Assembly (NCBI RefSeq): GCF_003217475.1
Contig: NZ_QJSP01000003.1
Coordinates: 248,001 to 312,000 of the forward strand
DNA from: Williamsia limnetica
GTDB taxonomy: Bacteria; Actinomycetota; Actinomycetes; Mycobacteriales; Mycobacteriaceae
Reading direction: 5' to 3'
DNA length: 64,000 bases
Part shown: piece after piece, positions 1 to 64,000 of the stretch
Position numbering within the stretch: position 1 is the first letter of the stretch
Layout: each line of letters starts with the position of its first letter
Translations under genes and position numbers: made by a program
The notes under the pieces: model-generated
Databases searched by the model: none
What the model was told of the DNA's origin: nothing
What the model saw: only the letters and a program-made list of their open reading frames with translations

Positions 1-441
1 GTCGCCAGGCTCACCCAGGATGCCGCGTTCGCCAGTGAGGTCGCCGACCAGTTCGGTGACGACGCCAAGGTCGCGGTACGTCTGCACCCGCCGACGTTGC
101 GGGCACTGGGCATGAAGAACAAGATCGCGATCGGCCGGTGGGGCGTGCCCGCCATGTCGGCATTGGCGAAGGCGAAGCGCCTGCGCGGGACAAAGCTCGA
201 CCCGTTCGGCCGTGCAGAGGTGCGGCAGACCGAGCGCGCGCTCATCGCCGAGTACCGGGACATGATCGATTCCCTCCTGGCTGCCATGGCCAAGGGAACC
301 GTCGGGAAAGACCTGCGCCACAGCGCCATCGCGCTCGCCGGCCTACCGGACATGGTCCGCGGCTACGAGGACATCAAGATGGGCAACGTGGAGCGGTATC
401 GCGCCGCGGTGGCCGAGCAGCGAGCGGCACTGGGCATCTGA
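1..441 (+). CDS. Indolepyruvate ferredoxin oxidoreductase family protein, C-terminal fragment
   Basis: The reading frame is open from base 1 to a TGA at 439-441, so only about the last 146 residues of a larger protein are present. They match the C-terminal part of fused indolepyruvate ferredoxin oxidoreductases (DUF6537-type region): a segment with RLRGTKLDPFGRAEVRQTER, then ALIAEYRDMID, then a GLPDMVRGYEDIKMGNVERY segment. Such enzymes are about 1,150-1,200 residues long and oxidatively decarboxylate aryl-pyruvates with CoA and ferredoxin in the cytoplasm. The catalytic TPP and iron-sulfur regions lie outside the window, so activity cannot be judged. Its 3' end converges on a TetR gene, with a nested palindrome between them. 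Confidence 0.8.
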   Translation, partial: VARLTQDAAFASEVADQFGDDAKVAVRLHPPTLRALGMKNKIAIGRWGVPAMSALAKAKRLRGTKLDPFGRAEVRQTERALIAEYRDMIDSLLAAMAKGTVGKDLRHSAIALAGLPDMVRGYEDIKMGNVERYRAAVAEQRAALGI

Positions 442-459
442 CTCGACCCCGCTCATTGC

Positions 460-530
460 AGACGCTCCACCTTTGCGAGGACGCGCCACATATTTGTGGC
501 GCGTCTTCGTACAGGTGGAGCGTTTGTGGG
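460..530. repeat. Nested four-arm palindrome, CGCTCCAC family (stand-alone copy)
   Basis: Outer arms ACGCTCCACCT (462-472) and AGGTGGAGCGT (513-523) enclose inner arms ACGCGCCAC (481-489) and GTGGCGCGT (496-504) around the loop ATATTT. The same architecture, loop and 3' flank (GCGTTT..GGGAGG type) recur at 57365-57430 and 58489-58550. Here the element lies between two convergent genes and may also act as a bidirectional terminator. No associated nuclease gene is next to it. Confidence 0.8.
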
Positions 531-543
531 AGGAACGCCGTAT

Positions 544-1179
544 TCAGCTCAACAAAGCCGAGTGTGCCATCTCGGCGAGCAACGCCGACTGGCGGGCAGT
601 GTCGAGTTCGGGCAATCGGGGTGATGAGTTGATCAGTCCGAACACCGCTTGAACCCGTGTTTGGGCCTCCTGGCGTGGCATCGGATCACCTGGCATCGGA
701 TCACTCAGGCGGACGAGCACATCGGTCCACAGCTCGACGTACTTACGCTGCAAACGTCGGACTTCGCGCCTGGCTTCGGGTGTGAGCGATGACATGTCCC
801 GATCCTGGACCGTGATCAGTTCGGGCTCGGTGGTGGCGAAGCGCACGTGGAAGGCGATCAACCCGCGCAGCGCGGTCTCCGCGTCGTCGGACTCGCTGAG
901 TACATCCTGCCCACCGCCGAAGAGCCGTTGCGATATGTCGACGAGCATCTCCGCGAGAACTGCGTCCTTGCCGGAGAAGTGCCGGTACATGGCAGGGCCG
1001 CTGATACCGACCGCAGCACCGATGTCCTCCAGCCGCACTCCTGCGAACCCGCGTTCGGCCATCAACCTCGCAGCGGCCGCCAACAACTCCCGGCGCCGGG
1101 CTGCCTTGGCCTGGCCACGGCGGGTCACCGGCGCCGGTATCGGCGTCGGACCTTCTGCATCGTCAGCTGCTGCGGTCAT
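544..1179 (-). CDS. TetR/AcrR family transcriptional regulator
   Basis: A 211-residue protein. An N-terminal helix-turn-helix at about residues 25-70 (segments LAAAARLMAERGFAGVRLED and ISGPAMYRHFSGKDAVLAEM) is followed by an all-helical ligand-binding domain. The length is normal for the family. The C-terminal half resembles the SACE_7040-like group of actinobacterial TetR proteins, where lipid or acyl-CoA ligands are suspected; that assignment is weak. It is encoded convergently to the upstream oxidoreductase and 51 bases from metI, with no obvious target in the window. Confidence 0.85.
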   Translation of the reverse strand: MTAAADDAEGPTPIPAPVTRRGQAKAARRRELLAAAARLMAERGFAGVRLEDIGAAVGISGPAMYRHFSGKDAVLAEMLVDISQRLFGGGQDVLSESDDAETALRGLIAFHVRFATTEPELITVQDRDMSSLTPEARREVRRLQRKYVELWTDVLVRLSDPMPGDPMPRQEAQTRVQAVFGLINSSPRLPELDTARQSALLAEMAHSALLS

Positions 1180-1230
1180 CGTCGAATCAGACTACCGGCC
1201 CCGAGCAAGGCACCTACCCGGCGATCGGTG

Positions 1231-1902
1231 TCATCGATGCAGCGCCCGCTTGGCCAGCCAGTTGCCCAGCAGTTGGCCGAGCTGCACCAGGACGATCAGC
1301 ATGGCGATGACGACAACAGTGAGCTTCCAATTGAACTGCTGGTAGCCGTATTGCTGTGCGAAGTCGCCGAGTCCGCCGCCGCCGACATAGCCGGCCATCG
1401 CGGACATGTCGACGATCGCCACGAAGACGAACGCATAACCCAGGATCAGCGGCGGTAGTCCTTCGGGGATCACCACGGTCAGCAGGGTGCGGGTGCGGCT
1501 GGTGCCCATCGCCCGGGCGGCTTCCACCACACCGGGGTCCACGGCGATCAGGTTCTGCTCCACCACACGACCGATGACGAAGACGGCCATGACGGTCATC
1601 GGGAAAATCGCCGCTTCGGTACCGATCCTCGTTCCCATCACCTCTTTCGTCAGCGGCGCCATCGCCGTGATGAAGATGATGAACGGGATGGGTCGCACGA
1701 TGTTCACGGCGACGTTGAGGACGTGGTAGACCACGGCGTTCTCGAGGAGATTGCCCGGGCGGGTCGCGTACAGCAGGCCACCGAGTCCGAGTCCGATCAC
1801 GCCGCCGATGACGAGGGTGAACCCGACCAACTGGAAGGTCTGAATCACCGCCTCCCACAACACCGGACGCAGTTCCGGGGTGATGATGTCTCCGAGAAAC
1901 AC
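1231..1902 (-). CDS. metI: Methionine ABC transporter permease MetI
   Basis: A 223-residue integral membrane protein with about five or six hydrophobic segments and the binding-protein-dependent permease (EAA-loop type) segment around EAARAMGTSRTRTLLTVVIP, the contact site for the ATPase. It forms the inner-membrane channel of the MetNIQ importer for methionine. It begins 2 bases after the metN stop, as the last gene of a metQ-metN-metI operon. Length and gene order are typical. The family assignment is firm; the exact substrate (D- or L-methionine, sulfoxide) cannot be read from sequence. Confidence 0.93.
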   Translation of the reverse strand: MFLGDIITPELRPVLWEAVIQTFQLVGFTLVIGGVIGLGLGGLLYATRPGNLLENAVVYHVLNVAVNIVRPIPFIIFITAMAPLTKEVMGTRIGTEAAIFPMTVMAVFVIGRVVEQNLIAVDPGVVEAARAMGTSRTRTLLTVVIPEGLPPLILGYAFVFVAIVDMSAMAGYVGGGGLGDFAQQYGYQQFNWKLTVVVIAMLIVLVQLGQLLGNWLAKRALHR

Positions 1903-1904
1903 GC

Positions 1905-2981
1905 CTACGCCTCCCCTGCGAGTGGTTTGTCCGTGAGGTGATGTTCGGTCACTGTGGTCAGCCCTCGCAGTCGCTCGATCACCCGGTCCACCTCGGCATC
2001 GGGGCCCTGCACAGCGAACGTGAGTGAACCGATCGGGCGCCTCGACAACTCGGTGATGCCCCCGAAGATGACAGAGGCGCTGACCCCGGGCACTGCGAAG
2101 TAGGCGGTGACATCTCCTGCATCGGAGTCGAATTCGCGGATCGCAACGGTCAGCAGTCGACCCTGATGGCGGCTGCGCAGACGCGCGAGTACCGCGTCGG
2201 TCGGTATGTCGCCGATGGCAGAACGCACCAGCCTGCGGGTGATCGGCGAACTCGGTTCGGAGAAGACGTCATAGACCTTGCCATGTTCGGCCAGGTTGCC
2301 GTCGTCGAGGACGGCAACGTGATCACAGATCTCCCGGACCACGTCCATCTCATGGGTGATCACCACGATGGTGGTTCCGAACTCCTGGTTCACGCGGCGC
2401 AGCAGTGCCAGGATCTCCGTGGTCGTATCCGGGTCGAGGGCGCTGGTTGCCTCGTCGGCGAGCAGAATTTTCGGATTCGTCGCCAATGCTCTGGCGATGC
2501 CGACCCGTTGCTTCTGACCACCCGAGAGTTGCTGCGGATACTGCTTCGACTTGTCGCCGATACCAACGAAGTTCAGCAACTCGGCGGCACGGTCGGCACG
2601 CTCGGCTCTGGGCATTCCCGCGACCTTCAGCGGATACTCCACGTTTCCCGCGACCGTCCGGGAGGCGAAAAGGTTGAACTGCTGGAAGATCATGCCGATC
2701 TCCCCGCGTACCCGTCGCAGCTGCCGCTCGCCCGCGGCGCTGATGTCCTCGCCGTCGATCAGTACCTGTCCGTCGTCGACCTTCTCGAGCCCATTGATCA
2801 GACGGACCAATGTGCTCTTGCCTGCACCCGAGTAGCCGATCACGCCGGCGATGGTCCCTGCGCTCACCTCGAGGGTGACGTTGTCGACCGCGATGAGCTC
2901 CTTGCCTTTTCGGCTTCGGAACTTCTTGGTGACCCCGCGCAGGGCTATCGCCGGCGCATCGACCAGTGTCTTCTCAGGCAC
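1905..2981 (-). CDS. metN: Methionine ABC transporter ATP-binding protein MetN
   Basis: A 358-residue ABC ATPase that powers methionine uptake. Walker A is GYSGAGKST (about residues 49-57), the ABC signature is LSGGQ (152-156) and Walker B runs ILLADEATSALD (172-183). After about residue 280 there is a C-terminal NIL domain, known in MetN to bind methionine and inhibit transport. The reading frame overlaps the 3' end of metQ by 8 bases and metI starts 2 bases downstream, so the three genes are probably translationally coupled. Confidence 0.95.
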   Translation of the reverse strand: MPEKTLVDAPAIALRGVTKKFRSRKGKELIAVDNVTLEVSAGTIAGVIGYSGAGKSTLVRLINGLEKVDDGQVLIDGEDISAAGERQLRRVRGEIGMIFQQFNLFASRTVAGNVEYPLKVAGMPRAERADRAAELLNFVGIGDKSKQYPQQLSGGQKQRVGIARALATNPKILLADEATSALDPDTTTEILALLRRVNQEFGTTIVVITHEMDVVREICDHVAVLDDGNLAEHGKVYDVFSEPSSPITRRLVRSAIGDIPTDAVLARLRSRHQGRLLTVAIREFDSDAGDVTAYFAVPGVSASVIFGGITELSRRPIGSLTFAVQGPDAEVDRVIERLRGLTTVTEHHLTDKPLAGEA

Positions 2982-3843
2982 CGCTGGTGTCGACCTGGGC
3001 TTCGAGTTCCTTGGTCAGTTCCTGGAGCTCGGTCGGCGGGTTCGTCTTGAACACACCGCTGTCCCCGAGGTCCTTCTTCGCCGCGGCCTCGACCTCGGGA
3101 TCGTGATAGATCTCGGCCAGCTTCAGATAGTCGGCGTTGTCCTTGTCCTGCTCACGTGCGACAAAAGCGTTGATGTACGGCTTGGCGATGTCACTGTTCG
3201 GGTCGTCCTGAGCAATGACCTTGTCTGCACCCAGGTTCGCCGACGTCGCGTAGTTGTTGTTGACGATCGCAGCATCCACCGAATCGAGGCTCTGCGCAGT
3301 CTGACCGGCGTCTACCGCGGTCACCTTCACCTTGGACGCGGCCTCGTCGATGTCGGCGAGGGTGGAGAATGCGCTCCCACCGTTCTTCAGCGAGATCAGC
3401 CCCGCCTGCGCGAGCACGAGAAGTCCGCGCGCCTGGTTCGTCGGATCGTTGGGGATCACGACGCTGCCGCCTTGCGGAATCTGATCCACCGAAGTGTGTT
3501 TGGTCGAGTACAGCGGCAGCGGGTACACGGCTGTCGCCCCGATCGGCACCAGAGATTGGTTGTTCTTGGCGTTGTAGGTTGCCAAGTAGAGAAGGTGCTG
3601 GAACTCGTTGAGCTGCAGCTCGCCTTCGGCAAGAGCAGGATTGGGCTGGTTGTAGTCGGTGAAGTTCACCAATTCGACGTCGATGCCCTCGTCGGAAGCC
3701 TTCTGCGTGAACACGTTCCAGTAGCTTTCGCTGGCATCGGCCACGCCGATCTTGATGGTGTCGGAGTCGTCACTGCCACAAGCCGCCACCCCCAGTGCAA
3801 ACAGCGGCACCACCAGCAGGAGGGCAAGTCTCTTCAGTCGCAT
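2974..3843 (-). CDS. metQ: Methionine-binding lipoprotein MetQ (NlpA family)
   Basis: A 289-residue protein from the chosen start. The signal peptide begins MRLKRLALLLVVPLFALG and ends in a VAAC lipobox, so the protein is probably lipid-anchored outside the membrane. The body is a NlpA/MetQ substrate-binding fold, with segments such as DYNQPNPALAEGELQLNEFQ and VIPNDPTNQARGL. An upstream ATG at 3930 is rejected because it would place 29 residues before the signal peptide; AAAGGTG lies about 9 bases before the ATG at 3843. It captures methionine for MetNI. Confidence 0.94.
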   Translation of the reverse strand: MRLKRLALLLVVPLFALGVAACGSDDSDTIKIGVADASESYWNVFTQKASDEGIDVELVNFTDYNQPNPALAEGELQLNEFQHLLYLATYNAKNNQSLVPIGATAVYPLPLYSTKHTSVDQIPQGGSVVIPNDPTNQARGLLVLAQAGLISLKNGGSAFSTLADIDEAASKVKVTAVDAGQTAQSLDSVDAAIVNNNYATSANLGADKVIAQDDPNSDIAKPYINAFVAREQDKDNADYLKLAEIYHDPEVEAAAKKDLGDSGVFKTNPPTELQELTKELEAQVDTSGA

Positions 3844-3988
3844 GACACTCGTCACCTTTCGTTTCACGGCCCGGATCGACTCCGGCGCCTGAAAACTGTA
3901 ACGACCACCATTGACGATCGGTGACAACAACGGCGACGCAGAAATGCATCAAAGTCATTGACCTGGTGCGATATCCGCGTGTCGAATT

Positions 3989-4005
3989 AGAATCCCGCAG
4001 ATTCT
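3989..4005. promoter_or_regulatory. Inverted repeat AGAATC-N5-GATTCT upstream of metQ
   Basis: A perfect 6-bp inverted repeat with a 5-bp spacer lies about 145 bases upstream of the metQ start. This stretch (3844-4104) is more AT-rich than its surroundings and should hold the metQNI promoter. I see no SAM-riboswitch core sequence in it. Operator function is a guess from symmetry and position. Confidence 0.35.
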
Positions 4006-4104
4006 AGGGAATACCTCGACCGTGCCCATCCGACCGTTCACCGTGCCATACCGGCGACCGAGTGGGCCGAAACACCGAGCCCTAGTTCGCCGGCGGGCAT
4101 GACA

Positions 4105-4226
4105 GGGCCCGGTCGATGGTCAGTAGGGCCCGGTCGATGGTCAGTAGGGCCCGGTCGATGGTCAGTAGGGCCCGGTCGATGGTCAGTAGGGCCCGGTCGG
4201 CGGTCAGTAGGGCCCGGTCGGCGGGG
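4105..4226. repeat. 21-bp tandem repeat, six units
   Basis: Units start at 4105, 4126, 4147, 4168, 4189 and 4210, each beginning GGGCCCGGTCGATGGTCAGT; the last two have GGCGG in place of GATGG and the last is cut short by the RDD gene's stop codon. The first four units are identical. As 21 is a multiple of 3 the array stays open in one frame, but I see no sign that it is translated. It lies between the RDD gene's 3' end and the metQ promoter region. Confidence 0.92.
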
Positions 4227-4691
4227 TTACCAGGCGTAGATCACGCGGCTGCGCAACACGATGTCCTGCACCGACCGCCGACGGCGATCGACGGCAACCC
4301 AGGCCAGTCCGATCGGGAAGAAGGCACAGAACAGCGCGCGCAGCAGACAGCGCGAGGGGCCGATCCGTTTTCCGTTTCGGCTGACCACTTCCAGGCCCAT
4401 GGCGACCGATCCCACAGTGCGTCCCGACACCGCCCAGCAGCCTGTGAGATACAGGATTGCGGTGGCGTAACCCACCACGCCCGTGAAGAGGATGTTCGGA
4501 CTCGGCGGCGAGAAAGTACCCGAGTTGAACATCAAAGCGACGAGCAACAGACCCAGATACATCCCACCGAGGATGAGGGCGACGGCGGCCACGTCGATCC
4601 CGGCCGCGACACCGCGGCTGACGATGCCCGCAGTCCGACTCTCGAGGGCATCGTGATCGGTGTGTGGCGGCTGGGGCGCCAGTTCGCTCAT
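4227..4691 (-). CDS. RDD family membrane protein
   Basis: A 154-residue protein with three or four hydrophobic segments and RDD-type features: an early SRGVAAGIDVAAVALILGG helix, the GRTVGSVAMGLEVVSRNGKR turn, and a late RCLLRALFCAFFPIGLAWV helix. The function of the family is mostly unknown; some members are linked to ion exchange or sit in operons with secreted enzymes. Its start overlaps the upstream repeat-protein gene by 4 bases, so the two are probably co-translated. Confidence 0.8.
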   Translation of the reverse strand: MSELAPQPPHTDHDALESRTAGIVSRGVAAGIDVAAVALILGGMYLGLLLVALMFNSGTFSPPSPNILFTGVVGYATAILYLTGCWAVSGRTVGSVAMGLEVVSRNGKRIGPSRCLLRALFCAFFPIGLAWVAVDRRRRSVQDIVLRSRVIYAW

Positions 4692-5434
4692 GGACGGCTC
4701 ACAGGCGGACCATCGGGATCGCGACGGTGCACATCGACGACAACCTCGGTGACCGATGTCGCGGAGTTCGGCACCGCGCCTGCCGGAATGGTCCCGTTCA
4801 GTCCGGGCCTGCCGCGTGGCGGCGGGACCGACCGGCCGAGCAGCCGTCCGAAGACCCCTGCGACGACGTCGTCCGCACGGGCGCCCTGCGTTCTCACATC
4901 ATCGAGCACGCCCGTCGTCAACGTGGTCGTCGACTCCCGGACGATCGCCTGCAGGTCCACACCGTCGATGATGTCGTTGGCCAGACCGATCAGGTCGACC
5001 CGGCCGATGACCGCCTCGATGTCGATCTTCGCGGCGATGGCGTCGAGGTCCACACCGCTGACTGCCCGGTTCAGATCCACGGTCTCGATCACCGCGTCGA
5101 GGTCAACCCGGTTCAGGATGGCGTCGATGTCGATCCGGGCGGCGATGGTGTCCAGGTCGATCACGGTGGCGATCTGGTTGATGTCCACGTGGCGTTTGAC
5201 GAGTTCGGTGAGATCGACTTCGACAACAAGCGCCTCGATCACCTCCCGGATGATCACCTTCAGCGCAGACCGGGTCAGCGCGAGTGCGGTGTCGAGTGCC
5301 CGTTCCCCCAGCAAGATTGCTTCTGACGTGGTTCGGGTCAGAACCGGTCCAACGACCGGGACCCGGGCGGCAAACGAGTACAGCGACCCGGCCCTTCGAA
5401 CCAGGCCGGACCCCGATGTTCCGCCGGTGACCAT
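4688..5434 (-). CDS. Protein with about ten nine-residue [VI]D[LI] repeats
   Basis: A 248-residue protein I cannot name. Residues about 70-165 consist of roughly ten tandem units of nine to ten residues with the pattern [VI]-D-[LI]-x-x-[IVL]-x-x-x, for example VDINQIATV, IDLDTIAAR, IDIDAILNR, VDLDAVIET. Before this is a hydrophobic stretch (ARVPVVGPVLTRTTSEAILL) that could associate with the membrane; after it comes a Pro/Gly-rich tail. The regular periodicity suggests an elongated helical or solenoid structure. It overlaps the RDD gene by 4 bases (ATGA), so the two likely act together at the membrane. Confidence 0.7.
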   Translation of the reverse strand: MVTGGTSGSGLVRRAGSLYSFAARVPVVGPVLTRTTSEAILLGERALDTALALTRSALKVIIREVIEALVVEVDLTELVKRHVDINQIATVIDLDTIAARIDIDAILNRVDLDAVIETVDLNRAVSGVDLDAIAAKIDIEAVIGRVDLIGLANDIIDGVDLQAIVRESTTTLTTGVLDDVRTQGARADDVVAGVFGRLLGRSVPPPRGRPGLNGTIPAGAVPNSATSVTEVVVDVHRRDPDGPPVSRP

Positions 5435-5513
5435 CTGCGCGCGTTTCCTTCACTCGCTACCAGTAAGAATCAGAACATTACCCGCCAACGCGGTTGCGGG
5501 GCGGGACATGGCA

Positions 5514-5545
5514 AAGGGCGCCGGTTCGAGTGAACCGGCGCCCTT
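5514..5545. terminator. Hairpin downstream of sucD
   Basis: A perfect 14-bp stem (AAGGGCGCCGGTTC / GAACCGGCGCCCTT) with a 4-base loop starts 28 bases past the sucD stop. There is no clear T-run on either side, as is common in high-GC actinobacteria. It likely terminates the sucCD transcript. Confidence 0.75.
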
Positions 5546-5572
5546 CGACGAGCGAACGTGTGGCGAGAAGCC

Positions 5573-6463
5573 TTACAGGTTCTTGTAGATCTCGCGCGCG
5601 AGATCGGCGGTCTCGGACGGCGTCTTGCCGACCTTGACGCCTGCGGCCTCGAGTGCGTCCTTCTTGGCCTGCGCAGTGCCCGAGCTGCCGGAGACAATGG
5701 CGCCGGCGTGGCCCATGGTCTTGCCCTCGGGAGCGGTGAACCCTGCGACGTAGCCGACGACAGGCTTGGTCACGTTGGCCTTGATGTAATCGGCTGCGCG
5801 CTCTTCGGCGTCGCCACCGATCTCACCGATCATCACGATGACCTTGGTGTCCGGGTCCTGCTCGAATGCCTCGATGGCGTCGATGTGAGTGGTCCCGATG
5901 ACGGGGTCTCCACCGATGCCGATGGCGGTCGAGAAACCGATGTCCCGGAGCTCGTACATCATCTGGTAGGTCAGGGTGCCCGACTTGGAGACCAGGCCGA
6001 TGCCGCCGGTGCCGGCGATGTTGGCCGGGGTGATGCCGACCAGCGACTCACCGGGGGTGATGATGCCGGGGCAGTTCGGTCCGATGATCCGTGTCTTCTT
6101 GCCCTTGGAGACGTTGTAGGCCCACGCGTAGGCGCTGTCCTGCACCGGGATTCCCTCGGTGATGACAACGAGCAGCGGGATCTCGGCGTCGATGGCCTCG
6201 ATGATCGCGTCCTTGGCGAACTTCGGCGGCACGAAAGCGATCGACACGTCTGCGCCGGTCTCCTTGATGGCCTCGGCGACGGTACCGAACACCGGCAGCT
6301 CCACGCCGCCGTCATGGCTGACGGTGGTGCCGGCCTTGCGGGCGTTGACACCGCCGACGACCTGGGTGCCTGCCTTGAGCATCAGTGCGGTGTGCTTGGT
6401 GCCTTCACCGCCGGTGATGCCCTGAACGATGACCTTGGAATCTTTGTTCAGAAAAATCGACAT
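5573..6463 (-). CDS. sucD: Succinyl-CoA ligase (ADP-forming) subunit alpha
   Basis: A 296-residue protein from [15 protein letters not shown]. An N-terminal CoA-binding Rossmann domain ([14 protein letters not shown] region) is followed by the ligase domain with [10 protein letters not shown] and the phosphohistidine loop GHAGAIVSG. With SucC it makes ATP (or GTP) while converting succinyl-CoA to succinate in the TCA cycle. An upstream in-frame ATG at 6514 is rejected because it lies inside sucC and adds 17 unrelated residues. It starts 14 bases after the sucC stop. The block sucC-sucD beside an M23 peptidase and UvrD1 matches Rv0950c-Rv0952 of M. tuberculosis. Confidence 0.97.
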
Positions 6464-6476
6464 TGATCTGTTGCTC

Positions 6477-7640
6477 CTACTTGCTCGCCAGTTCGGCGGC
6501 CTTGTCGGCGCCACTGTCCATGGTCTCGGCGAGCGTCACCAGAGGATGATTCGCGTCGGCGAGGATCTTGCGGCCTTCTTCGACCTTGTTGCCGTCGAGG
6601 CGAACAACGAGTGGCTTGTTGGCGTCGTCACCGAGCTTCTTCAGCGCTCCGACGATGCCGTTGGCGACCGCGTCACACGCGGTGATGCCGCCGAAGACGT
6701 TCACGAACACGCTCTTGACCTGCTCGTCGCCCAGGATGACGTCGAGGCCGGCAGCCATGACCTCAGCCGAGGCGCCACCACCGATGTCGAGGAAGTTGGC
6801 GGGCTTGACACCGTTGTGCTTCTCACCGGCGTACGCGACGACGTCGAGCGTCGACATGACGAGTCCGGCACCGTTGCCGATGATGCCGACCTGGCCGTCG
6901 AGCTTGACGTAGTTCAGGTCGTTCTCTTTGGCCTTGAGCTCGAGAGGATCGGTTGCGTCCTTGTCTTCGAACTCGGCGTGGCCTGCCTGGCGGAAGTCGG
7001 CGTTGGCGTCGAGGGTGACCTTGCCGTCGAGGGCCAGGATCTCGTCGGTCGGTGTACGCACCAGCGGGTTGACCTCGACCAGGAGCGCGTCTTCGTTGAT
7101 GAAGACCTCCCAGAGCTTCTGGATGGTCACGGCTGCGGCGTCGAGCACCTCGGCAGGCAGCTTGCCGGCTTCGGCGATGCTGCGCGCGAACGCGAGGTCG
7201 ACGCCCTTGACGGCGTCCACGGGGATCTTGGCCAGCGCGTCGGGGTTCTCCTCGGCGGTGACCTCGATCTCGACGCCACCCTCCACCGAGCACATGGCCA
7301 GGTAGGTGCGGTTGGTGCGGTCGAGCAGGAAGGAGATGTAGTACTCCTCAGCGATGTCACTCGCCTCTGCGACCAGCAACTTCTTGACGACGTGGCCCTT
7401 GATGTCGAGGCCGAGGATCGACTCGGCGTTCGCGACTGCCTCGTCTACGTTCTTGGAGTATTTGACGCCGCCGGCCTTGCCGCGGCCACCGACCTTGACC
7501 TGCGCCTTGACCATCACGGGCTTGCCGATTTCTTCGGCGATCTGCCGTGCGCCATCGACGGTGTCGGTGACACGGCCGGCCGAGGTCGGCACCTCATGCT
7601 TGGCGAAGAGCTCCTTCGCCTGGTATTCGAAGAGATCCAT
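6477..7640 (-). CDS. sucC: Succinyl-CoA ligase (ADP-forming) subunit beta
   Basis: A 387-residue protein starting [18 protein letters not shown]. It has an ATP-grasp domain ([16 protein letters not shown]) and a C-terminal CoA-ligase domain ending in the nucleotide-binding region with [12 protein letters not shown]. Length and both domains are complete. It forms the alpha-beta complex with SucD. The gene opens a two-gene operon, transcribed away from the M23 peptidase gene across a 389-base gap. Confidence 0.97.
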
Positions 7641-8029
7641 TCAGCTCACCATCTCGTAGATTTGCCCGCAGTTGGTGTTGCGGGCCGAAGTGACTGTAAC
7701 GCCGCGAGAAACAGCACTTATCACTGCTCCCGCAGCTTGTGCCACAGATCACTGACTCGGTCCCGGTCAGTGGAAGCTCACGCTCTGGCACCGACGACCG
7801 GTGAGGTGACCTGGGAACCAGCGGTTCCACGGCAACGGACAAAGCGTACGCGGCCGAGTGATCCACCTCACATCGAGGACTCAATTCCCGCGTCCGGTTG
7901 CGCGCGTCGCAATCATTTCGTTACCGTCGCTGAGTCAGTCAGGTCACGGATCCATCACGTCGGGTCCGTGCGGACGCGCCACAGCACTCTGCTGCGGCCG
8001 TCGGATTCACGCCAGAAAGGTCCAATCTG
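7641..8029. other. Divergent intergenic region sucC / M23 peptidase
   Basis: This 389-base gap between two divergent starts should carry both promoters. The last part holds AGAAAGG (8014-8020), a ribosome-binding site for the TTG start at 8030. I looked for a c-di-AMP (ydaO-type) riboswitch, which often precedes actinobacterial cell-wall hydrolases, and did not find its conserved core. No convincing ORF is visible. Confidence 0.5.
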
Positions 8030-9166
8030 TTGTCAGCCCGTGGAACGATCTCCGGTGGCGGCGCGCCAGCGCTCCCTTCGGCCCGAACCCGCGACGAGCT
8101 GTCGGCAGACATGCGACACGACGAGATCACCTCGATCATTCCCATCGAAGACTTCGGTCTCGAGGAGTATGCCGATGGACCGCTCACCGAATGGCGCAAC
8201 GAGTCCCTGACCACCAGCGGTCGCCGCCGCGCCGACCGTTCCGGAGCTCGCCGTTTCGACCGCGACGCCTATGACCAGCCCCGGCCGGCAGAGATCACGC
8301 AAGACATCGTCGTCGCCGAGATCGAGTTCGACGAGTACGCCCACGAGCATCCCTTTCAAATCCACGGTGCCGAGTTCGACGACTTCGAACCAGAGTCCGA
8401 AGAGCCGTTGTGGACTCCGCAGAAGCAACAATCCCCACGGCGTGGATCCGGCAAACATCGCATCGCGGCGCCGCCGCAGGCCCTCAAGGGGCGCGCCGCG
8501 CTGCTCGCGGTCGCCGCGGGCGCCGCAGTCGCAGCGGCAACAGGAAACTTCGCCCAGCCGGCCCAGGACAACCCCCAGCCGGCGACTCCTACGCCTGTAG
8601 CCGTCACCAACGGTGATACCGAAGGTCCGGCCGCCGGCATCGCGGGCGCGCCCGTACCGGCCAACATGGACACCTTCACGAGCCAGCTCGCCGAGGGTCA
8701 GGAGATCGCCGCGGCGAAGGCCCAGGCAGACGCCGCAGCTCGCGTCCCGCTGTTCGTCTCGCCCATTGCACCCGGCGCGTACACATTCACGTCCACCTAC
8801 GCGAACCGTTGGGGCTCGTTCCACGGTGGCATCGACATGGCTGCGCCCCTCGGGACGCCCATTCACGCCGCCACCGACGGCGAAGTGATCGACGCCGGTC
8901 CGGCCTCGGGATACGGCAACTGGGTGCAGATCAAGTCCGACGACGGCACCGTCACCATGTACGGCCACATGGCCTCGAGCGGCGTGCTGGTCACCAAGGG
9001 TCAAAAGGTCACCGCAGGGCAGATCATCGCGCTCGTCGGCAGTGAAGGCTTCTCCACCGGCCCGCACCTGCACTTCGAGGTCTGGAAGAACGGCACGATG
9101 AAGATCGACCCGGCGCCCTGGCTCGCCTCGCACGGCATCAGCCTCGCGTCATACACCGGCAGCTGA
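8030..9166 (+). CDS. M23 family metallopeptidase (LytM domain, Rv0950c-like)
   Basis: A 378-residue protein with a TTG start chosen for the AGAAAGG nine bases upstream. The first 150 residues are acidic and low in complexity, then an Ala-rich hydrophobic segment (about 155-175, ALLAVAAGAAVAAATG) acts as signal anchor. The C-terminal LytM domain (about 255-365) shows the zinc ligands in HGGIDMAAPLGTP and HLHFEVW plus YGHM. It probably cleaves, or regulates cleavage of, peptidoglycan stem peptides outside the membrane. The position between sucC and uvrD1 is conserved in mycobacteria. Confidence 0.9.
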   Translation: MSARGTISGGGAPALPSARTRDELSADMRHDEITSIIPIEDFGLEEYADGPLTEWRNESLTTSGRRRADRSGARRFDRDAYDQPRPAEITQDIVVAEIEFDEYAHEHPFQIHGAEFDDFEPESEEPLWTPQKQQSPRRGSGKHRIAAPPQALKGRAALLAVAAGAAVAAATGNFAQPAQDNPQPATPTPVAVTNGDTEGPAAGIAGAPVPANMDTFTSQLAEGQEIAAAKAQADAAARVPLFVSPIAPGAYTFTSTYANRWGSFHGGIDMAAPLGTPIHAATDGEVIDAGPASGYGNWVQIKSDDGTVTMYGHMASSGVLVTKGQKVTAGQIIALVGSEGFSTGPHLHFEVWKNGTMKIDPAPWLASHGISLASYTGS

Positions 9167-9180
9167 ACCAACTCCCTCAC

Positions 9181-9250
9181 ACACCCACCCGCTCCAGGCA
9201 AACCCACTTGCCGCAGCGGGTGGTTTTGCCTGGGACGGGTGGGTTTGTGG
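9181..9250. repeat. Nested palindrome between convergent genes, CCCACC motif
   Basis: The left arm ACCCACCCGCTCCAGGCAAA and a matching right arm (about 9226-9246) pair at roughly 18 of 20 positions. Inside them, CCCACT and GGGTGG form a second, weaker pair. The order motif-spacer-motif-loop-inverse-spacer-inverse is the one seen in the CGCTCCAC and CCTCCGAC elements, but with another motif. It sits between convergent genes (M23 peptidase and uvrD1) and may terminate both. Confidence 0.65.
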
Positions 9251-9261
9251 CTGTACTCCCG

Positions 9262-11778
9262 CTAGAGCTTCTCGACGGGTAGCCCACCCAGGGACATTAG
9301 GGTGATCCGGCCGGCGCTGCCGAAGTCGAACATCACCCGCTCGGTCGGTCCAGAACCTTCTTTGCCGACGACCTTGCCCATGCCGTACTTGGGGTGGGTT
9401 ACCCTATCCCCCACCTCGACGTGAATCTGCTTGTTACGCCCACGCGTCGGCGATCCGAACGAGTCCTGGCGTCGTGAGCCGCCGCCGAACGACCGCTGCT
9501 CACCGAAACCGCTACCGCTGAAGCCACGGCCGTTGTCACCGTAGTCACGACTGCCATCACTGGATCGACGACCCATGCTTCGCTTGGGTTCGGTGCGACG
9601 CCAATCGATGAGGTGCTGCGGAATCTCTTGCAAGAAGCGCGATTCCGGGTTCTGCATGGGCGTACCCCACGCCGAGCGCACCATCGCGCGACTCAGATAC
9701 AGCCGCTTGCGCGCGCGGGTGATACCCACGTAGGCGAGGCGGCGTTCCTCCGACAACTCGGCCGGGTCACCGAGGGCGCGCATGTGCGGGAACTGTCCGT
9801 CCTCCCAGCCGGTCACGAAGACCACCGGGAACTCGAGCCCCTTCGCCGTGTGCAGCGTCATCAACGTGACGACGCCCTCCTCGTCGTCGGGAACTTGGTC
9901 GGCGTCAGCGACCAGGGCAACACGCTCCAAAAACGCTGCGAGAGAACCCGGGTCGGGTTCACCTTCAGCTGCGGCGAGGCCATCCTCATCCAACTCCGCC
10001 TCCGGCTGCGTCTCCGCCGCAGCCGCTTCGGCGCTGAATTCCCGTGCCACCGAGATGAGTTCGTTGATGTTGTCCAGACGGGCGCCGTCTTGGGGGTCGG
10101 AGGAACCCTCGAGTTCGTAGCGATATCCGGTGCGCTCGGCAATGGCCTCCACCAGCTCGCCGATGTCGCCGGCTTCACTACCCGCGTCCACCGAAGCGAC
10201 GTCGGCGTCCGATGACCCCGCCGCACCGAAGCTGGACAGGAAGTCGTTGCGCAGGCCTTCGATCAGTTCCACAAAGCCTGAGATCTGTTTGACAGCACGG
10301 GTTCCCAACAGCGGAACCTTGCCGTCAGCGCCGTCGATGAGCGCCTGATAAAAGCTCGTCCCGGTATTCTCCGAGTGCACCGCCACACAGGCCTCCGCCC
10401 GGTCGCCGATACCGCGACGCGGGGTGTTGAGGATGCGGCGCAGGCTCACGGTGTCGTCCGGGTTGGCCACCGCACGCAGGTAGGCGACGATGTCGCGGAC
10501 CTCTTTGCGCTCGTAGAAGCGAACGCCACCGACCACCTTGTAGGGAATGCCGAGCCGGATGAACACCTCTTCCAGGGCGCGCGATGCGGTGTTGGTGCGG
10601 TAGAAGGCCGCGACGTCCGAGTACTTGAACTCACCTGTGTCGGAGAGCGCATCGATCTCGCGGGCGATGAACTGAGCCTCGTCGTGCTCGTTGTCGGCGA
10701 CGTACCCGACGATCAGCTCACCATCACCGCTGTCGGTCCACAGCTTCTTCTCCCGACGCCCGGCGTTGCGGGAGATCACCGCGTTGGCGGCCGACAGGAT
10801 GGTCTGGGTCGAACGGTAATTCTGTTCGAGCAGAATGGTTTCGGTGTCGGGGAAGTCGCGCTCGAACTCCTCGATGTTCCGGATGGTGGCACCGCGGAAC
10901 GCGTAGATGGACTGATCCGCGTCTCCGACCACGCAGAGTTCGGACGGGCTGACGTTGCCGACGCCACCGGTGCCGACGAGCTCCCGCACCAAGACGTACT
11001 GGGCGTGGTTGGTGTCCTGGTATTCGTCGACCAGCACGTGCCTGAACCGGCGCCGGTAATACTCGGCGACCTCGGGAAAAGCCTGCAGCAGTCCTACGGT
11101 CTCGCCGATCAGGTCGTCGAAGTCGAAGGCGTTCGCCGATCGCAGCCGCTGCTGGTACTGCCGGTAGATCTGCGCGATGGTCACCAGCGCAGGTTCGGCC
11201 TTCTCCTCCGCGTCCGCGATCGCGGCATCGGGGTCGACGAGTTCGTTCTTGTAGTTCGAGATCGCGATCGCGACACCACGCGGGCTGAACTTCTTGGGGT
11301 CCAGATCCAGGTCGCGCACGATCATCGACAGCAGGCGCTTGGAATCGTCCGCATCGTAGATCGAGAAGTTGGAGTTCATCCCGGCCAGCAGTGTCGCCTG
11401 GGCGCGCAGGATCCGGACGCAGGTGGAGTGGAACGTACTGACCCACATGCGATGCGCGCGCGGGCCCACCAGAGCGGCAACACGTTCTCGCATCTCGGCA
11501 GCGGCCTTGTTGGTGAAGGTGATGGCCAGCACCTGACCAGGGGTGACGTCGCGTTCGGCGAGCAGGTACGCGATGCGGCGGGTGAGGACTGCGGTCTTAC
11601 CCGAACCGGCACCGGCCACGATCAGCAGCGGCGACCCCGAGTGCAGGACGGCCGCCCGTTGCTGAGGATTGAGTCCATCGAGCAGTTCGCGAGCGCGACT
11701 CGACTCGGACTGGGGAGTGTCCTGCAGGTTTCCAGTGGCCATTCCCGGGAGCGCGGGGTGCGGAGCAGTGCTTTTCAT
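9262..11778 (-). CDS. uvrD1: ATP-dependent DNA helicase UvrD1/PcrA
   Basis: An 838-residue superfamily 1A helicase that unwinds DNA 3'-to-5' in nucleotide excision and double-strand-break repair. Walker A is AGAGSGKT, motif II contains VDEYQDTN, motif IV QNYRSTQ, and motif V region TLMTLHTAKGLEFPVVF. The C-terminus has a basic linker and a Tudor-like domain (VEVGDRVTHPKYGMGKVVG onward), typical of mycobacterial UvrD1, which binds Ku and RNA polymerase. An Asp/Glu-rich insert near residues 540-630 lengthens the protein beyond the usual 770 residues. It is transcribed away from the 11876 gene. Confidence 0.95.
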   Translation of the reverse strand: MKSTAPHPALPGMATGNLQDTPQSESSRARELLDGLNPQQRAAVLHSGSPLLIVAGAGSGKTAVLTRRIAYLLAERDVTPGQVLAITFTNKAAAEMRERVAALVGPRAHRMWVSTFHSTCVRILRAQATLLAGMNSNFSIYDADDSKRLLSMIVRDLDLDPKKFSPRGVAIAISNYKNELVDPDAAIADAEEKAEPALVTIAQIYRQYQQRLRSANAFDFDDLIGETVGLLQAFPEVAEYYRRRFRHVLVDEYQDTNHAQYVLVRELVGTGGVGNVSPSELCVVGDADQSIYAFRGATIRNIEEFERDFPDTETILLEQNYRSTQTILSAANAVISRNAGRREKKLWTDSGDGELIVGYVADNEHDEAQFIAREIDALSDTGEFKYSDVAAFYRTNTASRALEEVFIRLGIPYKVVGGVRFYERKEVRDIVAYLRAVANPDDTVSLRRILNTPRRGIGDRAEACVAVHSENTGTSFYQALIDGADGKVPLLGTRAVKQISGFVELIEGLRNDFLSSFGAAGSSDADVASVDAGSEAGDIGELVEAIAERTGYRYELEGSSDPQDGARLDNINELISVAREFSAEAAAAETQPEAELDEDGLAAAEGEPDPGSLAAFLERVALVADADQVPDDEEGVVTLMTLHTAKGLEFPVVFVTGWEDGQFPHMRALGDPAELSEERRLAYVGITRARKRLYLSRAMVRSAWGTPMQNPESRFLQEIPQHLIDWRRTEPKRSMGRRSSDGSRDYGDNGRGFSGSGFGEQRSFGGGSRRQDSFGSPTRGRNKQIHVEVGDRVTHPKYGMGKVVGKEGSGPTERVMFDFGSAGRITLMSLGGLPVEKL

Positions 11779-11875
11779 CGTGTTCCAAAGTTACCCGCTG
11801 ACCCCGACAGTTCCTCCATCACGGCGCGAAACCGGCATTCGGTAACATCAGCGCCACTCGAGCTGGGGGCTGACG

Positions 11876-13408
11876 ATGAGAAGCAAGGCACTACCGGGAG
11901 CGTTGCTGGGGGCAGCCGTCGTGGCCCTGGTCGCGGTGCTCGTGTTGATTTTTTTGCCACGCAGCGCCGACGGGACGGCCAGCGCCCCCGCGTCCGTCCT
12001 GGCCTACAAGTCGCTCACCGAGGTCGCGACCGCGTTCGCCGATCAGCCGGGCGCGAAATACACCGGGTCGGTCACCGCAGGCGACATGAAGATCAACCTC
12101 ACCGACGTCGAGGTCTCGGCCAGTGGGGATCTGCAGGGCCAGATCAAGGTCGGCGGCGAATCCGCTGAGATCATCGGCGTCAACGGACTTACCTACGCCA
12201 AGGGTTCGGCCAGCTTCTGGAAGAGCCAACTCGAAAAGCCCAAGATGAACTATGAGGCGGTCGCGAGCGGCTGGGCCAAGCTCGATCCCGCGACCTTCCC
12301 GAATCTGGGGTGGCTGCTGGCCTCACCCAACCTCGCCTTCGCCCTCTCCAACGACGAGGAAGCCGTGGACCTCGAGTCCGAGGGGCAGGCGATGGGACTC
12401 GTCGACACCCCTGACGGCCGCTTCCTACCGGCAGGCCTGCCCGATGTGATCGTCGAAGGCGACAGCACCTTCGTCTCCGGCGGCACCATGCGCGCCACCA
12501 CCGGACCCGACAAGATCCTGACGACCGTGAAGGGCCCGATCACCCAACCCGGCGGTGACCGGGTGGAGGTCGACGTCGCGGTGACGCCCATCGGGCCCAA
12601 CGAGATCGGCCGCCTGTACGACCGGATCGATGCTCAGGCCCAGACCCTCGCCCATATCCCGGCGCCCTACCTGAGCCCCGACTTCGCCGCCAGCGGATTC
12701 CGGCTCACGGTGTCGCCGTGCGCTCCGCCTGTGTGCGAGTACATCGTCACCTATGTCGCCAGAACGCCCAACGCGACGCAACCCGGGTCCATCACGGTGG
12801 TCGGCGACATGACACTGACCCTCAACGATCGCCCCGTCGGCGGCACCTGCACACGTACCGTCACGGTTCCGCTCAACGGCCAGGCCGAGACCCGCTGCCC
12901 CTTCACCGTCCCCAACGAGGACGGCACCCTCAAAGGCGATGTGGCATATGTGTTCACCGCCTATGTCGATCAGGACCCCACTGTCCTGACACGCGCCCTC
13001 GCCGCCAACGAGCAGATCTCCACCGCCGAAGCCCAGGGCACCTGGACCCCGACCGGTTTCAAAGGCGACGTCGCTGCCAGGGACTACAACCTGCAGGTGA
13101 CGGGCGCACCGTCGACGTACACCTACGTCGTGAACGACGCGGCCTTCGACGGACGTGCACCCGACGGCACCCTGCTGATGACGTTCGGGCCGGGTTACTC
13201 CCAACACATCGGCGCAGATGACGCACTCGACCCGGGCTGGGAGGCAACCGATGCTCTCGTCGAGACCGCGCGCGCACAGATCAGCGCGTCGAAGTCGACC
13301 CCTGTGCGCTGGGTGTTCGCGGAGCAGGACTCGGCCGACGCCGTCGCGAAAACACTGCAGGACAACGGGGTACGGGGTATCGACATCGTCCACCTACCGC
13401 CCGCCTAG
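11876..13408 (+). CDS. Secreted or membrane-anchored protein, function unknown
   Basis: A 510-residue protein with one N-terminal hydrophobic segment (residues about 7-27, GALLGAAVVALVAVLVLIFL), then an extracytoplasmic body. Residues about 45-130 loosely resemble LppX/LprG-type lipid-binding lipoproteins, but there is no lipobox Cys. A middle Cys-containing region (CAPPVC, then CTRTVT and RCPF) may form disulfides. The last 35 residues (VRWVFAEQDSADAVAKTLQ then GIDIVHLPPA) recall the ends of restriction-endonuclease-fold toxin domains; this is weak. It ends directly against the convergent gene at 13409, with no spacer. Confidence 0.6.
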   Translation: MRSKALPGALLGAAVVALVAVLVLIFLPRSADGTASAPASVLAYKSLTEVATAFADQPGAKYTGSVTAGDMKINLTDVEVSASGDLQGQIKVGGESAEIIGVNGLTYAKGSASFWKSQLEKPKMNYEAVASGWAKLDPATFPNLGWLLASPNLAFALSNDEEAVDLESEGQAMGLVDTPDGRFLPAGLPDVIVEGDSTFVSGGTMRATTGPDKILTTVKGPITQPGGDRVEVDVAVTPIGPNEIGRLYDRIDAQAQTLAHIPAPYLSPDFAASGFRLTVSPCAPPVCEYIVTYVARTPNATQPGSITVVGDMTLTLNDRPVGGTCTRTVTVPLNGQAETRCPFTVPNEDGTLKGDVAYVFTAYVDQDPTVLTRALAANEQISTAEAQGTWTPTGFKGDVAARDYNLQVTGAPSTYTYVVNDAAFDGRAPDGTLLMTFGPGYSQHIGADDALDPGWEATDALVETARAQISASKSTPVRWVFAEQDSADAVAKTLQDNGVRGIDIVHLPPA

Positions 13409-15250
13409 TCACGGCACGCGCACCACTTCCCCGATGCGCGCGGAGCCGATGTGCAGGGCCAGCCCCGGCGTCCTCGGGCGGACCTGCAGCTCGGTGCCCG
13501 CGCCGGAGAGTTGGACGTACACCGAATGCAATCCGGCCCGGACCGGGACCGTCACCGGCTCGCCGCCCGCCAACCCGACCACCAACTCTCCGTCGGTGTT
13601 GGCGCAGTAAGGCAGGGCCACCGTCCACAGCCACTCGAGCAGCGGCCCGTCCAGACCGATCGACACCGGCCCGGTGACCTCAGGCCGGTCGCACGCACCG
13701 TCCCCGGCCTCAGTGGAGCGTCGTTGGGTCACCTCCGCGGGGGCGAGGTCCCCGTTGTCGTCGAGCACCTGCAGCTTGTCGGTCCACTCACCGAACTCCG
13801 GGCGCTCGGAGAGTCCACCGAACACCTTGCTCACCTGGTTGTAGGGATACGCCACCGGGAGCAGCACCAGCAACGGGAGCGGATGGTCGACCATCGGGGT
13901 GTCCTTCGCTGCCGCGAGCGACGTTCGAGCGTTCGACAGGTAGTTGGCGGTGGGATCATTGCGCCACTCATCGGAGAACCTGACTGTCGAGACGAGTGAA
14001 CTGGCGATGAAGGCGAGGGTGGCCACCACCGCGACCGGACGAACCCACCGCGACCCGACACCGGAGATCTCAGATGCTTGCATCCTGCGTGGGGCCGCCA
14101 GGATCAGCGCGGCGCCCACCGCGATGATCAAGGCACTGTCGGGCAGATAGCGCAGTGTCTGCGCGAGTTCGAGCGCGGTGTTCTCGCTGGTACGGCTCCA
14201 CAGCAGCGGAAGTTGCAGCACGGCGACGTAGCCGATCACCGCGCCGATCACCCAGCCTGAACGGCGCCTGGAGTACAGCGCGTATCCGATGCCGCCGATG
14301 ACCACGAGCCAGCCGGCGGCGATGAGCCACCACGACGAGAACCCCATCGGCGGGCTGGGGATCCAACGCTCCCACTCCCAGGGACCGCCGACCGATGCCG
14401 GGACCAGTCCGTTGTTGATCGACCGCCACACCAGCGCAATCGTCTGACTGATCGAGTGTTCGCCCGCGGTGGCCGAGGTCAACGTCAGATACCCCACGGC
14501 CCATACGGCCGTGATGGTCACCAGAGCGATCCAGAGCTCGCGTGCTGCGCGCCAGGCCGACAGCAGCGCGGCCCGCGCTCCGCGCTCGTCGGCGAGCAGA
14601 CACCAGAGAAAAGCTGTCGCCGCCGCCACCGGCAGGATCAGCACGGACTTCTCGAAAAACGCCAGCGCCACCACGAACACCACGAGCGAACGGATGATCA
14701 CGCGGCGCCGGTCCACCCCACCCCGGCACAGGAGAACCACGTCGGCCGCCACCACCGCCATACCGATCTGCAGGGGCAACGTGTTGAGGCCTGCGGCCCA
14801 CCAGTTGTAGGCGGGCACGGTCATCGGGGTGAAGAGGTAGAACGCAAACGGCACCAGCACAGCGGGCCGGTATCTCCCGACGATGACGATCAACAGCCGC
14901 AACACCGCCAGGGAGGCGAGCAGCTGGCCGACCACCAACGTGATTGCGGGTACCACCCAGTTCAGCGGAGCGATCTCCGTGGTGATGCCTGCGACGAGAA
15001 ACGCTGCGGGCATGAGATGCCCGTCGTGGTCGTGCATGAGGAAGTCCCACGAGAAGATCGACCCGTCCGAGGCCCGGCCGATGATGATGAGGTCATCCCA
15101 GTAGAAGTTGCCCCGGACCACCAACCACGAGCGGACTGCGAGCTGGATGGCGATCAGGCCCAGCGCCACCGGAATCACCCACCGCGCCGTCGACGGCAAC
15201 GCACCAGCCGCCGGGGCGGCCGGTGACACCGTGGAGCCGGTCGGTGACAC
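13409..15250 (-). CDS. Polytopic membrane protein, GT-C glycosyltransferase-like
   Basis: A 613-residue protein with about ten transmembrane segments and a C-terminal soluble domain of about 170 residues. An acidic FYWDDLIIIGRAS motif follows the first helix, the place where GT-C fold glycosyltransferases carry their catalytic Asp; the GT-C assignment rests on this layout only. Such enzymes use polyprenyl-linked sugars on the outer face of the membrane. GTG start with AAGGAG six bases upstream. It is transcribed away from chorismate mutase and abuts the 13408 stop of the previous gene. Confidence 0.6.
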   Translation of the reverse strand: MSPTGSTVSPAAPAAGALPSTARWVIPVALGLIAIQLAVRSWLVVRGNFYWDDLIIIGRASDGSIFSWDFLMHDHDGHLMPAAFLVAGITTEIAPLNWVVPAITLVVGQLLASLAVLRLLIVIVGRYRPAVLVPFAFYLFTPMTVPAYNWWAAGLNTLPLQIGMAVVAADVVLLCRGGVDRRRVIIRSLVVFVVALAFFEKSVLILPVAAATAFLWCLLADERGARAALLSAWRAARELWIALVTITAVWAVGYLTLTSATAGEHSISQTIALVWRSINNGLVPASVGGPWEWERWIPSPPMGFSSWWLIAAGWLVVIGGIGYALYSRRRSGWVIGAVIGYVAVLQLPLLWSRTSENTALELAQTLRYLPDSALIIAVGAALILAAPRRMQASEISGVGSRWVRPVAVVATLAFIASSLVSTVRFSDEWRNDPTANYLSNARTSLAAAKDTPMVDHPLPLLVLLPVAYPYNQVSKVFGGLSERPEFGEWTDKLQVLDDNGDLAPAEVTQRRSTEAGDGACDRPEVTGPVSIGLDGPLLEWLWTVALPYCANTDGELVVGLAGGEPVTVPVRAGLHSVYVQLSGAGTELQVRPRTPGLALHIGSARIGEVVRVP

Positions 15251-15373
15251 TCACCGCTCCTTTCTGTGCAGTCTCGGGGGAACAGCGACGCAACAGTAAA
15301 AGAGTGCCGTAGCTCGCCGATGCATCGGACCACTCTTACCAGTGGCCCCACCTCGCGTGGCACACTTGGGCCC

Positions 15374-15682
15374 GTGACTGCTGACCAGCCAATCGATCTG
15401 TCCGGGCTCAATCTGGGCTCTGACGTGGGCGATATCCCCGAAGACATCGAAGAGTTGCGCTCCGAGATCGACCGTGTCGATGCGATCATCCTGGCGGCGA
15501 TCAAGCGGCGCACCGCAGTCTCGAAAAAGGTCGGCCAGACTCGGATGGCTACCGGCGGACCCCGGTTGGTCCACAGCCGCGAGATGAAGGTCCTCGACCG
15601 TTTCAGCGAGCTGGGCCAAGAAGGTCACACACTGGCCATGCTGCTGCTCCGCCTTGGTCGCGGCCCTCTCGGTCGTCAGTGA
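15374..15682 (+). CDS. Chorismate mutase, AroQ delta class (Rv0948c-like)
   Basis: A 102-residue all-helical enzyme from the GTG at 15374. It converts chorismate to prephenate for Phe/Tyr synthesis. Segments ELRSEIDRVDAIILAAIKRR, RMATGGPRLVHSREMKV and the C-terminal LLLRLGRGPLG closely follow M. tuberculosis Rv0948c, whose C-terminus contacts DAHP synthase for activation. A longer ORF from 15266 is rejected: the length matches the 105-residue homologue, and the GTG lies 7 bases after CACACT, fitting a leaderless start. It keeps its conserved place near uvrD1 and pgi. Confidence 0.92.
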   Translation: MTADQPIDLSGLNLGSDVGDIPEDIEELRSEIDRVDAIILAAIKRRTAVSKKVGQTRMATGGPRLVHSREMKVLDRFSELGQEGHTLAMLLLRLGRGPLGRQ

Positions 15683-15703
15683 CACGAAGAGCAACACCAC
15701 AAA

Positions 15704-15760
15704 CGTCCCCGTGTGCGGCCGCCGAGGGCTATCTGCCCTTCGGCACCGCACACGGGGACG
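15704..15760. terminator. Long hairpin between convergent genes
   Basis: A perfect 15-bp outer stem (CGTCCCCGTGTGCGG, 15704-15718, with 15746-15760) continues into an inner stem GCCGAGGGC/GCCCTTCGGC with one bulge. It lies between chorismate mutase and the MFS gene, both of which end toward it, so a bidirectional terminator is the likely role. Confidence 0.8.
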
Positions 15761-15793
15761 AATTCGGTGCGCTGTCGTTGTAAAACGGTCCGG

Positions 15794-17275
15794 TCAGCTC
15801 TCCGACCGCTGCATCAGCACACCGACGACAACCGCCGCGGCCAGCACCGCGACGGATGCGACCAGGAGCGCAGACTGCATGCCGCTCGCGAAGGCGACGT
15901 CGGCATGGGCGGCGATCTGACCGCCTGCATGTGAGGCACCCGCAAACGACTCCTTCGCCTTCGCCAGCATGTCCGCGGGGACGCCGGGCAGTTCGAGATT
16001 GCTGCGGTACCCCTGGGTCAGCACGCTGCCGAGAACTGCGATACCGAGTGCGCCGCCGACCTCGCGGGACAGATCGTTCATCGCCGATGCGACACCCTGT
16101 TGCGCCATCGGGAGTGCACCGGTGATGGCACTGGTGGCCGGTGTCATGGCGGTACCCATCCCGATACCGAGCGGTATCAGTCCGGCCAGCAACAGCCAGT
16201 ACGAACTGTCGACGTCGAGCTGCGAGAGCACGAGCAGGCCTGCCGACACCAGAACCAGGCCGGCGACGCACACCGGACGCGAACCGAACTTCTCGGTCAG
16301 TCGAGGTGAGATGCGAGCTGACGGGATCATCACGGCGGCCATCGGGAGCATCGACACCGCGGAGATCAGCGGCGAGTCGCCGCGCACCAACTGCAAGTAC
16401 TGCAGCACCACGAAGATGAAGCCGAAGAACGCGAAGAACTGCATGAAGATCGAGAGACTGCCCGCGCTCAGCCCTCGGTGGGCGAAGATCCGGGGGTTGA
16501 GCATCGGATTCTTGGTGCGAAGTTCGAACAGGATGAACACTGCCAGGATCACCAGGCCGCCGACGATGCCGATCAGGGTCCGGCCGCTGAGCCACCCGGC
16601 TTCAGGCGCTTCGATGATCGAGTAGACGACCACGACCAGACCTGCGACAGACAGCGCGGCGCCGATCAGGTCGAGCTTGGGTGCGGATGCATCGGCGGAC
16701 TCCGGGACCACCCGCCACGCCGCGACGATGGCCACCGCTGCCAGTGCCACGTTCAACCCGAACACAGAACGCCACGAGAAGAACTCGAGCAACGTTCCCG
16801 ACGCGAGAATTCCCAGGATCGCGCTGCCGCCCGCGACCCCCGCCCAGACTCCGACGGCTTGGGGCCGTTTGTTGTCCGGGAACGTGCTGGTGATGGTCGA
16901 CAGCGTGGCGGGCATGACCAGGGCCGCACCGACACCCATCACCCCGCGCAACCCGATGAGCTCGGACGCCGAATCCGCGGTCATCGCCGCGATCGAAGCG
17001 ATCCCGAAGATCGCCAGCCCGGTGAGCAATGTCTTGCGACGGCCGTAGCGGTCGCCGATCGCCCCGGCCGGCAGCAGCAGCGACGCAAAGACCAGCGAGT
17101 AGGCGTCGATGATCCACGACAGCTGGGTCTGACTCGCGTGAGTCGACCTCGCGATGTCGGGCAGGGCGACGTTCAGCGACGACATCGCAGCGACCACCGC
17201 CGCAAGGGCGAGGCACACCACGACCATCACGGCGCGCGTGTTGATCGGCTTCTGGGTGGTGGGAGGGGTGGTCAT
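15794..17275 (-). CDS. MFS drug exporter, DHA2 (14-TM) family
   Basis: A 493-residue transporter with about 14 hydrophobic segments. Motif A appears as GAIGDRYGRRKTLLTG between helices 2 and 3, and motif C-type glycines in GVMGVGAALVMPATLS. Members such as LfrA and QacA use the proton gradient to export cationic drugs and dyes. It is divergent from a TetR gene with an operator-like palindrome (17316-17333) between the two starts, so repression by that TetR and induction by a substrate are likely. The substrate is unknown. Confidence 0.9.
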   Translation of the reverse strand: MTTPPTTQKPINTRAVMVVVCLALAAVVAAMSSLNVALPDIARSTHASQTQLSWIIDAYSLVFASLLLPAGAIGDRYGRRKTLLTGLAIFGIASIAAMTADSASELIGLRGVMGVGAALVMPATLSTITSTFPDNKRPQAVGVWAGVAGGSAILGILASGTLLEFFSWRSVFGLNVALAAVAIVAAWRVVPESADASAPKLDLIGAALSVAGLVVVVYSIIEAPEAGWLSGRTLIGIVGGLVILAVFILFELRTKNPMLNPRIFAHRGLSAGSLSIFMQFFAFFGFIFVVLQYLQLVRGDSPLISAVSMLPMAAVMIPSARISPRLTEKFGSRPVCVAGLVLVSAGLLVLSQLDVDSSYWLLLAGLIPLGIGMGTAMTPATSAITGALPMAQQGVASAMNDLSREVGGALGIAVLGSVLTQGYRSNLELPGVPADMLAKAKESFAGASHAGGQIAAHADVAFASGMQSALLVASVAVLAAAVVVGVLMQRSES

Positions 17276-17315
17276 GGCAGATCCTTCGGAGTGAACCCGG
17301 CTTGGTTGGAGTGTC

Positions 17316-17333
17316 GTTCTAATGATTTAGAAC
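17316..17333. promoter_or_regulatory. TetR-type operator GTTCTAA-N4-TTAGAAC
   Basis: A perfect 7-bp inverted repeat with a 4-bp spacer lies 40 bases from the MFS start and 31 from the TetR start. This is the expected site for autoregulation and control of the exporter. A TACACT box (17353-17358) six bases before the TetR ATG suggests a leaderless promoter that the bound repressor would block. Confidence 0.75.
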
Positions 17334-17364
17334 GTCTTTCCAAAGCATGGCATACACTGGTCAC

Positions 17365-18045
17365 ATGGGCAAGAGTGAGACGAACAAGACGACCCGGCGC
17401 ACCAGCAGGCAACGCGAGGCCGGAGCCGCCATCAGGGCCGAGACCCGACGTCGGATCCTCGAGGCAGCGATCGAGGTCTTCACCGAAAGTGGTTATGCGG
17501 CAGCGACTGTCACCAAGATCGCCGACCGGGCCGACGTTTCCGTCCAGAGCATCTATTCATCGTGGGGCAACAAGAGAGGCTTGCTGCGCGGGATGATGGA
17601 GTCCCAGGTGATCGGGACGCAGCCCGGGTCGGTCAACCCGCAGGACATGCCCGCCGCCATGCTGGCGAACTTCGACCCGGCCACGGCCGGGCCCCGGGAA
17701 CTGCTCGCGCACCTCAGCCACCAATTCCGGCTGCTGACCGAGCGCGCCGCCAGCGGATTCCACACGTACGCCCAGGCGGCGGCCGTCGACCCCGAGGCCG
17801 CCTCCGATTGGCAGAACCTGATGGAGATCCGCCGGATGGCGATCCGCAATCTGGTGGGCGTCGTGCCCGCCGACCGGCTACGCCCAGGTCTGACGCACGA
17901 CTCGGCCGCCGACACCGCCTGGGTGATCGCGAGCCCGCAATCCCACGACCTCCTCGTCGTGCGCGCCGGGTTCTCCTACGACGAGTTCGAGGACTGGATC
18001 CGCACCACGTTGACTTCTGCACTGCTGCCCGACGTCCCCGCCTGA
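17365..18045 (+). CDS. TetR/AcrR family regulator of the adjacent MFS exporter
   Basis: A 226-residue protein with a basic N-terminus and a helix-turn-helix at about residues 25-70 (LEAAIEVFTESGYAAATVT, ADVSVQSIYSSWGNKRGL). The effector domain follows. The start at 17365 is chosen over 17347 because a TACACT box ends six bases upstream, as in leaderless genes. The divergent layout and shared operator make it the probable repressor of the MFS gene; the inducer is unknown. Confidence 0.87.
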   Translation: MGKSETNKTTRRTSRQREAGAAIRAETRRRILEAAIEVFTESGYAAATVTKIADRADVSVQSIYSSWGNKRGLLRGMMESQVIGTQPGSVNPQDMPAAMLANFDPATAGPRELLAHLSHQFRLLTERAASGFHTYAQAAAVDPEAASDWQNLMEIRRMAIRNLVGVVPADRLRPGLTHDSAADTAWVIASPQSHDLLVVRAGFSYDEFEDWIRTTLTSALLPDVPA

Positions 18046-18144
18046 CTCGCGGGAACATTTCGTCGACCGCCGATCTCTTATCTCCGAAATGCAGCGAACA
18101 AGCTGCAGGACAGCGTCATCCACCTTCGCGAGAAAGAGAAACCC

Positions 18145-18363
18145 ATGGAAACCCAGTACTTCGACACCAATGCAGACGGCATCGTCGACACCATCGTCAC
18201 CGACACCAATGGCGATGGATACATCGATGTCACCGAATGGGACACGAACGCCGACGGGATCGCTGACGAGGCCGAGGTCGACACCGACTACGACGGCTAC
18301 GTCGACGAGTACGTCTCCGACGTCGACTACGACGGGGTCTACGACATCTCGATCTCCGCATAG
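18145..18363 (+). CDS. Asp-rich mini-protein with dockerin/TSP3-like calcium repeats
   Basis: A 72-residue very acidic protein built of about six imperfect units of D-T-[ND]-x-D-G-[YIV]-x-[DE], for example DTNADGIVD, DTNGDGYID and DTDYDGYVDE. The D-x-N/D-x-D-G pattern is that of calcium-binding loops in dockerin, EF-hand and thrombospondin type-3 repeats. There is no signal peptide, so the location is unclear. AAAGAG lies shortly before the ATG. A strong hairpin follows the stop, so it is probably its own transcription unit. I know no assigned function for such proteins. Confidence 0.75.
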   Translation: METQYFDTNADGIVDTIVTDTNGDGYIDVTEWDTNADGIADEAEVDTDYDGYVDEYVSDVDYDGVYDISISA

Positions 18364-18373
18364 CGCACACCCC

Positions 18374-18405
18374 ATCCGGGCCACCTCCCTCGAGGTGGCC
18401 CGGAT
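18374..18405. terminator. Perfect 14-bp hairpin terminator
   Basis: ATCCGGGCCACCTC pairs exactly with GAGGTGGCCCGGAT across a 4-base loop, starting 11 bases after the stop of the Asp-rich gene. The stem is very stable; no clear T-run follows. Confidence 0.85.
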
Positions 18406-18513
18406 TCGGGCATTTCACCAGGCTGCTCATCCCCTACTCACAGCCCCTTACCAGGTTCAACGCTCACAGTGGAAGACACCAAGAGAAGACAACCCGGACG
18501 AAGAGGTACGACG

Positions 18514-19383
18514 ATGATCGCCACTACTGCGCTTTTCGGTCTCGACACCGACATCGTGGTGTCAGTCACCGCGCCCGACCACCACGGCCGTGCGGTCGAC
18601 CACGTCAGCGCGCTCGCCGAGCGACTCGATCGCACCGTGAACCGCGCCCGGCCATCCGCCGAGGTGTTCGCGCTCGATCACGCCGCCGCGCAGCCGGTGA
18701 TGGTGTCCTCGCTCCTCGATCAACTCATCATCGAGGCACTCTTCTTCGAGGACCTCACAGATGGTGCGACACGGGCGGTGCGGCGCTCGGACGCACCGGA
18801 CTACCGCTACCTGCCGGGTCTGACGTTCTCCGCCTCGTCGGCGGGCATGACCTCGGCCGTCAGTTCTCCGATACCCGTGTGGCATCGCGTGCAGATCGGT
18901 CGTGGGACGGTGACCGTGCCGAACGAGGTCCGGCTCGAACTGCTGGCCACCGCCCGGGCGGTGCTGGCCGATCAGGCCAGTGCGCACCTGGCCGAACACC
19001 TGGGCTGCGGAGTAATGGTCCGGGTCGGCAACCTCGCCGCGACCGCGGGTGCCTCGCCGGAAGGTGGCTGGGACTGCGGATTCCCCGGCATGGACGATCT
19101 GCTCCCCGAGGGGATGGCCGTCGCCCGGGTCACGGCAGCGGACCACCGCAGCTTGCCGGTGGCGCCCGACGACGTCCCGCCCCAGAGTTTCCTCGAGTGC
19201 GTGAGCGTCGTGGCCGAATCAGCCGCCCTGGCTCAAGCCGCCGGCCTCAGATCTCATGTCGATCCCGCCGCCGCAGCTCACTGGCTCGCTGCCCAGGGCC
19301 TCACCGCTCGTATCGAGACCTCCGATTCCGACGTGGTCCAGGTCGGCCGGGTGCCCGCGACCGGACACGCGCTGGCCGCCTGA
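18514..19383 (+). CDS. Degenerate ApbE-like (FAD:protein FMN transferase fold) protein
   Basis: A 289-residue protein. The order of segments follows ApbE: AERLDRTVNRARPSAEVFAL near residue 30, LTDGATRAV near 85, then a strand VTVPNEVRLELLATARAVLAD and VRVGNLAATAG. In active enzymes the third segment reads D-L-G-G-x-x-K-G-x-A-V-D; here it is E-L-L-A-T-A-R-A-V-L-A-D, so the glycines and Lys are lost, and the late A-D-A/T metal site is A-Q-A. It is probably catalytically dead. AAGAGG precedes the ATG at 18514; the upstream ATG at 18469 lacks this. Confidence 0.6.
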   Translation: MIATTALFGLDTDIVVSVTAPDHHGRAVDHVSALAERLDRTVNRARPSAEVFALDHAAAQPVMVSSLLDQLIIEALFFEDLTDGATRAVRRSDAPDYRYLPGLTFSASSAGMTSAVSSPIPVWHRVQIGRGTVTVPNEVRLELLATARAVLADQASAHLAEHLGCGVMVRVGNLAATAGASPEGGWDCGFPGMDDLLPEGMAVARVTAADHRSLPVAPDDVPPQSFLECVSVVAESAALAQAAGLRSHVDPAAAAHWLAAQGLTARIETSDSDVVQVGRVPATGHALAA

Positions 19384-19476
19384 GGGATAGGAAACCCGAA
19401 GTCCTTCGACCGGTTATGTCGCTCGGGTACAAGTACGACCCCAAGCCTGACTAGGCTGATACTCAAGGTCACCAAG

Positions 19477-19496
19477 TGCAGATTTGGCAATCTGCA
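19477..19496. promoter_or_regulatory. Inverted repeat TGCAGATT-N4-AATCTGCA before pgi
   Basis: A perfect 8-bp inverted repeat with a TGGC loop lies 22 bases before the chosen pgi start and just downstream of a GATACT box (about 19458-19463). It could be a repressor site at the transcription start or a small leader hairpin. Confidence 0.45.
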
Positions 19497-19518
19497 ACCG
19501 ATGAAGGGGTCTGTCGAC

Positions 19519-21201
19519 ATGAGCAGCGGTCCGAGCGAGTCAACCCGGGAGTTCGACCTCACCGGCTCCCACGCCTGGCAGGAACTGTCCGCACATCAAC
19601 CGCACGTCTACGCGATGCACCTTCGCGAGATCTTCGCGGTCGACCCCAAGCGAGGCGCCGAACTCACCATCGACGTCGGCGACCTCCACATCGACTACTC
19701 CAAACATCGGGTCCTGCGCGAGACCATCGAGTTGCTGCTCGGCCTGGCGCGCGAGGTCGGCCTTGCCGAAAAACGCGACGCGATGTTCTGGGGCGAGCAC
19801 ATCAACACCTCCGAGGACCGCGCCGTCCTGCACACCGCCCTGCGCCTGCCCCGCGATGCGACCCTGAAAGTCGACGGCCAGGACGTGGTGCACGACGTCC
19901 ACGAGGTGCTCGACGCGATGGGCGCGTTCACCGACAAGCTCCGCTCGGGTGAGTGGAAGGGGCACACCGGCAAGTCGATCAAGACCGTCGTCAACATCGG
20001 TATCGGCGGTTCCGACCTCGGACCGGTCATGGTCTACCAGGCCCTGCGGCACTACGCCGACACCGATATTCGCTGTCGCTTCGTCTCCAACGTCGACCCC
20101 GCCGACCTGGTTTCCACCCTCGCCGATCTGGACCCCGAGACGACACTGTTCATCATCGCGTCCAAGACGTTCACCACCCTGGAGACCCTCACCAACGCAT
20201 CGGCCGCGCGCACCTGGCTGCTCGACAAACTCGGCGCGGGCGACGACGCAGTCGCGAAACACTTTGTCGCAGTGAGCACCAACGCAGAGAAGGTGTCGGC
20301 GTTCGGGATCGACACCGCCAACATGTTCGGCTTCTGGGACTGGGTCGGTGGACGTTACTCGGTGGATTCCGCGATCGGGTTGTCGGTGATGGCCGCGATC
20401 GGGAAAGAAGCGTTCGCCGACTTCCTCGACGGGTTCAACATCGTCGACCGGCATTTCCGGACCGCGCCGCTGCACCAGAACGCTCCGGTGATCTTGGGCC
20501 TGATCGGCCTCTGGTACTCGAACTTCTGGGACACCGCATCCCGCGTGGTGCTCCCCTACTCGAACGATCTGTCCAGGTTTGCGGCGTACCTGCAGCAACT
20601 CACCATGGAGTCGAACGGCAAATCCGTTGACACCCATGGTCATCACGTCACCACCGACACCGGTGAGATCTTCTGGGGCGAGCCCGGTACCAATGGTCAG
20701 CATGCGTTCTATCAACTGCTGCATCAGGGCACCCGGATGGTTCCCGCCGACTTCATCGGGTTCGCCGAGCCCACCGATGATCTCCCTACCGCCGATGGCA
20801 CGGGCAGCATGCACGATTTGCTGATGAGCAACTTCTTCGCCCAGACCAAGGTGCTCGCGTTCGGCAAGACCGCCGACGAGGTCGCGGCCGAAGGTGTCGA
20901 CCCACACGTGGTGGCGCACAAGGTGATGCCGGGCAACCGGCCGTCGACCTCGATCCTGGCGCCCAAACTGACCCCGTCTGTGGTGGGCCAGTTGATCGCC
21001 CTCTACGAGCATCAGGTGTTCGTCGAAGGCGCGATCTGGGGCATCAACAGCTTTGATCAGTGGGGTGTGGAGCTGGGCAAGAAGCAAGCATCTGAGCTTC
21101 TCAAGGTGATCACCGAGGACGAATCGCCCGAGACACACGACGACTCGTCCACCGATTCACTGGTGCGCTGGTACCGGACGCACCGGGGCCGCAGCGCGTG
21201 A
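19519..21201 (+). CDS. pgi: Glucose-6-phosphate isomerase
   Basis: A 560-residue cytoplasmic enzyme that interconverts glucose-6-phosphate and fructose-6-phosphate. Both family signatures are present: [15 protein letters not shown] (middle) and [14 protein letters not shown] (near the end), along with the phosphate-binding [11 protein letters not shown] and active-site MESNGKSV. The ATG at 19519 has GAAGGGG upstream; the ATG at 19501 would add six residues and overlaps that site. Its stop overlaps the GTG of the next gene by 4 bases. The position near chorismate mutase and uvrD1 matches the mycobacterial order. Confidence 0.97.
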
Positions 21202-22520
21202 GTTCCGCCGCCGGGGTCAGCCGCCTGGGTGTCGCGGACGACATCTTCTGGCGGACCCATCATGGAATGGGCATCCCCATTGCCATGCAGGGTCTCTGGC
21301 GCTTTGATGCCACGTTGACCGCGGCGGATCTCGAGTTGCCCCATCGCACCCTTGCGGCCGGCCCACTGACCAGGCGAGTGGTGCGGCGTCGGGTGTGGCC
21401 GGCCCGCAATCACTTCGCTGCCGGCGCTGCCCTGACTCCTGTCTACGTCGAACCCGAGCCGCTGGCGCCGGGAACGATCACGCAATGGGCTGATGGCCGC
21501 GGCGACATCGACCTCGACATCACTCACGGTCCGGTGTGGGAACTGTCACTGGCACACCTGGAGACGGGTGGTTCGGTCGTGTCGCTGTTGTGTTCGCACG
21601 TGGTGGCAGACGCCGAATCTCTCATCCGCGCCGCCGCGATGGCCGTGGACGAGTCCGGCGCAACGATGCCGGCACTGGCACTGCCGACTTTCGGCGATGA
21701 CGCCCGAGATGCCGTGTCCCAGCTGCGGATCGCAGTCGGCGGTGTGGCCCGCAGTGTGTGGCGCGGGGTGCGCGACCCGGCGCACCGCGCAGAACTCTTC
21801 GCCGCCGCGCGTCGGCCGGCATCGCCGCAGGTGCCGAAACCTCGAGGATTTGACCTGTGGCGTGAGCCGACTGCCATCTTCTCGATCGACTCCGGCACCT
21901 GGAATGCTGCGGCCCGGCGACACGGCGGCACCCCGAACACCCTGTTCACCGCACTCATCGGCGAACTCGTCCTGCAGATCCGTGGATCTGGACCCGCGCA
22001 GTTGGCGGTGCCGGTCTCCTACGGCGGCGAGGGCGCCAACACACTCACCGCCGCCTCCATCGACGTCGCGTCGATCGACGAGTGCCGCGACCTGCCACTG
22101 CTGCGGGATCGGGCTCGCGCCGCGTTCACCGATGCCGGCGCAGGCCGAGGAATGGGACCGCCGGCGGGTATGCCCGAAGAGGCACTCGGGGTCATCGGCA
22201 ACCGCGCCGCGCACGCGCTCGTGCCCGATCCCGGGTCGCGGGATGGGCTGGCCTCGAACATGGGCGACCTGGACGGGTTACTCACGATGCTCTCCGGACA
22301 TCGGGGCCGGGCCATTGCAGCACGGTCGGTACATCCCCATCTGACCGCCGCCAAAAGCGCAGAGACCCGATGCTCCGTCTCAGGCTGGGCCGCAACGGCC
22401 GGTGGCGACGTCACCATATGTATCGGCATACCCGATCCCACCGTTGCGCATGATGCAGACCTTCGCGAGCTGATCAACAAGGTTCTCGGACATTGGGATC
22501 TGACCGCAGATCATTGGTGA
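21198..22520 (+). CDS. Condensation-domain/WS-DGAT-like acyltransferase
   Basis: A 440-residue protein with a GTG start overlapping the pgi stop (GTGA). The motif H-V-V-A-D (about residue 134) matches the catalytic H-x-x-x-D of the CoA-dependent acyltransferase/condensation superfamily, and a later SNMGDLD resembles the second conserved loop of PapA and WS/DGAT enzymes. Such proteins esterify lipids or couple acyl chains to alcohols. The canonical HHxxxDG has a single His and no Gly here, so activity is likely but not certain. Coupling to pgi is unusual and may reflect only shared transcription. Confidence 0.6.
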
Positions 22521-22571
22521 ACACGACCACTGCGGTTGGACAGATGACAACAAATCCGTAACGTCGGGGCC

Positions 22572-23528
22572 ATGAGTGTTACCGCAGTCGCATTCGAATG
22601 GACTGATACCAACCGTCTTTGGCTCATCGAGAATCCGATCAGGATCGTGATCTATGTCGCGGTCGGACTGATCGCCCGATATGTCGCCCACCGGGTCATC
22701 AACCGGGCGACCCGGCGACCTGCCCCCGGCTCGGGCGAGGAAGGCAAAAAGCCTGCCTTGCTTCGCCATCTGCGCGATCGGAGCCCCAAGGCGCTGCGGG
22801 ATCCACAGGTGATCGAACGTCGCCAGCAGCGCGCCGAGACCATCGGCTCTGTGCTCAAGTCCACAGCGTCCATCCTGATCCTCGCGTGGGTGGTACTGAC
22901 CTGCCTGAGTGTGTTGCAGGTCAACATCGCGCCGTTCCTCGCCTCGGCGGGCCTCGTCGGTCTGGCGATCGGTTTCGGTGCCCAGAATCTGGTGAAAGAC
23001 TTCGTATCCGGCGTTTTCATGTTGCTAGAGGACCAGTACGGCGTGGGCGACATCGTCGACCTCGGCGAAGCGATCGGTGAAGTGGAGACAGTCGGCCTGC
23101 GCGTGACCACCGTGCGGGACATCGACGGCACCCTGTGGTACGTCCGCAACGGCGAGATCGTCCGCGTCGGGAACATGAGCCAGGACTACGCGGTGGCGCG
23201 GATCGAGGTTCCGGTGGCGCACAACGTGGATCTCGAGCGGGCACAGCAGGTGGCGCTCGAGGCCGCGCAGGCGGCCGTCGCCGACGACACCGCCGCCAAG
23301 GACGTGCTGGGCGCCCCCGAAATGCTGGGTGTGCAGGAGATTTCGGCCGACATGGTGACGCTGCGGATCCTCCTCAAGACCCGACCCAATGCCCAGTGGG
23401 CGCTGCAGCGGCGCATTCGGCTACAGATCCTGGCGGCGTACGAGGTCAACGGGATCCGGATGCCGTACCCGACCGGGCGCGAGGTGGGTCCCTCGACTCT
23501 CGTCAAGGCCGGCCAGAGCGGCGAGTAG
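22572..23528 (+). CDS. MscS family mechanosensitive ion channel
   Basis: A 318-residue membrane protein. A first helix near the N-terminus is followed by a charged loop, a second helix (SILILAWVVLTCLSVLQ) and the pore-lining helix with LASAGLVGLAIGFGAQNLVK, the MscS signature, then the beta domain (YGVGDIVDLGEAIGEVETV). It opens under membrane tension to release solutes on osmotic downshock. A TAACGT box (22559-22564) lies 7 bases before the ATG and no ribosome site is visible, so the mRNA is probably leaderless. Confidence 0.93.
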   Translation: MSVTAVAFEWTDTNRLWLIENPIRIVIYVAVGLIARYVAHRVINRATRRPAPGSGEEGKKPALLRHLRDRSPKALRDPQVIERRQQRAETIGSVLKSTASILILAWVVLTCLSVLQVNIAPFLASAGLVGLAIGFGAQNLVKDFVSGVFMLLEDQYGVGDIVDLGEAIGEVETVGLRVTTVRDIDGTLWYVRNGEIVRVGNMSQDYAVARIEVPVAHNVDLERAQQVALEAAQAAVADDTAAKDVLGAPEMLGVQEISADMVTLRILLKTRPNAQWALQRRIRLQILAAYEVNGIRMPYPTGREVGPSTLVKAGQSGE

Positions 23529-23531
23529 CTC

Positions 23532-24065
23532 TCATTCCCAGCGCGTTTGGTCGAAGATCTCGTCTGGGATCGGGTCGCCGGGCTGAACGTCGAGAGCTTG
23601 CAGCCGACCCATGATCACGGCGGCCAGCGCCACATGGGTCACCACGTCCCGCGGTTCGGTGACGCGTTCATCCGGTGAGCCACCGATGAACTCGAGTTCA
23701 ACGGTGGGCGCGCATGTCGCCACCGCCAGTTCCGTGCTCCCCGTGTCGGCCAGCCACTTGGCGAACCCCGTCCCGTCGACCGCGTCGGTGATGTCGCCGC
23801 GGTCGATGGCGGCCATCAACTCGGGCAACGTCGCGAGTTCTCCGCTGTCGCCGGTGGACGGGTCGAACCCGAAAAGTTGCTGCGGGTCGACGCCGTCCTC
23901 GTCGTCGAGGGTGAAGTACAGGATTCCGCGCCAGTCGCCGGCCCAGCAGGTGAGGTCATCGCGCCCGAAGACGTCGGCCAGCAAGTCGCTGATCTTCACC
24001 TGCAGTTCGCTGCCGTAGAGCTGGAAGGCTCCGCGTCCGTACACCTCGTCCTGTTGATTTCCCAT
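23532..24065 (-). CDS. Hypothetical acidic cytoplasmic protein
   Basis: A 177-residue protein starting MGNQQDEVYGRG; the upstream alternative start at 24104 would overlap the divergent gene. It is acidic, has no signal peptide or membrane segment, and has a central W-A-G-D-W-R-G-I-L-Y-F strand followed by DPSTGDSGELATLPELMAAI. That layout (strands, then a leucine-rich helix after a phosphate-like or residue-type loop) recalls immunity or SMI1/DUF1851-type proteins, but I cannot assign it. It ends 3 bases from the mscS stop. Confidence 0.6.
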   Translation of the reverse strand: MGNQQDEVYGRGAFQLYGSELQVKISDLLADVFGRDDLTCWAGDWRGILYFTLDDEDGVDPQQLFGFDPSTGDSGELATLPELMAAIDRGDITDAVDGTGFAKWLADTGSTELAVATCAPTVELEFIGGSPDERVTEPRDVVTHVALAAVIMGRLQALDVQPGDPIPDEIFDQTRWE

Positions 24066-24117
24066 GGTGCACACCCTACGTCGCCCGGCTTCGGCGTTAA
24101 CCACATACGATCAGCAG

Positions 24118-24786
24118 ATGACTGTACGTAATGCCCTGGCGTTTGCCGTGGTCGCAGGATCGCTGCTGATGACTTCGGCCGCGTGTTCGAGCGACGGCGA
24201 CTCGGACGAGACGACTCGGGCGACCCCCAGCGTGGCGGTGCCGACCTCCGCGAATGTCGCGCTACCGGCCGGACCGCTCGCACTGACTGATCCCGGCGAG
24301 GCACTGTTGTGGTCGGACACGGCGCTGCTGCCCTCGGACGCTTTTCGACCTGATCAGCAGCTCGCGGGTTTCACGGTCACCGGGATCGAACCGGCACCCG
24401 GCGGGGCCCTTCCCGACTCGTTCACCCACGGCGGCAGCCCCTTCTACATCCACCTCACCGTCACCCAGGCCGTGGACCGGCAACGTAACGCGCTGTCGAC
24501 GGCAGGATTCGCCGGCAGTGCTGACGGTGTGACACCGGCGCTCACCCTCACCCCGCCGCCCAATGTCGCGGGGTGCCAGGCCGGCCCGCCGCCGCAGACA
24601 CTCGCCAAAGGGCAGTCCTACGCCACCTGCCTTGTGGCGCTGGCAGATCCGGACACGACGCTGACGCGGGTCATCTACTGGGCCGACACCGGTGACGACC
24701 GGTACGACTACAAATCCGCACCGGTGGTCTGGTCGGACGGCACTGCGCCGGCGGCTCCGTCCTCGTCCACGCAGCCGACCGGCTGA
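24118..24786 (+). CDS. Secreted lipoprotein, function unknown
   Basis: A 222-residue protein with signal peptide MTVRNALAFAVVAGSLLM and lipobox TSAAC, then a Ser/Thr/Asp-rich linker and a soluble domain with a Cys pair (VAGCQAG and ATCLVAL) that may form a disulfide. The layout resembles small actinobacterial lipoproteins with a DUF4352-like beta-sandwich domain; this is tentative. The start at 24118 is supported by the signal peptide and by a TACGAT box six bases upstream (leaderless). The longer ORF from 24064 has no signal peptide at its N-terminus. Confidence 0.7.
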   Translation: MTVRNALAFAVVAGSLLMTSAACSSDGDSDETTRATPSVAVPTSANVALPAGPLALTDPGEALLWSDTALLPSDAFRPDQQLAGFTVTGIEPAPGGALPDSFTHGGSPFYIHLTVTQAVDRQRNALSTAGFAGSADGVTPALTLTPPPNVAGCQAGPPPQTLAKGQSYATCLVALADPDTTLTRVIYWADTGDDRYDYKSAPVVWSDGTAPAAPSSSTQPTG

Positions 24787-24926
24787 CTCAGCGCGCCCCG
24801 ACGCCGATGAGCCTTCCCTACGCGACGCGGGCGAATCCGGCGCTGAAAGACTGCTTAGAGTACCTGCTGGTCAGGCTCAGGCCACGGGCATACCATCGGA
24901 AAAGCCCCCGCTAGGAGATCTCCCAG

Positions 24927-26444
24927 GTGTTCGCACACAGCACAGACGGTTTGCGCGCGGTGTTTCGGCGCAACCAGGGCGTCCGCGTGCGCTCCACGAT
25001 CGTCGCGACGATCATCGTGGCCCTGGCGATGCTTGCCGGTGCGGCGATCATGCTGTTCATGCTGGACCGCCACCAGGATTCGCAGATGTACAAGTCGACC
25101 GGAACCCGGTCGTACGAGATCGCCCATCAGATCAACGAGGGCGGGATGAACAGCATCGATTCTGAACTCTTGCGTCCCACAACAGGTATCGACGTCATCC
25201 AGATCGTCGACAACAACGGCGTCGTACTGTTCAGCTCGCCGGGCGGCGACACGGCTGCCATCTCCGACATCACCCCCGGCTGGTGGAACACCGAACGCGT
25301 CGACGGTGTCGAACTCCCGGGCCGGTCGGGCACCTACTGCGGACAGATCACGGGGGCCCAGTTCGACGGCGTCGACTACAACGTCATCACCGCGGTGTCC
25401 ACCCAACCGTACTTCTCCGGACTTCGCGGCACTGCAACGATTCTGGCGATCGAGTTCCCCATCGTCATCGTGATCGCCGGGGCAGGAATCTATTACTTCG
25501 TCGGCCGTGCCCTGGGGCCTGTGGAAAAGATCACCCGGCAGGTCTCGGCGATCACCAGTTCCGATCTCAGCCGCCGGGTTCCGGTCCCGTCCACAGACGA
25601 CGAACTCACCACGCTCGCCGTCACGATGAACGACATGCTCGACCGACTCGAGCAGAGCCGGACCAGTCAGCTGCAGTTCGTCGGGGACGCCTCCCATGAG
25701 CTGCGCTCGCCGTTGACCACGCTCGTCGGCATCCTCGACCTCGCCGACGACACCGACTCCCCCATCGACGTCGACACCGTGAGATCCATCCTGCTGCCCG
25801 AGGCGCAGCGGATGAGCAACATGGTCGCCGATCTCCTGCTCCTGGCGCGAGCCGACGAACGAGGAATCCCGCTCACGGTCGACGATGTGGACCTCGACGA
25901 CATCGTCGGTGCCGAGGTCACACGATTGCGGTCTCTGGGCCTGGCCAAGGTGGTCGCCGACGTGACGCCCATCCGGGTGATCGGCGACCCGGACAAGTTG
26001 TCACGGGCGATCCGCAACCTCACCGACAACGCCGCCCACCATGCGTCGTCGACCATCACGCTCGAGATGGAGCAGGATGCCGACGAGTCCGTGGCGATCA
26101 TCCGGGTCATCGACGACGGGCCGGGAGTTCCGGGTGACGTGCGGGACAAGATCTTCGATCGCTTCTACCGGCACGACGCCGACCGCGGCCACCATCAGGC
26201 CGGCTCAGGTCTGGGTCTGCCGATCGCCGCGGAGATCGCCAGGGCCCACGGCGGCACCATCACGGTCTCCGACGGCCCGGACGGCGGCGCATGCTTCACG
26301 ATGACGATCTCGACCGGACTCGAGGACGCGCAGTCGGCCATCCCATCACTCGTCGACCCATCACTCATCGACCAGGCAGTAACCCGTACCTCGAACGGTG
26401 CGAATCGAGTTGGCTCCGAACGGAATATCGATTCGCTTACGTAG
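24927..26444 (+). CDS. Two-component sensor histidine kinase
   Basis: A 505-residue membrane kinase. Transmembrane helix 1 spans about residues 25-48, an extracellular sensor follows to about 170, then helix 2 (ILAIEFPIVIVIAGAGIYYF), a HAMP linker and the H-box DASHELRSPL (phospho-His about 258). The N-box is RNLTDNAAHH, and the G-boxes are DDGPGVPG and GSGLGLPIA. GTG start with AGGAGAT seven bases upstream. The last 28 residues, after the normal ATPase end, are read from DNA antisense to the response-regulator gene, so the C-terminal tail is probably not functional. Confidence 0.93.
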   Translation: MFAHSTDGLRAVFRRNQGVRVRSTIVATIIVALAMLAGAAIMLFMLDRHQDSQMYKSTGTRSYEIAHQINEGGMNSIDSELLRPTTGIDVIQIVDNNGVVLFSSPGGDTAAISDITPGWWNTERVDGVELPGRSGTYCGQITGAQFDGVDYNVITAVSTQPYFSGLRGTATILAIEFPIVIVIAGAGIYYFVGRALGPVEKITRQVSAITSSDLSRRVPVPSTDDELTTLAVTMNDMLDRLEQSRTSQLQFVGDASHELRSPLTTLVGILDLADDTDSPIDVDTVRSILLPEAQRMSNMVADLLLLARADERGIPLTVDDVDLDDIVGAEVTRLRSLGLAKVVADVTPIRVIGDPDKLSRAIRNLTDNAAHHASSTITLEMEQDADESVAIIRVIDDGPGVPGDVRDKIFDRFYRHDADRGHHQAGSGLGLPIAAEIARAHGGTITVSDGPDGGACFTMTISTGLEDAQSAIPSLVDPSLIDQAVTRTSNGANRVGSERNIDSLT

Positions 26445-27032
26445 ATAGCGGATGTACACCTCGACGATGTTCACGTCACCGTCGTAATTCTCGTCCCAGA
26501 TCGATTGCAAGATCTCGATTTTTGTCACAGCGCGACCTTTGTTCCGCATCAGGAACTCGAGCAGCGAGTACTCGCGCGGGGTGAGCTTGATCGGCGCGTC
26601 ATCGCGGCACACCACGTGATCTGACGGATTGAGGGTCAGCGACCCCGCGGACAACACCGCAGGCCGCTCCTTGCCTCCGCGACGCAGCAGGGCGCGCAGG
26701 CGGGCCTTGAGCACCACCACCGAGAACGGTTTGATCAGGTAGTCGTCGGCGCCGTAGTCGAGCGCCTCGGCCTGGTCGTATTCGCCGTCCTTGGCCGACA
26801 GCATCAGCACCGGGGTCCAGACCTGACGATTCCGCAGCTCCTTGATGACCTGGAACCCGTTCATCGTGGGCAGCATGATGTCCAGCACGATGACGTCGAA
26901 CTCGCGCTCGGTGCCCTGCCAGAGTCCATCCGCGCCGTCACGGGCGATGACCACGCTCCACCCGTCGCTGACGAGCATGCGGCGGACAGTTTCTGCGGCT
27001 CGGACATCATCCTCCACCACCAGAACGCGCAC
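26361..27032 (-). CDS. OmpR-family response regulator
   Basis: A 223-residue protein from the GTG at 27032, preceded by AAAGGTG. The receiver domain begins RVLVVEDD, has the phosphoacceptor Asp at about 51 (VIVLDIMLP), a conserved Thr/Ser region (LMLSAKD) and the Lys in LIKPF. The winged-helix DNA-binding domain contains LTPREYSLLEFLMRNKG and VRGTGYCL. It is the natural partner of the convergent kinase gene, with which it shares 84 bases at the 3' ends. The longer ORF start at 27149 is rejected because it would overlap the SDR gene. Confidence 0.94.
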   Translation of the reverse strand: MRVLVVEDDVRAAETVRRMLVSDGWSVVIARDGADGLWQGTEREFDVIVLDIMLPTMNGFQVIKELRNRQVWTPVLMLSAKDGEYDQAEALDYGADDYLIKPFSVVVLKARLRALLRRGGKERPAVLSAGSLTLNPSDHVVCRDDAPIKLTPREYSLLEFLMRNKGRAVTKIEILQSIWDENYDGDVNIVEVYIRYLRKRIDIPFGANSIRTVRGTGYCLVDE

Positions 27033-27079
27033 CTTGTGACACCTTTCGCAGTGTTGACCGGCCTGAACCAGCCCTTGGT

Positions 27080-27820
27080 TCAGACCATCCGGCGGGTGAT
27101 CGCGGCCGGCAGGTGGCGCAGCGCGAGATCGATGGGCGTCCACGGCCACCGGGGCACCGGGGTCCGGGCGCGCTCGGCATCGATCGCGGCGACGAGCGCG
27201 CTCACGCCGGTGTCGCGATCGGCCATGAGCTTGGTCTTCACCCCGGCATTGATGTCGGTGGAGATGTAACCGGGCAGGATCACGCTGACCGTGATGGGTG
27301 ATCGGGCGAACTCCGCCTGGAGTCCCTCTCCCAGTGCGGAGAGCCCGGCCTTCGACGCCGAATACGCCGCCTGCGCCTTCGGCAGGCCGCGGACCGCGCT
27401 CATCGAGCTGATCAACACCAGGTGCCCCGAGTTCTGCTCGCGAAAGATCTCGAGTGCCGCTTCAACCTGGGCCAGCGCTCCGACCAGATTCGTTTGCATC
27501 GTCTCGATGTTCGCGTGCGCCTTGCCGGTACCGATCGGGGCCCCTTTGCCGAGTCCCGCGTTGACGATCACCCGGTCGAGCCCTCCGAGGTCGTCCCGCA
27601 GTTGCCGGAAGACGGTCGGCACAGTCGGCAGGTCGGTGACGTCGAGACGGGCCACCGCGACCTGTGCCGCCTGCGGTTCGAGCTCTGCCTTGAGCTCATC
27701 GAGCCGGTCGGTACGGCGTGCACACAGGGCCAGCGCGCGCCCCTGCGCTGCGTAGGCTCGGGCCATCCCCTCGCCCAGACCTGAGCTGGCACCGGTGATC
27801 AGGATCTTGTTCCTCGTCAT
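27080..27820 (-). CDS. Short-chain dehydrogenase/reductase
   Basis: A 246-residue Rossmann enzyme. The cofactor motif is TGASSGLGEG near the N-terminus, the structural NAG motif is VNAGLG, the catalytic Ser is in LISSMSAV, and the Tyr/Lys pair is YSASK. An Arg after strand 2 (CARRTDR) favours NADP(H). The substrate is unknown. It ends 47 bases before the response-regulator start and starts 15 bases after the stop of the PI-PLC-like gene. Confidence 0.88.
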   Translation of the reverse strand: MTRNKILITGASSGLGEGMARAYAAQGRALALCARRTDRLDELKAELEPQAAQVAVARLDVTDLPTVPTVFRQLRDDLGGLDRVIVNAGLGKGAPIGTGKAHANIETMQTNLVGALAQVEAALEIFREQNSGHLVLISSMSAVRGLPKAQAAYSASKAGLSALGEGLQAEFARSPITVSVILPGYISTDINAGVKTKLMADRDTGVSALVAAIDAERARTPVPRWPWTPIDLALRHLPAAITRRMV

Positions 27821-27835
27821 GGCTGCAACCTACCG

Positions 27836-28918
27836 CTACGCCATCCGCGACCGGATGGGGCAGTGACCGGATGGGGCAGTGACCGGATTGGGACGTACCG
27901 CCGCACCTGTCGGGAGTTGCGCCACGAATGAGCCGTCACCCCAACGAAACGCCAGCCCCGGTTGCGGGAAGTCTGTGCTGATCATCTGCGCACCGGACGC
28001 CATCGCGATCGCCGGCCGAGTGTGTTCGTCGGTCTTGGCTGTCGATACCGGCTCATCCGAACGGGTACGGACGAAGTAGCCGCGCCGCACCAGCTCCGTG
28101 ATCTTGTCGGTGTTGGACCCGCGGGGATCGTTGCACATCACGAACGCCGAATCACGATGGCCTGCAGCAGGTGCCGTGAACGCAGCCCGCCCCTGCAGGC
28201 TCGGCCGTCCGCGCCGGTAGTGCTCGCGGACGTATTCATGGTCGCCGTAGTCCAAGAAGAACAGCACAGTTCCGCGCACATCGTCGACGAACGGCCACCC
28301 CGTGGTCGACACCGCTTCCTCCAGAGTCGTCGCGGCCCCGCGAATCCGGTCCGGGGTCAGCAGCGCCGACTCGTCGAACACCCGGCGGATGTCCTCGTCG
28401 AGGTCGTCCAGGATCTCCGGTGACCACCGCGGCACCCGGGCACCACCGGTCAGCAGCGCCCACGGCCAGGACGCCTTCAACTCGAGTTGGATCACGATCG
28501 GAACATGCCAGGGATGTGCCTGCGACCAGCCCCGGATGGTGCGCAGGGCACCGCTCAATGTCGGGCAGCTGGTGCCGTAGTCGGCGTCGGGGCCATGCAT
28601 GACCTTGAAACCGGGCTCATTCCACAGGCTTTCGGTCCTGGGCCCGCGCCGCCGCCACCGTCGCGCAGAAGGATACCGATACCGCCCGCCATCCGGATCG
28701 GGGTAGAGGTCCAATTCGACGCCGCGCACACGTTGCTCCCCCAACTGGACGTCCAAGGGTGGGTGTTCGTATCGATAGGAGTCGAGATTCGACCCCATCA
28801 GCAGTGGGAAGCGTTCGTCAGGCGGCATCAGCTGATGGCACGAGTTGTGCGTCGCCATGAACTGGATCTCGTTGAGCCGCAAGCCCGGTGGCAACACATC
28901 CAGGTCGCTGCCGATCAC
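27836..28918 (-). CDS. Ca2+-dependent phosphoinositide phospholipase C-like protein
   Basis: A 360-residue protein of the PI-PLC-C1 family. The first catalytic region is FMATHNSCH, followed by YEHPPLDVQLGEQRVRGVEL and the acidic ELDLYPDPDGG; a later FKVMHGPD carries a second His. Family members cleave the head group of phosphatidylinositol or related lipids. No signal peptide is visible, although members are usually secreted, so export or an intracellular role is open. The start overlaps the glycosylase stop by 4 bases (ATGA), suggesting co-translation. The short repeated tail near the C-terminus encodes no recognised domain. Confidence 0.75.
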   Translation of the reverse strand: MIGSDLDVLPPGLRLNEIQFMATHNSCHQLMPPDERFPLLMGSNLDSYRYEHPPLDVQLGEQRVRGVELDLYPDPDGGRYRYPSARRWRRRGPRTESLWNEPGFKVMHGPDADYGTSCPTLSGALRTIRGWSQAHPWHVPIVIQLELKASWPWALLTGGARVPRWSPEILDDLDEDIRRVFDESALLTPDRIRGAATTLEEAVSTTGWPFVDDVRGTVLFFLDYGDHEYVREHYRRGRPSLQGRAAFTAPAAGHRDSAFVMCNDPRGSNTDKITELVRRGYFVRTRSDEPVSTAKTDEHTRPAIAMASGAQMISTDFPQPGLAFRWGDGSFVAQLPTGAAVRPNPVTAPSGHCPIRSRMA

Positions 28919-29790
28919 TTCAGCAATCGCGACATCCGCCGGTCCGCCAAGACCTTGCCGCCGGTTTGGCAGGTCGGACAGTACTGGAACGAGCGATCGG
29001 TGAACGAGACCTCCCGCACGGTGTCACCGCATACCGGACACGGCATCCCCGTCCTGGCATGGACCCGCAGACCCGACCGCTTCTCGCCCTTGAGCCGGGC
29101 TACCTCCTGACCTTCGAGTCGACCGATCGCGCCGGTGAGCACCGCGTGAACCGTCGCGTACAGCACGTCGATCTGCTCGTCGGACAAGTTCTTGGAGGTC
29201 GCGAACGGCGACAGCTTCGCCGTGTGCAGGATCTCGTCGCTGTAGGCGTTGCCTATCCCGGCAATGGTGCGTTGATCGGTGAGCACGGTCTTGATCCGCG
29301 CCCCGGTGGTCGCGAGCAGCGCGGCGAACTCGTCGCGGGTCAGGGCAAGGGCATCGGGGCCCAGGGTCGCGACCCTCTCGACCTCGGCAGGGTCGCGGAC
29401 GATCCACACTGCCAGGCGTTTCTGGGTTCCCGCCTCGGTGACGTCGAAACCCTCTCCCGGTAGGCCGCAGTGCACCCGCAGGGCGATCGGACCTTTGCCG
29501 CCTGGCCGGGGCGGGGTCGGCGAGAGATTGTCCGACCACCGCAGCCAGCCCGCACGCGACAGGTGGATGATGAGGTGAATCGGACCATCGTCCGTCCCGG
29601 TTGTGGTGATGACCAGGTATTTCCCGACCCTGCCCACGCGGTCGATCATCCTTCCGGCCAGCGCGGTGTACGGCGGATCGGCGGTCTTGAGGACCGCCAG
29701 GGACGCGACATCGACTCGTCTGATGGGTAGTCCGGCGGCGCGGCCATCGACATAGTCGGCGATGGCCTGCACCTCAGGTAACTCGGGCAT
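28915..29790 (-). CDS. Fpg/Nei family DNA glycosylase
   Basis: A 291-residue base-excision repair enzyme from MPELPEV, whose Pro2 and Glu3 are the catalytic residues of the family; the conserved Lys is in GRVGKYL. A helix-two-turn-helix (IAGIGNAYSDEIL) and a C-terminal zinc finger (CPVC then CPTC) bind DNA. It removes oxidised bases and nicks the strand. The reading frame extends to 30177, but MPELPEV fixes the start. The divergent cysQ start is only 25 bases away. Whether it prefers 8-oxoG (Fpg) or oxidised pyrimidines (Nei) cannot be told. Confidence 0.92.
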   Translation of the reverse strand: MPELPEVQAIADYVDGRAAGLPIRRVDVASLAVLKTADPPYTALAGRMIDRVGRVGKYLVITTTGTDDGPIHLIIHLSRAGWLRWSDNLSPTPPRPGGKGPIALRVHCGLPGEGFDVTEAGTQKRLAVWIVRDPAEVERVATLGPDALALTRDEFAALLATTGARIKTVLTDQRTIAGIGNAYSDEILHTAKLSPFATSKNLSDEQIDVLYATVHAVLTGAIGRLEGQEVARLKGEKRSGLRVHARTGMPCPVCGDTVREVSFTDRSFQYCPTCQTGGKVLADRRMSRLLK

Positions 29791-29815
29791 GGGACCAGTG
29801 TGCTCTAGTAAACGG

Positions 29816-30562
29816 ATGCGCTCCAGTGGTTCGGCGACCGACGCCGAGTTGGCCAGAATGCTGGCCGAAGGCGCGGGGAAGATCCTCGTCGACATCCGAT
29901 ATCGGGAATTGCTCCGCGGATATCTGCTCGGCGACGTCGGTGATGCGATGGCGCAGACGTGGATCGCGGCGGTCCTCGCCGAATATCGTCCCGGCGATGC
30001 CGTGCTGTCCGAAGAGGCCACGGACACCGGACGACGCCTCTCCTCCGATCGCGTGTGGATCATCGATCCCCTCGATGGCACCCGCGAGTTCTCCGCCGGC
30101 CGCAGCGACTGGGCCGTGCACATCGCGCTCACCGAAGGTGGGCAGCCGACCGACTGTGCGGTGTCACTCCCGGCCATCGGTCAGGTGTTCAGTACCGATT
30201 CAGTACCGAAGGTCGACGGCGAACTCAGCGGCCGGATGGTCGCGAGCCGCGGCTGGACGTCGTTCGAAGCCGGTCACGTCTCGCAGCGCCTGGGACTGAA
30301 GGTGATGCCGATCGGGTCTGCGGGAGCCAAGGCGATGGCCGTCGTGCGCGGTGACGCCGACGCGTACGTGCACGCCGGCGGGCAGTACGAGTGGGACAAC
30401 TGCGCTCCGGTGGGCGTCGCGCAGGCGGCCGGCCTGCACTGCAGCCGGATCGACGGGTCGAAGCTCGAGTACAACCGCCCCAATCCCTTCATGCCCGACT
30501 TCGTCATCTGCCGCCAGGAGCTGCGTGACCCGATCCTGAGCGCCTTGGACGAGATCCTCTGA
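29816..30562 (+). CDS. cysQ: 3'-phosphoadenosine 5'-phosphate phosphatase CysQ
   Basis: A 248-residue inositol-monophosphatase-fold enzyme. Metal-binding motifs are LSEEA, WIIDPLDGTREF and WDNCAP. The closest known relative by motif pattern is M. tuberculosis CysQ (Rv2131c), sharing DAVLSEEA, SDRVWIIDPLDGTREFS and IGSAGAKAMAV. It removes 3'-phosphate from PAP, a by-product of sulfation and sulfate assimilation, and may also act on fructose-1,6-bisphosphate or inositol phosphate. The ATG at 29816 is chosen; an in-frame start at 29762 would overlap the glycosylase gene. Confidence 0.9.
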   Translation: MRSSGSATDAELARMLAEGAGKILVDIRYRELLRGYLLGDVGDAMAQTWIAAVLAEYRPGDAVLSEEATDTGRRLSSDRVWIIDPLDGTREFSAGRSDWAVHIALTEGGQPTDCAVSLPAIGQVFSTDSVPKVDGELSGRMVASRGWTSFEAGHVSQRLGLKVMPIGSAGAKAMAVVRGDADAYVHAGGQYEWDNCAPVGVAQAAGLHCSRIDGSKLEYNRPNPFMPDFVICRQELRDPILSALDEIL

Positions 30563-30573
30563 CTCCCCGCCCT

Positions 30574-30638
30574 CCGATAATGGGTCGTTCTGGCGACCAA
30601 AAGCCCTGGTCAACTCCGCCACAACAACCCATTATCGG
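30574..30638. terminator. Long imperfect palindrome between convergent genes
   Basis: Perfect 12-bp outer arms CCGATAATGGGT (30574-30585) and ACCCATTATCGG (30627-30638) enclose a second near-perfect stem (GTTCTGGCG with CGCCACAAC) and a small ACCA/TGGT pair. It lies between cysQ and cobF, which both read toward it. The outer motif is not repeated inside, so it is not a clear member of the four-arm family. Confidence 0.7.
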
Positions 30639-30649
30639 GTAGGCCGGGG

Positions 30650-31414
30650 TCAGCGTCGGAGCAGGTAGATGTCCATGATCCAGCCGTGCCGTTCGCGGGC
30701 GGCAGTCCGGGTCTCGCGGATTCTCTCCCCGACGTCGCCGACCGTTCCCTCTATCAAGATCTGATCGGCGGTCCCGAGGTAGGCGCCCCACCAGATGTGA
30801 TCCGTCGGCGCAGCTGTCTGCAGGAACGTGCAGTCGGCGTCGAGCATCACGACCTGGTTCGCTGACGCCCCCTCGGGGGTCTCGGAGAGCCTGCGGCCCG
30901 TCGTGATGTGGATGGGCTCCCCGATGCGATTGAGCAGGATCTTGTGGGCGGCGGTCAGCGACGCGAAGCTGGTGATGCCCGGGATCACCGTGTAATCCAG
31001 GTCGATACGACCGCGGGCGATGATCGTGTCGACGATGCGTAGCGTGCTGTCGTACAGTGCGGGGTCGCCCCAGACCAGGATGCCCCCGACCCCGTCCTCC
31101 GCCAGTTCGGTGGCCAGGGCCTCCTCGATGAGATCGGCCCGCGCATCGTGCCAGCGGCGCACCTCGGCGCGGTAGTCGGCGGGGTTGCGATCCCGAGGCG
31201 GGTCGGGCACTTCGACGAACCGGTAGTCGCCGTCGATGTACCGGTCGCAGATCTCCTGCCTCAGCCCGACCAGCGAGTGCTTCACCGCCACCCCACGTTC
31301 GGGCGCCTTGTCGAGGACGAAGAACGCGTCCACGGACTTCATCGCGTCGATGGCCTCGATGGTCACCTGCCGCGGATCGCCGGGACCGATGCCGATGACG
31401 AGTAGTTTCCGCAT
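30650..31414 (-). CDS. cobF: Precorrin-6A synthase (deacetylating) CobF
   Basis: A 254-residue tetrapyrrole methylase from MRKLLVIGIGPGDP, whose glycine-rich loop is typical of SAM-dependent corrin methylases. Further motifs are LVWGDPALYDST and VIPGITSFASLTAAHK. CobF methylates C-1 of precorrin-5 with loss of acetate in aerobic cobalamin synthesis. No other cobalamin genes lie nearby. The start at 31414 is set by the family's N-terminus; the ORF runs back to 31549 into the neighbouring SDR gene. Confidence 0.93.
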   Translation of the reverse strand: MRKLLVIGIGPGDPRQVTIEAIDAMKSVDAFFVLDKAPERGVAVKHSLVGLRQEICDRYIDGDYRFVEVPDPPRDRNPADYRAEVRRWHDARADLIEEALATELAEDGVGGILVWGDPALYDSTLRIVDTIIARGRIDLDYTVIPGITSFASLTAAHKILLNRIGEPIHITTGRRLSETPEGASANQVVMLDADCTFLQTAAPTDHIWWGAYLGTADQILIEGTVGDVGERIRETRTAARERHGWIMDIYLLRR

Positions 31415-31418
31415 CGCC

Positions 31419-32225
31419 TCAGGGACGCGCTTTCGACAGACCATGGAAGCGACCGATGATGTCAAGGATCGCTCGGCGCGGCAGCAGCCGGCGTAGGGCG
31501 AACACGACGGGCGCCCGGTTACCTTTGGCGTACAGCGGTTTCGGGTCATCGGACAGCGCGGCCTCGACGATCACCGCGGCCATCGGCTCCACTGCCAGCC
31601 CGGATTTCTCATTGCGCCGGGTGGCCTCGGCGACGGTCTCATAGTCGGCCCGGTAGGGCGAGTCGTCGGCTATGTAGTAGCCACGCCGATCGCCGATGCC
31701 GGTCGCGATGGTGCCCGGTTCGACAGTGCAGATGGCGATCCCGAACGGGGCGAGTTCACGGCGGCTCGCGTCGGCGAAGGTCTTCATGGCCGACTTCGTC
31801 GCCGAATAGGTCGATCGAAAAGCCAGCGGGAAACTCGACAACATCGACCCGACCATCACGATGGTCCCGCTCCCGCGCTCCCGCATTCCCGGTAGTACCG
31901 CCTTGGTCAGCGCGATCGGCCCGAACACGTTGGTCGCGAACAGCTTTTCGATGACGTCCATCGGGGTGTCCTCGAGAGGGCCCATCTGGCTCTCACCCGC
32001 GTTGTTGATGAGGATGTCGATCGCACCTGCCTGCTCGGCGCACCGCGCGATGCTGGCGGGGTCGTTCTGATCGAGTTCGAGATATTTCACTCCGGCGATC
32101 GGCGTCGCGATGGCGTCGGGCGCGCGACTCGTACCCAGGACGGTGAGGCCCCTGGCGACCAATTGGCGAGCGACCTCCGCGCCGATTCCGCTGGATGCGC
32201 CTGTGATCAACACGGTTTTGCTCAT
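31419..32225 (-). CDS. Short-chain dehydrogenase/reductase
   Basis: A 268-residue SDR. The cofactor loop is TGASSGIGAE, NAG motif INNAGES, catalytic Ser in MVGSMLSS and Tyr/Lys in YSATK. An Arg in GTSRAPD suggests NADP(H). The C-terminal tail LPRRAILDIIGRFHGLSKA is like that of SDRs acting on fatty or steroid-like substrates, but the substrate is not known. It ends 4 bases before the cobF start, so they may share a transcript. Confidence 0.87.
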   Translation of the reverse strand: MSKTVLITGASSGIGAEVARQLVARGLTVLGTSRAPDAIATPIAGVKYLELDQNDPASIARCAEQAGAIDILINNAGESQMGPLEDTPMDVIEKLFATNVFGPIALTKAVLPGMRERGSGTIVMVGSMLSSFPLAFRSTYSATKSAMKTFADASRRELAPFGIAICTVEPGTIATGIGDRRGYYIADDSPYRADYETVAEATRRNEKSGLAVEPMAAVIVEAALSDDPKPLYAKGNRAPVVFALRRLLPRRAILDIIGRFHGLSKARP

Positions 32226-32362
32226 CGCCCAACCCTAGTGGCGACCGGCCACAGTGTGAACAATGCCACCCCGCCTGAGAAAAATCAGTGGCGAAGCTGG
32301 GAATTACCTGAGCAGACTTGGTTGTTGTCAGATACGAGTTGTGCGGAAAGTGGGTGTTCTAA

Positions 32363-33382
32363 GTGGTCGTCGGAGTCACGTTGGCGCTGATCGCGGCGGT
32401 GGGTTACGGCCTGTCGTCGGTGATGCAGGCGCTCGGTGCGCGGCAAGCGGCCCGCGAGAACTCCGCCGATCACCGCATGTCGACCGCGACGGGCGCGCCC
32501 TCGCTACGCTCCACGGCAGCGACCGCGATGACCGGCGTCTTCATCGTCGGTGCGATCTTCGACGTCCTCGGTTTCATCGCGGGGGCAGGCGCCGCGAGGA
32601 TGTTGCCGCTCTTTCTGTCCCAGACGATCGTCGCGGGCAACCTGGTCATCACCGCTGTCCTGGGTATCCGGTTGCTCGGGATCAGGCTGCACACCCGGGA
32701 TTGGGTTGCCATCGGCACCGTGCTGGCCGCGCTCCTGATACTCGGTGCCGCCTCGCGGCCCCACACCGCGGGAGCAACCCCACGCTCCCTGCACTGGGCC
32801 TTGCTGATTGCGACAGTGGTTCTCGTCGGACTGTCCATCTACGGCGTCCGGAGGATGGGGCCTGCAGGCTCGGTTGCTGCCGGCGCAGCAGCGGGACTGC
32901 TCTTCGGTGCGGTCGCCATCGGAGTTCGGGTGCTCGACGGCATCGACCCGTTCTCGCTGCCCGTGATGCTGGCCGACCCTGCCGCCTGGGTGATCGCCAT
33001 CGCCGGGGCATCGGGTTTCTATCTGCACACCGTCGCGCTGCAGCTGGGCGCCGTCAACGGTTCGACCGCCGCCCTGGTGGTCGGTGAGACCGCCGCGCCG
33101 GGCATCGTCGGGGTGATGTGGCTGGGCGATTCGACTGTGCCCGGTCTCGAGTGGATGGCATTGGCCGGCTTCACATTCGCTGTTCTCGGCGCTGTTGCGG
33201 TGGCACTGTTCGGATCCGCCGAAGCCGAACGGTCCGCCGACGAGAACCTCGCCCCCGCTCCCGAACTCGACGACTCGTTCACCGTACCGGCTGACTGCAG
33301 CTCGTTGGAGCATCAACCAGAGAGCAGAACTGGGCCGGCCTGGTGGGTCGATAGTCTGAGCGAACGCCTCCATTGGCGATGA
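32363..33382 (+). CDS. DMT/EamA-like transporter-type membrane protein
   Basis: A 339-residue protein with about nine or ten transmembrane segments arranged as two similar halves, as in drug/metabolite transporters (first helix VGVTLALIAAVGYGLSSVMQ; late GETAAPGIVGVMWLGDS). GTG start with GGAAAGTGG upstream. The substrate is unknown. The last 35 residues are read from DNA antisense to the glycosidase gene (104-base 3' overlap), hydrophilic, and probably a dispensable tail. Confidence 0.8.
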   Translation: MVVGVTLALIAAVGYGLSSVMQALGARQAARENSADHRMSTATGAPSLRSTAATAMTGVFIVGAIFDVLGFIAGAGAARMLPLFLSQTIVAGNLVITAVLGIRLLGIRLHTRDWVAIGTVLAALLILGAASRPHTAGATPRSLHWALLIATVVLVGLSIYGVRRMGPAGSVAAGAAAGLLFGAVAIGVRVLDGIDPFSLPVMLADPAAWVIAIAGASGFYLHTVALQLGAVNGSTAALVVGETAAPGIVGVMWLGDSTVPGLEWMALAGFTFAVLGAVAVALFGSAEAERSADENLAPAPELDDSFTVPADCSSLEHQPESRTGPAWWVDSLSERLHWR

Positions 33383-34583
33383 CGTCCCGATAGGCCGCGA
33401 CGGCTGCTGTCGGCCGGCGCAGCAAGGCGGGGTCTGTGGTCACGTCCACCTGGTATAGCCCGAAACGCGGTGTGTAGCTACCCCACTCGTAGTTGTCGGT
33501 GATCGACCAGTAGTTGTAGCCCACGACGTTCATGCCGTCGGCTTTGGCACGAGCCAGCCAGTAGGCAGCGTCGCGGAGCTGGTCGGCACGCCGGTATCCG
33601 TCCGGCCGCGGCGCCCCGTTCTCGGTCGGCATCCCGTTCTCGACGATGTAGAGCGGTTTGCCCGGGAACTTCCGGTCGTAGTAGCGCAACGCGTAGTACA
33701 GGCCGTCGGCAGATGTCGAGGCCTTCCAGTACTCCTCGGTCGCCGCGTTGTAGGTGTTCAGGTCGGTCGCCGAGACGGAGTAGTAGTAGTCGATGCCGAC
33801 GAAATCTTGCTTGTCCTTGATGCGATCGAGGAACATCGCATCCAGAACCGGCTGCACCGTAGGGAGATACGCGGAGTTCGAGCTCACCCAGGCACCGGGC
33901 TGGCGGCCGTGGATGTAGTCGTAGATGGTGCGATGTGCCCGTACCAGCTGGTCGAGCATCAGCGGCACATTCTGCGGCGCGATGCCACCGAAGCTCAGCT
34001 CTTTGAGATACGTGTACACGATCGGTTCGTTCACCGTGATCCAGATGGGGTCGAAGCGCGCGTAGCGGTCGACGACCTTCTTGGCGTTGGTCAGCCAGTC
34101 GCGCACCATTTTCGGGTTGTTCCAACCGCCCCGATCGACCGCCCAGCCCGGGTACACCCAGTGGTCGAGCGTGATCATCGGCCGCATTCCCGAGAGCAGG
34201 ATGTAGTGCATGACGCGGTCGTAGTACTCGAGTTCGCGCTGATCCCACACACCCGGCTCCGGCTGGATACGCGCCCACTCCACACTGATCCGGTAGACCT
34301 TGACACCCATCTGTTTGGCGTTGGTGATGTCCTCGGCGTACCGGTGGCGGAAGTCGACCGAGGTGCCCACGGGATCGTGTACCCGCCCGGAGTTCGAATA
34401 GCGCAACCAGTTGCTGTCGGGCGACGAACCTTCGGATTGGAATCCCGCCGAACCCACGCCCCACAGAAAGTCTTGTCCGAGGTTCGGCGTCTGCGCCGCA
34501 GCCGGGGCTGCGGGGATCGCGAGCGCGACGATCACCGGCAACGCGATGATCAACAGCCGCCGAATCATGGTCTTTCCGTTCAT
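33279..34583 (-). CDS. Secreted glycoside hydrolase family 1 (beta-glucosidase-like)
   Basis: A 434-residue protein with a signal peptide ending near APAAAQTPNLG. The TIM-barrel GH1 features are complete: FLWGVGSAGFQSEG at the N-terminus, the acid/base Glu in ITVNEPIVY, and the nucleophile Glu in YIVENGMP, followed by GYNYWSITDNYEWG. It hydrolyses beta-linked sugars outside the cell. GH1 enzymes in this bacterial group are usually cytoplasmic, so secretion is notable. A late Cys pair (FCSLVDAPTSC) may form a disulfide. Its 3' end overlaps the membrane gene by 104 bases. Confidence 0.88.
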   Translation of the reverse strand: MNGKTMIRRLLIIALPVIVALAIPAAPAAAQTPNLGQDFLWGVGSAGFQSEGSSPDSNWLRYSNSGRVHDPVGTSVDFRHRYAEDITNAKQMGVKVYRISVEWARIQPEPGVWDQRELEYYDRVMHYILLSGMRPMITLDHWVYPGWAVDRGGWNNPKMVRDWLTNAKKVVDRYARFDPIWITVNEPIVYTYLKELSFGGIAPQNVPLMLDQLVRAHRTIYDYIHGRQPGAWVSSNSAYLPTVQPVLDAMFLDRIKDKQDFVGIDYYYSVSATDLNTYNAATEEYWKASTSADGLYYALRYYDRKFPGKPLYIVENGMPTENGAPRPDGYRRADQLRDAAYWLARAKADGMNVVGYNYWSITDNYEWGSYTPRFGLYQVDVTTDPALLRRPTAAVAAYRDVIANGGVRSDYRPTRPAQFCSLVDAPTSCSQPVR

Positions 34584-34605
34584 CAGTCCTCCCCCGACAT
34601 CGGCC

Positions 34606-35424
34606 TCACATCGCGAACGTCAGGTTCCCGAGCACATCCTCGCCGAGTGCGCGGTCACCGGCGACGACGGCGACGGTCGGATCCGCTGTTGCGCGCCCCG
34701 CGGTGAGACGAGCGAAATCAGCATAATTGACCGTCACGGTCACAGTGGGCTCCACGTCGAAATCGGACACTATCGAAGCCCGACCGTCCACCGCGACGTT
34801 CACCGTGCTCTCGACGAGCCCGGTGACGACGATGCGGACGCGGCTGCCTTTCGGCGCTCCCGCTTTCTTGCCCACCAGAAACGGCAAGGCGCGATAGATC
34901 TCGTCGAACGCGAGTGCAGCGCTCGCAGCGTCGGCGGGCGGCGCCAATCCCAGGGTGTCCCGCAGGTCCAGTTCATGCATCCAACTGTCGAACACCCGGA
35001 TCCGCATGAAGCGTCCGTAGGTGTCGGGGCCCGCCGGCGTGAACGAGTCGGCGTCGAAGTCGTCCTGGGTCATCGCCTGCAGTGCTTTTATCCGCCTCGA
35101 CGTCGTATCGTCGAAGTCGGCGAGCACCGCCACTCGGCCACGGGCCCGATAGTGCTCCAGCCAGCGTTCGTTCATCGCGCCGATCTCATTGTGGACGTGT
35201 TCGAACGACTCCACATCGACGTCGGTTTCGGGCACCGGGTCGCCCAGCAGCAACAACTCCGTCGTCATGACGTGGGCGACCACATCGCCCACCGACCATC
35301 CCGGCAGAATCGACGGACCGTCCCACTGCTCGGCGGTGAGTTCGCCGGCGAGCGCCCGGATGGACCCCCACACCGAGGCCAGTGCAGCAATTGCCGGTTC
35401 CTTCGGCACGATTGTTCGCGTCAT
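34606..35424 (-). CDS. Maleylpyruvate isomerase family (DinB-like) protein
   Basis: A 272-residue protein of the TIGR03083/MDMPI type. The N-terminal four-helix bundle carries the metal-ligand layout: His in VGDVVAHVMTTE and a later pair in FDSWMHELDLRD. The C-terminal part is an SCP2-like beta-rich domain. Family members are mycothiol-dependent transferases or isomerases that detoxify electrophiles in the cytoplasm; the actual substrate is unknown. It lies 22 bases upstream of the GH1 gene on the same strand but is unlikely to be related in function. Confidence 0.82.
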   Translation of the reverse strand: MTRTIVPKEPAIAALASVWGSIRALAGELTAEQWDGPSILPGWSVGDVVAHVMTTELLLLGDPVPETDVDVESFEHVHNEIGAMNERWLEHYRARGRVAVLADFDDTTSRRIKALQAMTQDDFDADSFTPAGPDTYGRFMRIRVFDSWMHELDLRDTLGLAPPADAASAALAFDEIYRALPFLVGKKAGAPKGSRVRIVVTGLVESTVNVAVDGRASIVSDFDVEPTVTVTVNYADFARLTAGRATADPTVAVVAGDRALGEDVLGNLTFAM

Positions 35425-35530
35425 GATTCCAGAGCATAAGGTCCCTTACCTGCGGCTGCGGCCGAACAGGCGGTAACCGCCTCCATGCGGCACGTGCACT
35501 CACCCGGGGACGGCGCCTAGAGTTTGTGTG

Positions 35531-35779
35531 GTGACCACTGACAAGAACCTCCACGCCCAGATCACCGATTTGATCGCACACGAAAAAGAACTCCGCAGTC
35601 AGCTGACGGACGGCGAGATCACTCCCGAAGAGGAGCACGCGCAGCTCCGCGAGGTCGAGGTGCAGCTCGACCAGTGCTGGGACCTGCTCCGACAGCGCGA
35701 CGCGCTGCGGCGTTCCGGCGGCGATCCCGACGACGCCGAGGTGCGGTCGGAGAACGTGGTCGAGGGCTACCTCAACTGA
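35531..35779 (+). CDS. DUF2630 family small protein
   Basis: An 82-residue, highly charged, mostly helical protein. The pattern IAHEKELRSQL, DQCWDLLRQRDALR and the C-terminal NVVEGYLN mark DUF2630, a conserved actinobacterial family of unknown function that likely forms a coiled coil. A TAGAGT box (35518-35523) lies seven bases before the GTG at 35531, so translation is probably leaderless; the GTG at 35528 is the alternative. It lies just upstream of a tRNA gene. Confidence 0.85.
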   Translation: MTTDKNLHAQITDLIAHEKELRSQLTDGEITPEEEHAQLREVEVQLDQCWDLLRQRDALRRSGGDPDDAEVRSENVVEGYLN

Positions 35780-35801
35780 CTTGGTAAGTTCTCTCCCGTG
35801 C

Positions 35802-35877
35802 GCCCCCGTAGCTCAGGGGATAGAGCAACCGCCTCCTAAGCGGTAGGTCGCAGGTTCGAATCCTGCCGAGGGCACCA
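35802..35877 (+). tRNA. tRNA-Arg (anticodon CCT)
   Basis: A complete cloverleaf: acceptor stem GCCCCCG/CGAGGGC (one C-A mismatch at pair 5), D-stem GCTC/GAGC, anticodon stem ACCGC/GCGGT with loop CTCCTAA, giving anticodon CCT, and T-loop GGTTCGAATCC. Discriminator A at 35874 and an encoded CCA at 35875-35877. It decodes AGG. No attachment-site duplication of its 3' end is seen in the window. Confidence 0.97.
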
Positions 35878-35884
35878 TCTTCTG

Positions 35885-35935
35885 CCCCGAGAGCACCCAT
35901 CAAGGGCACATAGCCCTCGGCGGGAGCTCTCGGGG
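35885..35935. terminator. Nested hairpin after tRNA-Arg
   Basis: Outer arms CCCCGAGAGC (35885-35894) and GCTCTCGGGG (35926-35935) pair perfectly; an inner AGGGC/GCCCT hairpin with loop ACATA lies at 35903-35917. It follows the tRNA by 7 bases and faces the 3' end of the GNAT gene, so it can end transcription from both sides. Confidence 0.75.
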
Positions 35936-35963
35936 ACGATTCTGGTGGGCATTGGCAACACAG

Positions 35964-36491
35964 TCAGGGCAACGCCCGCTCGAGGATGTCATCGTCCTCG
36001 TAGACCCCGCCGATCAGGAACCGCTTGCCTCCGACCTTCCCGAAACCGTTCTTCTCGTAGAACCGGTGCGCGCGGACGTTGAGTTCATTCACACCGAGCC
36101 ACACCCCCGCACCACCGCGAGCCTGCGCCAACGTAAGGGTCTGCGCCATCAGCTGATGCGCGACCCCACCTCCGTGCGCACCGGGCAGCACGTAGCACTT
36201 GCTGAGTTCGACGGTCGGTCGCAGCGTGATGGCTGCCGCGACGTCGGGGTCAGCGGGCTCACCGAACACGATCATCGTGTAGCCGCTCAGGTGGTCAGAG
36301 TCGTCCGCGACGACGATGATTCGCTCCGGGTCGGCCAGGTACTCGTCGAAACGCTCCCGCGACAGCTCGGTCGCGATGAAGTCGGCCTTCGCGGCCGCGG
36401 TCGTCTGCGGTGGGCAGGCCAGCGGAAAGGTGGCGGCCGCAACCACTGCGAGCGCGTGGGCGTCGTCGCGGGTTGCCTGACGGATCAACAT
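35964..36491 (-). CDS. GNAT family N-acetyltransferase
   Basis: A 175-residue protein starting MLIRQATRDDAHAL. The acetyl-CoA binding region is degenerate but recognisable: LSKCYVLPGAHGGGVAHQLM (motif A, Q/R-x-x-G-x-G/A type), then VWLGVNELNVRAHRFYEKNGF and a final VYEDDDILERAL. It likely acetylates a small molecule or protein N-terminus; the substrate is unknown. The frame stays open far upstream, but the homology ends at this ATG, and the neighbouring carboxypeptidase gene lies on the other strand 102 bases away. Confidence 0.88.
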   Translation of the reverse strand: MLIRQATRDDAHALAVVAAATFPLACPPQTTAAAKADFIATELSRERFDEYLADPERIIVVADDSDHLSGYTMIVFGEPADPDVAAAITLRPTVELSKCYVLPGAHGGGVAHQLMAQTLTLAQARGGAGVWLGVNELNVRAHRFYEKNGFGKVGGKRFLIGGVYEDDDILERALP

Positions 36492-36593
36492 TCGGCCCAG
36501 GCTACAAGAGTTGACCCTGAGGACATTTCGACGCAAGCATGGCAAACTTCGGTGTTGCCGCAAGTTGCAGTAACCAGGCCCGAGGGAATCACC

Positions 36594-38255
36594 ATGTTCA
36601 GCAGCACGATCAAGCGCCGTTCGTTTCTCGCCGGGGTCGCCGGCGTCTCTGTTGCTGCAGTGGCCTGCAGCACCGACTCCGACAGCGCCGGCCCGTCGGC
36701 CGGCGCCTCGAAGTCGGCCACCCCACTCCCGGACAGCATCCGTGCCGTCCTCGACAAACCCCGCTACCTCGAATCCGGCGCGACGTGGAGTCTGCTGGTC
36801 AGCGATGTAAAGACCGGAGAGGTCTTCTACGACCTCAACCCCGACGACATCGCACTCACCGGGTCGACGCGAAAGCTGTTCTCGGTCGGTATGGCGCTGA
36901 ACACTCTCGGCGCCGACCACCGGATCACCACGCCCGTGTACCGCACCGGAACCGTCGTCCAGGGCACGCTGAACGGCGATCTGATCCTCGTCGGCAACGG
37001 TGACCTCACCTTCGGAGGCCGTCGCATCGACGCGGACACCGTGGAGTTCACCGACTTCGATCACAACGACGCCAACAACCTGGGCACCGCGATCCCGACG
37101 CCGCAGGATCCGCTTTTCGCCATCAACGACCTCGCCGCCCAGGTCAAAGCGGCGGGGATAAAGACCATCAGCGGGAATGTGATCGTCGACGACAGACTGT
37201 TCACCCCGTACCGCGTTCCGAACGGCAACTTGCTGATCACTCCGATCCTCGTGAACGAGAACATGGTCGACGTGATCGTCGATCCGACGCAGCCCGGCGG
37301 GCCGGCGACGGTCGACTATCGACCGAAATCGTCTGCCCTGACCGTCACGGGCGCGGTCACCACGGTTTCCGCAGGCACCGACAGCAAGGTGACGTTGTCC
37401 GACAACGGCCGGATCGAGTGCGTCGGCGTCGCCGGGTGCACCGGCACCGTCGGCGGCGACATCGCCGCGGATTATCAGGCACCGCTCACCGGCAACGAGA
37501 CCTTCGTCGGCACGTTTCGAATCGAGGACCCTGCGGCCTACGCGCGCACCGCCTTCGTCGAAGCCCTGCGCCGCAACGGTATCGGCATGAGCGCTCCCGC
37601 AATAGGCCCCAACCCGGCGGCGCAGCTGCCTGCCGCGGACACCTACACCGACGACAACCGCGTCGCGTCCTTCGTCTCCCCGCCCTACCTCCAGCAGGCA
37701 CAGCTCATCCTCAAGGTCAGCCTCAACCTCGGCGCGAACCTGGCGCTGAGCCTGTTCGGTCTGACCAAGGGAGCAACCACCATCGACACTGCCCTGGCCG
37801 CCGAGCGGGAGACGCTCATCGCCGATTTCGGTATCGAAGGCAAACAATTCGACTTCCCCACCAATGGCAGCGGCAGTCCTGACAGCAAGGCCTCGCCTCG
37901 CGCTCTGGTCCAGTTGCTGACCGCGATGAGCAAGACGGACGTGGCCGCCGACTATCAGGCCTGTTTGCCGATCATGGGGGTCAACGGTTCGCTGGCCTCT
38001 ACCGGGACCACCCTGCCCGGCAAAGGCCACGTCTTCGCGAAGACCGGGACCACCGTGGAGCCCACCGAGGACGGGGAAGCCGTGAACCTCGTCGCCCAGA
38101 ATCTCGCCGGTTACATCGAGACCAAGAGCGGTCGCACGGTCGCATACGCGCTGATGGTCAACAACGCCGGGCGCCTCGACGACTTCGGTCCGGAGATCTC
38201 GTCGGTCTTCGAGGACGAGGGCGTCATCTCGAGCATCATCTACGAGACACTCTGA
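36594..38255 (+). CDS. D-alanyl-D-alanine carboxypeptidase/endopeptidase (PBP4/DacB type)
   Basis: A 553-residue serine peptidase of the S13 family. The N-terminus has twin arginines (KRRSFLAGVAG) and a lipobox AVAC, suggesting a Tat-exported lipoprotein. Active-site motifs are S-T-R-K (SxxK), S-L-N (SxN, in VSLNLGANL) and K-T-G (FAKTGTT). It trims D-Ala or cleaves cross-links in peptidoglycan outside the membrane. The ATG at 36594 has GAGGGA upstream; the open frame to 35952 is an artefact of high GC. Confidence 0.92.
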   Translation: MFSSTIKRRSFLAGVAGVSVAAVACSTDSDSAGPSAGASKSATPLPDSIRAVLDKPRYLESGATWSLLVSDVKTGEVFYDLNPDDIALTGSTRKLFSVGMALNTLGADHRITTPVYRTGTVVQGTLNGDLILVGNGDLTFGGRRIDADTVEFTDFDHNDANNLGTAIPTPQDPLFAINDLAAQVKAAGIKTISGNVIVDDRLFTPYRVPNGNLLITPILVNENMVDVIVDPTQPGGPATVDYRPKSSALTVTGAVTTVSAGTDSKVTLSDNGRIECVGVAGCTGTVGGDIAADYQAPLTGNETFVGTFRIEDPAAYARTAFVEALRRNGIGMSAPAIGPNPAAQLPAADTYTDDNRVASFVSPPYLQQAQLILKVSLNLGANLALSLFGLTKGATTIDTALAAERETLIADFGIEGKQFDFPTNGSGSPDSKASPRALVQLLTAMSKTDVAADYQACLPIMGVNGSLASTGTTLPGKGHVFAKTGTTVEPTEDGEAVNLVAQNLAGYIETKSGRTVAYALMVNNAGRLDDFGPEISSVFEDEGVISSIIYETL

Positions 38256-38333
38256 ACACACCACCCTCACGCACCCTGACAATCACCCTTGCCATACTTG
38301 GACCCGAGCATCGGCGTTCGAGAGGGGTAAGAC

Positions 38334-39494
38334 ATCAAAAGGTTTCTGGCACCGGCGTTGATCTTCATCGGGGTAGCGGCGATCACCGCAGCGATCGCGG
38401 TTCCACTGTGGTTGGTCCCCAAGCTCAAGGTGGTGCCGCTCGACCTCGACATCACCACCGTTGCGCAGTCGCAGCCGGCGGGTTTGACCGACAGCAATGA
38501 CGTTCCCGCCCGGGTCTTCAACCGTTGCTCTGTCAGCGGACCGCGGGCGGAGGTCTTCGATGCCCATCTCACCCAGCAGCGCCGCACCGTGGTGATCGAT
38601 CCGTCCGATTCCGGCCAGGTGACCGTGCAGTCGGGGCAGACGGTCCAAATTGATCGCATCCAGGACGGCGACGAGACGATCGAGCCGACCGTCGCCCCCG
38701 TCGATGGCCAACGTACCTGCGAGGATGGCGTGCTCACCGGCAGCGTCGACGTGGTTTCTCTCGACCGCGAAACCAGCAAGCCCAACGGCGAGATCAACCG
38801 CCTCCATACGATCGAGGCCCCCGAAGGCACCCGCACCATCGATGCCGAGGACAACTTCGTCGAGGCGCCCCGGGAAGGGTTCCAGTACAAGTTCGGTTTC
38901 GACGTCGACAAGTCAGACCAGCTGTACTACGACATCAACTCCCGCCAGGACGTCCCCGCGAAGTTCGTTGGCGAGACCGAGATCAACGGTCTGACAGCGT
39001 ACGAGTTCGTCAGCGAGGTCCCCGAGATCGACCAGACGCTGCTCGAGACACCCAGCGGTCAACCGGGCCTGGGCACCTCGCTGGAGATGCCCGCGAGCTG
39101 GTGGGGCATCACCGGGATACCGGCCGACGAGAAGGTCGTGATGGACCGCTTCGCCAAGGCCACCCGGCACGTGTGGGTGGAGCCGAACACGGGCACCGTC
39201 CTCAACGGCCGCGAGATCCAGCACCAGTACTTCAAGTCGCCCGGCTGGGAGGATCCAGATTTGGCGGCGCCCATCCGTGACTTCCGGATGGATGCCTTCA
39301 GCGCGACGATGGCCTGGTCCGACGCGACGATCAAGCGTCAGTCCGACAAGGCGAGCGGCTACGTCGATCAACTGCGGTGGGGTGGCACGATCATCCCGAT
39401 CATCATCGGGGTGGTGGGCGGCGTCGCCCTGCTGGCGGGAATCGGACTTCTGGTGCGGCGACGACCGGAGGAACCCGGCAACAGAGTTGAATGA
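38334..39494 (+). CDS. DUF3068 family (PorA-like) membrane protein, probable ATC start
   Basis: A 386-residue protein with one transmembrane helix at each end and an extracytoplasmic beta-rich domain between (PLWLVPKLKVVPLDLD near the start, WWGITGIPADEKVVMDRFAK, C-terminal IIPIIIGVVGGVALLAGIG). The family is restricted to mycolic-acid actinobacteria and near relatives. The usual N-terminus begins M-K-R; here the codon is ATC in I-K-R-F-L-A-P-A, with a good AGAGGGG site (38321-38327) six bases before and a TAA stop just upstream. If ATC is not used, TTG at 38358 is the next choice but cuts the first helix. Confidence 0.75.
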   Translation: MKRFLAPALIFIGVAAITAAIAVPLWLVPKLKVVPLDLDITTVAQSQPAGLTDSNDVPARVFNRCSVSGPRAEVFDAHLTQQRRTVVIDPSDSGQVTVQSGQTVQIDRIQDGDETIEPTVAPVDGQRTCEDGVLTGSVDVVSLDRETSKPNGEINRLHTIEAPEGTRTIDAEDNFVEAPREGFQYKFGFDVDKSDQLYYDINSRQDVPAKFVGETEINGLTAYEFVSEVPEIDQTLLETPSGQPGLGTSLEMPASWWGITGIPADEKVVMDRFAKATRHVWVEPNTGTVLNGREIQHQYFKSPGWEDPDLAAPIRDFRMDAFSATMAWSDATIKRQSDKASGYVDQLRWGGTIIPIIIGVVGGVALLAGIGLLVRRRPEEPGNRVE

Positions 39495-39498
39495 GCAC

Positions 39499-40170
39499 GT
39501 GCGCACCCTCGGTCTCATCGGTTTCAAACTGATCCTTGGACTGCTCACTCTCACTGCGCTCGTCACCGAGGTGGTGGTGCTGATCGATCGCGGCACGTTC
39601 GAAGCCGCCAATTTCTTCAGTTACTTCACCGTGGAGAGCAACCTGCTGGCCTCGGTGGTGCTGCTGCTCAGTGCGGGGTTGCTGGCGAGTGGACGATCGC
39701 TCGACCGGATCGCGATGCTGCGGGGCGCGAGCACCCTGTACATGCTCGTGACCGGCATCGGCTTCACCGTCCTGCTGTCCGGACTCGAAGCCACCCAGTT
39801 CACAGCGGTCGCATGGGACAACACGGTGTTGCACTACCTGGTCCCCGTCGCAGTTGCGATCGACTGGCTGATCGATCCGCCCGCGGTGGGCATCAGTTCC
39901 CGAAAAGCCATGATCTGGTTGATCTTTCCCCTGGTGTACGTGGCATACACCTCGATCCGCGGTCCGCTCGTCGACTGGTACCCCTACCCGTTCCTCGATC
40001 CGGGCGAGAACGGTGTCGCAGCCGTGATCGTGGTCAGCATCGGCATCGCCGTCCTCGCGGCCCTGATCTCGTTGGCGCTCGCCTGGTACAGCAGATTCCG
40101 GGTGGCTACACCCGGAGCGCCAACGCCACCACCAGCCGGGTCGACTGGTCTCCCAGATCCAGGCCGGTGA
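39499..40170 (+). CDS. Pr6Pr family membrane protein
   Basis: A 223-residue protein with six predicted membrane helices, matching the Pr6Pr (six-helix) family: FSYFTVESNLLASVVLLLSA, then TVLHYLVPVAVAIDWL and LVYVAYTSIRGPLVDWYPYPF. The function is unknown. The start is uncertain: GTG at 39499 or TTG at 39487. It follows the DUF3068 gene closely, and its last 22 residues are read antisense to the pruC gene 3' end. Confidence 0.75.
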   Translation: MRTLGLIGFKLILGLLTLTALVTEVVVLIDRGTFEAANFFSYFTVESNLLASVVLLLSAGLLASGRSLDRIAMLRGASTLYMLVTGIGFTVLLSGLEATQFTAVAWDNTVLHYLVPVAVAIDWLIDPPAVGISSRKAMIWLIFPLVYVAYTSIRGPLVDWYPYPFLDPGENGVAAVIVVSIGIAVLAALISLALAWYSRFRVATPGAPTPPPAGSTGLPDPGR

Positions 40171-41722
40171 GTTCCCGCGTACGACGCAGCCGATACCGCA
40201 GCGTGTTCGGGTGCACGTGCAACTCACCCGCAGCCGTCCGGACATCGCCGAACGCGTCGAGGTACGCCCGCACCGACGGCACCAGCGCGGAATCATGGGC
40301 CAGGTCGTACTCGCGTAGCTGAGCAACCCGCGGATCGATCAGGTCGGGGTTGTCGGCGAGCAGACCGACGATCTCCGCGAGCAGCACCGGTGTTCGTGAT
40401 TGCTCGACGGTACTGACGGCGTCGATGTGCGCTCCCTCCCGCTGCGCCGCGTCGAGGACCCGATCCACGTCTTGACGCAGTCCTGCCACTGCGCCAAGAC
40501 CCGCCCGCGACTCGGCGACCACGCCGCGCACCCGGACACCGAACCGGTGCTGCGCCGCCGCCACGGTCACGCGCGCCCACTGCAACGTCGCCGCGCCGGC
40601 GTCGGTCCGCGGAAACAGTACGTAGACACGGTCGCCCGCGGCCGCAGTCACCGAGTCGGTCCGAAAGGCACTGGCGTGCAGCGTCAGTGCCGGGAGGTAT
40701 GACCCTGTCAACACAGTGCCCGCATCCGCGACGTCGCGGCCGCCGAAGCCCACGACCGCGACCGGACCGTCCACCGGAAGGGCCAGAGCGGATGCGAGAT
40801 ACGGGACGTCGATGACCTCGCCGCGCAGCCCGAGCAGCCGCTGCACCTGTTCTCCGTGCACCGACGGCACCGCTGCGGAACGGGCGATGATCCGAGCCGC
40901 CACCGCAGCCGCACCCGTGATCACCGCGCCTGCGTCGTCCGGCATGACCGCAGCGCCCTGTTGTAACCACAGGGTGCCCAGATATGTTGCGGCACCGGGC
41001 TCGCGGATACCGATGGCGATCCGGGGTCGCAATCCGAGGTCCACGCGTTCGGCCACCGAAACGACCTCCGTCCGGGACCGCAGGGCGCCGAACACACCCC
41101 ATTGCCGCAGCCAGTCGAGCATCTCCGGTGGGCCTTCACGCCCGAGGATGGACAACCGGCGTAGCGTATCCGCCTGCTCGTCGGAACTGCTGTAGGCCAG
41201 CACATGAGAGTCGGCGTCCTCGATACTCACCAGGCCGCCGGTACGGTCGGCGACAGCTTGCGCGAGAGCGAACAGGTCGCCTGCGGTACCGCTCGCCATG
41301 GATTCAGGTGATCCGGTCCGGGACTGATCCAGAACCCGCCCGATCAGGTTGTAGATCCGCTCCCACCGCGCATGCGGATCCACGGCCACCACCGCGATAC
41401 CACCGGCCGCCGCCCGCCTGACCAGGTCGGCGTCGGGGAGCTTCATCAGGATGGCAATCGGTGTCCGGGTACCGAGCGTCGCCAGCCAGGCAGTGGCCTG
41501 TTCGGAATCCACGCCGACCAGCAGTGCCAGTTCCGCGGCGCGGGCGGCCCGTCCGACACCGAGCAACAGGTCGTCGGCGTCGAGCAGCGCAACGGTCGAG
41601 ACCGGCTGGTCAAGCCCTTCTGGTGCCTCGACCAGCGTCACCAGGGTGCCGTCGAGCGCGAGGAGCAATCTCCCGAGGGTCAGCGAACCATCGGGCGGGA
41701 CGGCACCGTGCGGTCGAGCCAT
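40106..41722 (-). CDS. pruC: PucR-family regulator of proline catabolism (PruC-like)
   Basis: A 538-residue protein, the same length as M. tuberculosis Rv1186c (PruC). The N-terminal PucR-type domain leads to a GGDEF-like middle and a C-terminal helix-turn-helix (VRTAAGELHVHPNTLRYRLR). PruC activates pruA-pruB in response to proline. The gene is divergent from pruA with 93 bases between, as in mycobacteria. The chosen ATG at 41722 starts MARPHGAV; the ORF runs to 42016 but would overlap pruA. It converges on the Pr6Pr gene with a 65-base overlap. Confidence 0.88.
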   Translation of the reverse strand: MARPHGAVPPDGSLTLGRLLLALDGTLVTLVEAPEGLDQPVSTVALLDADDLLLGVGRAARAAELALLVGVDSEQATAWLATLGTRTPIAILMKLPDADLVRRAAAGGIAVVAVDPHARWERIYNLIGRVLDQSRTGSPESMASGTAGDLFALAQAVADRTGGLVSIEDADSHVLAYSSSDEQADTLRRLSILGREGPPEMLDWLRQWGVFGALRSRTEVVSVAERVDLGLRPRIAIGIREPGAATYLGTLWLQQGAAVMPDDAGAVITGAAAVAARIIARSAAVPSVHGEQVQRLLGLRGEVIDVPYLASALALPVDGPVAVVGFGGRDVADAGTVLTGSYLPALTLHASAFRTDSVTAAAGDRVYVLFPRTDAGAATLQWARVTVAAAQHRFGVRVRGVVAESRAGLGAVAGLRQDVDRVLDAAQREGAHIDAVSTVEQSRTPVLLAEIVGLLADNPDLIDPRVAQLREYDLAHDSALVPSVRAYLDAFGDVRTAAGELHVHPNTLRYRLRRTRELTGLDLGDQSTRLVVALALRV

Positions 41723-41815
41723 CGAGGCATCCTTTGTCTGGGTGAACCAAGAATAGGGCATTACCTTGTCCGATCGGCTATCGTTCGGCGGATCGGATCG
41801 CGATGCAATGGATTC

Positions 41816-43456
41816 ATGGACGCCATCACCACTCCCCCGACCGCCCGGAACGAGCCGGTCCACACCTACGCACCCGGATCCGCCGAGCGAGCCCGCATCA
41901 GCGCAGAGCTCGACAGACAGACGGCAGCAGGACCCATCGACCTGCCTCACGTCATCGGCGGAGTCCACGCCACCGGCGTCGGTGAACGCACCTGCGTGGT
42001 GCAACCCCATGCACACAACGACGTCCTCGGAACGTTCACGAACGCCACCGGAGACGACGCACGAGCGGCCGTCGCTGCCGCCCGTGATGCCGCAGCCGAC
42101 TGGGCAGCAACATCATTCGATGATCGCGCCGCAGTGTTGCTGCGTGCCGCTGACCTGCTGTCCGGACCGTGGCGCGAGAAGATCGCTGCCGCCACCATGC
42201 TCGGGCAGTCGAAAACGGTGCAGCAGGCCGAGATCGACGCGCCGTGCGAGCTGGTCGACTTCTGGCGTTTCAACGTCGGGTTCGCCCGCGAGATCCTCGC
42301 CGAGCAGCCCATCTCCGGTCCCGGGGTGTGGAATCGGCTCGACCACCGCCCCCTCGAAGGCTTCGTCTACGCGATCACGCCGTTCAACTTCACCGCCATC
42401 GCGGCGAACCTGCCCACCGCACCCATGTTGATGGGCAACACCGTCGTCTGGAAGCCGTCACCCACCCAGACCTACGCCGCCTACCTCACCATGACGCTCC
42501 TCGAGGCCGCCGGGATGCCGCCCGGAGTGATCAATCTCGTTGCCGGTGACGGCATCGCGGTGTCGGACGTAGCGCTGGCAGACCCGAACCTCGCCGGTAT
42601 CCACTTCACCGGCTCGACCGCGACGTTCCAGCACCTGTGGCGTGAGGTGGGCTCCAACATCGAGCGATACCGCACGTACCCGCGACTCGTCGGCGAGACC
42701 GGTGGCAAAGACTTTGTGCTGGCTCATACGTCGGCCGATCCCGACGTCCTGCGCACTGCTCTGGTCCGCGGAGCGTTCGAGTACCAGGGCCAAAAGTGTT
42801 CTGCCGCTTCCCGCGCATACATCCCGAGATCGGTGTGGGACACGATGGGCGATGATTTCCTGGCCGAGACCAACGCACTCGCCTACGGCGACGTCCGCGA
42901 TCTGCACAACTTCGGCGGAGCGGTCATCGACCAGCGGGCGTTCGACAAGTCGGCGGCAGCGATCGAGCGGGCGAAATCCGTCCCGTCCCTCACGGTCGCG
43001 GCGGGTGGCGGCCACGACGATTCGACAGGCTACTTTGTCCAGCCGACCGTCCTGCTGAGCGACGATCCCCACGACGAATCCTTCAGGACCGAGTACTTCG
43101 GCCCCATCCTGGCAGTGCACGTCTATCCTGACAACGAGTTCGAATCGATGGTGCACGAGGTCGATTCGAGTGCCCGTTACGCGCTGACCGGTGCAGTGAT
43201 CGCCGACGACCGGGCCGCGGTGACCACCGCGATGTCGGGACTGCGGAACGCCGCCGGAAACTTCTACATCAACGACAAGCCCTCTGGCGCCGTTGTCGGA
43301 CAGCAGCCTTTCGGCGGTGCGAGGGCCTCGGGCACCAACGACAAGGCGGGGTCGAAGCAGAACCTGATGCGGTGGACGTCCACCCGCACCATCAAGGAGA
43401 CGTTCGACCCGCCGACCTCGTCGTCCTATCCCCACATGGCAGGTGAGCAGCCGTGA
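41816..43456 (+). CDS. pruA: L-glutamate gamma-semialdehyde dehydrogenase (P5C dehydrogenase)
   Basis: A 546-residue aldehyde dehydrogenase. The general-base Glu is in VGETGGKDF and the catalytic Cys in YQGQKCSAASR; FTGSTATFQHLW is the cofactor turn. It oxidises pyrroline-5-carboxylate/glutamate semialdehyde to glutamate, the second step of proline breakdown. The frame is open upstream, but MDAITTPPTARNEP fits the family length. Its stop overlaps the pruB GTG by 4 bases. Transcription is probably controlled by the divergent PruC. Confidence 0.95.
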   Translation: MDAITTPPTARNEPVHTYAPGSAERARISAELDRQTAAGPIDLPHVIGGVHATGVGERTCVVQPHAHNDVLGTFTNATGDDARAAVAAARDAAADWAATSFDDRAAVLLRAADLLSGPWREKIAAATMLGQSKTVQQAEIDAPCELVDFWRFNVGFAREILAEQPISGPGVWNRLDHRPLEGFVYAITPFNFTAIAANLPTAPMLMGNTVVWKPSPTQTYAAYLTMTLLEAAGMPPGVINLVAGDGIAVSDVALADPNLAGIHFTGSTATFQHLWREVGSNIERYRTYPRLVGETGGKDFVLAHTSADPDVLRTALVRGAFEYQGQKCSAASRAYIPRSVWDTMGDDFLAETNALAYGDVRDLHNFGGAVIDQRAFDKSAAAIERAKSVPSLTVAAGGGHDDSTGYFVQPTVLLSDDPHDESFRTEYFGPILAVHVYPDNEFESMVHEVDSSARYALTGAVIADDRAAVTTAMSGLRNAAGNFYINDKPSGAVVGQQPFGGARASGTNDKAGSKQNLMRWTSTRTIKETFDPPTSSSYPHMAGEQP

Positions 43457-44412
43457 ACGCACCCATCGTCGCAGTGACCCGCAACGTCATCATGGCCGCT
43501 GCTCGCAGCGACCGGATCAAACGCACCGCCGAGAAGATGCCCGTCACCCGGAACGTGGTGCACCGCTTTGTACCCGGCGAATCGTTCGACGAGGTTCTCG
43601 ATGCCGGGACAGGCCTGCTCGCGTCCGGGCGCATGATCAGCATCGACCACCTCGGCGAGGACACCACCGACGAATCGGCGGCCGAGGCGACGGTACAGGC
43701 GTACCTGCGATTGATCGGGCTACTCGGCGAGCTGGAGGTCTCGTCACTCGAGCATCCCCTGGAGGTGTCACTGAAACTGTCTGCGCTGGGCCGTGCGTTG
43801 CCGCGCCACGGCGAGAAGATCGCGCTGGAAAACGCCCACCGGATCGCCGTCGCGGCAGCACAAGCCGGCGTCTGGGTGACCGTCGACGCCGAGGACCACA
43901 CCACCACGGACGCCACCCTGCGGATCGTCCGCGAACTACGCGCCGACTTCCCCGACCTCGGAACCGTATTGCAGTCCTATCTGCATCGCACAGAGGATGA
44001 TTGCGCCGAACTCTCAGGCCCGGGGTCGCGGATCAGGCTCTGCAAGGGAGCATATGCCGAACCCGCGGACGTGGCTTTCCAGACCAAGGCAGACGTCGAC
44101 GACTCCTACCTTCGGTGCCTACGAATCCTGATGGAGGGCAGTGGTTATCCCATGGTTGCCAGCCATGACCCGGCGATGATCGCGGCAGCGGAGACGTTGT
44201 CCGCAGCCGCCGGCCGCCGACCCGAGGAGTGGGAACACCAGATGCTCTACGGCATTCGCAATGGTGAGCAGCTACGACTCGCGCAGGTAGGCCGCCAGGT
44301 CCGGGTGTATGTCCCCTTCGGTTCACAGTGGTACGGCTACTTCATGCGCCGCCTCGCCGAGCGTCCGGCCAACCTCACGTTCTTCCTGCGTGCGTTGGTC
44401 TCGCGCGGCTGA
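43453..44412 (+). CDS. pruB: Proline dehydrogenase
   Basis: A 319-residue FAD enzyme with the TIM-barrel features of the monofunctional PRODH family: GRMISIDHLGEDTTDES, VSLKLSALG, DAEDHTTTDATL, RIRLCKGAY and the late YVPFG-x-x-W-Y-G-Y-F-M-R-R-L-A-E-R-P. It oxidises proline to pyrroline-5-carboxylate, passing electrons to the respiratory chain at the membrane. It begins with a GTG overlapping the pruA stop (GTGA), so the pair is coupled. Confidence 0.95.
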   Translation: MNAPIVAVTRNVIMAAARSDRIKRTAEKMPVTRNVVHRFVPGESFDEVLDAGTGLLASGRMISIDHLGEDTTDESAAEATVQAYLRLIGLLGELEVSSLEHPLEVSLKLSALGRALPRHGEKIALENAHRIAVAAAQAGVWVTVDAEDHTTTDATLRIVRELRADFPDLGTVLQSYLHRTEDDCAELSGPGSRIRLCKGAYAEPADVAFQTKADVDDSYLRCLRILMEGSGYPMVASHDPAMIAAAETLSAAAGRRPEEWEHQMLYGIRNGEQLRLAQVGRQVRVYVPFGSQWYGYFMRRLAERPANLTFFLRALVSRG

Positions 44413-44435
44413 TCCGCTTCCCCGCCCCCCCGAAA

Positions 44436-44514
44436 CCGGAGGAACTGACACATCCTCCGACTTTTGCCACACCCTCCGACTGTGCAACCGGAGGACCTGC
44501 TCAAAGTCGGAGGA
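44436..44514. repeat. Nested four-arm palindrome, CCTCCGAC family, 5' of nuclease gene
   Basis: Arms in order: CCTCCGAC (44454-44461), CCTCCGAC (44473-44480), CCGGAGGA (44488-44495), GTCGGAGGA (44506-44514); the outer pair extends to CCTCCGACTTT/AAAGTCGGAGG. A further inverse arm CCGGAGGA precedes at 44436-44443. The first 27 bases from 44437 (arm, then AACTGACACAT, then arm) occur again as an exact direct repeat at 45588-45614, past the gene. Confidence 0.88.
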
Positions 44515-44520
44515 GGTCTG

Positions 44521-44549
44521 TTATCCACAGGGTGCGCATCCATCCACAA
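44521..44549 (+). promoter_or_regulatory. Paired DnaA-box-like motifs in the nuclease leader
   Basis: TTATCCACA (44521-44529) is a perfect classical DnaA box. A second, weaker motif CCATCCACA begins at 44540, 19 bases later. They lie 6 bases after the palindrome and 50-80 bases before the gene's ATG. The paralogous locus has the same layout (58455-58481). Binding by DnaA is not shown; the motifs may serve another protein. Confidence 0.6.
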
Positions 44550-44600
44550 TTGACCCCTGACCAACGCTCGAGGTCGCCGGCGCCGGTCACACTCATCGGC

Positions 44601-45524
44601 ATGGACTTCACACCAGACGAGCACGGTCTGATTCGTCGCCGGGTCATCATAAAGTCGGGCATCGGTACGGATTCGGAGCTTCGATCGGCAAAGCAAGCCG
44701 GCGACCTGCAGTCGATCGTCCGTGGCGTCTCGGCTCCCGTTGACGAAGAACAACTCTCGCACGATGCCACATACCGTCGTGCGGTGATCGCCGTCGCCGG
44801 CCGCTCTCGCGTTCGGATCGTCAGCCACCAATCGGCGGCGGTCATGCACGGCATGGCGCTGCTGAAACCCGACAGACGGCACGTACACATGACTGCTCTA
44901 TCGAAGGGCAAAGTCGAAGGTGATGTCCATGTCCACCAGGGTGACCTTGCCGCGGGCGACGTCGTCATGGTCGACGGCATTCGGGTCACCAGTCGAGCAC
45001 TCACTGCTTGCGATGTAGCCAGAAGCGGCAGCTTCGAGCAGGCGGTCTCGGCACTCGATACTGCACTCCGCGAGGGGGTTCCGATTGTGGAACTGCATGC
45101 AATCGTGGCGCGATTTCCGTACGCAGAAGGAATCGGGACGTTGCGGAACGCGCTGATGGTCGCCGACGGTGACGCCGAGTCCGTCGGCGAATCTCTCAGC
45201 CGCGCATTGATGGTCGGTTGGGATGACATCCCGGTGCCGACCCTTCAACCCAGTTTTTACGACGACGAGGGATTCATAGGCCGGACCGACTTCGGCTGGG
45301 AAGGCAAGGTTGTCGGCGAGTTCGATGGCAAGACGAAATACCTGCGTTCGTGGCGCCCGGGTGAGCCTCCAGAAGAAACGGTGTATCGAGAGAAAGTGCG
45401 CGAAGACAGACTCCGCGCGCTCGGCCTCATCGTTGTGCGATGGACCTGGGACGACCTGATGCGACCGGATCGGCTCCACGCCAAACTGCAGAAGGCCCTG
45501 CGACAGGCCGGAATCATCGCGTAG
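44601..45524 (+). CDS. AbiEi-like N-terminus plus PD-(D/E)XK nuclease-like protein
   Basis: A 307-residue protein. The N-terminal two thirds resemble AbiEi-family antitoxin-type proteins (VRIVSHQSAAVMHGMALL, then a beta-rich TSRALTACDVARSGSFEQAV region). The C-terminal 90 residues look like a Vsr/DUF559-type nuclease: Glu/Ser in VGESLSRALM, Asp in GRTDFGWEG, Glu-Phe-Asp in VGEFDGKTKY, then VYREKVREDRLRALG and VVRWTWDD. It is a clear paralogue of the gene at 57441. No AbiEii toxin gene is next to it. The start is the ATG before DFTPDEHG; no strong ribosome site is seen. It is framed by nested palindromes. Confidence 0.78.
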   Translation: MDFTPDEHGLIRRRVIIKSGIGTDSELRSAKQAGDLQSIVRGVSAPVDEEQLSHDATYRRAVIAVAGRSRVRIVSHQSAAVMHGMALLKPDRRHVHMTALSKGKVEGDVHVHQGDLAAGDVVMVDGIRVTSRALTACDVARSGSFEQAVSALDTALREGVPIVELHAIVARFPYAEGIGTLRNALMVADGDAESVGESLSRALMVGWDDIPVPTLQPSFYDDEGFIGRTDFGWEGKVVGEFDGKTKYLRSWRPGEPPEETVYREKVREDRLRALGLIVVRWTWDDLMRPDRLHAKLQKALRQAGIIA

Positions 45525-45535
45525 GCCCCATACTT

Positions 45536-45614
45536 CCTCCGACACCAGCCACCTCCTCCGACTGCAACCGGAGGAACAGGACGAAGTCGGAGGAACTGAC
45601 ACATCCTCCGACTT
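45536..45614. repeat. Nested four-arm palindrome, CCTCCGAC family, 3' of nuclease gene
   Basis: Arms: CCTCCGAC (45536-45543), CCTCCGAC (45555-45562), CCGGAGGA (45568-45575), GTCGGAGGA (45586-45594), then a fifth CCTCCGAC at 45605-45612. Arm order and spacing match the 5' element. Bases 45588-45614 duplicate 44437-44463 exactly (27 bases). It starts 11 bases after the nuclease stop. Confidence 0.88.
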
Positions 45615-45635
45615 CGGGGAGCGCCGTCCCGCTAA

Positions 45636-47153
45636 CTAGTACCCGATGAAGCGATCGGTGTGTACCCGCCAGGGCTGCCAGCGGAGTTCAGGTTCGGCTC
45701 GGATCAGCATCGGCTTGAGTGCTGCCAGCATCGCCGGTGGCCCGGACAGGTAGTAATGCGCGCCGGGACGGGCGACGGATTCGATCTCTTCCACACTGAC
45801 CAATCCACCCACGACGGTGATCACCTGGGCCCCGAGGTTCTTCGCCGCGTCCAGAACATCGGCGTACACCAACCGGTCGTCGGCGTTGGCCGCGTAGATC
45901 ATCGAAACGTGGGACAGATCGCCGCCGGTTCGTGCAGTCAGCTCGGCGAGCATGGACCGGAACGGGGTGACCCCGATGCCCCCGGCGATGAAGACGGTGG
46001 GGGTTGAGGTCTTGCGGGGCAATGTGAAGTCGCCGCCCACCTCGTCGACGTACAGCCTGGTGGTAGAGCCGTCGATCAGACCCTTCTTGAACGCGGATGG
46101 TTCACCGACAGCGGTGAATCCGAAGCGCGTCTGAGACTCGGACGGTGCTCCGGCCAGCGAGAGCACCCGCCGGGTGCCCTGTTTGTCCGGCGACGGACTC
46201 CAGGTGGCCGCCGAGATCTGCGCCCACTGTCCGGGCCGAAACCGCAGCGGCGGCGTGGCGAGAACCTCGTACGTGTCGACACCGATCGGCCGTACCGACT
46301 CCACGGAGAGCACGGTTCGCCGCCACTGCATCCCGACGATGAATGTGAAGAGGCTGCCGGCGAGCAACGCGATCTCGGGGACGAACGCGAGCGTGAAGTC
46401 GGACGTGATCTCGAACGTCTGGCCCCAGAACATCAGTACACCGACGAGCGCCGCGTAGCCGACCTTGAGGATCCGCGTCGCGGGTGAGGTGAGTGGCTCG
46501 GTCAGCATGATCGCCGCGACGAACAGCAACGGCGTCGATGTGAAACCCAAGTCGAGCGCCTCACCGATCGGCGTGTCCGCATCGAGGGCGACGACGATGA
46601 TCGTCAGGACCGACACCACGACGAAGACACCGACCAGCCACCACTCGCGCAGTTTCCACACCACCGCCGCGCCGATCACGATCATGGCGATGAGCAGCGG
46701 TTCGGCAGCAATCCACCAGACCGGATACTCGAACGGTCCGATGGAGAAGTAGGCGAGCAGATAGCTGATCACCGCGCCCGCGACCGCCGGATTGACGATG
46801 TGGCGGCGGCGCACGGCAAGGACGTACTTCGAGGCGCTCGCGACCGCGGCGGCGAGCACCAGTCCCCACGCGGCGTCGGAATCGGTGACGCCGGGGAAGA
46901 TGAAGAACAGGATCAAGGCGGTGATCAACCACGATTCGCTGCCGGGTGGGACCCGTACGATTGCGGCGCACGCGTAGGTGACGACGCCGCAGACGATGAC
47001 GAGGATTGCCAGCGATCCCAGCAACTGTGTTGCGGTATAGGCGAAGTCGGTGCCCGAGGCCGCAACGGCCAGCGAGTACGCGGCCAACAGCACCAGCGCC
47101 AGCAACACAAAGCGATACATCGAGATCCGGTCGATGAGGCGGACGAACGTCAT
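45636..47153 (-). CDS. NqrB/RnfD-like membrane domain fused to ferredoxin reductase domain
   Basis: A 505-residue fusion. Residues 1-265 carry about nine membrane helices resembling the NqrB/RnfD core (LITALILFFIFPG, HIVNPAVAGAVISYLLAYF, FTSTPLLFVAAIMLTEPLTS). Residues about 275-505 form an FNR-type module: FRPGQWAQIS, FAD segment RRVLSLAGAPS, NAD-binding AGGIGVTPFRSML and the end YYLSGPPAML. No 2Fe-2S Cys cluster is present. It likely moves electrons from cytoplasmic NAD(P)H across the membrane to the flavinylated partner. It overlaps apbE by 4 bases. Confidence 0.82.
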   Translation of the reverse strand: MTFVRLIDRISMYRFVLLALVLLAAYSLAVAASGTDFAYTATQLLGSLAILVIVCGVVTYACAAIVRVPPGSESWLITALILFFIFPGVTDSDAAWGLVLAAAVASASKYVLAVRRRHIVNPAVAGAVISYLLAYFSIGPFEYPVWWIAAEPLLIAMIVIGAAVVWKLREWWLVGVFVVVSVLTIIVVALDADTPIGEALDLGFTSTPLLFVAAIMLTEPLTSPATRILKVGYAALVGVLMFWGQTFEITSDFTLAFVPEIALLAGSLFTFIVGMQWRRTVLSVESVRPIGVDTYEVLATPPLRFRPGQWAQISAATWSPSPDKQGTRRVLSLAGAPSESQTRFGFTAVGEPSAFKKGLIDGSTTRLYVDEVGGDFTLPRKTSTPTVFIAGGIGVTPFRSMLAELTARTGGDLSHVSMIYAANADDRLVYADVLDAAKNLGAQVITVVGGLVSVEEIESVARPGAHYYLSGPPAMLAALKPMLIRAEPELRWQPWRVHTDRFIGY

Positions 47154-48025
47154 AGAAAGAGCTCCAGTTCTCGAGCGTGAGAGTGCTCCACGCTGCCGTT
47201 GGCCCGCACGACCACGTAGTCGAACCGGAAGTCACTGAGCAATTGCTGCGGAGGACAGAAGAACAGCGCGGTCGACAGACCGTCGGCGGTCAGGGTGTCA
47301 TCGGCGATCACCCAGGTGGCGAGCACCTCTCGGGTTGGTCTACCGCTCCGGGGATCGACGATGTGGTGCCAATCGGCCCACGCTCGCCGGTTACTCGCCG
47401 ACCCGCAGATCGCGTTGTTCTCGATCACCACGGTGCCGATGGCCTTTGTCGGATCGGTCGGGTGCTCGAGGGCGATGCGGTGCGGCGCCGCACCGGCCCT
47501 GATGTCACCGCTGCCGTTGACGAGGAACTCGGGGAACCCGGCCTCTTCGATGAGCCGCGACACCCGGTCGACAGCGAACCCCTTCCCGCAGGCGCCGACG
47601 TCGATCAGGGTGGGCCGACTCGTGCTCAGGGCGCCCTGCCAGCCGGTGATCACGTCGTCCCAGGCAGGTACCGCTGCCACGGTGTCGGCGGGCCGCAGCG
47701 CGTACCCGGCGCCGTACCCGGCATCGTCCAGCGTCTGTCCCACCAGCGGCGTGACGAGACCGTCCGTGGCCTCGTAGAGACGCCGATGAAGGTCGATCAT
47801 CGGCTGATCAGATTCTGCGACGGGGTACTGCCCCGCAGCGCGGGCGATCTCGGCGACCACCGAATCCGACCGAAACCTCGACCACACCTGGTCGATACGG
47901 CCGAGTTCGGCGGCGATCTGTGCGCGGAGCTCCCCGGGGATCGGCTGCGGCAACGCGATGTCCCAGGCCGTCCCCAGTGCGCTGAACTCCCATACAGACG
48001 TCGCCGCCGCCGAGCCGATGATCAC
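47150..48025 (-). CDS. apbE: FAD:protein FMN transferase
   Basis: A 291-residue ApbE enzyme that links FMN covalently to Ser/Thr of target proteins. Motifs are intact: RIDQVWSRFRSDS, ATDGLVTPLVG, the key IDVGACGKGFAVDRV, VNGSGDIRAG, HHIVDPRSGRP and the metal site in TADGLSTALFF. It has no signal peptide, so it should act in the cytoplasm or before export. It overlaps both neighbours by 4 bases, fixing its place between the FMN-binding lipoprotein and the membrane reductase. Confidence 0.93.
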   Translation of the reverse strand: MIIGSAAATSVWEFSALGTAWDIALPQPIPGELRAQIAAELGRIDQVWSRFRSDSVVAEIARAAGQYPVAESDQPMIDLHRRLYEATDGLVTPLVGQTLDDAGYGAGYALRPADTVAAVPAWDDVITGWQGALSTSRPTLIDVGACGKGFAVDRVSRLIEEAGFPEFLVNGSGDIRAGAAPHRIALEHPTDPTKAIGTVVIENNAICGSASNRRAWADWHHIVDPRSGRPTREVLATWVIADDTLTADGLSTALFFCPPQQLLSDFRFDYVVVRANGSVEHSHARELELFL

Positions 48026-48528
48026 GCCTGGGCTTCGCTCTTGATCTGATCGATCGCGTTGTTGAAACCACCCGAGGTCAACGATGAGCCGGACACCTTG
48101 CTGACATCGAGCTCGTCGATGCTCTTGCCGACCACGAGCGCGTCGATGCCGCCGGCGAACTTCTCCTGGAACTCGGCCGAGGTGCCCTTGGTCTGACTTC
48201 TGTCGAGGGTGAGCGCGGTGACCACCGAGTTCGACAGGGTGACCGTGACACCGATCGACTGCTCCCCACCGGGTGAGTTGTAGGTGCCGGTCGCCGAGTA
48301 TTCGCCATCGGCATACGGCGAGGTCGAGTTCCCCTGTGCAGCTGTTGTTTCCGCAGCTGCCGACCCGGTTTCGGCGGATGTCGCCGCTGCCGCCGTGGTC
48401 GACGGGGAAGTGCTGCCGCCATCGTCGCCGCAGGCGGCAATCGCGGCGCCGGTGGCTGCGATCACCGCAGCCACCTTGCCCGCGTTGACAATTCGGCTTG
48501 TTGCAGATGAAGTGTTGATCGAGGTCAT
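48022..48528 (-). CDS. FMN-binding domain lipoprotein
   Basis: A 168-residue protein. An N-terminal signal segment (VAAVIAATGAAIAAC) with a lipobox Cys is followed by a Ser/Thr/Ala-rich linker and a C-terminal FMN-binding-type domain (DGEYSATGTYNSPGGEQ, late VSGSSLTSGGFNNAIDQIKS). The ApbE target motif is normally S/T-G-A-T; here it is S-G-S-S-L-T, so the flavin would sit on Ser or on the next Thr. It probably holds covalent FMN outside the membrane and receives electrons from the NqrB-like/FNR fusion. It is the first gene of the operon. Confidence 0.82.
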   Translation of the reverse strand: MTSINTSSATSRIVNAGKVAAVIAATGAAIAACGDDGGSTSPSTTAAAATSAETGSAAAETTAAQGNSTSPYADGEYSATGTYNSPGGEQSIGVTVTLSNSVVTALTLDRSQTKGTSAEFQEKFAGGIDALVVGKSIDELDVSKVSGSSLTSGGFNNAIDQIKSEAQA

Positions 48529-48606
48529 GGTGTATATAGTGCCTGCTGAGAGTCGACCGCGGTCCGTTTGACGGGACTTTGACAGGAATCTCTCAGAACT
48601 CAGCCA

Positions 48607-48631
48607 GCTTTAAGCGTGGCCGTGTTAAAGC
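48607..48631. promoter_or_regulatory. Inverted repeat GCTTTAA-N11-TTAAAGC upstream of flavin operon
   Basis: A perfect 7-bp inverted repeat with an 11-bp spacer lies in the 136-base gap between the VWA gene and the FMN-binding lipoprotein, about 80 bases before the latter's start. The arms are AT-rich against a GC-rich background, fitting an operator or a TTTAAA-type promoter feature. Confidence 0.45.
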
Positions 48632-48664
48632 GGTCTACCTGGCGTTTCACGGCTGTAGTTCACA

Positions 48665-50335
48665 CTAGCGACCAGCCGCCTCGATGCGCGATGCCACCGC
48701 ATCGACGAACACCGTGGAGATGTCGGCAGCCGATTCGGCGACATAGCTGGTGCCACCGGTGGCATCGGCGATCTGCTGCAGCGAGTCAGCGTCAGCGTCC
48801 TCGGTGATGCCGATGGTCAGGATGAGCACCGGCCTGGCCGGGTCCTCGAGCGCCTTCAGCTCAGCCAGCAGCCCCTGAAGGCTGATCGAGTTGTCGTCCT
48901 CGTTCTGACCGTCGGTCAGGATGATGACACTGTTCGAGAAGTTGGGGTCGTAGCTGTCCTGTACCTCTTTGAAGGCGGCCAGCGTCGTGTCGTAGAGCCC
49001 GGTCGCGCCGCCGAGGCGGTCGGGCAACGTCACGATCTGCGACTCCAGGTACTGGCGGTGTGTCTGCCCGTCCGCGTCGACGGTGTCGAGGCGCTCGATC
49101 GGCGCGATCGGAAGCCAGTCCTGTCCCTGCCCGCCCAAGTTGATCGAGAACAGCCACGCACCCAATGCGGTGTTGTTCGGGAACAACTTCAGCCCGTTCT
49201 GACTGGCCTCCACCAGCATCTCGGCACGCGTGGAGTCCCCCGCAGGTTCCTCCATCGAGCCCGACGCATCTTCGACGACAAGACTGCGGATCGGCACGCC
49301 GAGTACCGCCCACTGTCGCAGCGCCTTGTCCTCCTGCGATGGATCCTTGAGGGTCAGTACCGTCACCGGACCGACCCCACCCTCGGGGCCCGGCGCATCC
49401 ACCGACGTACGGAATCCACTGGCGGTCAGGGCCTGTGCGCCCTGATCAGAGGCGATCTGCTCGGCGAGCTTCGCGCCCGCCTTCGCGATGGTGTCCTTGC
49501 GGGCGGCCGACGCGGTGTTGAGCATCGGGTAGTCCAAGACCATCGTCCCGTCGGCCGGGATCGACGGTGTCAGACCGCTGTCGGGATTCGCGCGTGCGAA
49601 CTCGATGAAATGCTGCTCACTGACAACGGTCGGGGAATCGCTGCCCGCGGCCAGCGCGAGGCGGTCGCCGTCGGAGTCGCCGCCGACGCGCGCGTTGCCC
49701 TGCTGCAGCGCGAGCAGTGTCATGGCGTCGGTGAACTCTTTGCGGGTGATCGCGCCGTCCTGTTCGGCGGCCAGCGCGCCGACAATGGGTGCATCGCCGG
49801 TGCTCGAGTCGATCGGATTGCCCAGACGCAGCCCGGGCAGCGTCATGACGTCAACCCAGTTCTGCAGCGGTGCAGCATCTTTGGCCACAACCACCACGGG
49901 ACTCGCCGCCACGGAGTCGGCGATGATGTCGGGTGACACGCGAACCTGATCGGTGACCTTGCGTGCCCTCGTCTGAGAGTCCGCGATCCACAGATCCGGA
50001 GCCTGATCGCCCTTGGTCAGCTGCCCGGCAACGTTGGCACCACTGACCGCCGTGACCGTGAAGTCATAGCAGGATCCGCTCGATGCCTGCGCCGCGACCG
50101 GCTTGAGGGTGCCGGCCATCGACGGGTCGGCGATCACCGCGACCGCCTCCCGGGAATCGCAATCGGTCCCCGACCCATCCCACACAGTGCGCCACAAGAT
50201 CAGTCCCGCCACCAGCACCGCGACCAGCACCAGAGCGACAAGAGCCCAACGTCCCCCGCTACCCCGTCCGCCGTCACGATGCCCGCTGAATCCGAACTCT
50301 TCATCGGCGCTGCTGTCGACTCCATGTCGACCCAT
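48665..50335 (-). CDS. VWA-domain protein with substrate-binding-like region
   Basis: A 556-residue membrane-anchored protein. One transmembrane helix (WALVALVLVAVLVAGLILW, about residues 30-50) is followed by an extracytoplasmic region like bacterial solute-binding proteins (about 60-320) and a von Willebrand factor A domain with the MIDAS D-A-S-G-S (VVEDASGSM), a Thr region and ILTDGQNED. VWA domains bind partners through a metal ion; the solute-binding part hints at ligand-dependent adhesion or assembly. The start is unsure: ATG at 50335 or one at 50377. It precedes the flavin operon on the same strand. Confidence 0.8.
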   Translation of the reverse strand: MGRHGVDSSADEEFGFSGHRDGGRGSGGRWALVALVLVAVLVAGLILWRTVWDGSGTDCDSREAVAVIADPSMAGTLKPVAAQASSGSCYDFTVTAVSGANVAGQLTKGDQAPDLWIADSQTRARKVTDQVRVSPDIIADSVAASPVVVVAKDAAPLQNWVDVMTLPGLRLGNPIDSSTGDAPIVGALAAEQDGAITRKEFTDAMTLLALQQGNARVGGDSDGDRLALAAGSDSPTVVSEQHFIEFARANPDSGLTPSIPADGTMVLDYPMLNTASAARKDTIAKAGAKLAEQIASDQGAQALTASGFRTSVDAPGPEGGVGPVTVLTLKDPSQEDKALRQWAVLGVPIRSLVVEDASGSMEEPAGDSTRAEMLVEASQNGLKLFPNNTALGAWLFSINLGGQGQDWLPIAPIERLDTVDADGQTHRQYLESQIVTLPDRLGGATGLYDTTLAAFKEVQDSYDPNFSNSVIILTDGQNEDDNSISLQGLLAELKALEDPARPVLILTIGITEDADADSLQQIADATGGTSYVAESAADISTVFVDAVASRIEAAGR

Positions 50336-50394
50336 CCCCTCACCACCTTGTTTCGAGGCTCGCCGGATTCTATACACAGGTGGCGACGGCGATG

Positions 50395-50832
50395 TCAGGC
50401 GTAGAGGTCGTGGAACTTCTGGAGTGAGGTGTGGATGTCTCCCTTGACGACCTTCGCGGCCGCCCGCCCGGCGAGCCCGATCATCGGCAGGCCCCCGAGT
50501 TCGAGTTCGAAGGTGAGGTCGGTGCCGTCACCGGCGGGGGCGACCTCGAGGATCAGGGTCACCTTCACCCCGCCCTTGCCCTCGCCCTTCAAGCTGACGC
50601 GACGGGGCGGGTCGTAGTCGTCGACAACCCAGTTGAACCGCACGCGGGTGCCCTTGGCGGCGACGACCGACGACACCTTGGTGCCCTTTCCGATCTCCCC
50701 CGGCCCCGGGAGTTCACTGCGCCACCCGTCGTGAATGACAAGCCATTCACCGAATCGGGACAGGTCCAGCGCATGCTCCCACGCCTGTGCCGGCGCCAAG
50801 CCGACCTTGATCGAGTCTTTGACCTTTGCCAT
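50395..50832 (-). CDS. Rv0910-like SRPBCC toxin/polyketide cyclase family protein
   Basis: A 145-residue START-fold protein. It follows M. tuberculosis Rv0910 along its length: AWEHALDLSRFGEWLVIHDGW against the homologue's similar W-L-T-I-H segment, then the GEGKGGVKVTLI strand and a final DIHTSLQKFHDL helix. Rv0910 has been described as the toxin partner of Rv0909. Here an intact lipase gene stands between this gene and the Rv0909-like gene, so the pair is split though still on one strand. A role as lipid- or small-molecule-binding protein is equally possible. Confidence 0.82.
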   Translation of the reverse strand: MAKVKDSIKVGLAPAQAWEHALDLSRFGEWLVIHDGWRSELPGPGEIGKGTKVSSVVAAKGTRVRFNWVVDDYDPPRRVSLKGEGKGGVKVTLILEVAPAGDGTDLTFELELGGLPMIGLAGRAAAKVVKGDIHTSLQKFHDLYA

Positions 50833-50889
50833 GCCGCTGACGTTAGCGTCCGAAGTACCGCAGTGGTGCGAGCGGCCGCCCGTGTCCGC

Positions 50890-52155
50890 TCAGACGGGGC
50901 AACTATTGGGCGCAGGCTGGTCCGCGAATCGGTCAGTGATCCAGTCGACGGCGGTCCCGGTGACCCCGAGGTTGGTGTGCCCACCGTCAGGTTTGCGCAC
51001 GACCTCGATGACGTCGCCCGCAGCGCAGGCACGTTGTAGCGCCGCTGTGGTCCAGGCCGACAATATGATGGTGTCCTGGTCGCCATAGGCAACGAACAAC
51101 GGACCGTCCGCCCGGCGAGCGGGCAGGGCATCACCTTGCAAGATCTCGCGAATCCTGTCGGCGGCATCCTGGTCTGCGATCGCCGCATCGCCGGGGGCGA
51201 TCGACATGGCGGCGCTGAAGCGATCCGCCGTCGACGTCGGGCCGCAGGAAGTGAACACATCAGCGCCCGCGGCGAGACCGCCGCGCATGTAGTCACTCGG
51301 ATCCAGATCGGGGTACACCTCGCGGAGCCCGGCGACCAGGTTCGGGATGAAGATCTTCTGGGCGTCGGTGTACTTGGTGTCGACCCCGGCGGCCGTGATC
51401 GGTGAGACGTCGGCAGCGGGCGCCAGCGCAGCCGCTCCCACGAATTCCAGTCCCTGCCCGTAGTCACCGGCGGCCTCCGCGGACGCCCAGGCGGCTTGCC
51501 CGCCTTGTGACGCACCGATGGCCGCCCAGCGATCGGAGGTGTTCGGGACGATGTTCCGGGCCGCGCGCACCGCATCGATCATGTTGAAGGCGACGGTTTT
51601 CGGTTCGAGGTACGGATGCGGCCGGGGGTTGCTCACCGCGGTCCCGAGCCCCTGGTAGTCACTGGCGGCGACAACGAATCCACGATTGAGCAGGCGGGTC
51701 ACGTTGCCGGCTTCGCCGAGGAGGTCGGGATAGTCGGACGGACCGCAGCTCGGATCGGCGCCTGTCGTGCCGTGGCCCAGCGCGACGATCGGCCACCCGC
51801 CCGGCGGCGGATCACCCTCGGGCACCGCGATCACGCCCGAGACCTCGGTACCGAACCCGCCCCCGTATCCGGCGGTCGACCGGTAGACCACGCGGCTCAA
51901 GGTCCCGGCAGCGCCGAGATCGGCACTGGCCTCGAACGGCTCTTCCGAGACGATCGCTCCGCGCTCGGCAGGCGAGGGCGCCGGGGGCCGGGACGAGGAC
52001 TGGGACGACGGGGACTGGGACGACGGGGACTGGGCCTGTGACGCCGCCGGCGACGACGACAGCGCCTGGCCGTCGTCGTCGCCGGTGGAACACGCGGTGA
52101 TCGCGAGCAGTGCGACTGCAGGCGCGACCAGCGCTGTGGCCAGCTTCTTGATCAG
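50890..52155 (-). CDS. Secretory lipase (LIP family) lipoprotein
   Basis: About 421 residues. Signal peptide KKLATALVAPAVALLAI with lipobox ITAC, a Ser/Pro/Gln-rich linker, then an alpha/beta-hydrolase domain of the LIP type. The nucleophile Ser is in GASQGGQAAW, an oxyanion region in ALGHGTTGADPSC, and a late His in DGGHTNLG. It probably hydrolyses lipid esters at the cell surface. The start is uncertain: CTG at 52155, nine bases after the Rv0909-like stop, gives a normal signal peptide; GTG at 52224 would overlap that gene. Its coding region separates the antitoxin and toxin-like genes. Confidence 0.8.
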   Translation of the reverse strand: MIKKLATALVAPAVALLAITACSTGDDDGQALSSSPAASQAQSPSSQSPSSQSSSRPPAPSPAERGAIVSEEPFEASADLGAAGTLSRVVYRSTAGYGGGFGTEVSGVIAVPEGDPPPGGWPIVALGHGTTGADPSCGPSDYPDLLGEAGNVTRLLNRGFVVAASDYQGLGTAVSNPRPHPYLEPKTVAFNMIDAVRAARNIVPNTSDRWAAIGASQGGQAAWASAEAAGDYGQGLEFVGAAALAPAADVSPITAAGVDTKYTDAQKIFIPNLVAGLREVYPDLDPSDYMRGGLAAGADVFTSCGPTSTADRFSAAMSIAPGDAAIADQDAADRIREILQGDALPARRADGPLFVAYGDQDTIILSAWTTAALQRACAAGDVIEVVRKPDGGHTNLGVTGTAVDWITDRFADQPAPNSCPV

Positions 52156-52162
52156 ATACCGA

Positions 52163-52351
52163 TCAGTGCTGCTGGCCCGGGTTCTTCTTGTCGTCTTGCG
52201 CGAACTTCTTGGCGGCGTCCGCACCCTTCCTGACCTGGCCCGCGTACTTGCCCTTGGTGGCTTTGTTGACCGCGTCGGCACCCTGGTCGATGATTTTGGT
52301 GTTCTTGCTCAGGGTCGACTTGCCCTTGTTGATCAGGCCTTTGAGATCCAT
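52163..52351 (-). CDS. Rv0909-like antitoxin
   Basis: A 62-residue, Lys-rich protein (MDLKGLINKGKSTLSKNTK, then NKATKGKYAGQVRKGADAA). It resembles M. tuberculosis Rv0909 in length, composition and the K-x-x-Y/G-K-Y-A pattern, and sits next to ctpE as Rv0909 does. Rv0909 is listed as antitoxin to Rv0910. The lipase gene follows within 10 bases, so the three may be one transcript with ctpE. Confidence 0.78.
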   Translation of the reverse strand: MDLKGLINKGKSTLSKNTKIIDQGADAVNKATKGKYAGQVRKGADAAKKFAQDDKKNPGQQH

Positions 52352-52367
52352 GGGATCCTCCTTCTGG

Positions 52368-54872
52368 TTACCCGTCCGAACGTGCTGCTTCGACGGTGTC
52401 GTGCTCTGAAGATCGGGAGTCCAGCCTACTTGACCAGCTCGCGATGACGGGATTCAGTCGCCAGAGCACCTCCACGGCGGCGATGCCGATTGCCGAGGCG
52501 ATCAGGGCGACACTCGTCTTGGCCCAATCGGTGGGGTCGAGTTTGAACAGCTCCTGGGTGAACGGGAGGCTGAAGATCAGCACATAGGCCAGGGCCGAAC
52601 CCGCGATCAGCAGAATCTTCCACCAGTTGTACGGCCGAGCGACCACAGCCAGCACCCACAGGGAGATGGCGATCAAGGTGATCAGCGCGGTGGTCGCGGC
52701 CTGCATCTGATCGGGTGTCATGTCGACCGAATCCTTGCTGCCCAGCTCCACCCCGCCACCGCCCGGGTAGACGATCGCGTAGGCGACGAAGGTGCAGACG
52801 GCGATGACGATGCCGGACGGGATCGCCAGCCGCAGGACCCGACCGACGAAGCCGGTACGGGCACGTTCGTTGTTCGGTGCGAGCGAGAGGATGAAGGCCG
52901 GGATACCGATCGTGAACCACGCCGAGATGGTGACGTGGATCGGCTGGAAGGGATACGAGATCGGGGTGAAGCCGAAGATCTTGCCCGCGACCCCGGCGAT
53001 CCCGATCATCAGCGCGAGGAGCACCGCGTAGACGGTCTTGGTGAGGAACAGGTTGGAGACCCGTTCGATGTTGCCGATCACCCGGCGGCCTTCACCGACC
53101 ACATACGGCAGGGTCGCGAAGCGATTGTCGAGCAGGACGATCTGCGCCACCGACCGGCTCGCCGAGCTGCCCGACCCCATCGCGACGCCGATGTCGGCGT
53201 CTTTGAGGGCCAGCACGTCGTTGACGCCGTCGCCGGTCATCGCGACCGTGTTGCCGCGAGACTGCAGCGCCCCCACCATCGCCCGCTTCTGGTCGGGGCG
53301 AACCCGACCGAAGGTGGTGTGGCTCTCGAGAACGTCGGCAAGTGGGCCCTGCTCGCTCGGCAGGTTGCGCGCGTCCACCGCGTCGTCGACCGTACCGAGG
53401 CCTAGGGAACCCGCCACGGCCCCGACCGAGACCGCGTTGTCGCCCGAGATGACCTTCACCGCGACATTCTGCGAGGCGAAGTAGTCGAGGGTTTCACCCG
53501 CGTCCGGCCGGACGCGCTGTTCCAGGGCTATCAACGCACGCGCGGTGACCGTGCCGGGGGCGCTGAGGCCGACGGCCTCGGAGTCGACCGGGACGTCGGT
53601 CGAAGCGAGCAGCAGCACCCGCAGCCCACCTGCCCCGAGCTCGGTGGCGCGGGCAGCGGTGTCCCCTTCCGGGTCGAGCAGCATGTCGGGGGCACCGAGC
53701 AGCCAGTTACCGCGATCGGCACCGGACGAGCTGTCGGCGAAGGAGATCCCGCTCCATTTCTTGGCCGATGTGAACGGCGCGATGTGGGTGGAGGTCCACT
53801 CGGGGGCTTCCGGAAAGGCCTCCGCCATCGCCTGCACACTGGCGTTCGGACGCGGATCGTGCGCTGCCAGCGCCGCGAGTGCCTCCTCGAGATCGGCCTT
53901 CTCGCCGTGCACCACAACGAGTTCGGACAGGCGCATGCCGTTCTCGGTCAGCGTTCCGGTCTTGTCGGCACAGACGACGTTCACCCGGGCCAGACCCTCG
54001 ATGGCAGGCAGTTCGTTCACCAGGCACTGCCGCCGGCCCAGCCTGACAACACCGACCGCGAAGGCGATGGTCGTCATCAGTACCAGTCCCTCGGGGACCA
54101 TCGGAACCAGGGCCGCCACCATGCCCAGCAACGACGCCTTGATGCCGTTGTCACTGATGAACAGTTGGTTGATGATCGTCAGGAGCCCGGCCGGGATCAA
54201 CAACCAGGTGATGATCTTGAGGATCTTGTCGATACCGCTGCGCAATTCCGAGTCGACAAGCGTGAACTTGCTTGCCTCTTCGGCCAATTGAGCTGCGTAG
54301 GCGTCTCGGCCGACCTTGGTTGCCCGATAGGCGCCCGATCCGGAGACGACGAAACTGCCCGACATGATGTGGTCGCCCGGCGACTTGTCCACCGCATCCG
54401 CTTCGCCGGTGAGCAGCGACTCGTCGATGTCGAGGGACGCCGATTCGACGGTGTCACCGTCGACGACGATCTGGTCGCCCGGGCCCAGCTCGATGATGTC
54501 GTCGAGGACGACCTCCCCCGGTGCGATCTCCGCCGCCACACCATCGCGCCGCACCATCGGCCTGGTCTGGCCGACGATCGCGAGGGCGTCGAGGGTCCGC
54601 TTCGCCCGGATCTCCTGGATGATGCCGATACCGCTGTTCGCGATGATCAGCAGCCCGAAGGCGCCGTTGATGATCGAGCCCGTGCTCATGACGATGATGA
54701 ACAGCACGCCGAGGATGGCGTTGATGCGCGTGAACACGTTGGCGCGGACGATCTGGCCGACCGTCCGCCCAGATCGATCCGGGAGGACGTTGACCTGTCC
54801 GGCCGCCACCCGCTCGGCGACCTGGGCGCTGGTCAGTCCGGTGGCGACGTGGACCTCACCGAGGGCGGTCAT
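52368..54872 (-). CDS. ctpE: P-type calcium-transporting ATPase CtpE
   Basis: An 834-residue P-type ATPase. The actuator motif is LTGEAD, the phosphorylation site is [14 protein letters not shown], and the hinge is [20 protein letters not shown]; ten membrane helices flank these. Mycobacterial CtpE imports Ca2+ and supports cell-surface integrity. The ATG at 54872 overlaps the stop of the MBL gene (ATGA) and is preferred over the start at 54890. Gene order MBL-ctpE-Rv0909-like is as in M. tuberculosis. Confidence 0.93.
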
Positions 54873-56044
54873 GCGGCGATCTCCCACCACGACTGGCTGT
54901 CGAATCCGGGTCCGGTGCGTGAGCTGACGTCGAAGTGGGCGCCGGGCATCGGCGTGATCACCGGGATCTGAAGCGCCTGGGCCGCGGGCAGCAGTCGCTG
55001 AACCGGATCAGCCCACTCGTGGAGCGCGAGATTGAAGGTCGCCCAGTGGATCGGCAGCAGCAGCGACTCGGAGAGCTTGTCCCCGTTGAGCATCCGGTGG
55101 ACCTCGACTGCTTCTTCCGGGTTGAGGTGGATGTCGGGCCAGAGCCTGTCGTACGCGCCGATCGCGATGAGCGTCAGGCCGAACGGACCGTACGAGGCAC
55201 CGACCTCTGCGAAGGCGTCGGTGATACCGGAGTCGCCGGAGAAGAAGAAGTTGTTGTTCGGCCCCGCGACGGCCCAACTCGCCCACTGCGTGGTGTTACG
55301 TTGCAATCCGCGGCCCGAGAAGTGCCGCGCCGGGCAGCAGTTGAATGTGAGATCACCGACGGTGATCGATTCACCCCAGTCGGCCTCACGGATTCGCTCG
55401 GGGGCGATTCCCCAGTACTCCAGATGGGCGCCGACACCGATCGGCGCCACGAACATCGCCTCCGGATGCAGAACCGCGAGTTTGCGGACCGTTGCGGTGT
55501 CCAGGTGGTCGTAGTGGTCGTGGCTGATCAGGATGACGTCGAGCGAAGGCAGTTCTGAGAGGGAGTGCGGCACCGGATGCATGCGGGCCGGACCGACAAT
55601 GCTGGACGGTGAGCATCGTTTACTCCACACCGGATCGGTGAGAATGCGTCGACCGTCGAGTTCGACCAGCACCGACGCATGCCCGAACCACGTCGCCGCG
55701 AGGTCGGCGGCATGCTGCGGAAGCGGGGCGACGTCGAAGTGCAACGGCGTTTTCGGCTTGCCGATGTCCCCGCGGCGCAACATCGCCAGCGCCGCGGCCC
55801 GGTCACCTTCTATCGGGGTCGCCGGTTCGACATTCCCGAACGTGCCACCCGTCTGACGCGGCGACGCGCTGATGTGCGAGAGCACAAGATCTTTGGGCGC
55901 CCCCATTGCCCGATAGACCTCACCCCCCGCGGTCGCGCCGGCCGCGGCAAGCGCGACTCCGGCGGTGGCGGCACTGGTCAGGAGCCTGGGACCGGTCATC
56001 AGATTCGGAAGTCGCACCACGCAGGACACACTACCGGCCACCAC
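54869..56044 (-). CDS. Metallo-beta-lactamase-fold hydrolase (NAPE-PLD-like, Rv0906-like)
   Basis: A 391-residue protein with a short hydrophobic N-terminus ([16 protein letters not shown]) that could be a signal peptide. The metal-binding H-x-H-x-D-H is SHDHYDHLD, with later metal ligands in HFSGRG and FFFSGDSG and [15 protein letters not shown] near the end, as in N-acyl-phosphatidylethanolamine phospholipase D-type enzymes. It likely hydrolyses a phosphodiester or lipid at the cell surface. An ATG at 55999 is an alternative start. Translation is coupled to ctpE by a 4-base overlap. Confidence 0.85.
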
Positions 56045-56131
56045 CCCCGACGACCGGGATCGATGGTGATCGGGAATATCAGAGCGGTACGCTGACTTCT
56101 ATTAACCATAGCCAGCAAACAGGAGGCAGTG

Positions 56132-57349
56132 ATGAGTCAGATCGTCGATGCAGTCATCGTCGGAGCAGTGCGCACTCCGATCGGTAAGGGGAATGCAGGA
56201 CACGAAGCCGAAGGCGGAGCTGGACCGAGAGTTGCGGGTGGTGGTCTCAACGGCGTTCATCCCGTCGACATGTTGGCCCACAGCCTGAAGGCGCTGGTGG
56301 CACAGACGGGCATAGACCCCGCGCTGGTCGACGACGTCATCACCGGCAACGTCACCCAAGCGGATGAACAGGGCCAGAACATCAGCCGCAACGCTGTGCT
56401 GGCCGCAGGCTTTCCCGAATCGGTGCCTGCGACCACGGTGAACCGTCAGTGCGGATCGAGCCAGCAGGCCATCTCGTTTGCGGCGCAAGCCGTGATGTCG
56501 GGTGTTCAAGACATCGTCATCGCCGCCGGCGTCGAGTCGATGAGCCGGGTTCCGATGATGTCCGACGTCCGTCCGGGCGCGAACCCGTTCGGCGAAGCAC
56601 TCGCGCAGCGCTACCCCGAAGGTTTCATCCCACAGGGATACAGCGCCGAATTGATTGCAGCCGACTGGGGATTCTCCCGTACCGAACTCGACGAGTTCGC
56701 CATCTCGAGCCATGACAAGGCGACAGCGGCGACCAAAGCGGGCCGGTTCGACAACGAGATCGTGCCGCTCGCGGGTCTGACCTCCGACGAGATGATCCGT
56801 CCGGGCGGGACCGTCGACAAGCTCGCAGCGCTCAAGCCGGCCTTCTACAACCCGGCGATGAAGGAGCGGTTTCCGCAGATCGACTGGCGGATCAGCGCAG
56901 CCAACTCGAGTCCGCTCTCCGACGGCAGTGCCGCAGTGCTGATCATGAGCAGCACCAAGGCCAAAGAACTCGGCCTCACGCCGCTCGCCCGTCTGCACAG
57001 CTTCTCCGTCGTCGGTTCCGATCCGATCTACATGCTCACCGGCGTCATCCCGGCAACCCAGAAGGTGCTCGCCCGGGCCGGGTTGTCGATCTCCGACATC
57101 GACCTGTTCGAGGTCAACGAGGCGTTCTCCCCCGTGGTGCTGGCCTGGGCCAAGGACACCGGCGCCGACCTTGCGAAGACGAACGTCAACGGCGGCGCCA
57201 TCGCACTGGGCCACCCGCTAGGGGCGAGCGGAGCCCGCATCATGACCACCCTGGTCAACGCGCTGGAACAGACCGGCGGACGCTACGGTCTTCAGACGAT
57301 GTGTGAGGCAGGCGGTCTCGCCAACGCCACCATCATCGAGCGGCTGTAA
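56132..57349 (+). CDS. Acetyl-CoA acetyltransferase (thiolase)
   Basis: A 405-residue thiolase. The acyl-accepting Cys is in [11 protein letters not shown], the His in [13 protein letters not shown], and the second Cys in [13 protein letters not shown] near the C-terminus. It cleaves or forms 3-ketoacyl-CoA in fatty acid or sterol metabolism. A strong AGGAGG (56121-56126) lies five bases before the ATG at 56132, which is preferred to the GTG at 56129. It stands alone, divergent from the MBL gene, and ends 15 bases before the nested palindrome of the second nuclease cassette. Confidence 0.93.
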
Positions 57350-57364
57350 TCCCCCGCCCCTCCC

Positions 57365-57430
57365 AAACGCTCCACAAATACGAAGGCGCTCCACATATTT
57401 GTGGAGCGTCTTTGTAGTTGTGGAGCGTTT
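57365..57430. repeat. Nested four-arm palindrome, CGCTCCAC family, 3' of nuclease gene
   Basis: Outer arms AAACGCTCCAC (57365-57375) and GTGGAGCGTTT (57420-57430); inner arms CGCTCCAC (57387-57394) and GTGGAGCG (57401-57408) around ATATTT. It lies 10 bases from the nuclease stop and between two convergent genes. It is close to identical to the copy at 58489-58550 and in the same orientation. Confidence 0.9.
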
Positions 57431-57440
57431 ACGGGTGGGC

Positions 57441-58436
57441 CTAGGCGTATCCCGCTCTGCGCAGGCCGTTGCGCAGGATCCGGCGCAACCGGTCGGGGTT
57501 CATCAGATCGTCCCAGCCCCACCGAGCGACGGTGAACCCCAGTTCGTTCAGACGCTCCTCGCGTCGTTTCTCCCGGTAGACCGCATCGGCAGGCGATTCA
57601 CCCGGCTTCAGGTAGCGGATGTACTTGTCGTACCCGTCGAATTCGCCCAACAGTGTGCCCTTGATGCGAAAGTCGGTTCGCGCCGCGAAGACACCGTCCG
57701 AGTCATGGATCTCCGGTTGCAGCTCGAGTACCGGGATATCACCCATGGTGGACATCAATGCGCGCGACCAAGACTCACCGATGCTCTCCGCTGCGACATC
57801 GGCGAATGCCACCGCTCGTCGTGCAGTGTCGATGCCTTTTCGTCGACCGGCCCGAGCGACGATGGTCTCCAGTTCGAGACGCGTCGCTCCCATGCGCAGC
57901 GCGGCGTCACACGCGCAGACTCCCTGTTCGAAGGTGCCGGCGCGACTGATGTCGACCGCCGTCCGTGCCGGTGTCGTCACCAGGAGTCCGGGCAGTTCGA
58001 TGACCTCATCCGGCTGCCAGGGCGTTGCATGAAGGGTGCAGGCACGAGTTCGATCGCGACCACCACCGGTCCGGTTGGCGGTGAAATGCACCCGCTCGAG
58101 ATCACCTCCCAGCATCGGCATTCCCCACAGCGCTGCCGCCGACCAATGGCTGACCGCTTTGTCGCCACGCCCCGCGTCGACTGCTCCGAGAACCTTGTAT
58201 CGGTAGCGGTGTTGCCGCTGTTCACGAGTCAGCAGTTCTCCGGCCGACCCACTGGGCAGATACATCCCCCAGTAGACCCTCTCCAGCGTGCCGTGCCGAG
58301 TTGCTGCCTGGAGCGAGTGGTCGCTCAGGCCTGCCGTACGCGCGTTGCGGCGCAGAATGAGCCCGTCCGGTGTCAGTTCGTGTTCCCCCACCTGACCGAT
58401 CCTGGGGCACCAACTCCGCCCGCCTGCCGGATCCAT
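57441..58436 (-). CDS. AbiEi-like N-terminus plus PD-(D/E)XK nuclease-like protein (paralogue)
   Basis: A 331-residue protein from the ATG at 58436. The N-terminal part has the AbiEi-like winged-helix pattern (SLQAATRHGTLERVYWGMYL, AVSHWSAAALWGMPM). The C-terminus matches the 44601 gene almost residue by residue: ESIGESWSRALMS, ARTDFRIKG, LGEFDGYDKYIRYLKPGESP, VYREKRREERLNELG, VARWGWDDLMNPDRLR. Conserved Glu, Asp, Glu and Lys positions fit a metal-dependent nuclease. The GTG at 58481 is rejected because it lies inside a DnaA-box-like motif and has no match in the paralogue. No toxin partner gene is adjacent. Confidence 0.78.
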   Translation of the reverse strand: MDPAGGRSWCPRIGQVGEHELTPDGLILRRNARTAGLSDHSLQAATRHGTLERVYWGMYLPSGSAGELLTREQRQHRYRYKVLGAVDAGRGDKAVSHWSAAALWGMPMLGGDLERVHFTANRTGGGRDRTRACTLHATPWQPDEVIELPGLLVTTPARTAVDISRAGTFEQGVCACDAALRMGATRLELETIVARAGRRKGIDTARRAVAFADVAAESIGESWSRALMSTMGDIPVLELQPEIHDSDGVFAARTDFRIKGTLLGEFDGYDKYIRYLKPGESPADAVYREKRREERLNELGFTVARWGWDDLMNPDRLRRILRNGLRRAGYA

Positions 58437-58454
58437 GCCGTTCAGATCGAGGGC

Positions 58455-58481
58455 TGTGGATAGCTTGCCTACTGTGGACAA
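58455..58481 (-). promoter_or_regulatory. Paired DnaA-box-like motifs in the nuclease leader
   Basis: Read on the gene strand: TTGTCCACA (58481-58473), a perfect actinobacterial DnaA box, then CTATCCACA (58463-58455), 18 bases on. They follow the palindrome by 7 bases and precede the ATG by about 20. The leader shares GTCTG and both boxes, at nearly the same spacing, with the 44.5-kb locus. Confidence 0.6.
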
Positions 58482-58488
58482 CCATCAG

Positions 58489-58550
58489 ACGCTCCACAAA
58501 TACAAAGCCGCTCCACATATTTGTGGAGCGGCTTTGTAAAGGTGGAGCGT
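58489..58550. repeat. Nested four-arm palindrome, CGCTCCAC family, 5' of nuclease gene
   Basis: Outer arms ACGCTCCAC (58489-58497) and GTGGAGCGT (58542-58550); inner arms CGCTCCAC (58509-58516) and GTGGAGCG (58523-58530) around ATATTT. AATACAAAG and CTTTGTAAA lengthen the stem. It sits in a divergent gap between the nuclease and the ROK kinase, so termination cannot be its only role. Confidence 0.9.
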
Positions 58551-58590
58551 TTGCGGGAGGTGGTGGAGATGGGGCCACTACACTGGAACG

Positions 58591-59532
58591 GTGGCAGATG
58601 AGTTGGTGTTGGCGATCGACCTCGGTGGCACGAAAGTGGAAGCCGCTCTGGTCGACCCGGACGGGGCGGTACTCGCCGCTACGCGAAGCCGGGCTCCGAC
58701 AGGCGCAGGTTCCTCGACCACGGACCTCGACGCTGCCGTTCTTGCGGTGGTCGACCACGCGCTGAGCAACGCACCCGAGAGCGCGACGATCATCGGCGTC
58801 GGGATCGCGGCGGCCGGGCCTGTCGACGAACAGGCGGGAACACTCTCCCCCATCAACATTCCACAGTGGCGCGACTACCCGCTGCGAGCGCTGATCGTGG
58901 AACGCATCCGAGAAACTCTGGGAGACAAACCCGTCCACTTCCACCGCGACGGCGTGGCCATCGTGCTGGCTGCCCACTGGCGAGGCAACGCAGCAGGGGT
59001 GAACAACTTGCTGGGAATGGTGATCTCCACCGGTATCGGCGGTGGCTTCATCTCCGGCGGCCGAGTTCTTGCGGGCAACTCCGGGCACATCGGGCAGATC
59101 CAGGTTTCCGGCTTCACCGGCGAGCTGAGCATCGGGAGCCGGACCACCCTGGAATCGGTTGCCTCCGGGCCGCATACGGTCGCGTGGGCAAATACACAGG
59201 GATGGACCGGACGCACCGGAGAAGAACTCGCCGCCGCCTACCGCGACGGTGATCCGATTGCCCGACGCGCCGTGATACGGGTGTCCGAGGCGGTGGGCCA
59301 GGCGATCTGTAGTGCGTGCGCGCTGGTCGAGACCGACGTGGTGGCCATCGGCGGCGGGTTCTCGCAGGTCACCCCCGACCTCGTACCGATGATCGCGCAG
59401 GTGGTGAACAGCCACCCTCTGGACTATGTTTCGCGAGTGCGGGTCATCGACGCAGGACTTGCCGAGACCGCGCCGCTCACCGGCGCGGCCGCCCTGGTCT
59501 ACCGACGTGATCTGGTGGGGCTACACCCCTGA
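58591..59532 (+). CDS. ROK family sugar kinase
   Basis: A 313-residue protein. The phosphate-binding motif is AIDLGGTKVEAAL, and the catalytic Asp is in FHRDGVAIV; GNSGHIGQIQV follows. ROK kinases normally bind zinc through a C-x-C-G-x-x-G-C motif after G-H; here this stretch has no Cys, so the zinc site is missing. It probably phosphorylates glucose or an amino sugar. A TACACT box (58579-58584) six bases before the GTG suggests a leaderless mRNA. The promoter lies just beside the nested palindrome. Confidence 0.85.
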   Translation: MADELVLAIDLGGTKVEAALVDPDGAVLAATRSRAPTGAGSSTTDLDAAVLAVVDHALSNAPESATIIGVGIAAAGPVDEQAGTLSPINIPQWRDYPLRALIVERIRETLGDKPVHFHRDGVAIVLAAHWRGNAAGVNNLLGMVISTGIGGGFISGGRVLAGNSGHIGQIQVSGFTGELSIGSRTTLESVASGPHTVAWANTQGWTGRTGEELAAAYRDGDPIARRAVIRVSEAVGQAICSACALVETDVVAIGGGFSQVTPDLVPMIAQVVNSHPLDYVSRVRVIDAGLAETAPLTGAAALVYRRDLVGLHP

Positions 59533-59572
59533 CAACCGCGCGACCACCGGTGCGGAGTTCGTGTCGAGAAGG

Positions 59573-60712
59573 TCAGCCCGCCAGCGATCGACTGATGACG
59601 AGTCGCTGGATCTGGTTCGTTCCCTCGAAGATCTGGGTGATCTTCGCTTCGCGCATGAGCCGCTCGACGCGGAAGTCCTTGGTGTATCCGTAGCCACCGA
59701 AGACCTGGACTGCGTCGGTGGTGACCTTCATGGCGGCGTCGGTGGCCACCAGCTTCGCCACCGATGCGTTGCGGGAGTACGGCAGTCCGGCGTCGCGGCG
59801 TCGCGCGGCATCGAGGTAGGTCGCACGCGCGGAGTCGACTGCAGCAGCCATGTCCGCGAGCAGGAAGCCCAGCCCCTGGTGATCGATGATCTTCTTACCG
59901 AATGTTTTTCGCTCTTTTGCATAGGCGACCGCTTCATCGAGTGCGGCCTGGGCGATTCCGACCGCGACCGCGGCGATGCCCAGCCGTCCGGAATCGAGTG
60001 CGCTGAAGGCGATCTGCAGTCCCTGACCATCCCCTCCGATACGACGCTCCTCGGGGATGAAGGCTCCATCGTAGTGCGCAGATGTCGTCGGGACCGCCGC
60101 CAGGCCCATCTTCTCTTCGGGCTTGCCGAAGGTGAGTCCCTCGGTGTCGCCGGGGACCAGAAAGCAGGAAATTCCCTTGGATCCTTCGCCTGTGCGCGCG
60201 AAAAGATTGTAGAAGTCCGCGACGCCACCGTGGGTGATCCAGGCTTTGGCTCCGGTCACCCGGTACCCGCCGCCCGTGGCCTCCGCCTTGCAGTTCAGGG
60301 CCGCGGCATCTGAACCGGCCTGCGGCTCCGACAGGCTGTAGGCACCGATCTTCTCGCCACCGAGCATCTCCGGCAGCCATCGCTGCTTCTGCTCGTCCGT
60401 CCCGAACATCATGAGTGGATGGCAGGACAGACTGTGCACACTCACCGCCACGGCCACTGCGGCCCAGCGCGCCGCGAGCTCTTCGAGGACTTGCAGGTAC
60501 ACCTCGTACGGCTGGCCACCCCCGCCCCACTCCTCGGGGTACGGCAGGCTGAGCAACCCGGTCTGACCGAGCACGGCAAAGGCTTCCTCCGGATACTTCT
60601 CGGCCTTCTCGTACTCGTCGACGATCGGCTTGAGGGTCTTATCGGCAACGTCGCTCGCCAATTGCACCAGGTCACGGGCTTCTTCGGTAGGCAGTAGTCG
60701 ATTGACAGACAT
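59573..60712 (-). CDS. Acyl-CoA dehydrogenase
   Basis: A 379-residue flavoenzyme. Motifs YSLSEPQAGSDAAALN and AWITHGG mark the FAD/substrate face, and the catalytic Glu is in QIFEGTNQIQR near the C-terminus. It introduces the alpha-beta double bond in acyl-CoA, passing electrons to ETF. It is divergent from a TetR gene with four CAGTACT sites between the starts, so repression and induction by an acyl-CoA are likely. A chain-length preference cannot be read from sequence. Confidence 0.94.
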   Translation of the reverse strand: MSVNRLLPTEEARDLVQLASDVADKTLKPIVDEYEKAEKYPEEAFAVLGQTGLLSLPYPEEWGGGGQPYEVYLQVLEELAARWAAVAVAVSVHSLSCHPLMMFGTDEQKQRWLPEMLGGEKIGAYSLSEPQAGSDAAALNCKAEATGGGYRVTGAKAWITHGGVADFYNLFARTGEGSKGISCFLVPGDTEGLTFGKPEEKMGLAAVPTTSAHYDGAFIPEERRIGGDGQGLQIAFSALDSGRLGIAAVAVGIAQAALDEAVAYAKERKTFGKKIIDHQGLGFLLADMAAAVDSARATYLDAARRRDAGLPYSRNASVAKLVATDAAMKVTTDAVQVFGGYGYTKDFRVERLMREAKITQIFEGTNQIQRLVISRSLAG

Positions 60713-60741
60713 CGCGATCTCCCTCGATCATCACGGCGGGA

Positions 60742-60800
60742 CAGTACTGGCACGCCAGCTTCAGTACTCAACACAGTACTGGACGACGTCAAGCAGTACT
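60742..60800. promoter_or_regulatory. Operator array: four CAGTACT sites
   Basis: CAGTACT occurs at 60742, 60762, 60774 and 60794, start-to-start distances 20, 12 and 20. Sites 1 and 3 extend to the perfect palindrome CAGTACTG. The fourth overlaps the TetR gene's TACTAT box (60797-60802), seven bases before its ATG, so bound repressor would block its own promoter and the dehydrogenase promoter. The symmetric spacing suggests two dimer pairs. Confidence 0.85.
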
Positions 60801-60809
60801 ATCTACCCC

Positions 60810-61412
60810 ATGGTCCCGACCACCGCTCCAGGCGTTCACGCCACCGCACGCCGGGCCGAGTTGTTCGACTCGCTTGTGCGCCTTTTCCTGTCCGAGGGGT
60901 TCGCGCACCTCACTCTCGACGAGATCGCCGCCCGGTTGCGGTGCTCGAAGTCGACCCTTTACACCCTGGCGGGTAGCAAAGGCGACCTCGTCCAAGCGGT
61001 CACCGTCCATTTCTTCCGTGCCGCGACCGCCGAGGTAGAAGGGGCAGTGGCAACAGCGGACGGAACCCGCGCCCGCCTCACGGCGTATCTGACGGCGGTC
61101 GGGGCCGCGCTGGCCCCGGCATCCGAACAGTTCATGGACGACCTCGCCGGATATCCACCGGCTCGAGATGTCTACGAACACAACACCAGGGCTGCGGCGG
61201 ACCGGGTACGCGATCTCATCATCGAGGGCGCCGCGGCCGGTGATGTGCGCGACGTCCACGCCGCGTTCGTCGCCGATGTCGCCACGTCGGTCATGGTGCG
61301 CATCCAGCAACGCAGCATCAAAAACGCTGTCGGACTGGATGACTCGTCGGCCTACCTGGAGCTTGCCGAACTGCTGACCACAGGGATCGGTCCGCTACCG
61401 GCGACCTCGTGA
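60810..61412 (+). CDS. TetR family regulator of the adjacent acyl-CoA dehydrogenase
   Basis: A 200-residue TetR protein. The helix-turn-helix is in LFLSEGFAHLTLDEIAARLR and CSKSTLYTLAGSKGDLVQAV. It has the size and domain layout of fatty-acid-responsive TetR regulators. It is divergent from the dehydrogenase over the CAGTACT array. The ATG at 60810 is chosen for the -10 box seven bases upstream; the ORF start at 60630 lies inside the dehydrogenase gene. Its 3' end overlaps the convergent FUSC gene by 61 bases. Confidence 0.9.
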   Translation: MVPTTAPGVHATARRAELFDSLVRLFLSEGFAHLTLDEIAARLRCSKSTLYTLAGSKGDLVQAVTVHFFRAATAEVEGAVATADGTRARLTAYLTAVGAALAPASEQFMDDLAGYPPARDVYEHNTRAAADRVRDLIIEGAAAGDVRDVHAAFVADVATSVMVRIQQRSIKNAVGLDDSSAYLELAELLTTGIGPLPATS

Positions 61413-62518
61413 TGCGCCACCGTCAACGCCGCCAGCAGCACACCGCACACCACACCGACTGCGGTGTCGGCCACCCGATCGAGCGCGACGTCGGCGGTCA
61501 AGCCTGCGCCGAGCCCGGTGAGCAGCAACGCCATCGGGGTCACCGCCAGGGAACACAAGGCGTAGTTCACCGTGGCCAGCACCTCTGCGGCCACCTGCAG
61601 CAGCACGATCAGCGCGACCGCACCCCAATATCCCAGTGGGAGCGCCAGCAGCGCGATCGCGACCGCAGCGCCGACCACATTCCCCAGTAACCGCTGCACG
61701 CCACGGTTGACGGTCGCGTGGTAGTCGATGCCCTGCAGACTCGCCAGCGCACCCATGGCTGCCCACATGGGGTGTTGCAAGCCCGCAGCCACGGCGATGG
61801 TGGCCGCGACCGCGCAGGCGGCGACGATTCGCGTCGATCGCCAGAGCAGACGCCGATTGCAGCCTCCACGTAGCTCGGTGAACACGCTGACGCGTTCGGC
61901 GATCCGATGATGGTCGTCACCGAAGAGCGCGTCCTTCGCCCACGGGGCGAGCGAGGCCGCGATCCCGAACAGGGCTCCGATGATCGCCGCGCCTGCCAGA
62001 CGTCCGACATCGGCCGCCGTCGTCGCGAAACCGGCCGCACCGGTGGCGGCGAAGATCAGCACCACCGCGCCCGGCCCCATGAGACGGACAGCCGATACGA
62101 GCAGCGCGGCCACCCCGGCCGCCAATGAGATCGCGCCGACCTGCACTGCGGTCGACGATCCCGACGCACCGAGGATCGCCCCGAATACGACATAGAGCAC
62201 CACTGACCCACCGACGACCAACAACCTCGGAAGCCGGACGCGGTATGGGTCGGCCCTGCAGAACGCCGAGGTCAGCGCGCCCAGAGCTGCGAATCCGGCG
62301 AGGTCTCGATGACCGAGCAGGCCGCCCACGACGAGGACGAGGCCGACCGCGACCCCCACGCGTATAGCGGGCGCGATCGCGGTGCCACCGCGATTGAACG
62401 TCACAGCGGCGTTCCACCAGGTGCGCGGCGCGCAGACATGGCGCAGCGCCGAGCCGCTGCGGCGAGCCTGTTCGGACAGTGCAGACGTGGCGGGCACCAG
62501 GGTGTTGATTGTGGGCAC
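61352..62518 (-). CDS. FUSC family (aromatic-acid/fusaric-acid exporter-like) membrane protein
   Basis: A 388-residue protein with two blocks of hydrophobic helices (AIRVGVAVGLVLVVGGLLG to about 190, and IVAACAVAATIAVAAGLQHPMW onward) around a short charged middle. The N-terminal block is FUSC-like; such proteins export aromatic acids. It is divergent from a MarR gene with an inverted-repeat operator between them, so it is probably controlled by that MarR and induced by an aromatic compound. Confidence 0.8.
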   Translation of the reverse strand: MPTINTLVPATSALSEQARRSGSALRHVCAPRTWWNAAVTFNRGGTAIAPAIRVGVAVGLVLVVGGLLGHRDLAGFAALGALTSAFCRADPYRVRLPRLLVVGGSVVLYVVFGAILGASGSSTAVQVGAISLAAGVAALLVSAVRLMGPGAVVLIFAATGAAGFATTAADVGRLAGAAIIGALFGIAASLAPWAKDALFGDDHHRIAERVSVFTELRGGCNRRLLWRSTRIVAACAVAATIAVAAGLQHPMWAAMGALASLQGIDYHATVNRGVQRLLGNVVGAAVAIALLALPLGYWGAVALIVLLQVAAEVLATVNYALCSLAVTPMALLLTGLGAGLTADVALDRVADTAVGVVCGVLLAALTVAHHEVAGSGPIPVVSSSASSR

Positions 62519-62531
62519 GAAAGTAATTTAT

Positions 62532-62549
62532 CACTATTTTACTAGTGAA
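62532..62549. promoter_or_regulatory. MarR-type operator TCACTA-N6-TAGTGA
   Basis: A perfect 6-bp inverted repeat with a 6-bp spacer, extended outward by ATTTA/TAAAT, lies 14 bases from the FUSC start and about 32-49 bases upstream of the MarR start. Size and symmetry fit a MarR dimer site overlapping both promoters. Confidence 0.75.
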
Positions 62550-62580
62550 CTAAATGCCGGTGGACCGTTACGATGGCCGG

Positions 62581-63081
62581 GTGACGTCAGACAGCGCCCC
62601 GAACGACATCGTCGAGCGAATCGGCCGCGAGTGGGCGCAGGCGTACCCCGACCTCGACACCACCCCCGTCGAGGTGCTCGGCCGCATCAACCGCATTGCG
62701 TCGGCACTGACGCATTCTCTCGACCGCGACCTCGAGGCGCATTCCATCGGTCGCTCGGAGTTCGACGTGCTCGGCGCTCTCGCGAGGGCGACGCGGCCAC
62801 TGCGAGCCAGCGAAGTCGTCTCGACGACCATGCTCAGCGGCGCCTCGATCACCAAACTGACCGAACGTTTGTCCGACATCGGCCTGGTCCGCAGACGGAA
62901 ATCGGACCGTGACGGCCGAGTGGTACTGCTCGAGCTCACCGAGGCCGGCCGCGAGCTCGTCGACACCCAATTTCCTCGCCGACTGGCTCGCGACACCAAG
63001 ATCCTGGAATCACTGAGCCCAGAAGAGCGGACGACGCTGATCACGTTGCTGCGCAAAGTATCTCGGGCCTTACCCGAGTGA
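62581..63081 (+). CDS. MarR family transcriptional regulator
   Basis: A 166-residue winged-helix protein. The recognition region is ATRPLRASEVVSTTMLSGAS and the wing is RRKSDRDGRVVLLELTEAG. It likely represses the divergent FUSC exporter and itself, and releases DNA on binding a phenolic ligand. The GTG at 62581 is chosen because TACGAT (62570-62575) lies five bases upstream (leaderless); an ATG at 62554 would place the start 5 bases from the operator and add nine residues. Confidence 0.85.
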   Translation: MTSDSAPNDIVERIGREWAQAYPDLDTTPVEVLGRINRIASALTHSLDRDLEAHSIGRSEFDVLGALARATRPLRASEVVSTTMLSGASITKLTERLSDIGLVRRRKSDRDGRVVLLELTEAGRELVDTQFPRRLARDTKILESLSPEERTTLITLLRKVSRALPE

Positions 63082-63105
63082 TTCGGCGCTCGGCGGGCGC
63101 AGGCG

Positions 63106-63456
63106 TCAGCGGTCGGTGCAGCGGGGCAGGTTCTCCGACGACCAGGTGGTGAGATCTTCGAGGATGGGCATCAGGCGCTCTCCGGCCGGGCTCAGTCGAT
63201 ACGACACCGACATCGGAGGGCCCGGCGCCACGAGCCGCTCGATCAATCCGGCGCCGGCGAGTTCAGAGAGACGGCTGGAGAGCACCGAGTCACTGATCCC
63301 ACCGACTCCCGCACGCAAGTCGACGAAGCCCGCCGGACCGTGCATCAACGTTCCGAGCAAGACGCCGTTCCAGCGCTTGCCGAGAAACGCAAAGGCCTCG
63401 TGCAGTGCGCCGTCACAGGCATGCGGCCGATGATCGCTCGGCCGATTCGCGGACAT
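63106..63456 (-). CDS. HxlR family transcriptional regulator
   Basis: A 116-residue winged-helix protein. The N-terminal CDGALHEAFAFLGKRWNGVLLG is the HxlR signature, followed by FVDLRAGVGGISDSVLSSRL and the wing VSYRLSPAGERL. Members respond to electrophiles or formaldehyde and often control nearby detoxification genes. The start at 63456 gives the normal length; 63501 would overlap the hydrolase gene. It follows that hydrolase by 13 bases on the same strand, so they may be one operon. Confidence 0.87.
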   Translation of the reverse strand: MSANRPSDHRPHACDGALHEAFAFLGKRWNGVLLGTLMHGPAGFVDLRAGVGGISDSVLSSRLSELAGAGLIERLVAPGPPMSVSYRLSPAGERLMPILEDLTTWSSENLPRCTDR

Positions 63457-63469
63457 CCGGTGATCGTAC

Positions 63470-64000
63470 TCAGCTGCCGACCGGATCTCTCGCCCAGCCA
63501 CGGTCGCGGAGCCATCCGGTGACCACGCCGACTGCCTCGTTTAACTGGGGACGCTGGTCCGGCCCGCCGTAGTAGTGCGTGGCGCCGGCGATGGTCACCA
63601 TCGTCTTGTCCGCGTGCCCCACCGCGTCGAACAGGCGTCGGGTATGACTCGGCGTGCAGGCGTCATCGGCCGAGTTGCCGATCACCAGGGTCGGCACCCC
63701 GACATCGGCGGCGCAGCGGGGTCCGTCGGCGAGGGCATCGTCGTAGCTCCACTGCGACAGCCAACTCCGCAGCGTGCTGAATCGGGCGAGTCCGACCGGC
63801 CCCATGTTCACCACCCGGGGATCGCCGAGATAGCAGGTTCCCGGTTGGCGGTCGTTGGGGTCCAGGGCCGGATCCAGCCAGCGCGGGTCCGCCATGGTGC
63901 CGTGGGTGACGAATCCGCGTTCCTCCTGCGGACGGCCCGACGCTGCCAGATCGTCGAGAGTTTGCTTGACCCACTTGGTGATCCGTCGGTTTCTGTCGAT
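63470..64000 (-). CDS. Alpha/beta hydrolase, N-terminally truncated by the window edge
   Basis: The frame is open from 64000 to the stop at 63470, giving about 176 C-terminal residues. The segment VGVPTLVIGNSADDACTPSHTR holds the third-site Asp of the alpha/beta-hydrolase triad and VTIAGATHYYGG the catalytic His. The nucleophile is outside the window. It may hydrolyse an ester or lactone. The HxlR gene downstream could be its regulator. Confidence 0.75.
   Translation of the reverse strand: MDRNRRITKWVKQTLDDLAASGRPQEERGFVTHGTMADPRWLDPALDPNDRQPGTCYLGDPRVVNMGPVGLARFSTLRSWLSQWSYDDALADGPRCAADVGVPTLVIGNSADDACTPSHTRRLFDAVGHADKTMVTIAGATHYYGGPDQRPQLNEAVGVVTGWLRDRGWARDPVGS

Follow-up and report, generated by a model that had tools for sequence, protein, structure and literature searches.

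The window, a stretch of 64,000 nucleotides of Williamsia limnetica DNA, contains a gene for an AbiEi-like protein with a nuclease-like C-terminal domain that is the sole gene between two four-word palindromic elements (Table 1). Its neighbours are a proline dehydrogenase gene, which ends at 44412, and the gene of an NAD-binding oxidoreductase on the opposite strand. The sequence-only reading had described the gene as bracketed by two four-arm palindromes and had pointed out a 27-base block repeated exactly at its borders; both observations were confirmed. Its suggestion that this direct repeat marks the ends of the unit found no support, the block belonging to the near-identical elements present on both sides. 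Six elements of the same 19-nt geometry were found in the window: two bracketing pairs, the second of which surrounds a paralogous gene, and two satellites. The window also contains a tandem repeat of GGGCCCGGTCGATGGTCAGTA with a period of 21 at position 4105 and a cluster of CAGTACTGG with a period of 20 at position 60742.

Table 1. Elements, genes and leader of the two units and the satellite elements, in window positions
Feature	Position	Strand	Remarks
Stand-alone (satellite) element, CGCTCCAC type	462..523	undefined	19-nt detector and match to flanks of a resident paralogue
Stand-alone (satellite) element, AAACCCAC type	9181..9246	undefined	best match: flanks of paralogue L024, contig C2
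Outer hairpin (ACCGGAGG...TCCTCCGACTT) adjoining the upstream element	44435..44463	+	contains copy 1 of the 27-base block (44437-44463)
Upstream four-word element	44453..44514	+	word TCCTCCGA, 19-nt period, score 28/32; model R1 match C3:292454-292513
Leader doublet TTATCCACA / CCATCCACA	44521..44548	+	19 nt apart; DnaA-box-like pair
Focal gene	44601..45524	+	307 aa; AbiEi-like N-terminal part and Vsr/DUF559-like nuclease domain (residues 190-307)
Downstream four-word element	45534..45595	+	word and orientation as in the upstream element; score 30/32; R1 match C3:293536-293593
Outer hairpin 3' of the downstream element	45585..45614	+	contains copy 2 of the 27-base block (45588-45614)
Second-unit element, 3' side of its gene	57368..57427	-	word CGCTCCAC, score 32/32
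Paralogous AbiEi/nuclease gene, second unit	57447..58379	-	44-46% identity to the focal gene
Second-unit element, 5' side of its gene	58490..58549	-	word CGCTCCAC, score 32/32

The family alignment comprises 44 of the 52 homologues analyzed below. All 44 match the PADLOC AbiEi models, 24 match Pfam AbiEi_4 and a single one matches the Pfam DUF559 model. The columns D230, E240, D242 and K246 are invariant, and in a structure model whose first 130 residues are of low confidence the predicted C-terminal fold matches a Vsr-like homing endonuclease. This domain is predicted from the model to be a Vsr-like PD-(D/E)XK nuclease, in support of the earlier proposal that the enzyme is of this kind and not a RAYT. 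A RAYT as the enzyme was rejected, domain PF01797 being found in none of the nine genomes of the genus set (own genome included), with a positive control that matched in 5 of 14. At an E-value of 1e-30 or better, the family is present in 62 of the 121 genomes searched, those of the genus itself included. A phage origin was rejected, since no relative was found in a phage collection and none in IMG/VR, either with the protein or with the 44-member alignment, which reached conserved-stretch patterns only; a plasmid collection yielded five records with a relative, all typed as non-mobilizable. No AbiEii toxin gene adjoins the focal gene, and at four distant named relatives no neighbour is annotated as AbiEii, some of these neighbours being hypothetical proteins.

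The search for homologues identified 59 loci, seven of which (L032, L033, L067, L069, L081, L083 and L084) were left out as fragments or because of contig ends. At the remaining 52 the 300 nt upstream of the gene were aligned with the 300 nt downstream by the Smith-Waterman method, using a cut-off of 29.5 that corresponds to the 99th percentile of 353 control genes. The flanks resemble each other above this limit at 49 of the 52 loci, the exceptions being L026, L074 and L080, and at all 21 loci outside the genus, which come from 21 genomes and 15 genera of the same family. Control genes, for flanks as for leaders, are from Williamsia only, the other genera being controlled by a comparison across loci (median 20, 95th percentile 27). 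Since the 52 loci include five focal-locus orthologues as well as other orthologue pairs, they do not amount to 52 independent cases. In the best alignment of each of the 49 pairs, the flanking elements are direct copies at 30 loci and inverted copies at 11, with 8 undecided. Reading of the flanks of 21 homologues, the focal gene included, revealed that the palindromes are specific to each paralogue type. The expectation that homologues elsewhere are flanked by palindromes is thus borne out at most loci by palindromes of their own and fails for the CCTCCGAC motif, and the matching flanks support the view that gene and palindromes form one unit.

The layout that recurs is W-11-W-loop-W'-11-W', with a period of 19 nt and an 8-base word W that varies between paralogues. 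A blind search for word-gap-word-loop-word'-gap-word' at all periods from 10 to 30, with a score of at least 26 of 32, found period 19 in 62 of the 104 flanks as compared with 0-4 for any other period and 0 in shuffled flanks. At this score 38 of the 52 loci have the 19-nt geometry on one flank or both, but no more than 24 have it on both, so that some members have decayed or different elements. The same search was extended to 1,239,831 bases of the W. limnetica genome at periods 12 to 26: at a score of at least 30, period 19 gives 17 places and every other period 0-1, the corresponding figures being 31 and 0-4 at 28 or more and 40 and 0-11 at 26 or more. Among the 35 places with a score of at least 27, 22 have no family gene within 400 nt. 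For 20 of these 22 stand-alone elements the match to the flanks of a resident paralogue exceeds that of 99% of 600 random-word elements; for the other two (C2:302660 and C3:438983) no resident paralogue was matched. As for more distant named relatives, the Tsukamurella locus L207 has the 19-nt geometry on both sides. Locus L206 has other tandem repeats at its flanks, L205 has no clear element there, and at L208 (Collinsella aerofaciens, NZ_OY725717.1; Coriobacteriia) both flanks carry repeated GTCTC..CTGTAAC palindromes of a different geometry; these three weigh against generality.

The order of parts in a unit is element, leader, gene, element, the leader having either a single TTATCCACA-like box or two of them. 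For flanks scoring at least 26, the median distance from the end of the upstream element to the gene match is 96 nt (n=28), and that from the matched gene end to the start of the downstream element is 17 nt, stop codon included (n=34). A TTATCCACA-like box lies within 160 nt upstream of the gene at 39 of the 52 loci and a pair of boxes 17-20 nt apart at 18, with a box in 17 of 404 control genes and a pair in none. The step of the leader pair, 18-19 nt, is that of the four-word elements. The pair resembles a DnaA box, and the shared leader may be either a genuine DnaA site or an operator proper to the family.

The elements of the focal type are themselves more widely distributed than the gene. 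TCCTCCGACTT occurs 21 times in the W. limnetica genome (designated G000 in our set), in about eleven clusters mostly away from the focal gene. A tblastn search with the focal gene found 12 places in the same genome, one of them a fragment, and among these paralogues the focal gene alone sits between CCTCCGAC clusters, so that CCTCCGAC as a mark of the whole gene family was rejected. Taken literally, the association of the gene family with this one motif therefore did not hold, the other paralogues being devoid of CCTCCGAC arrays and such arrays being present at unrelated genes; the reason is that the word differs from one paralogue type to the next. The initial pattern CCTCCGAC-N5-GTCGGAGG gave no matches, and the centre GGTTGCAACC, considered as common to other element types, proved to be so only in part. 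A model of the 58-nt core (R1), built from 19 of 25 cores, detected copies in eight of the nine genus genomes, which have 12 to 84 matches each when both strands are counted, and no CCTCCGAC element on either strand of G001. As most of the copies lie away from the gene, the CCTCCGAC type is a dispersed repeat. R1 matches number 71, 84, 76, 53 and 24 in the five genomes that have an orthologue of the focal gene and 12, 30, 16 and 0 in the four that lack one, the genomes being related and hence not independent. A scan of 301 genomes with R1 gave weaker matches in 9 genomes of three other genera, and a motif scan of named genomes gave matches in records of W. muralis and Williamsia sp. 1138. The arms of the CCTCCGAC type vary with no compensatory signal, which indicates that the sequence is kept and not the hairpin alone; selection on RNA structure was rejected for this type on the same ground. 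A known Rfam RNA was rejected as well, the sole match in 10 loci searched being a TPP riboswitch (RF00059, 63.7 bits, at L017 934-1026, G000 contig C9).

Comparison of orthologous sites informs on the history of the focal locus. G002, G003, G005 and G008 have an orthologue of 66-67% identity in the equivalent gap, again flanked by CCTCCGAC-type arrays. Here the gene is inverted with respect to its neighbours, but the elements face the same way as before when compared with the proline dehydrogenase gene. The corresponding gap in G004, G006, G007 and G001 contains no family gene. In G004 and G007 it holds one element of another type, with the word TTCGCGCC (scores 27 and 29), in G006 a palindrome of the TTCGCGCC type, as judged by eye, and in G001 a plain hairpin. 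The persistence of CCTCCGAC elements in G004, G006 and G007 despite the lack of a focal-gene orthologue counts against reading the unit as mobile.

An empty-site allele, as proposed earlier, does exist for the paralogous unit at 57368-58549, which G000 and G007 share; G004 cleanly lacks it, with 14 nt between the aligned flanks, and at this one junction, read by eye, there is no clear target-site duplication. Inversion of the gene between species was observed at two loci, the focal one and C3:367363, whose gene is inverted in G007. The single element at C3:386282 has as its G007 counterpart two elements around a 228-aa open reading frame (L270 1160-2030) with no Pfam family and no match to a family member, and the element at C3:207001 is missing in G008, a plain hairpin taking its place. 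In G008, two CCTCCGAC arrays bracket an open reading frame of about 170 aa (L150 7907-8740; start chosen by hand) that has no Pfam match and lies between carboxyl transferase and Emb arabinosyltransferase genes. The elements may carry or release bystander genes. The CCTCCGAC sites were compared at 8 loci of G000, 9 of G006, 3 of G007, 2 of G004 and 6 of G008, which are not all that exist. Five of the eight G000 sites are common to G006 or G007, so that movement would be slow, and among the 8 G000 and 6 G008 loci compared the gene-bearing locus alone is common to both clades. This fits a master that stayed in place and satellites that spread slowly and separately in each clade.

The CCTCCGAC type is oriented against the leading strand at all eight G000 loci with measured GC skew, a count that leaves out C10:120317 and C11:143115 and includes C10:191068, where the skew is weak (-0.010). 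In G008 it points towards dnaA at 11 of 15 clusters, these being our own grouping of the R1 matches; of the four that point away from the origin, three do so by at most 5 bits between strands and one is a weak 35-bit match. If the contig is circular, 14 of the 15 clusters are no farther than 1.6 Mb from dnaA. The CGCTCCAC type also shows polarity in G000 (8 of 8 loci, one of them narrowly), and for the five remaining of the seven element types the orientation test, in which reference copies were chosen from the data, was mixed or uninformative. Insertion coupled to replication would give such polarity, and so could a strand bias of mutation acting on the spacers; we put this forward as a lead only.

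The closest known system is the REPtron, in which a RAYT (TnpA-REP) gene is bracketed by its cognate REP/REPIN palindromes and accompanied by dispersed non-autonomous copies, sometimes with several lineages per genome, the REP hairpins being defined as short and GTAG- or CGTC-tagged (PMC3733652). Here, too, one enzyme gene lies between palindromes of its own type, further copies of which are dispersed, but the predicted C-terminal fold is Vsr-like and not that of an HUH/Y1 transposase, and the elements have four words at a 19-nt period; read by eye, those listed show no common tag of the GTAG or CGTC kind. RAYT genes are inherited slowly and mostly vertically. The AbiE type IV toxin-antitoxin system has in common with the present family an AbiEi-like N-terminal part, which here is joined to a predicted Vsr-like nuclease domain with no adjoining AbiEii gene at the focal locus, and with palindromes that stand on both sides and are dispersed. 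The homing endonuclease I-Bth0305I (Vsr-like, EDxHD), the DUF559-like protein 3hrl and Vsr itself resemble the predicted fold, conserved acidic residues and lysine included, whereas the gene studied here is free-standing between two others and has an AbiEi-like domain and flanking palindromes in addition. Like a homing endonuclease gene, the second unit has occupied and empty alleles of one site, and a homing-type cleavage of the empty allele followed by copying through recombination would account for them. Compact one-gene units with similar ends, gene-less satellites and an empty site also recall an insertion sequence with its MITEs, but no known transposase is seen in the unit, the ends are near-palindromes instead of simple terminal inverted repeats, and no target duplication was recognised at the one junction examined by eye.

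On balance we favour, with some reserve, a REPtron-like system of masters and satellites whose enzyme is a winged helix-turn-helix/Vsr-like nuclease, forming a family of small selfish-like units in Mycobacteriales. The AbiEi-like part would bind the gene's own word, as an inverted pair of 19-nt direct repeats, and the nuclease would nick or cut at or beside the element; repair or recombination would then copy elements to other places as satellites, and sometimes the whole unit, and the same copying could flip the gene between its flanks. Mobility of the units, recognition of the word by the protein, cleavage there and the role of cleavage in their spread are what we infer from these comparisons. 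We give about even chances to the broader proposition that they constitute a new mobile class, independent of RAYT/REPIN, in which such nucleases diversify their word while keeping the four-word 19-nt geometry, each founding its satellites by replication-coupled or break-driven copying. Enzyme and repeat geometry fit no family tested, even though the logic of the system parallels that of REPtrons; no description of this pairing of nuclease and palindromes was found in open-licence papers, and one may exist elsewhere.

Among other explanations, a regulatory one is the most probable, though unlikely: the elements would be operators of an AbiEi-like autorepressor that has retained its nuclease domain, the flanking pair serving both insulation and autoregulation and the stand-alone copies constituting a regulon. 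AbiEi binds 11-bp inverted repeats in the promoter of its own gene (PMC3985639), and the conservation of CCTCCGAC-type words as sequence, the common leader ahead of many family genes and the inheritance by descent of five of the eight stand-alone G000 sites compared all agree with operators. Such a role hardly accounts for the element copy that as a rule lies just 3' of the gene (median 17 nt, n=34), for invariant presumed catalytic residues, for satellites that remain in genomes without the gene or for a whole unit cleanly missing in a sister species. That all 44 aligned members match AbiEi models of PADLOC would also suit a solitary nuclease of the type IV toxin-antitoxin kind, acting in defence or addiction with the palindromes as protected self-sites or decoys; we regard this as improbable, given that the focal gene stands alone between its elements, that no neighbour is annotated as AbiEii at the four distant relatives and that one word per paralogue, with satellites, is not predicted.

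The polarity of the CCTCCGAC type (8/8 G000 loci, 11/15 G008 clusters) and of the CGCTCCAC type (8/8 G000 loci) raises the question of a role in chromosome organisation, with origin-facing elements marking the replichores as KOPS or similar sites do and the nuclease family parasitic on them. We attach little probability to this, the copies being few, the five other types mixed or uninformative, four of the 15 G008 clusters facing away and G001 lacking any CCTCCGAC element; strand mutation bias could moreover shape the spacers, and replication-coupled insertion is equally expected to bias orientation. Ordinary intrinsic terminators, or chance repeats around a common gene, are hardly credible: the elements do occupy intergenic gaps, and some orthologous gaps have a plain terminator-like hairpin instead, but terminators would not be expected to have one word on both sides of a gene and other words at its paralogues, nor to show the 19-nt period or satellites that match resident genes. 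Unless the controls are flawed, they refute this last reading.

REP palindromes commonly go with a RAYT, and the master-and-satellite system favoured here would follow the same logic with a different enzyme, in genomes with no detectable RAYT domain (0 of 9). It provides a testable function for a family annotated in named relatives as 'hypothetical protein' or 'AbiEi family antitoxin domain-containing protein'. As the paralogues have different words and one geometry, the family represents a natural experiment on change of DNA specificity in a nuclease.

Four records titled Kitasatospora arboriphila NRRL B-24581 (NZ_JNYV01; loci L087, L091, L095 and L096) carry Williamsia elements, and L096 has a 66% orthologue of the focal gene; this genome may be mislabelled or contaminated. 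Several contigs of G006 contain between them seventeen DnaA-domain (PF00308) matches, many of equal score and length, which points to a mobile element that carries an ATPase gene and is present in many copies.
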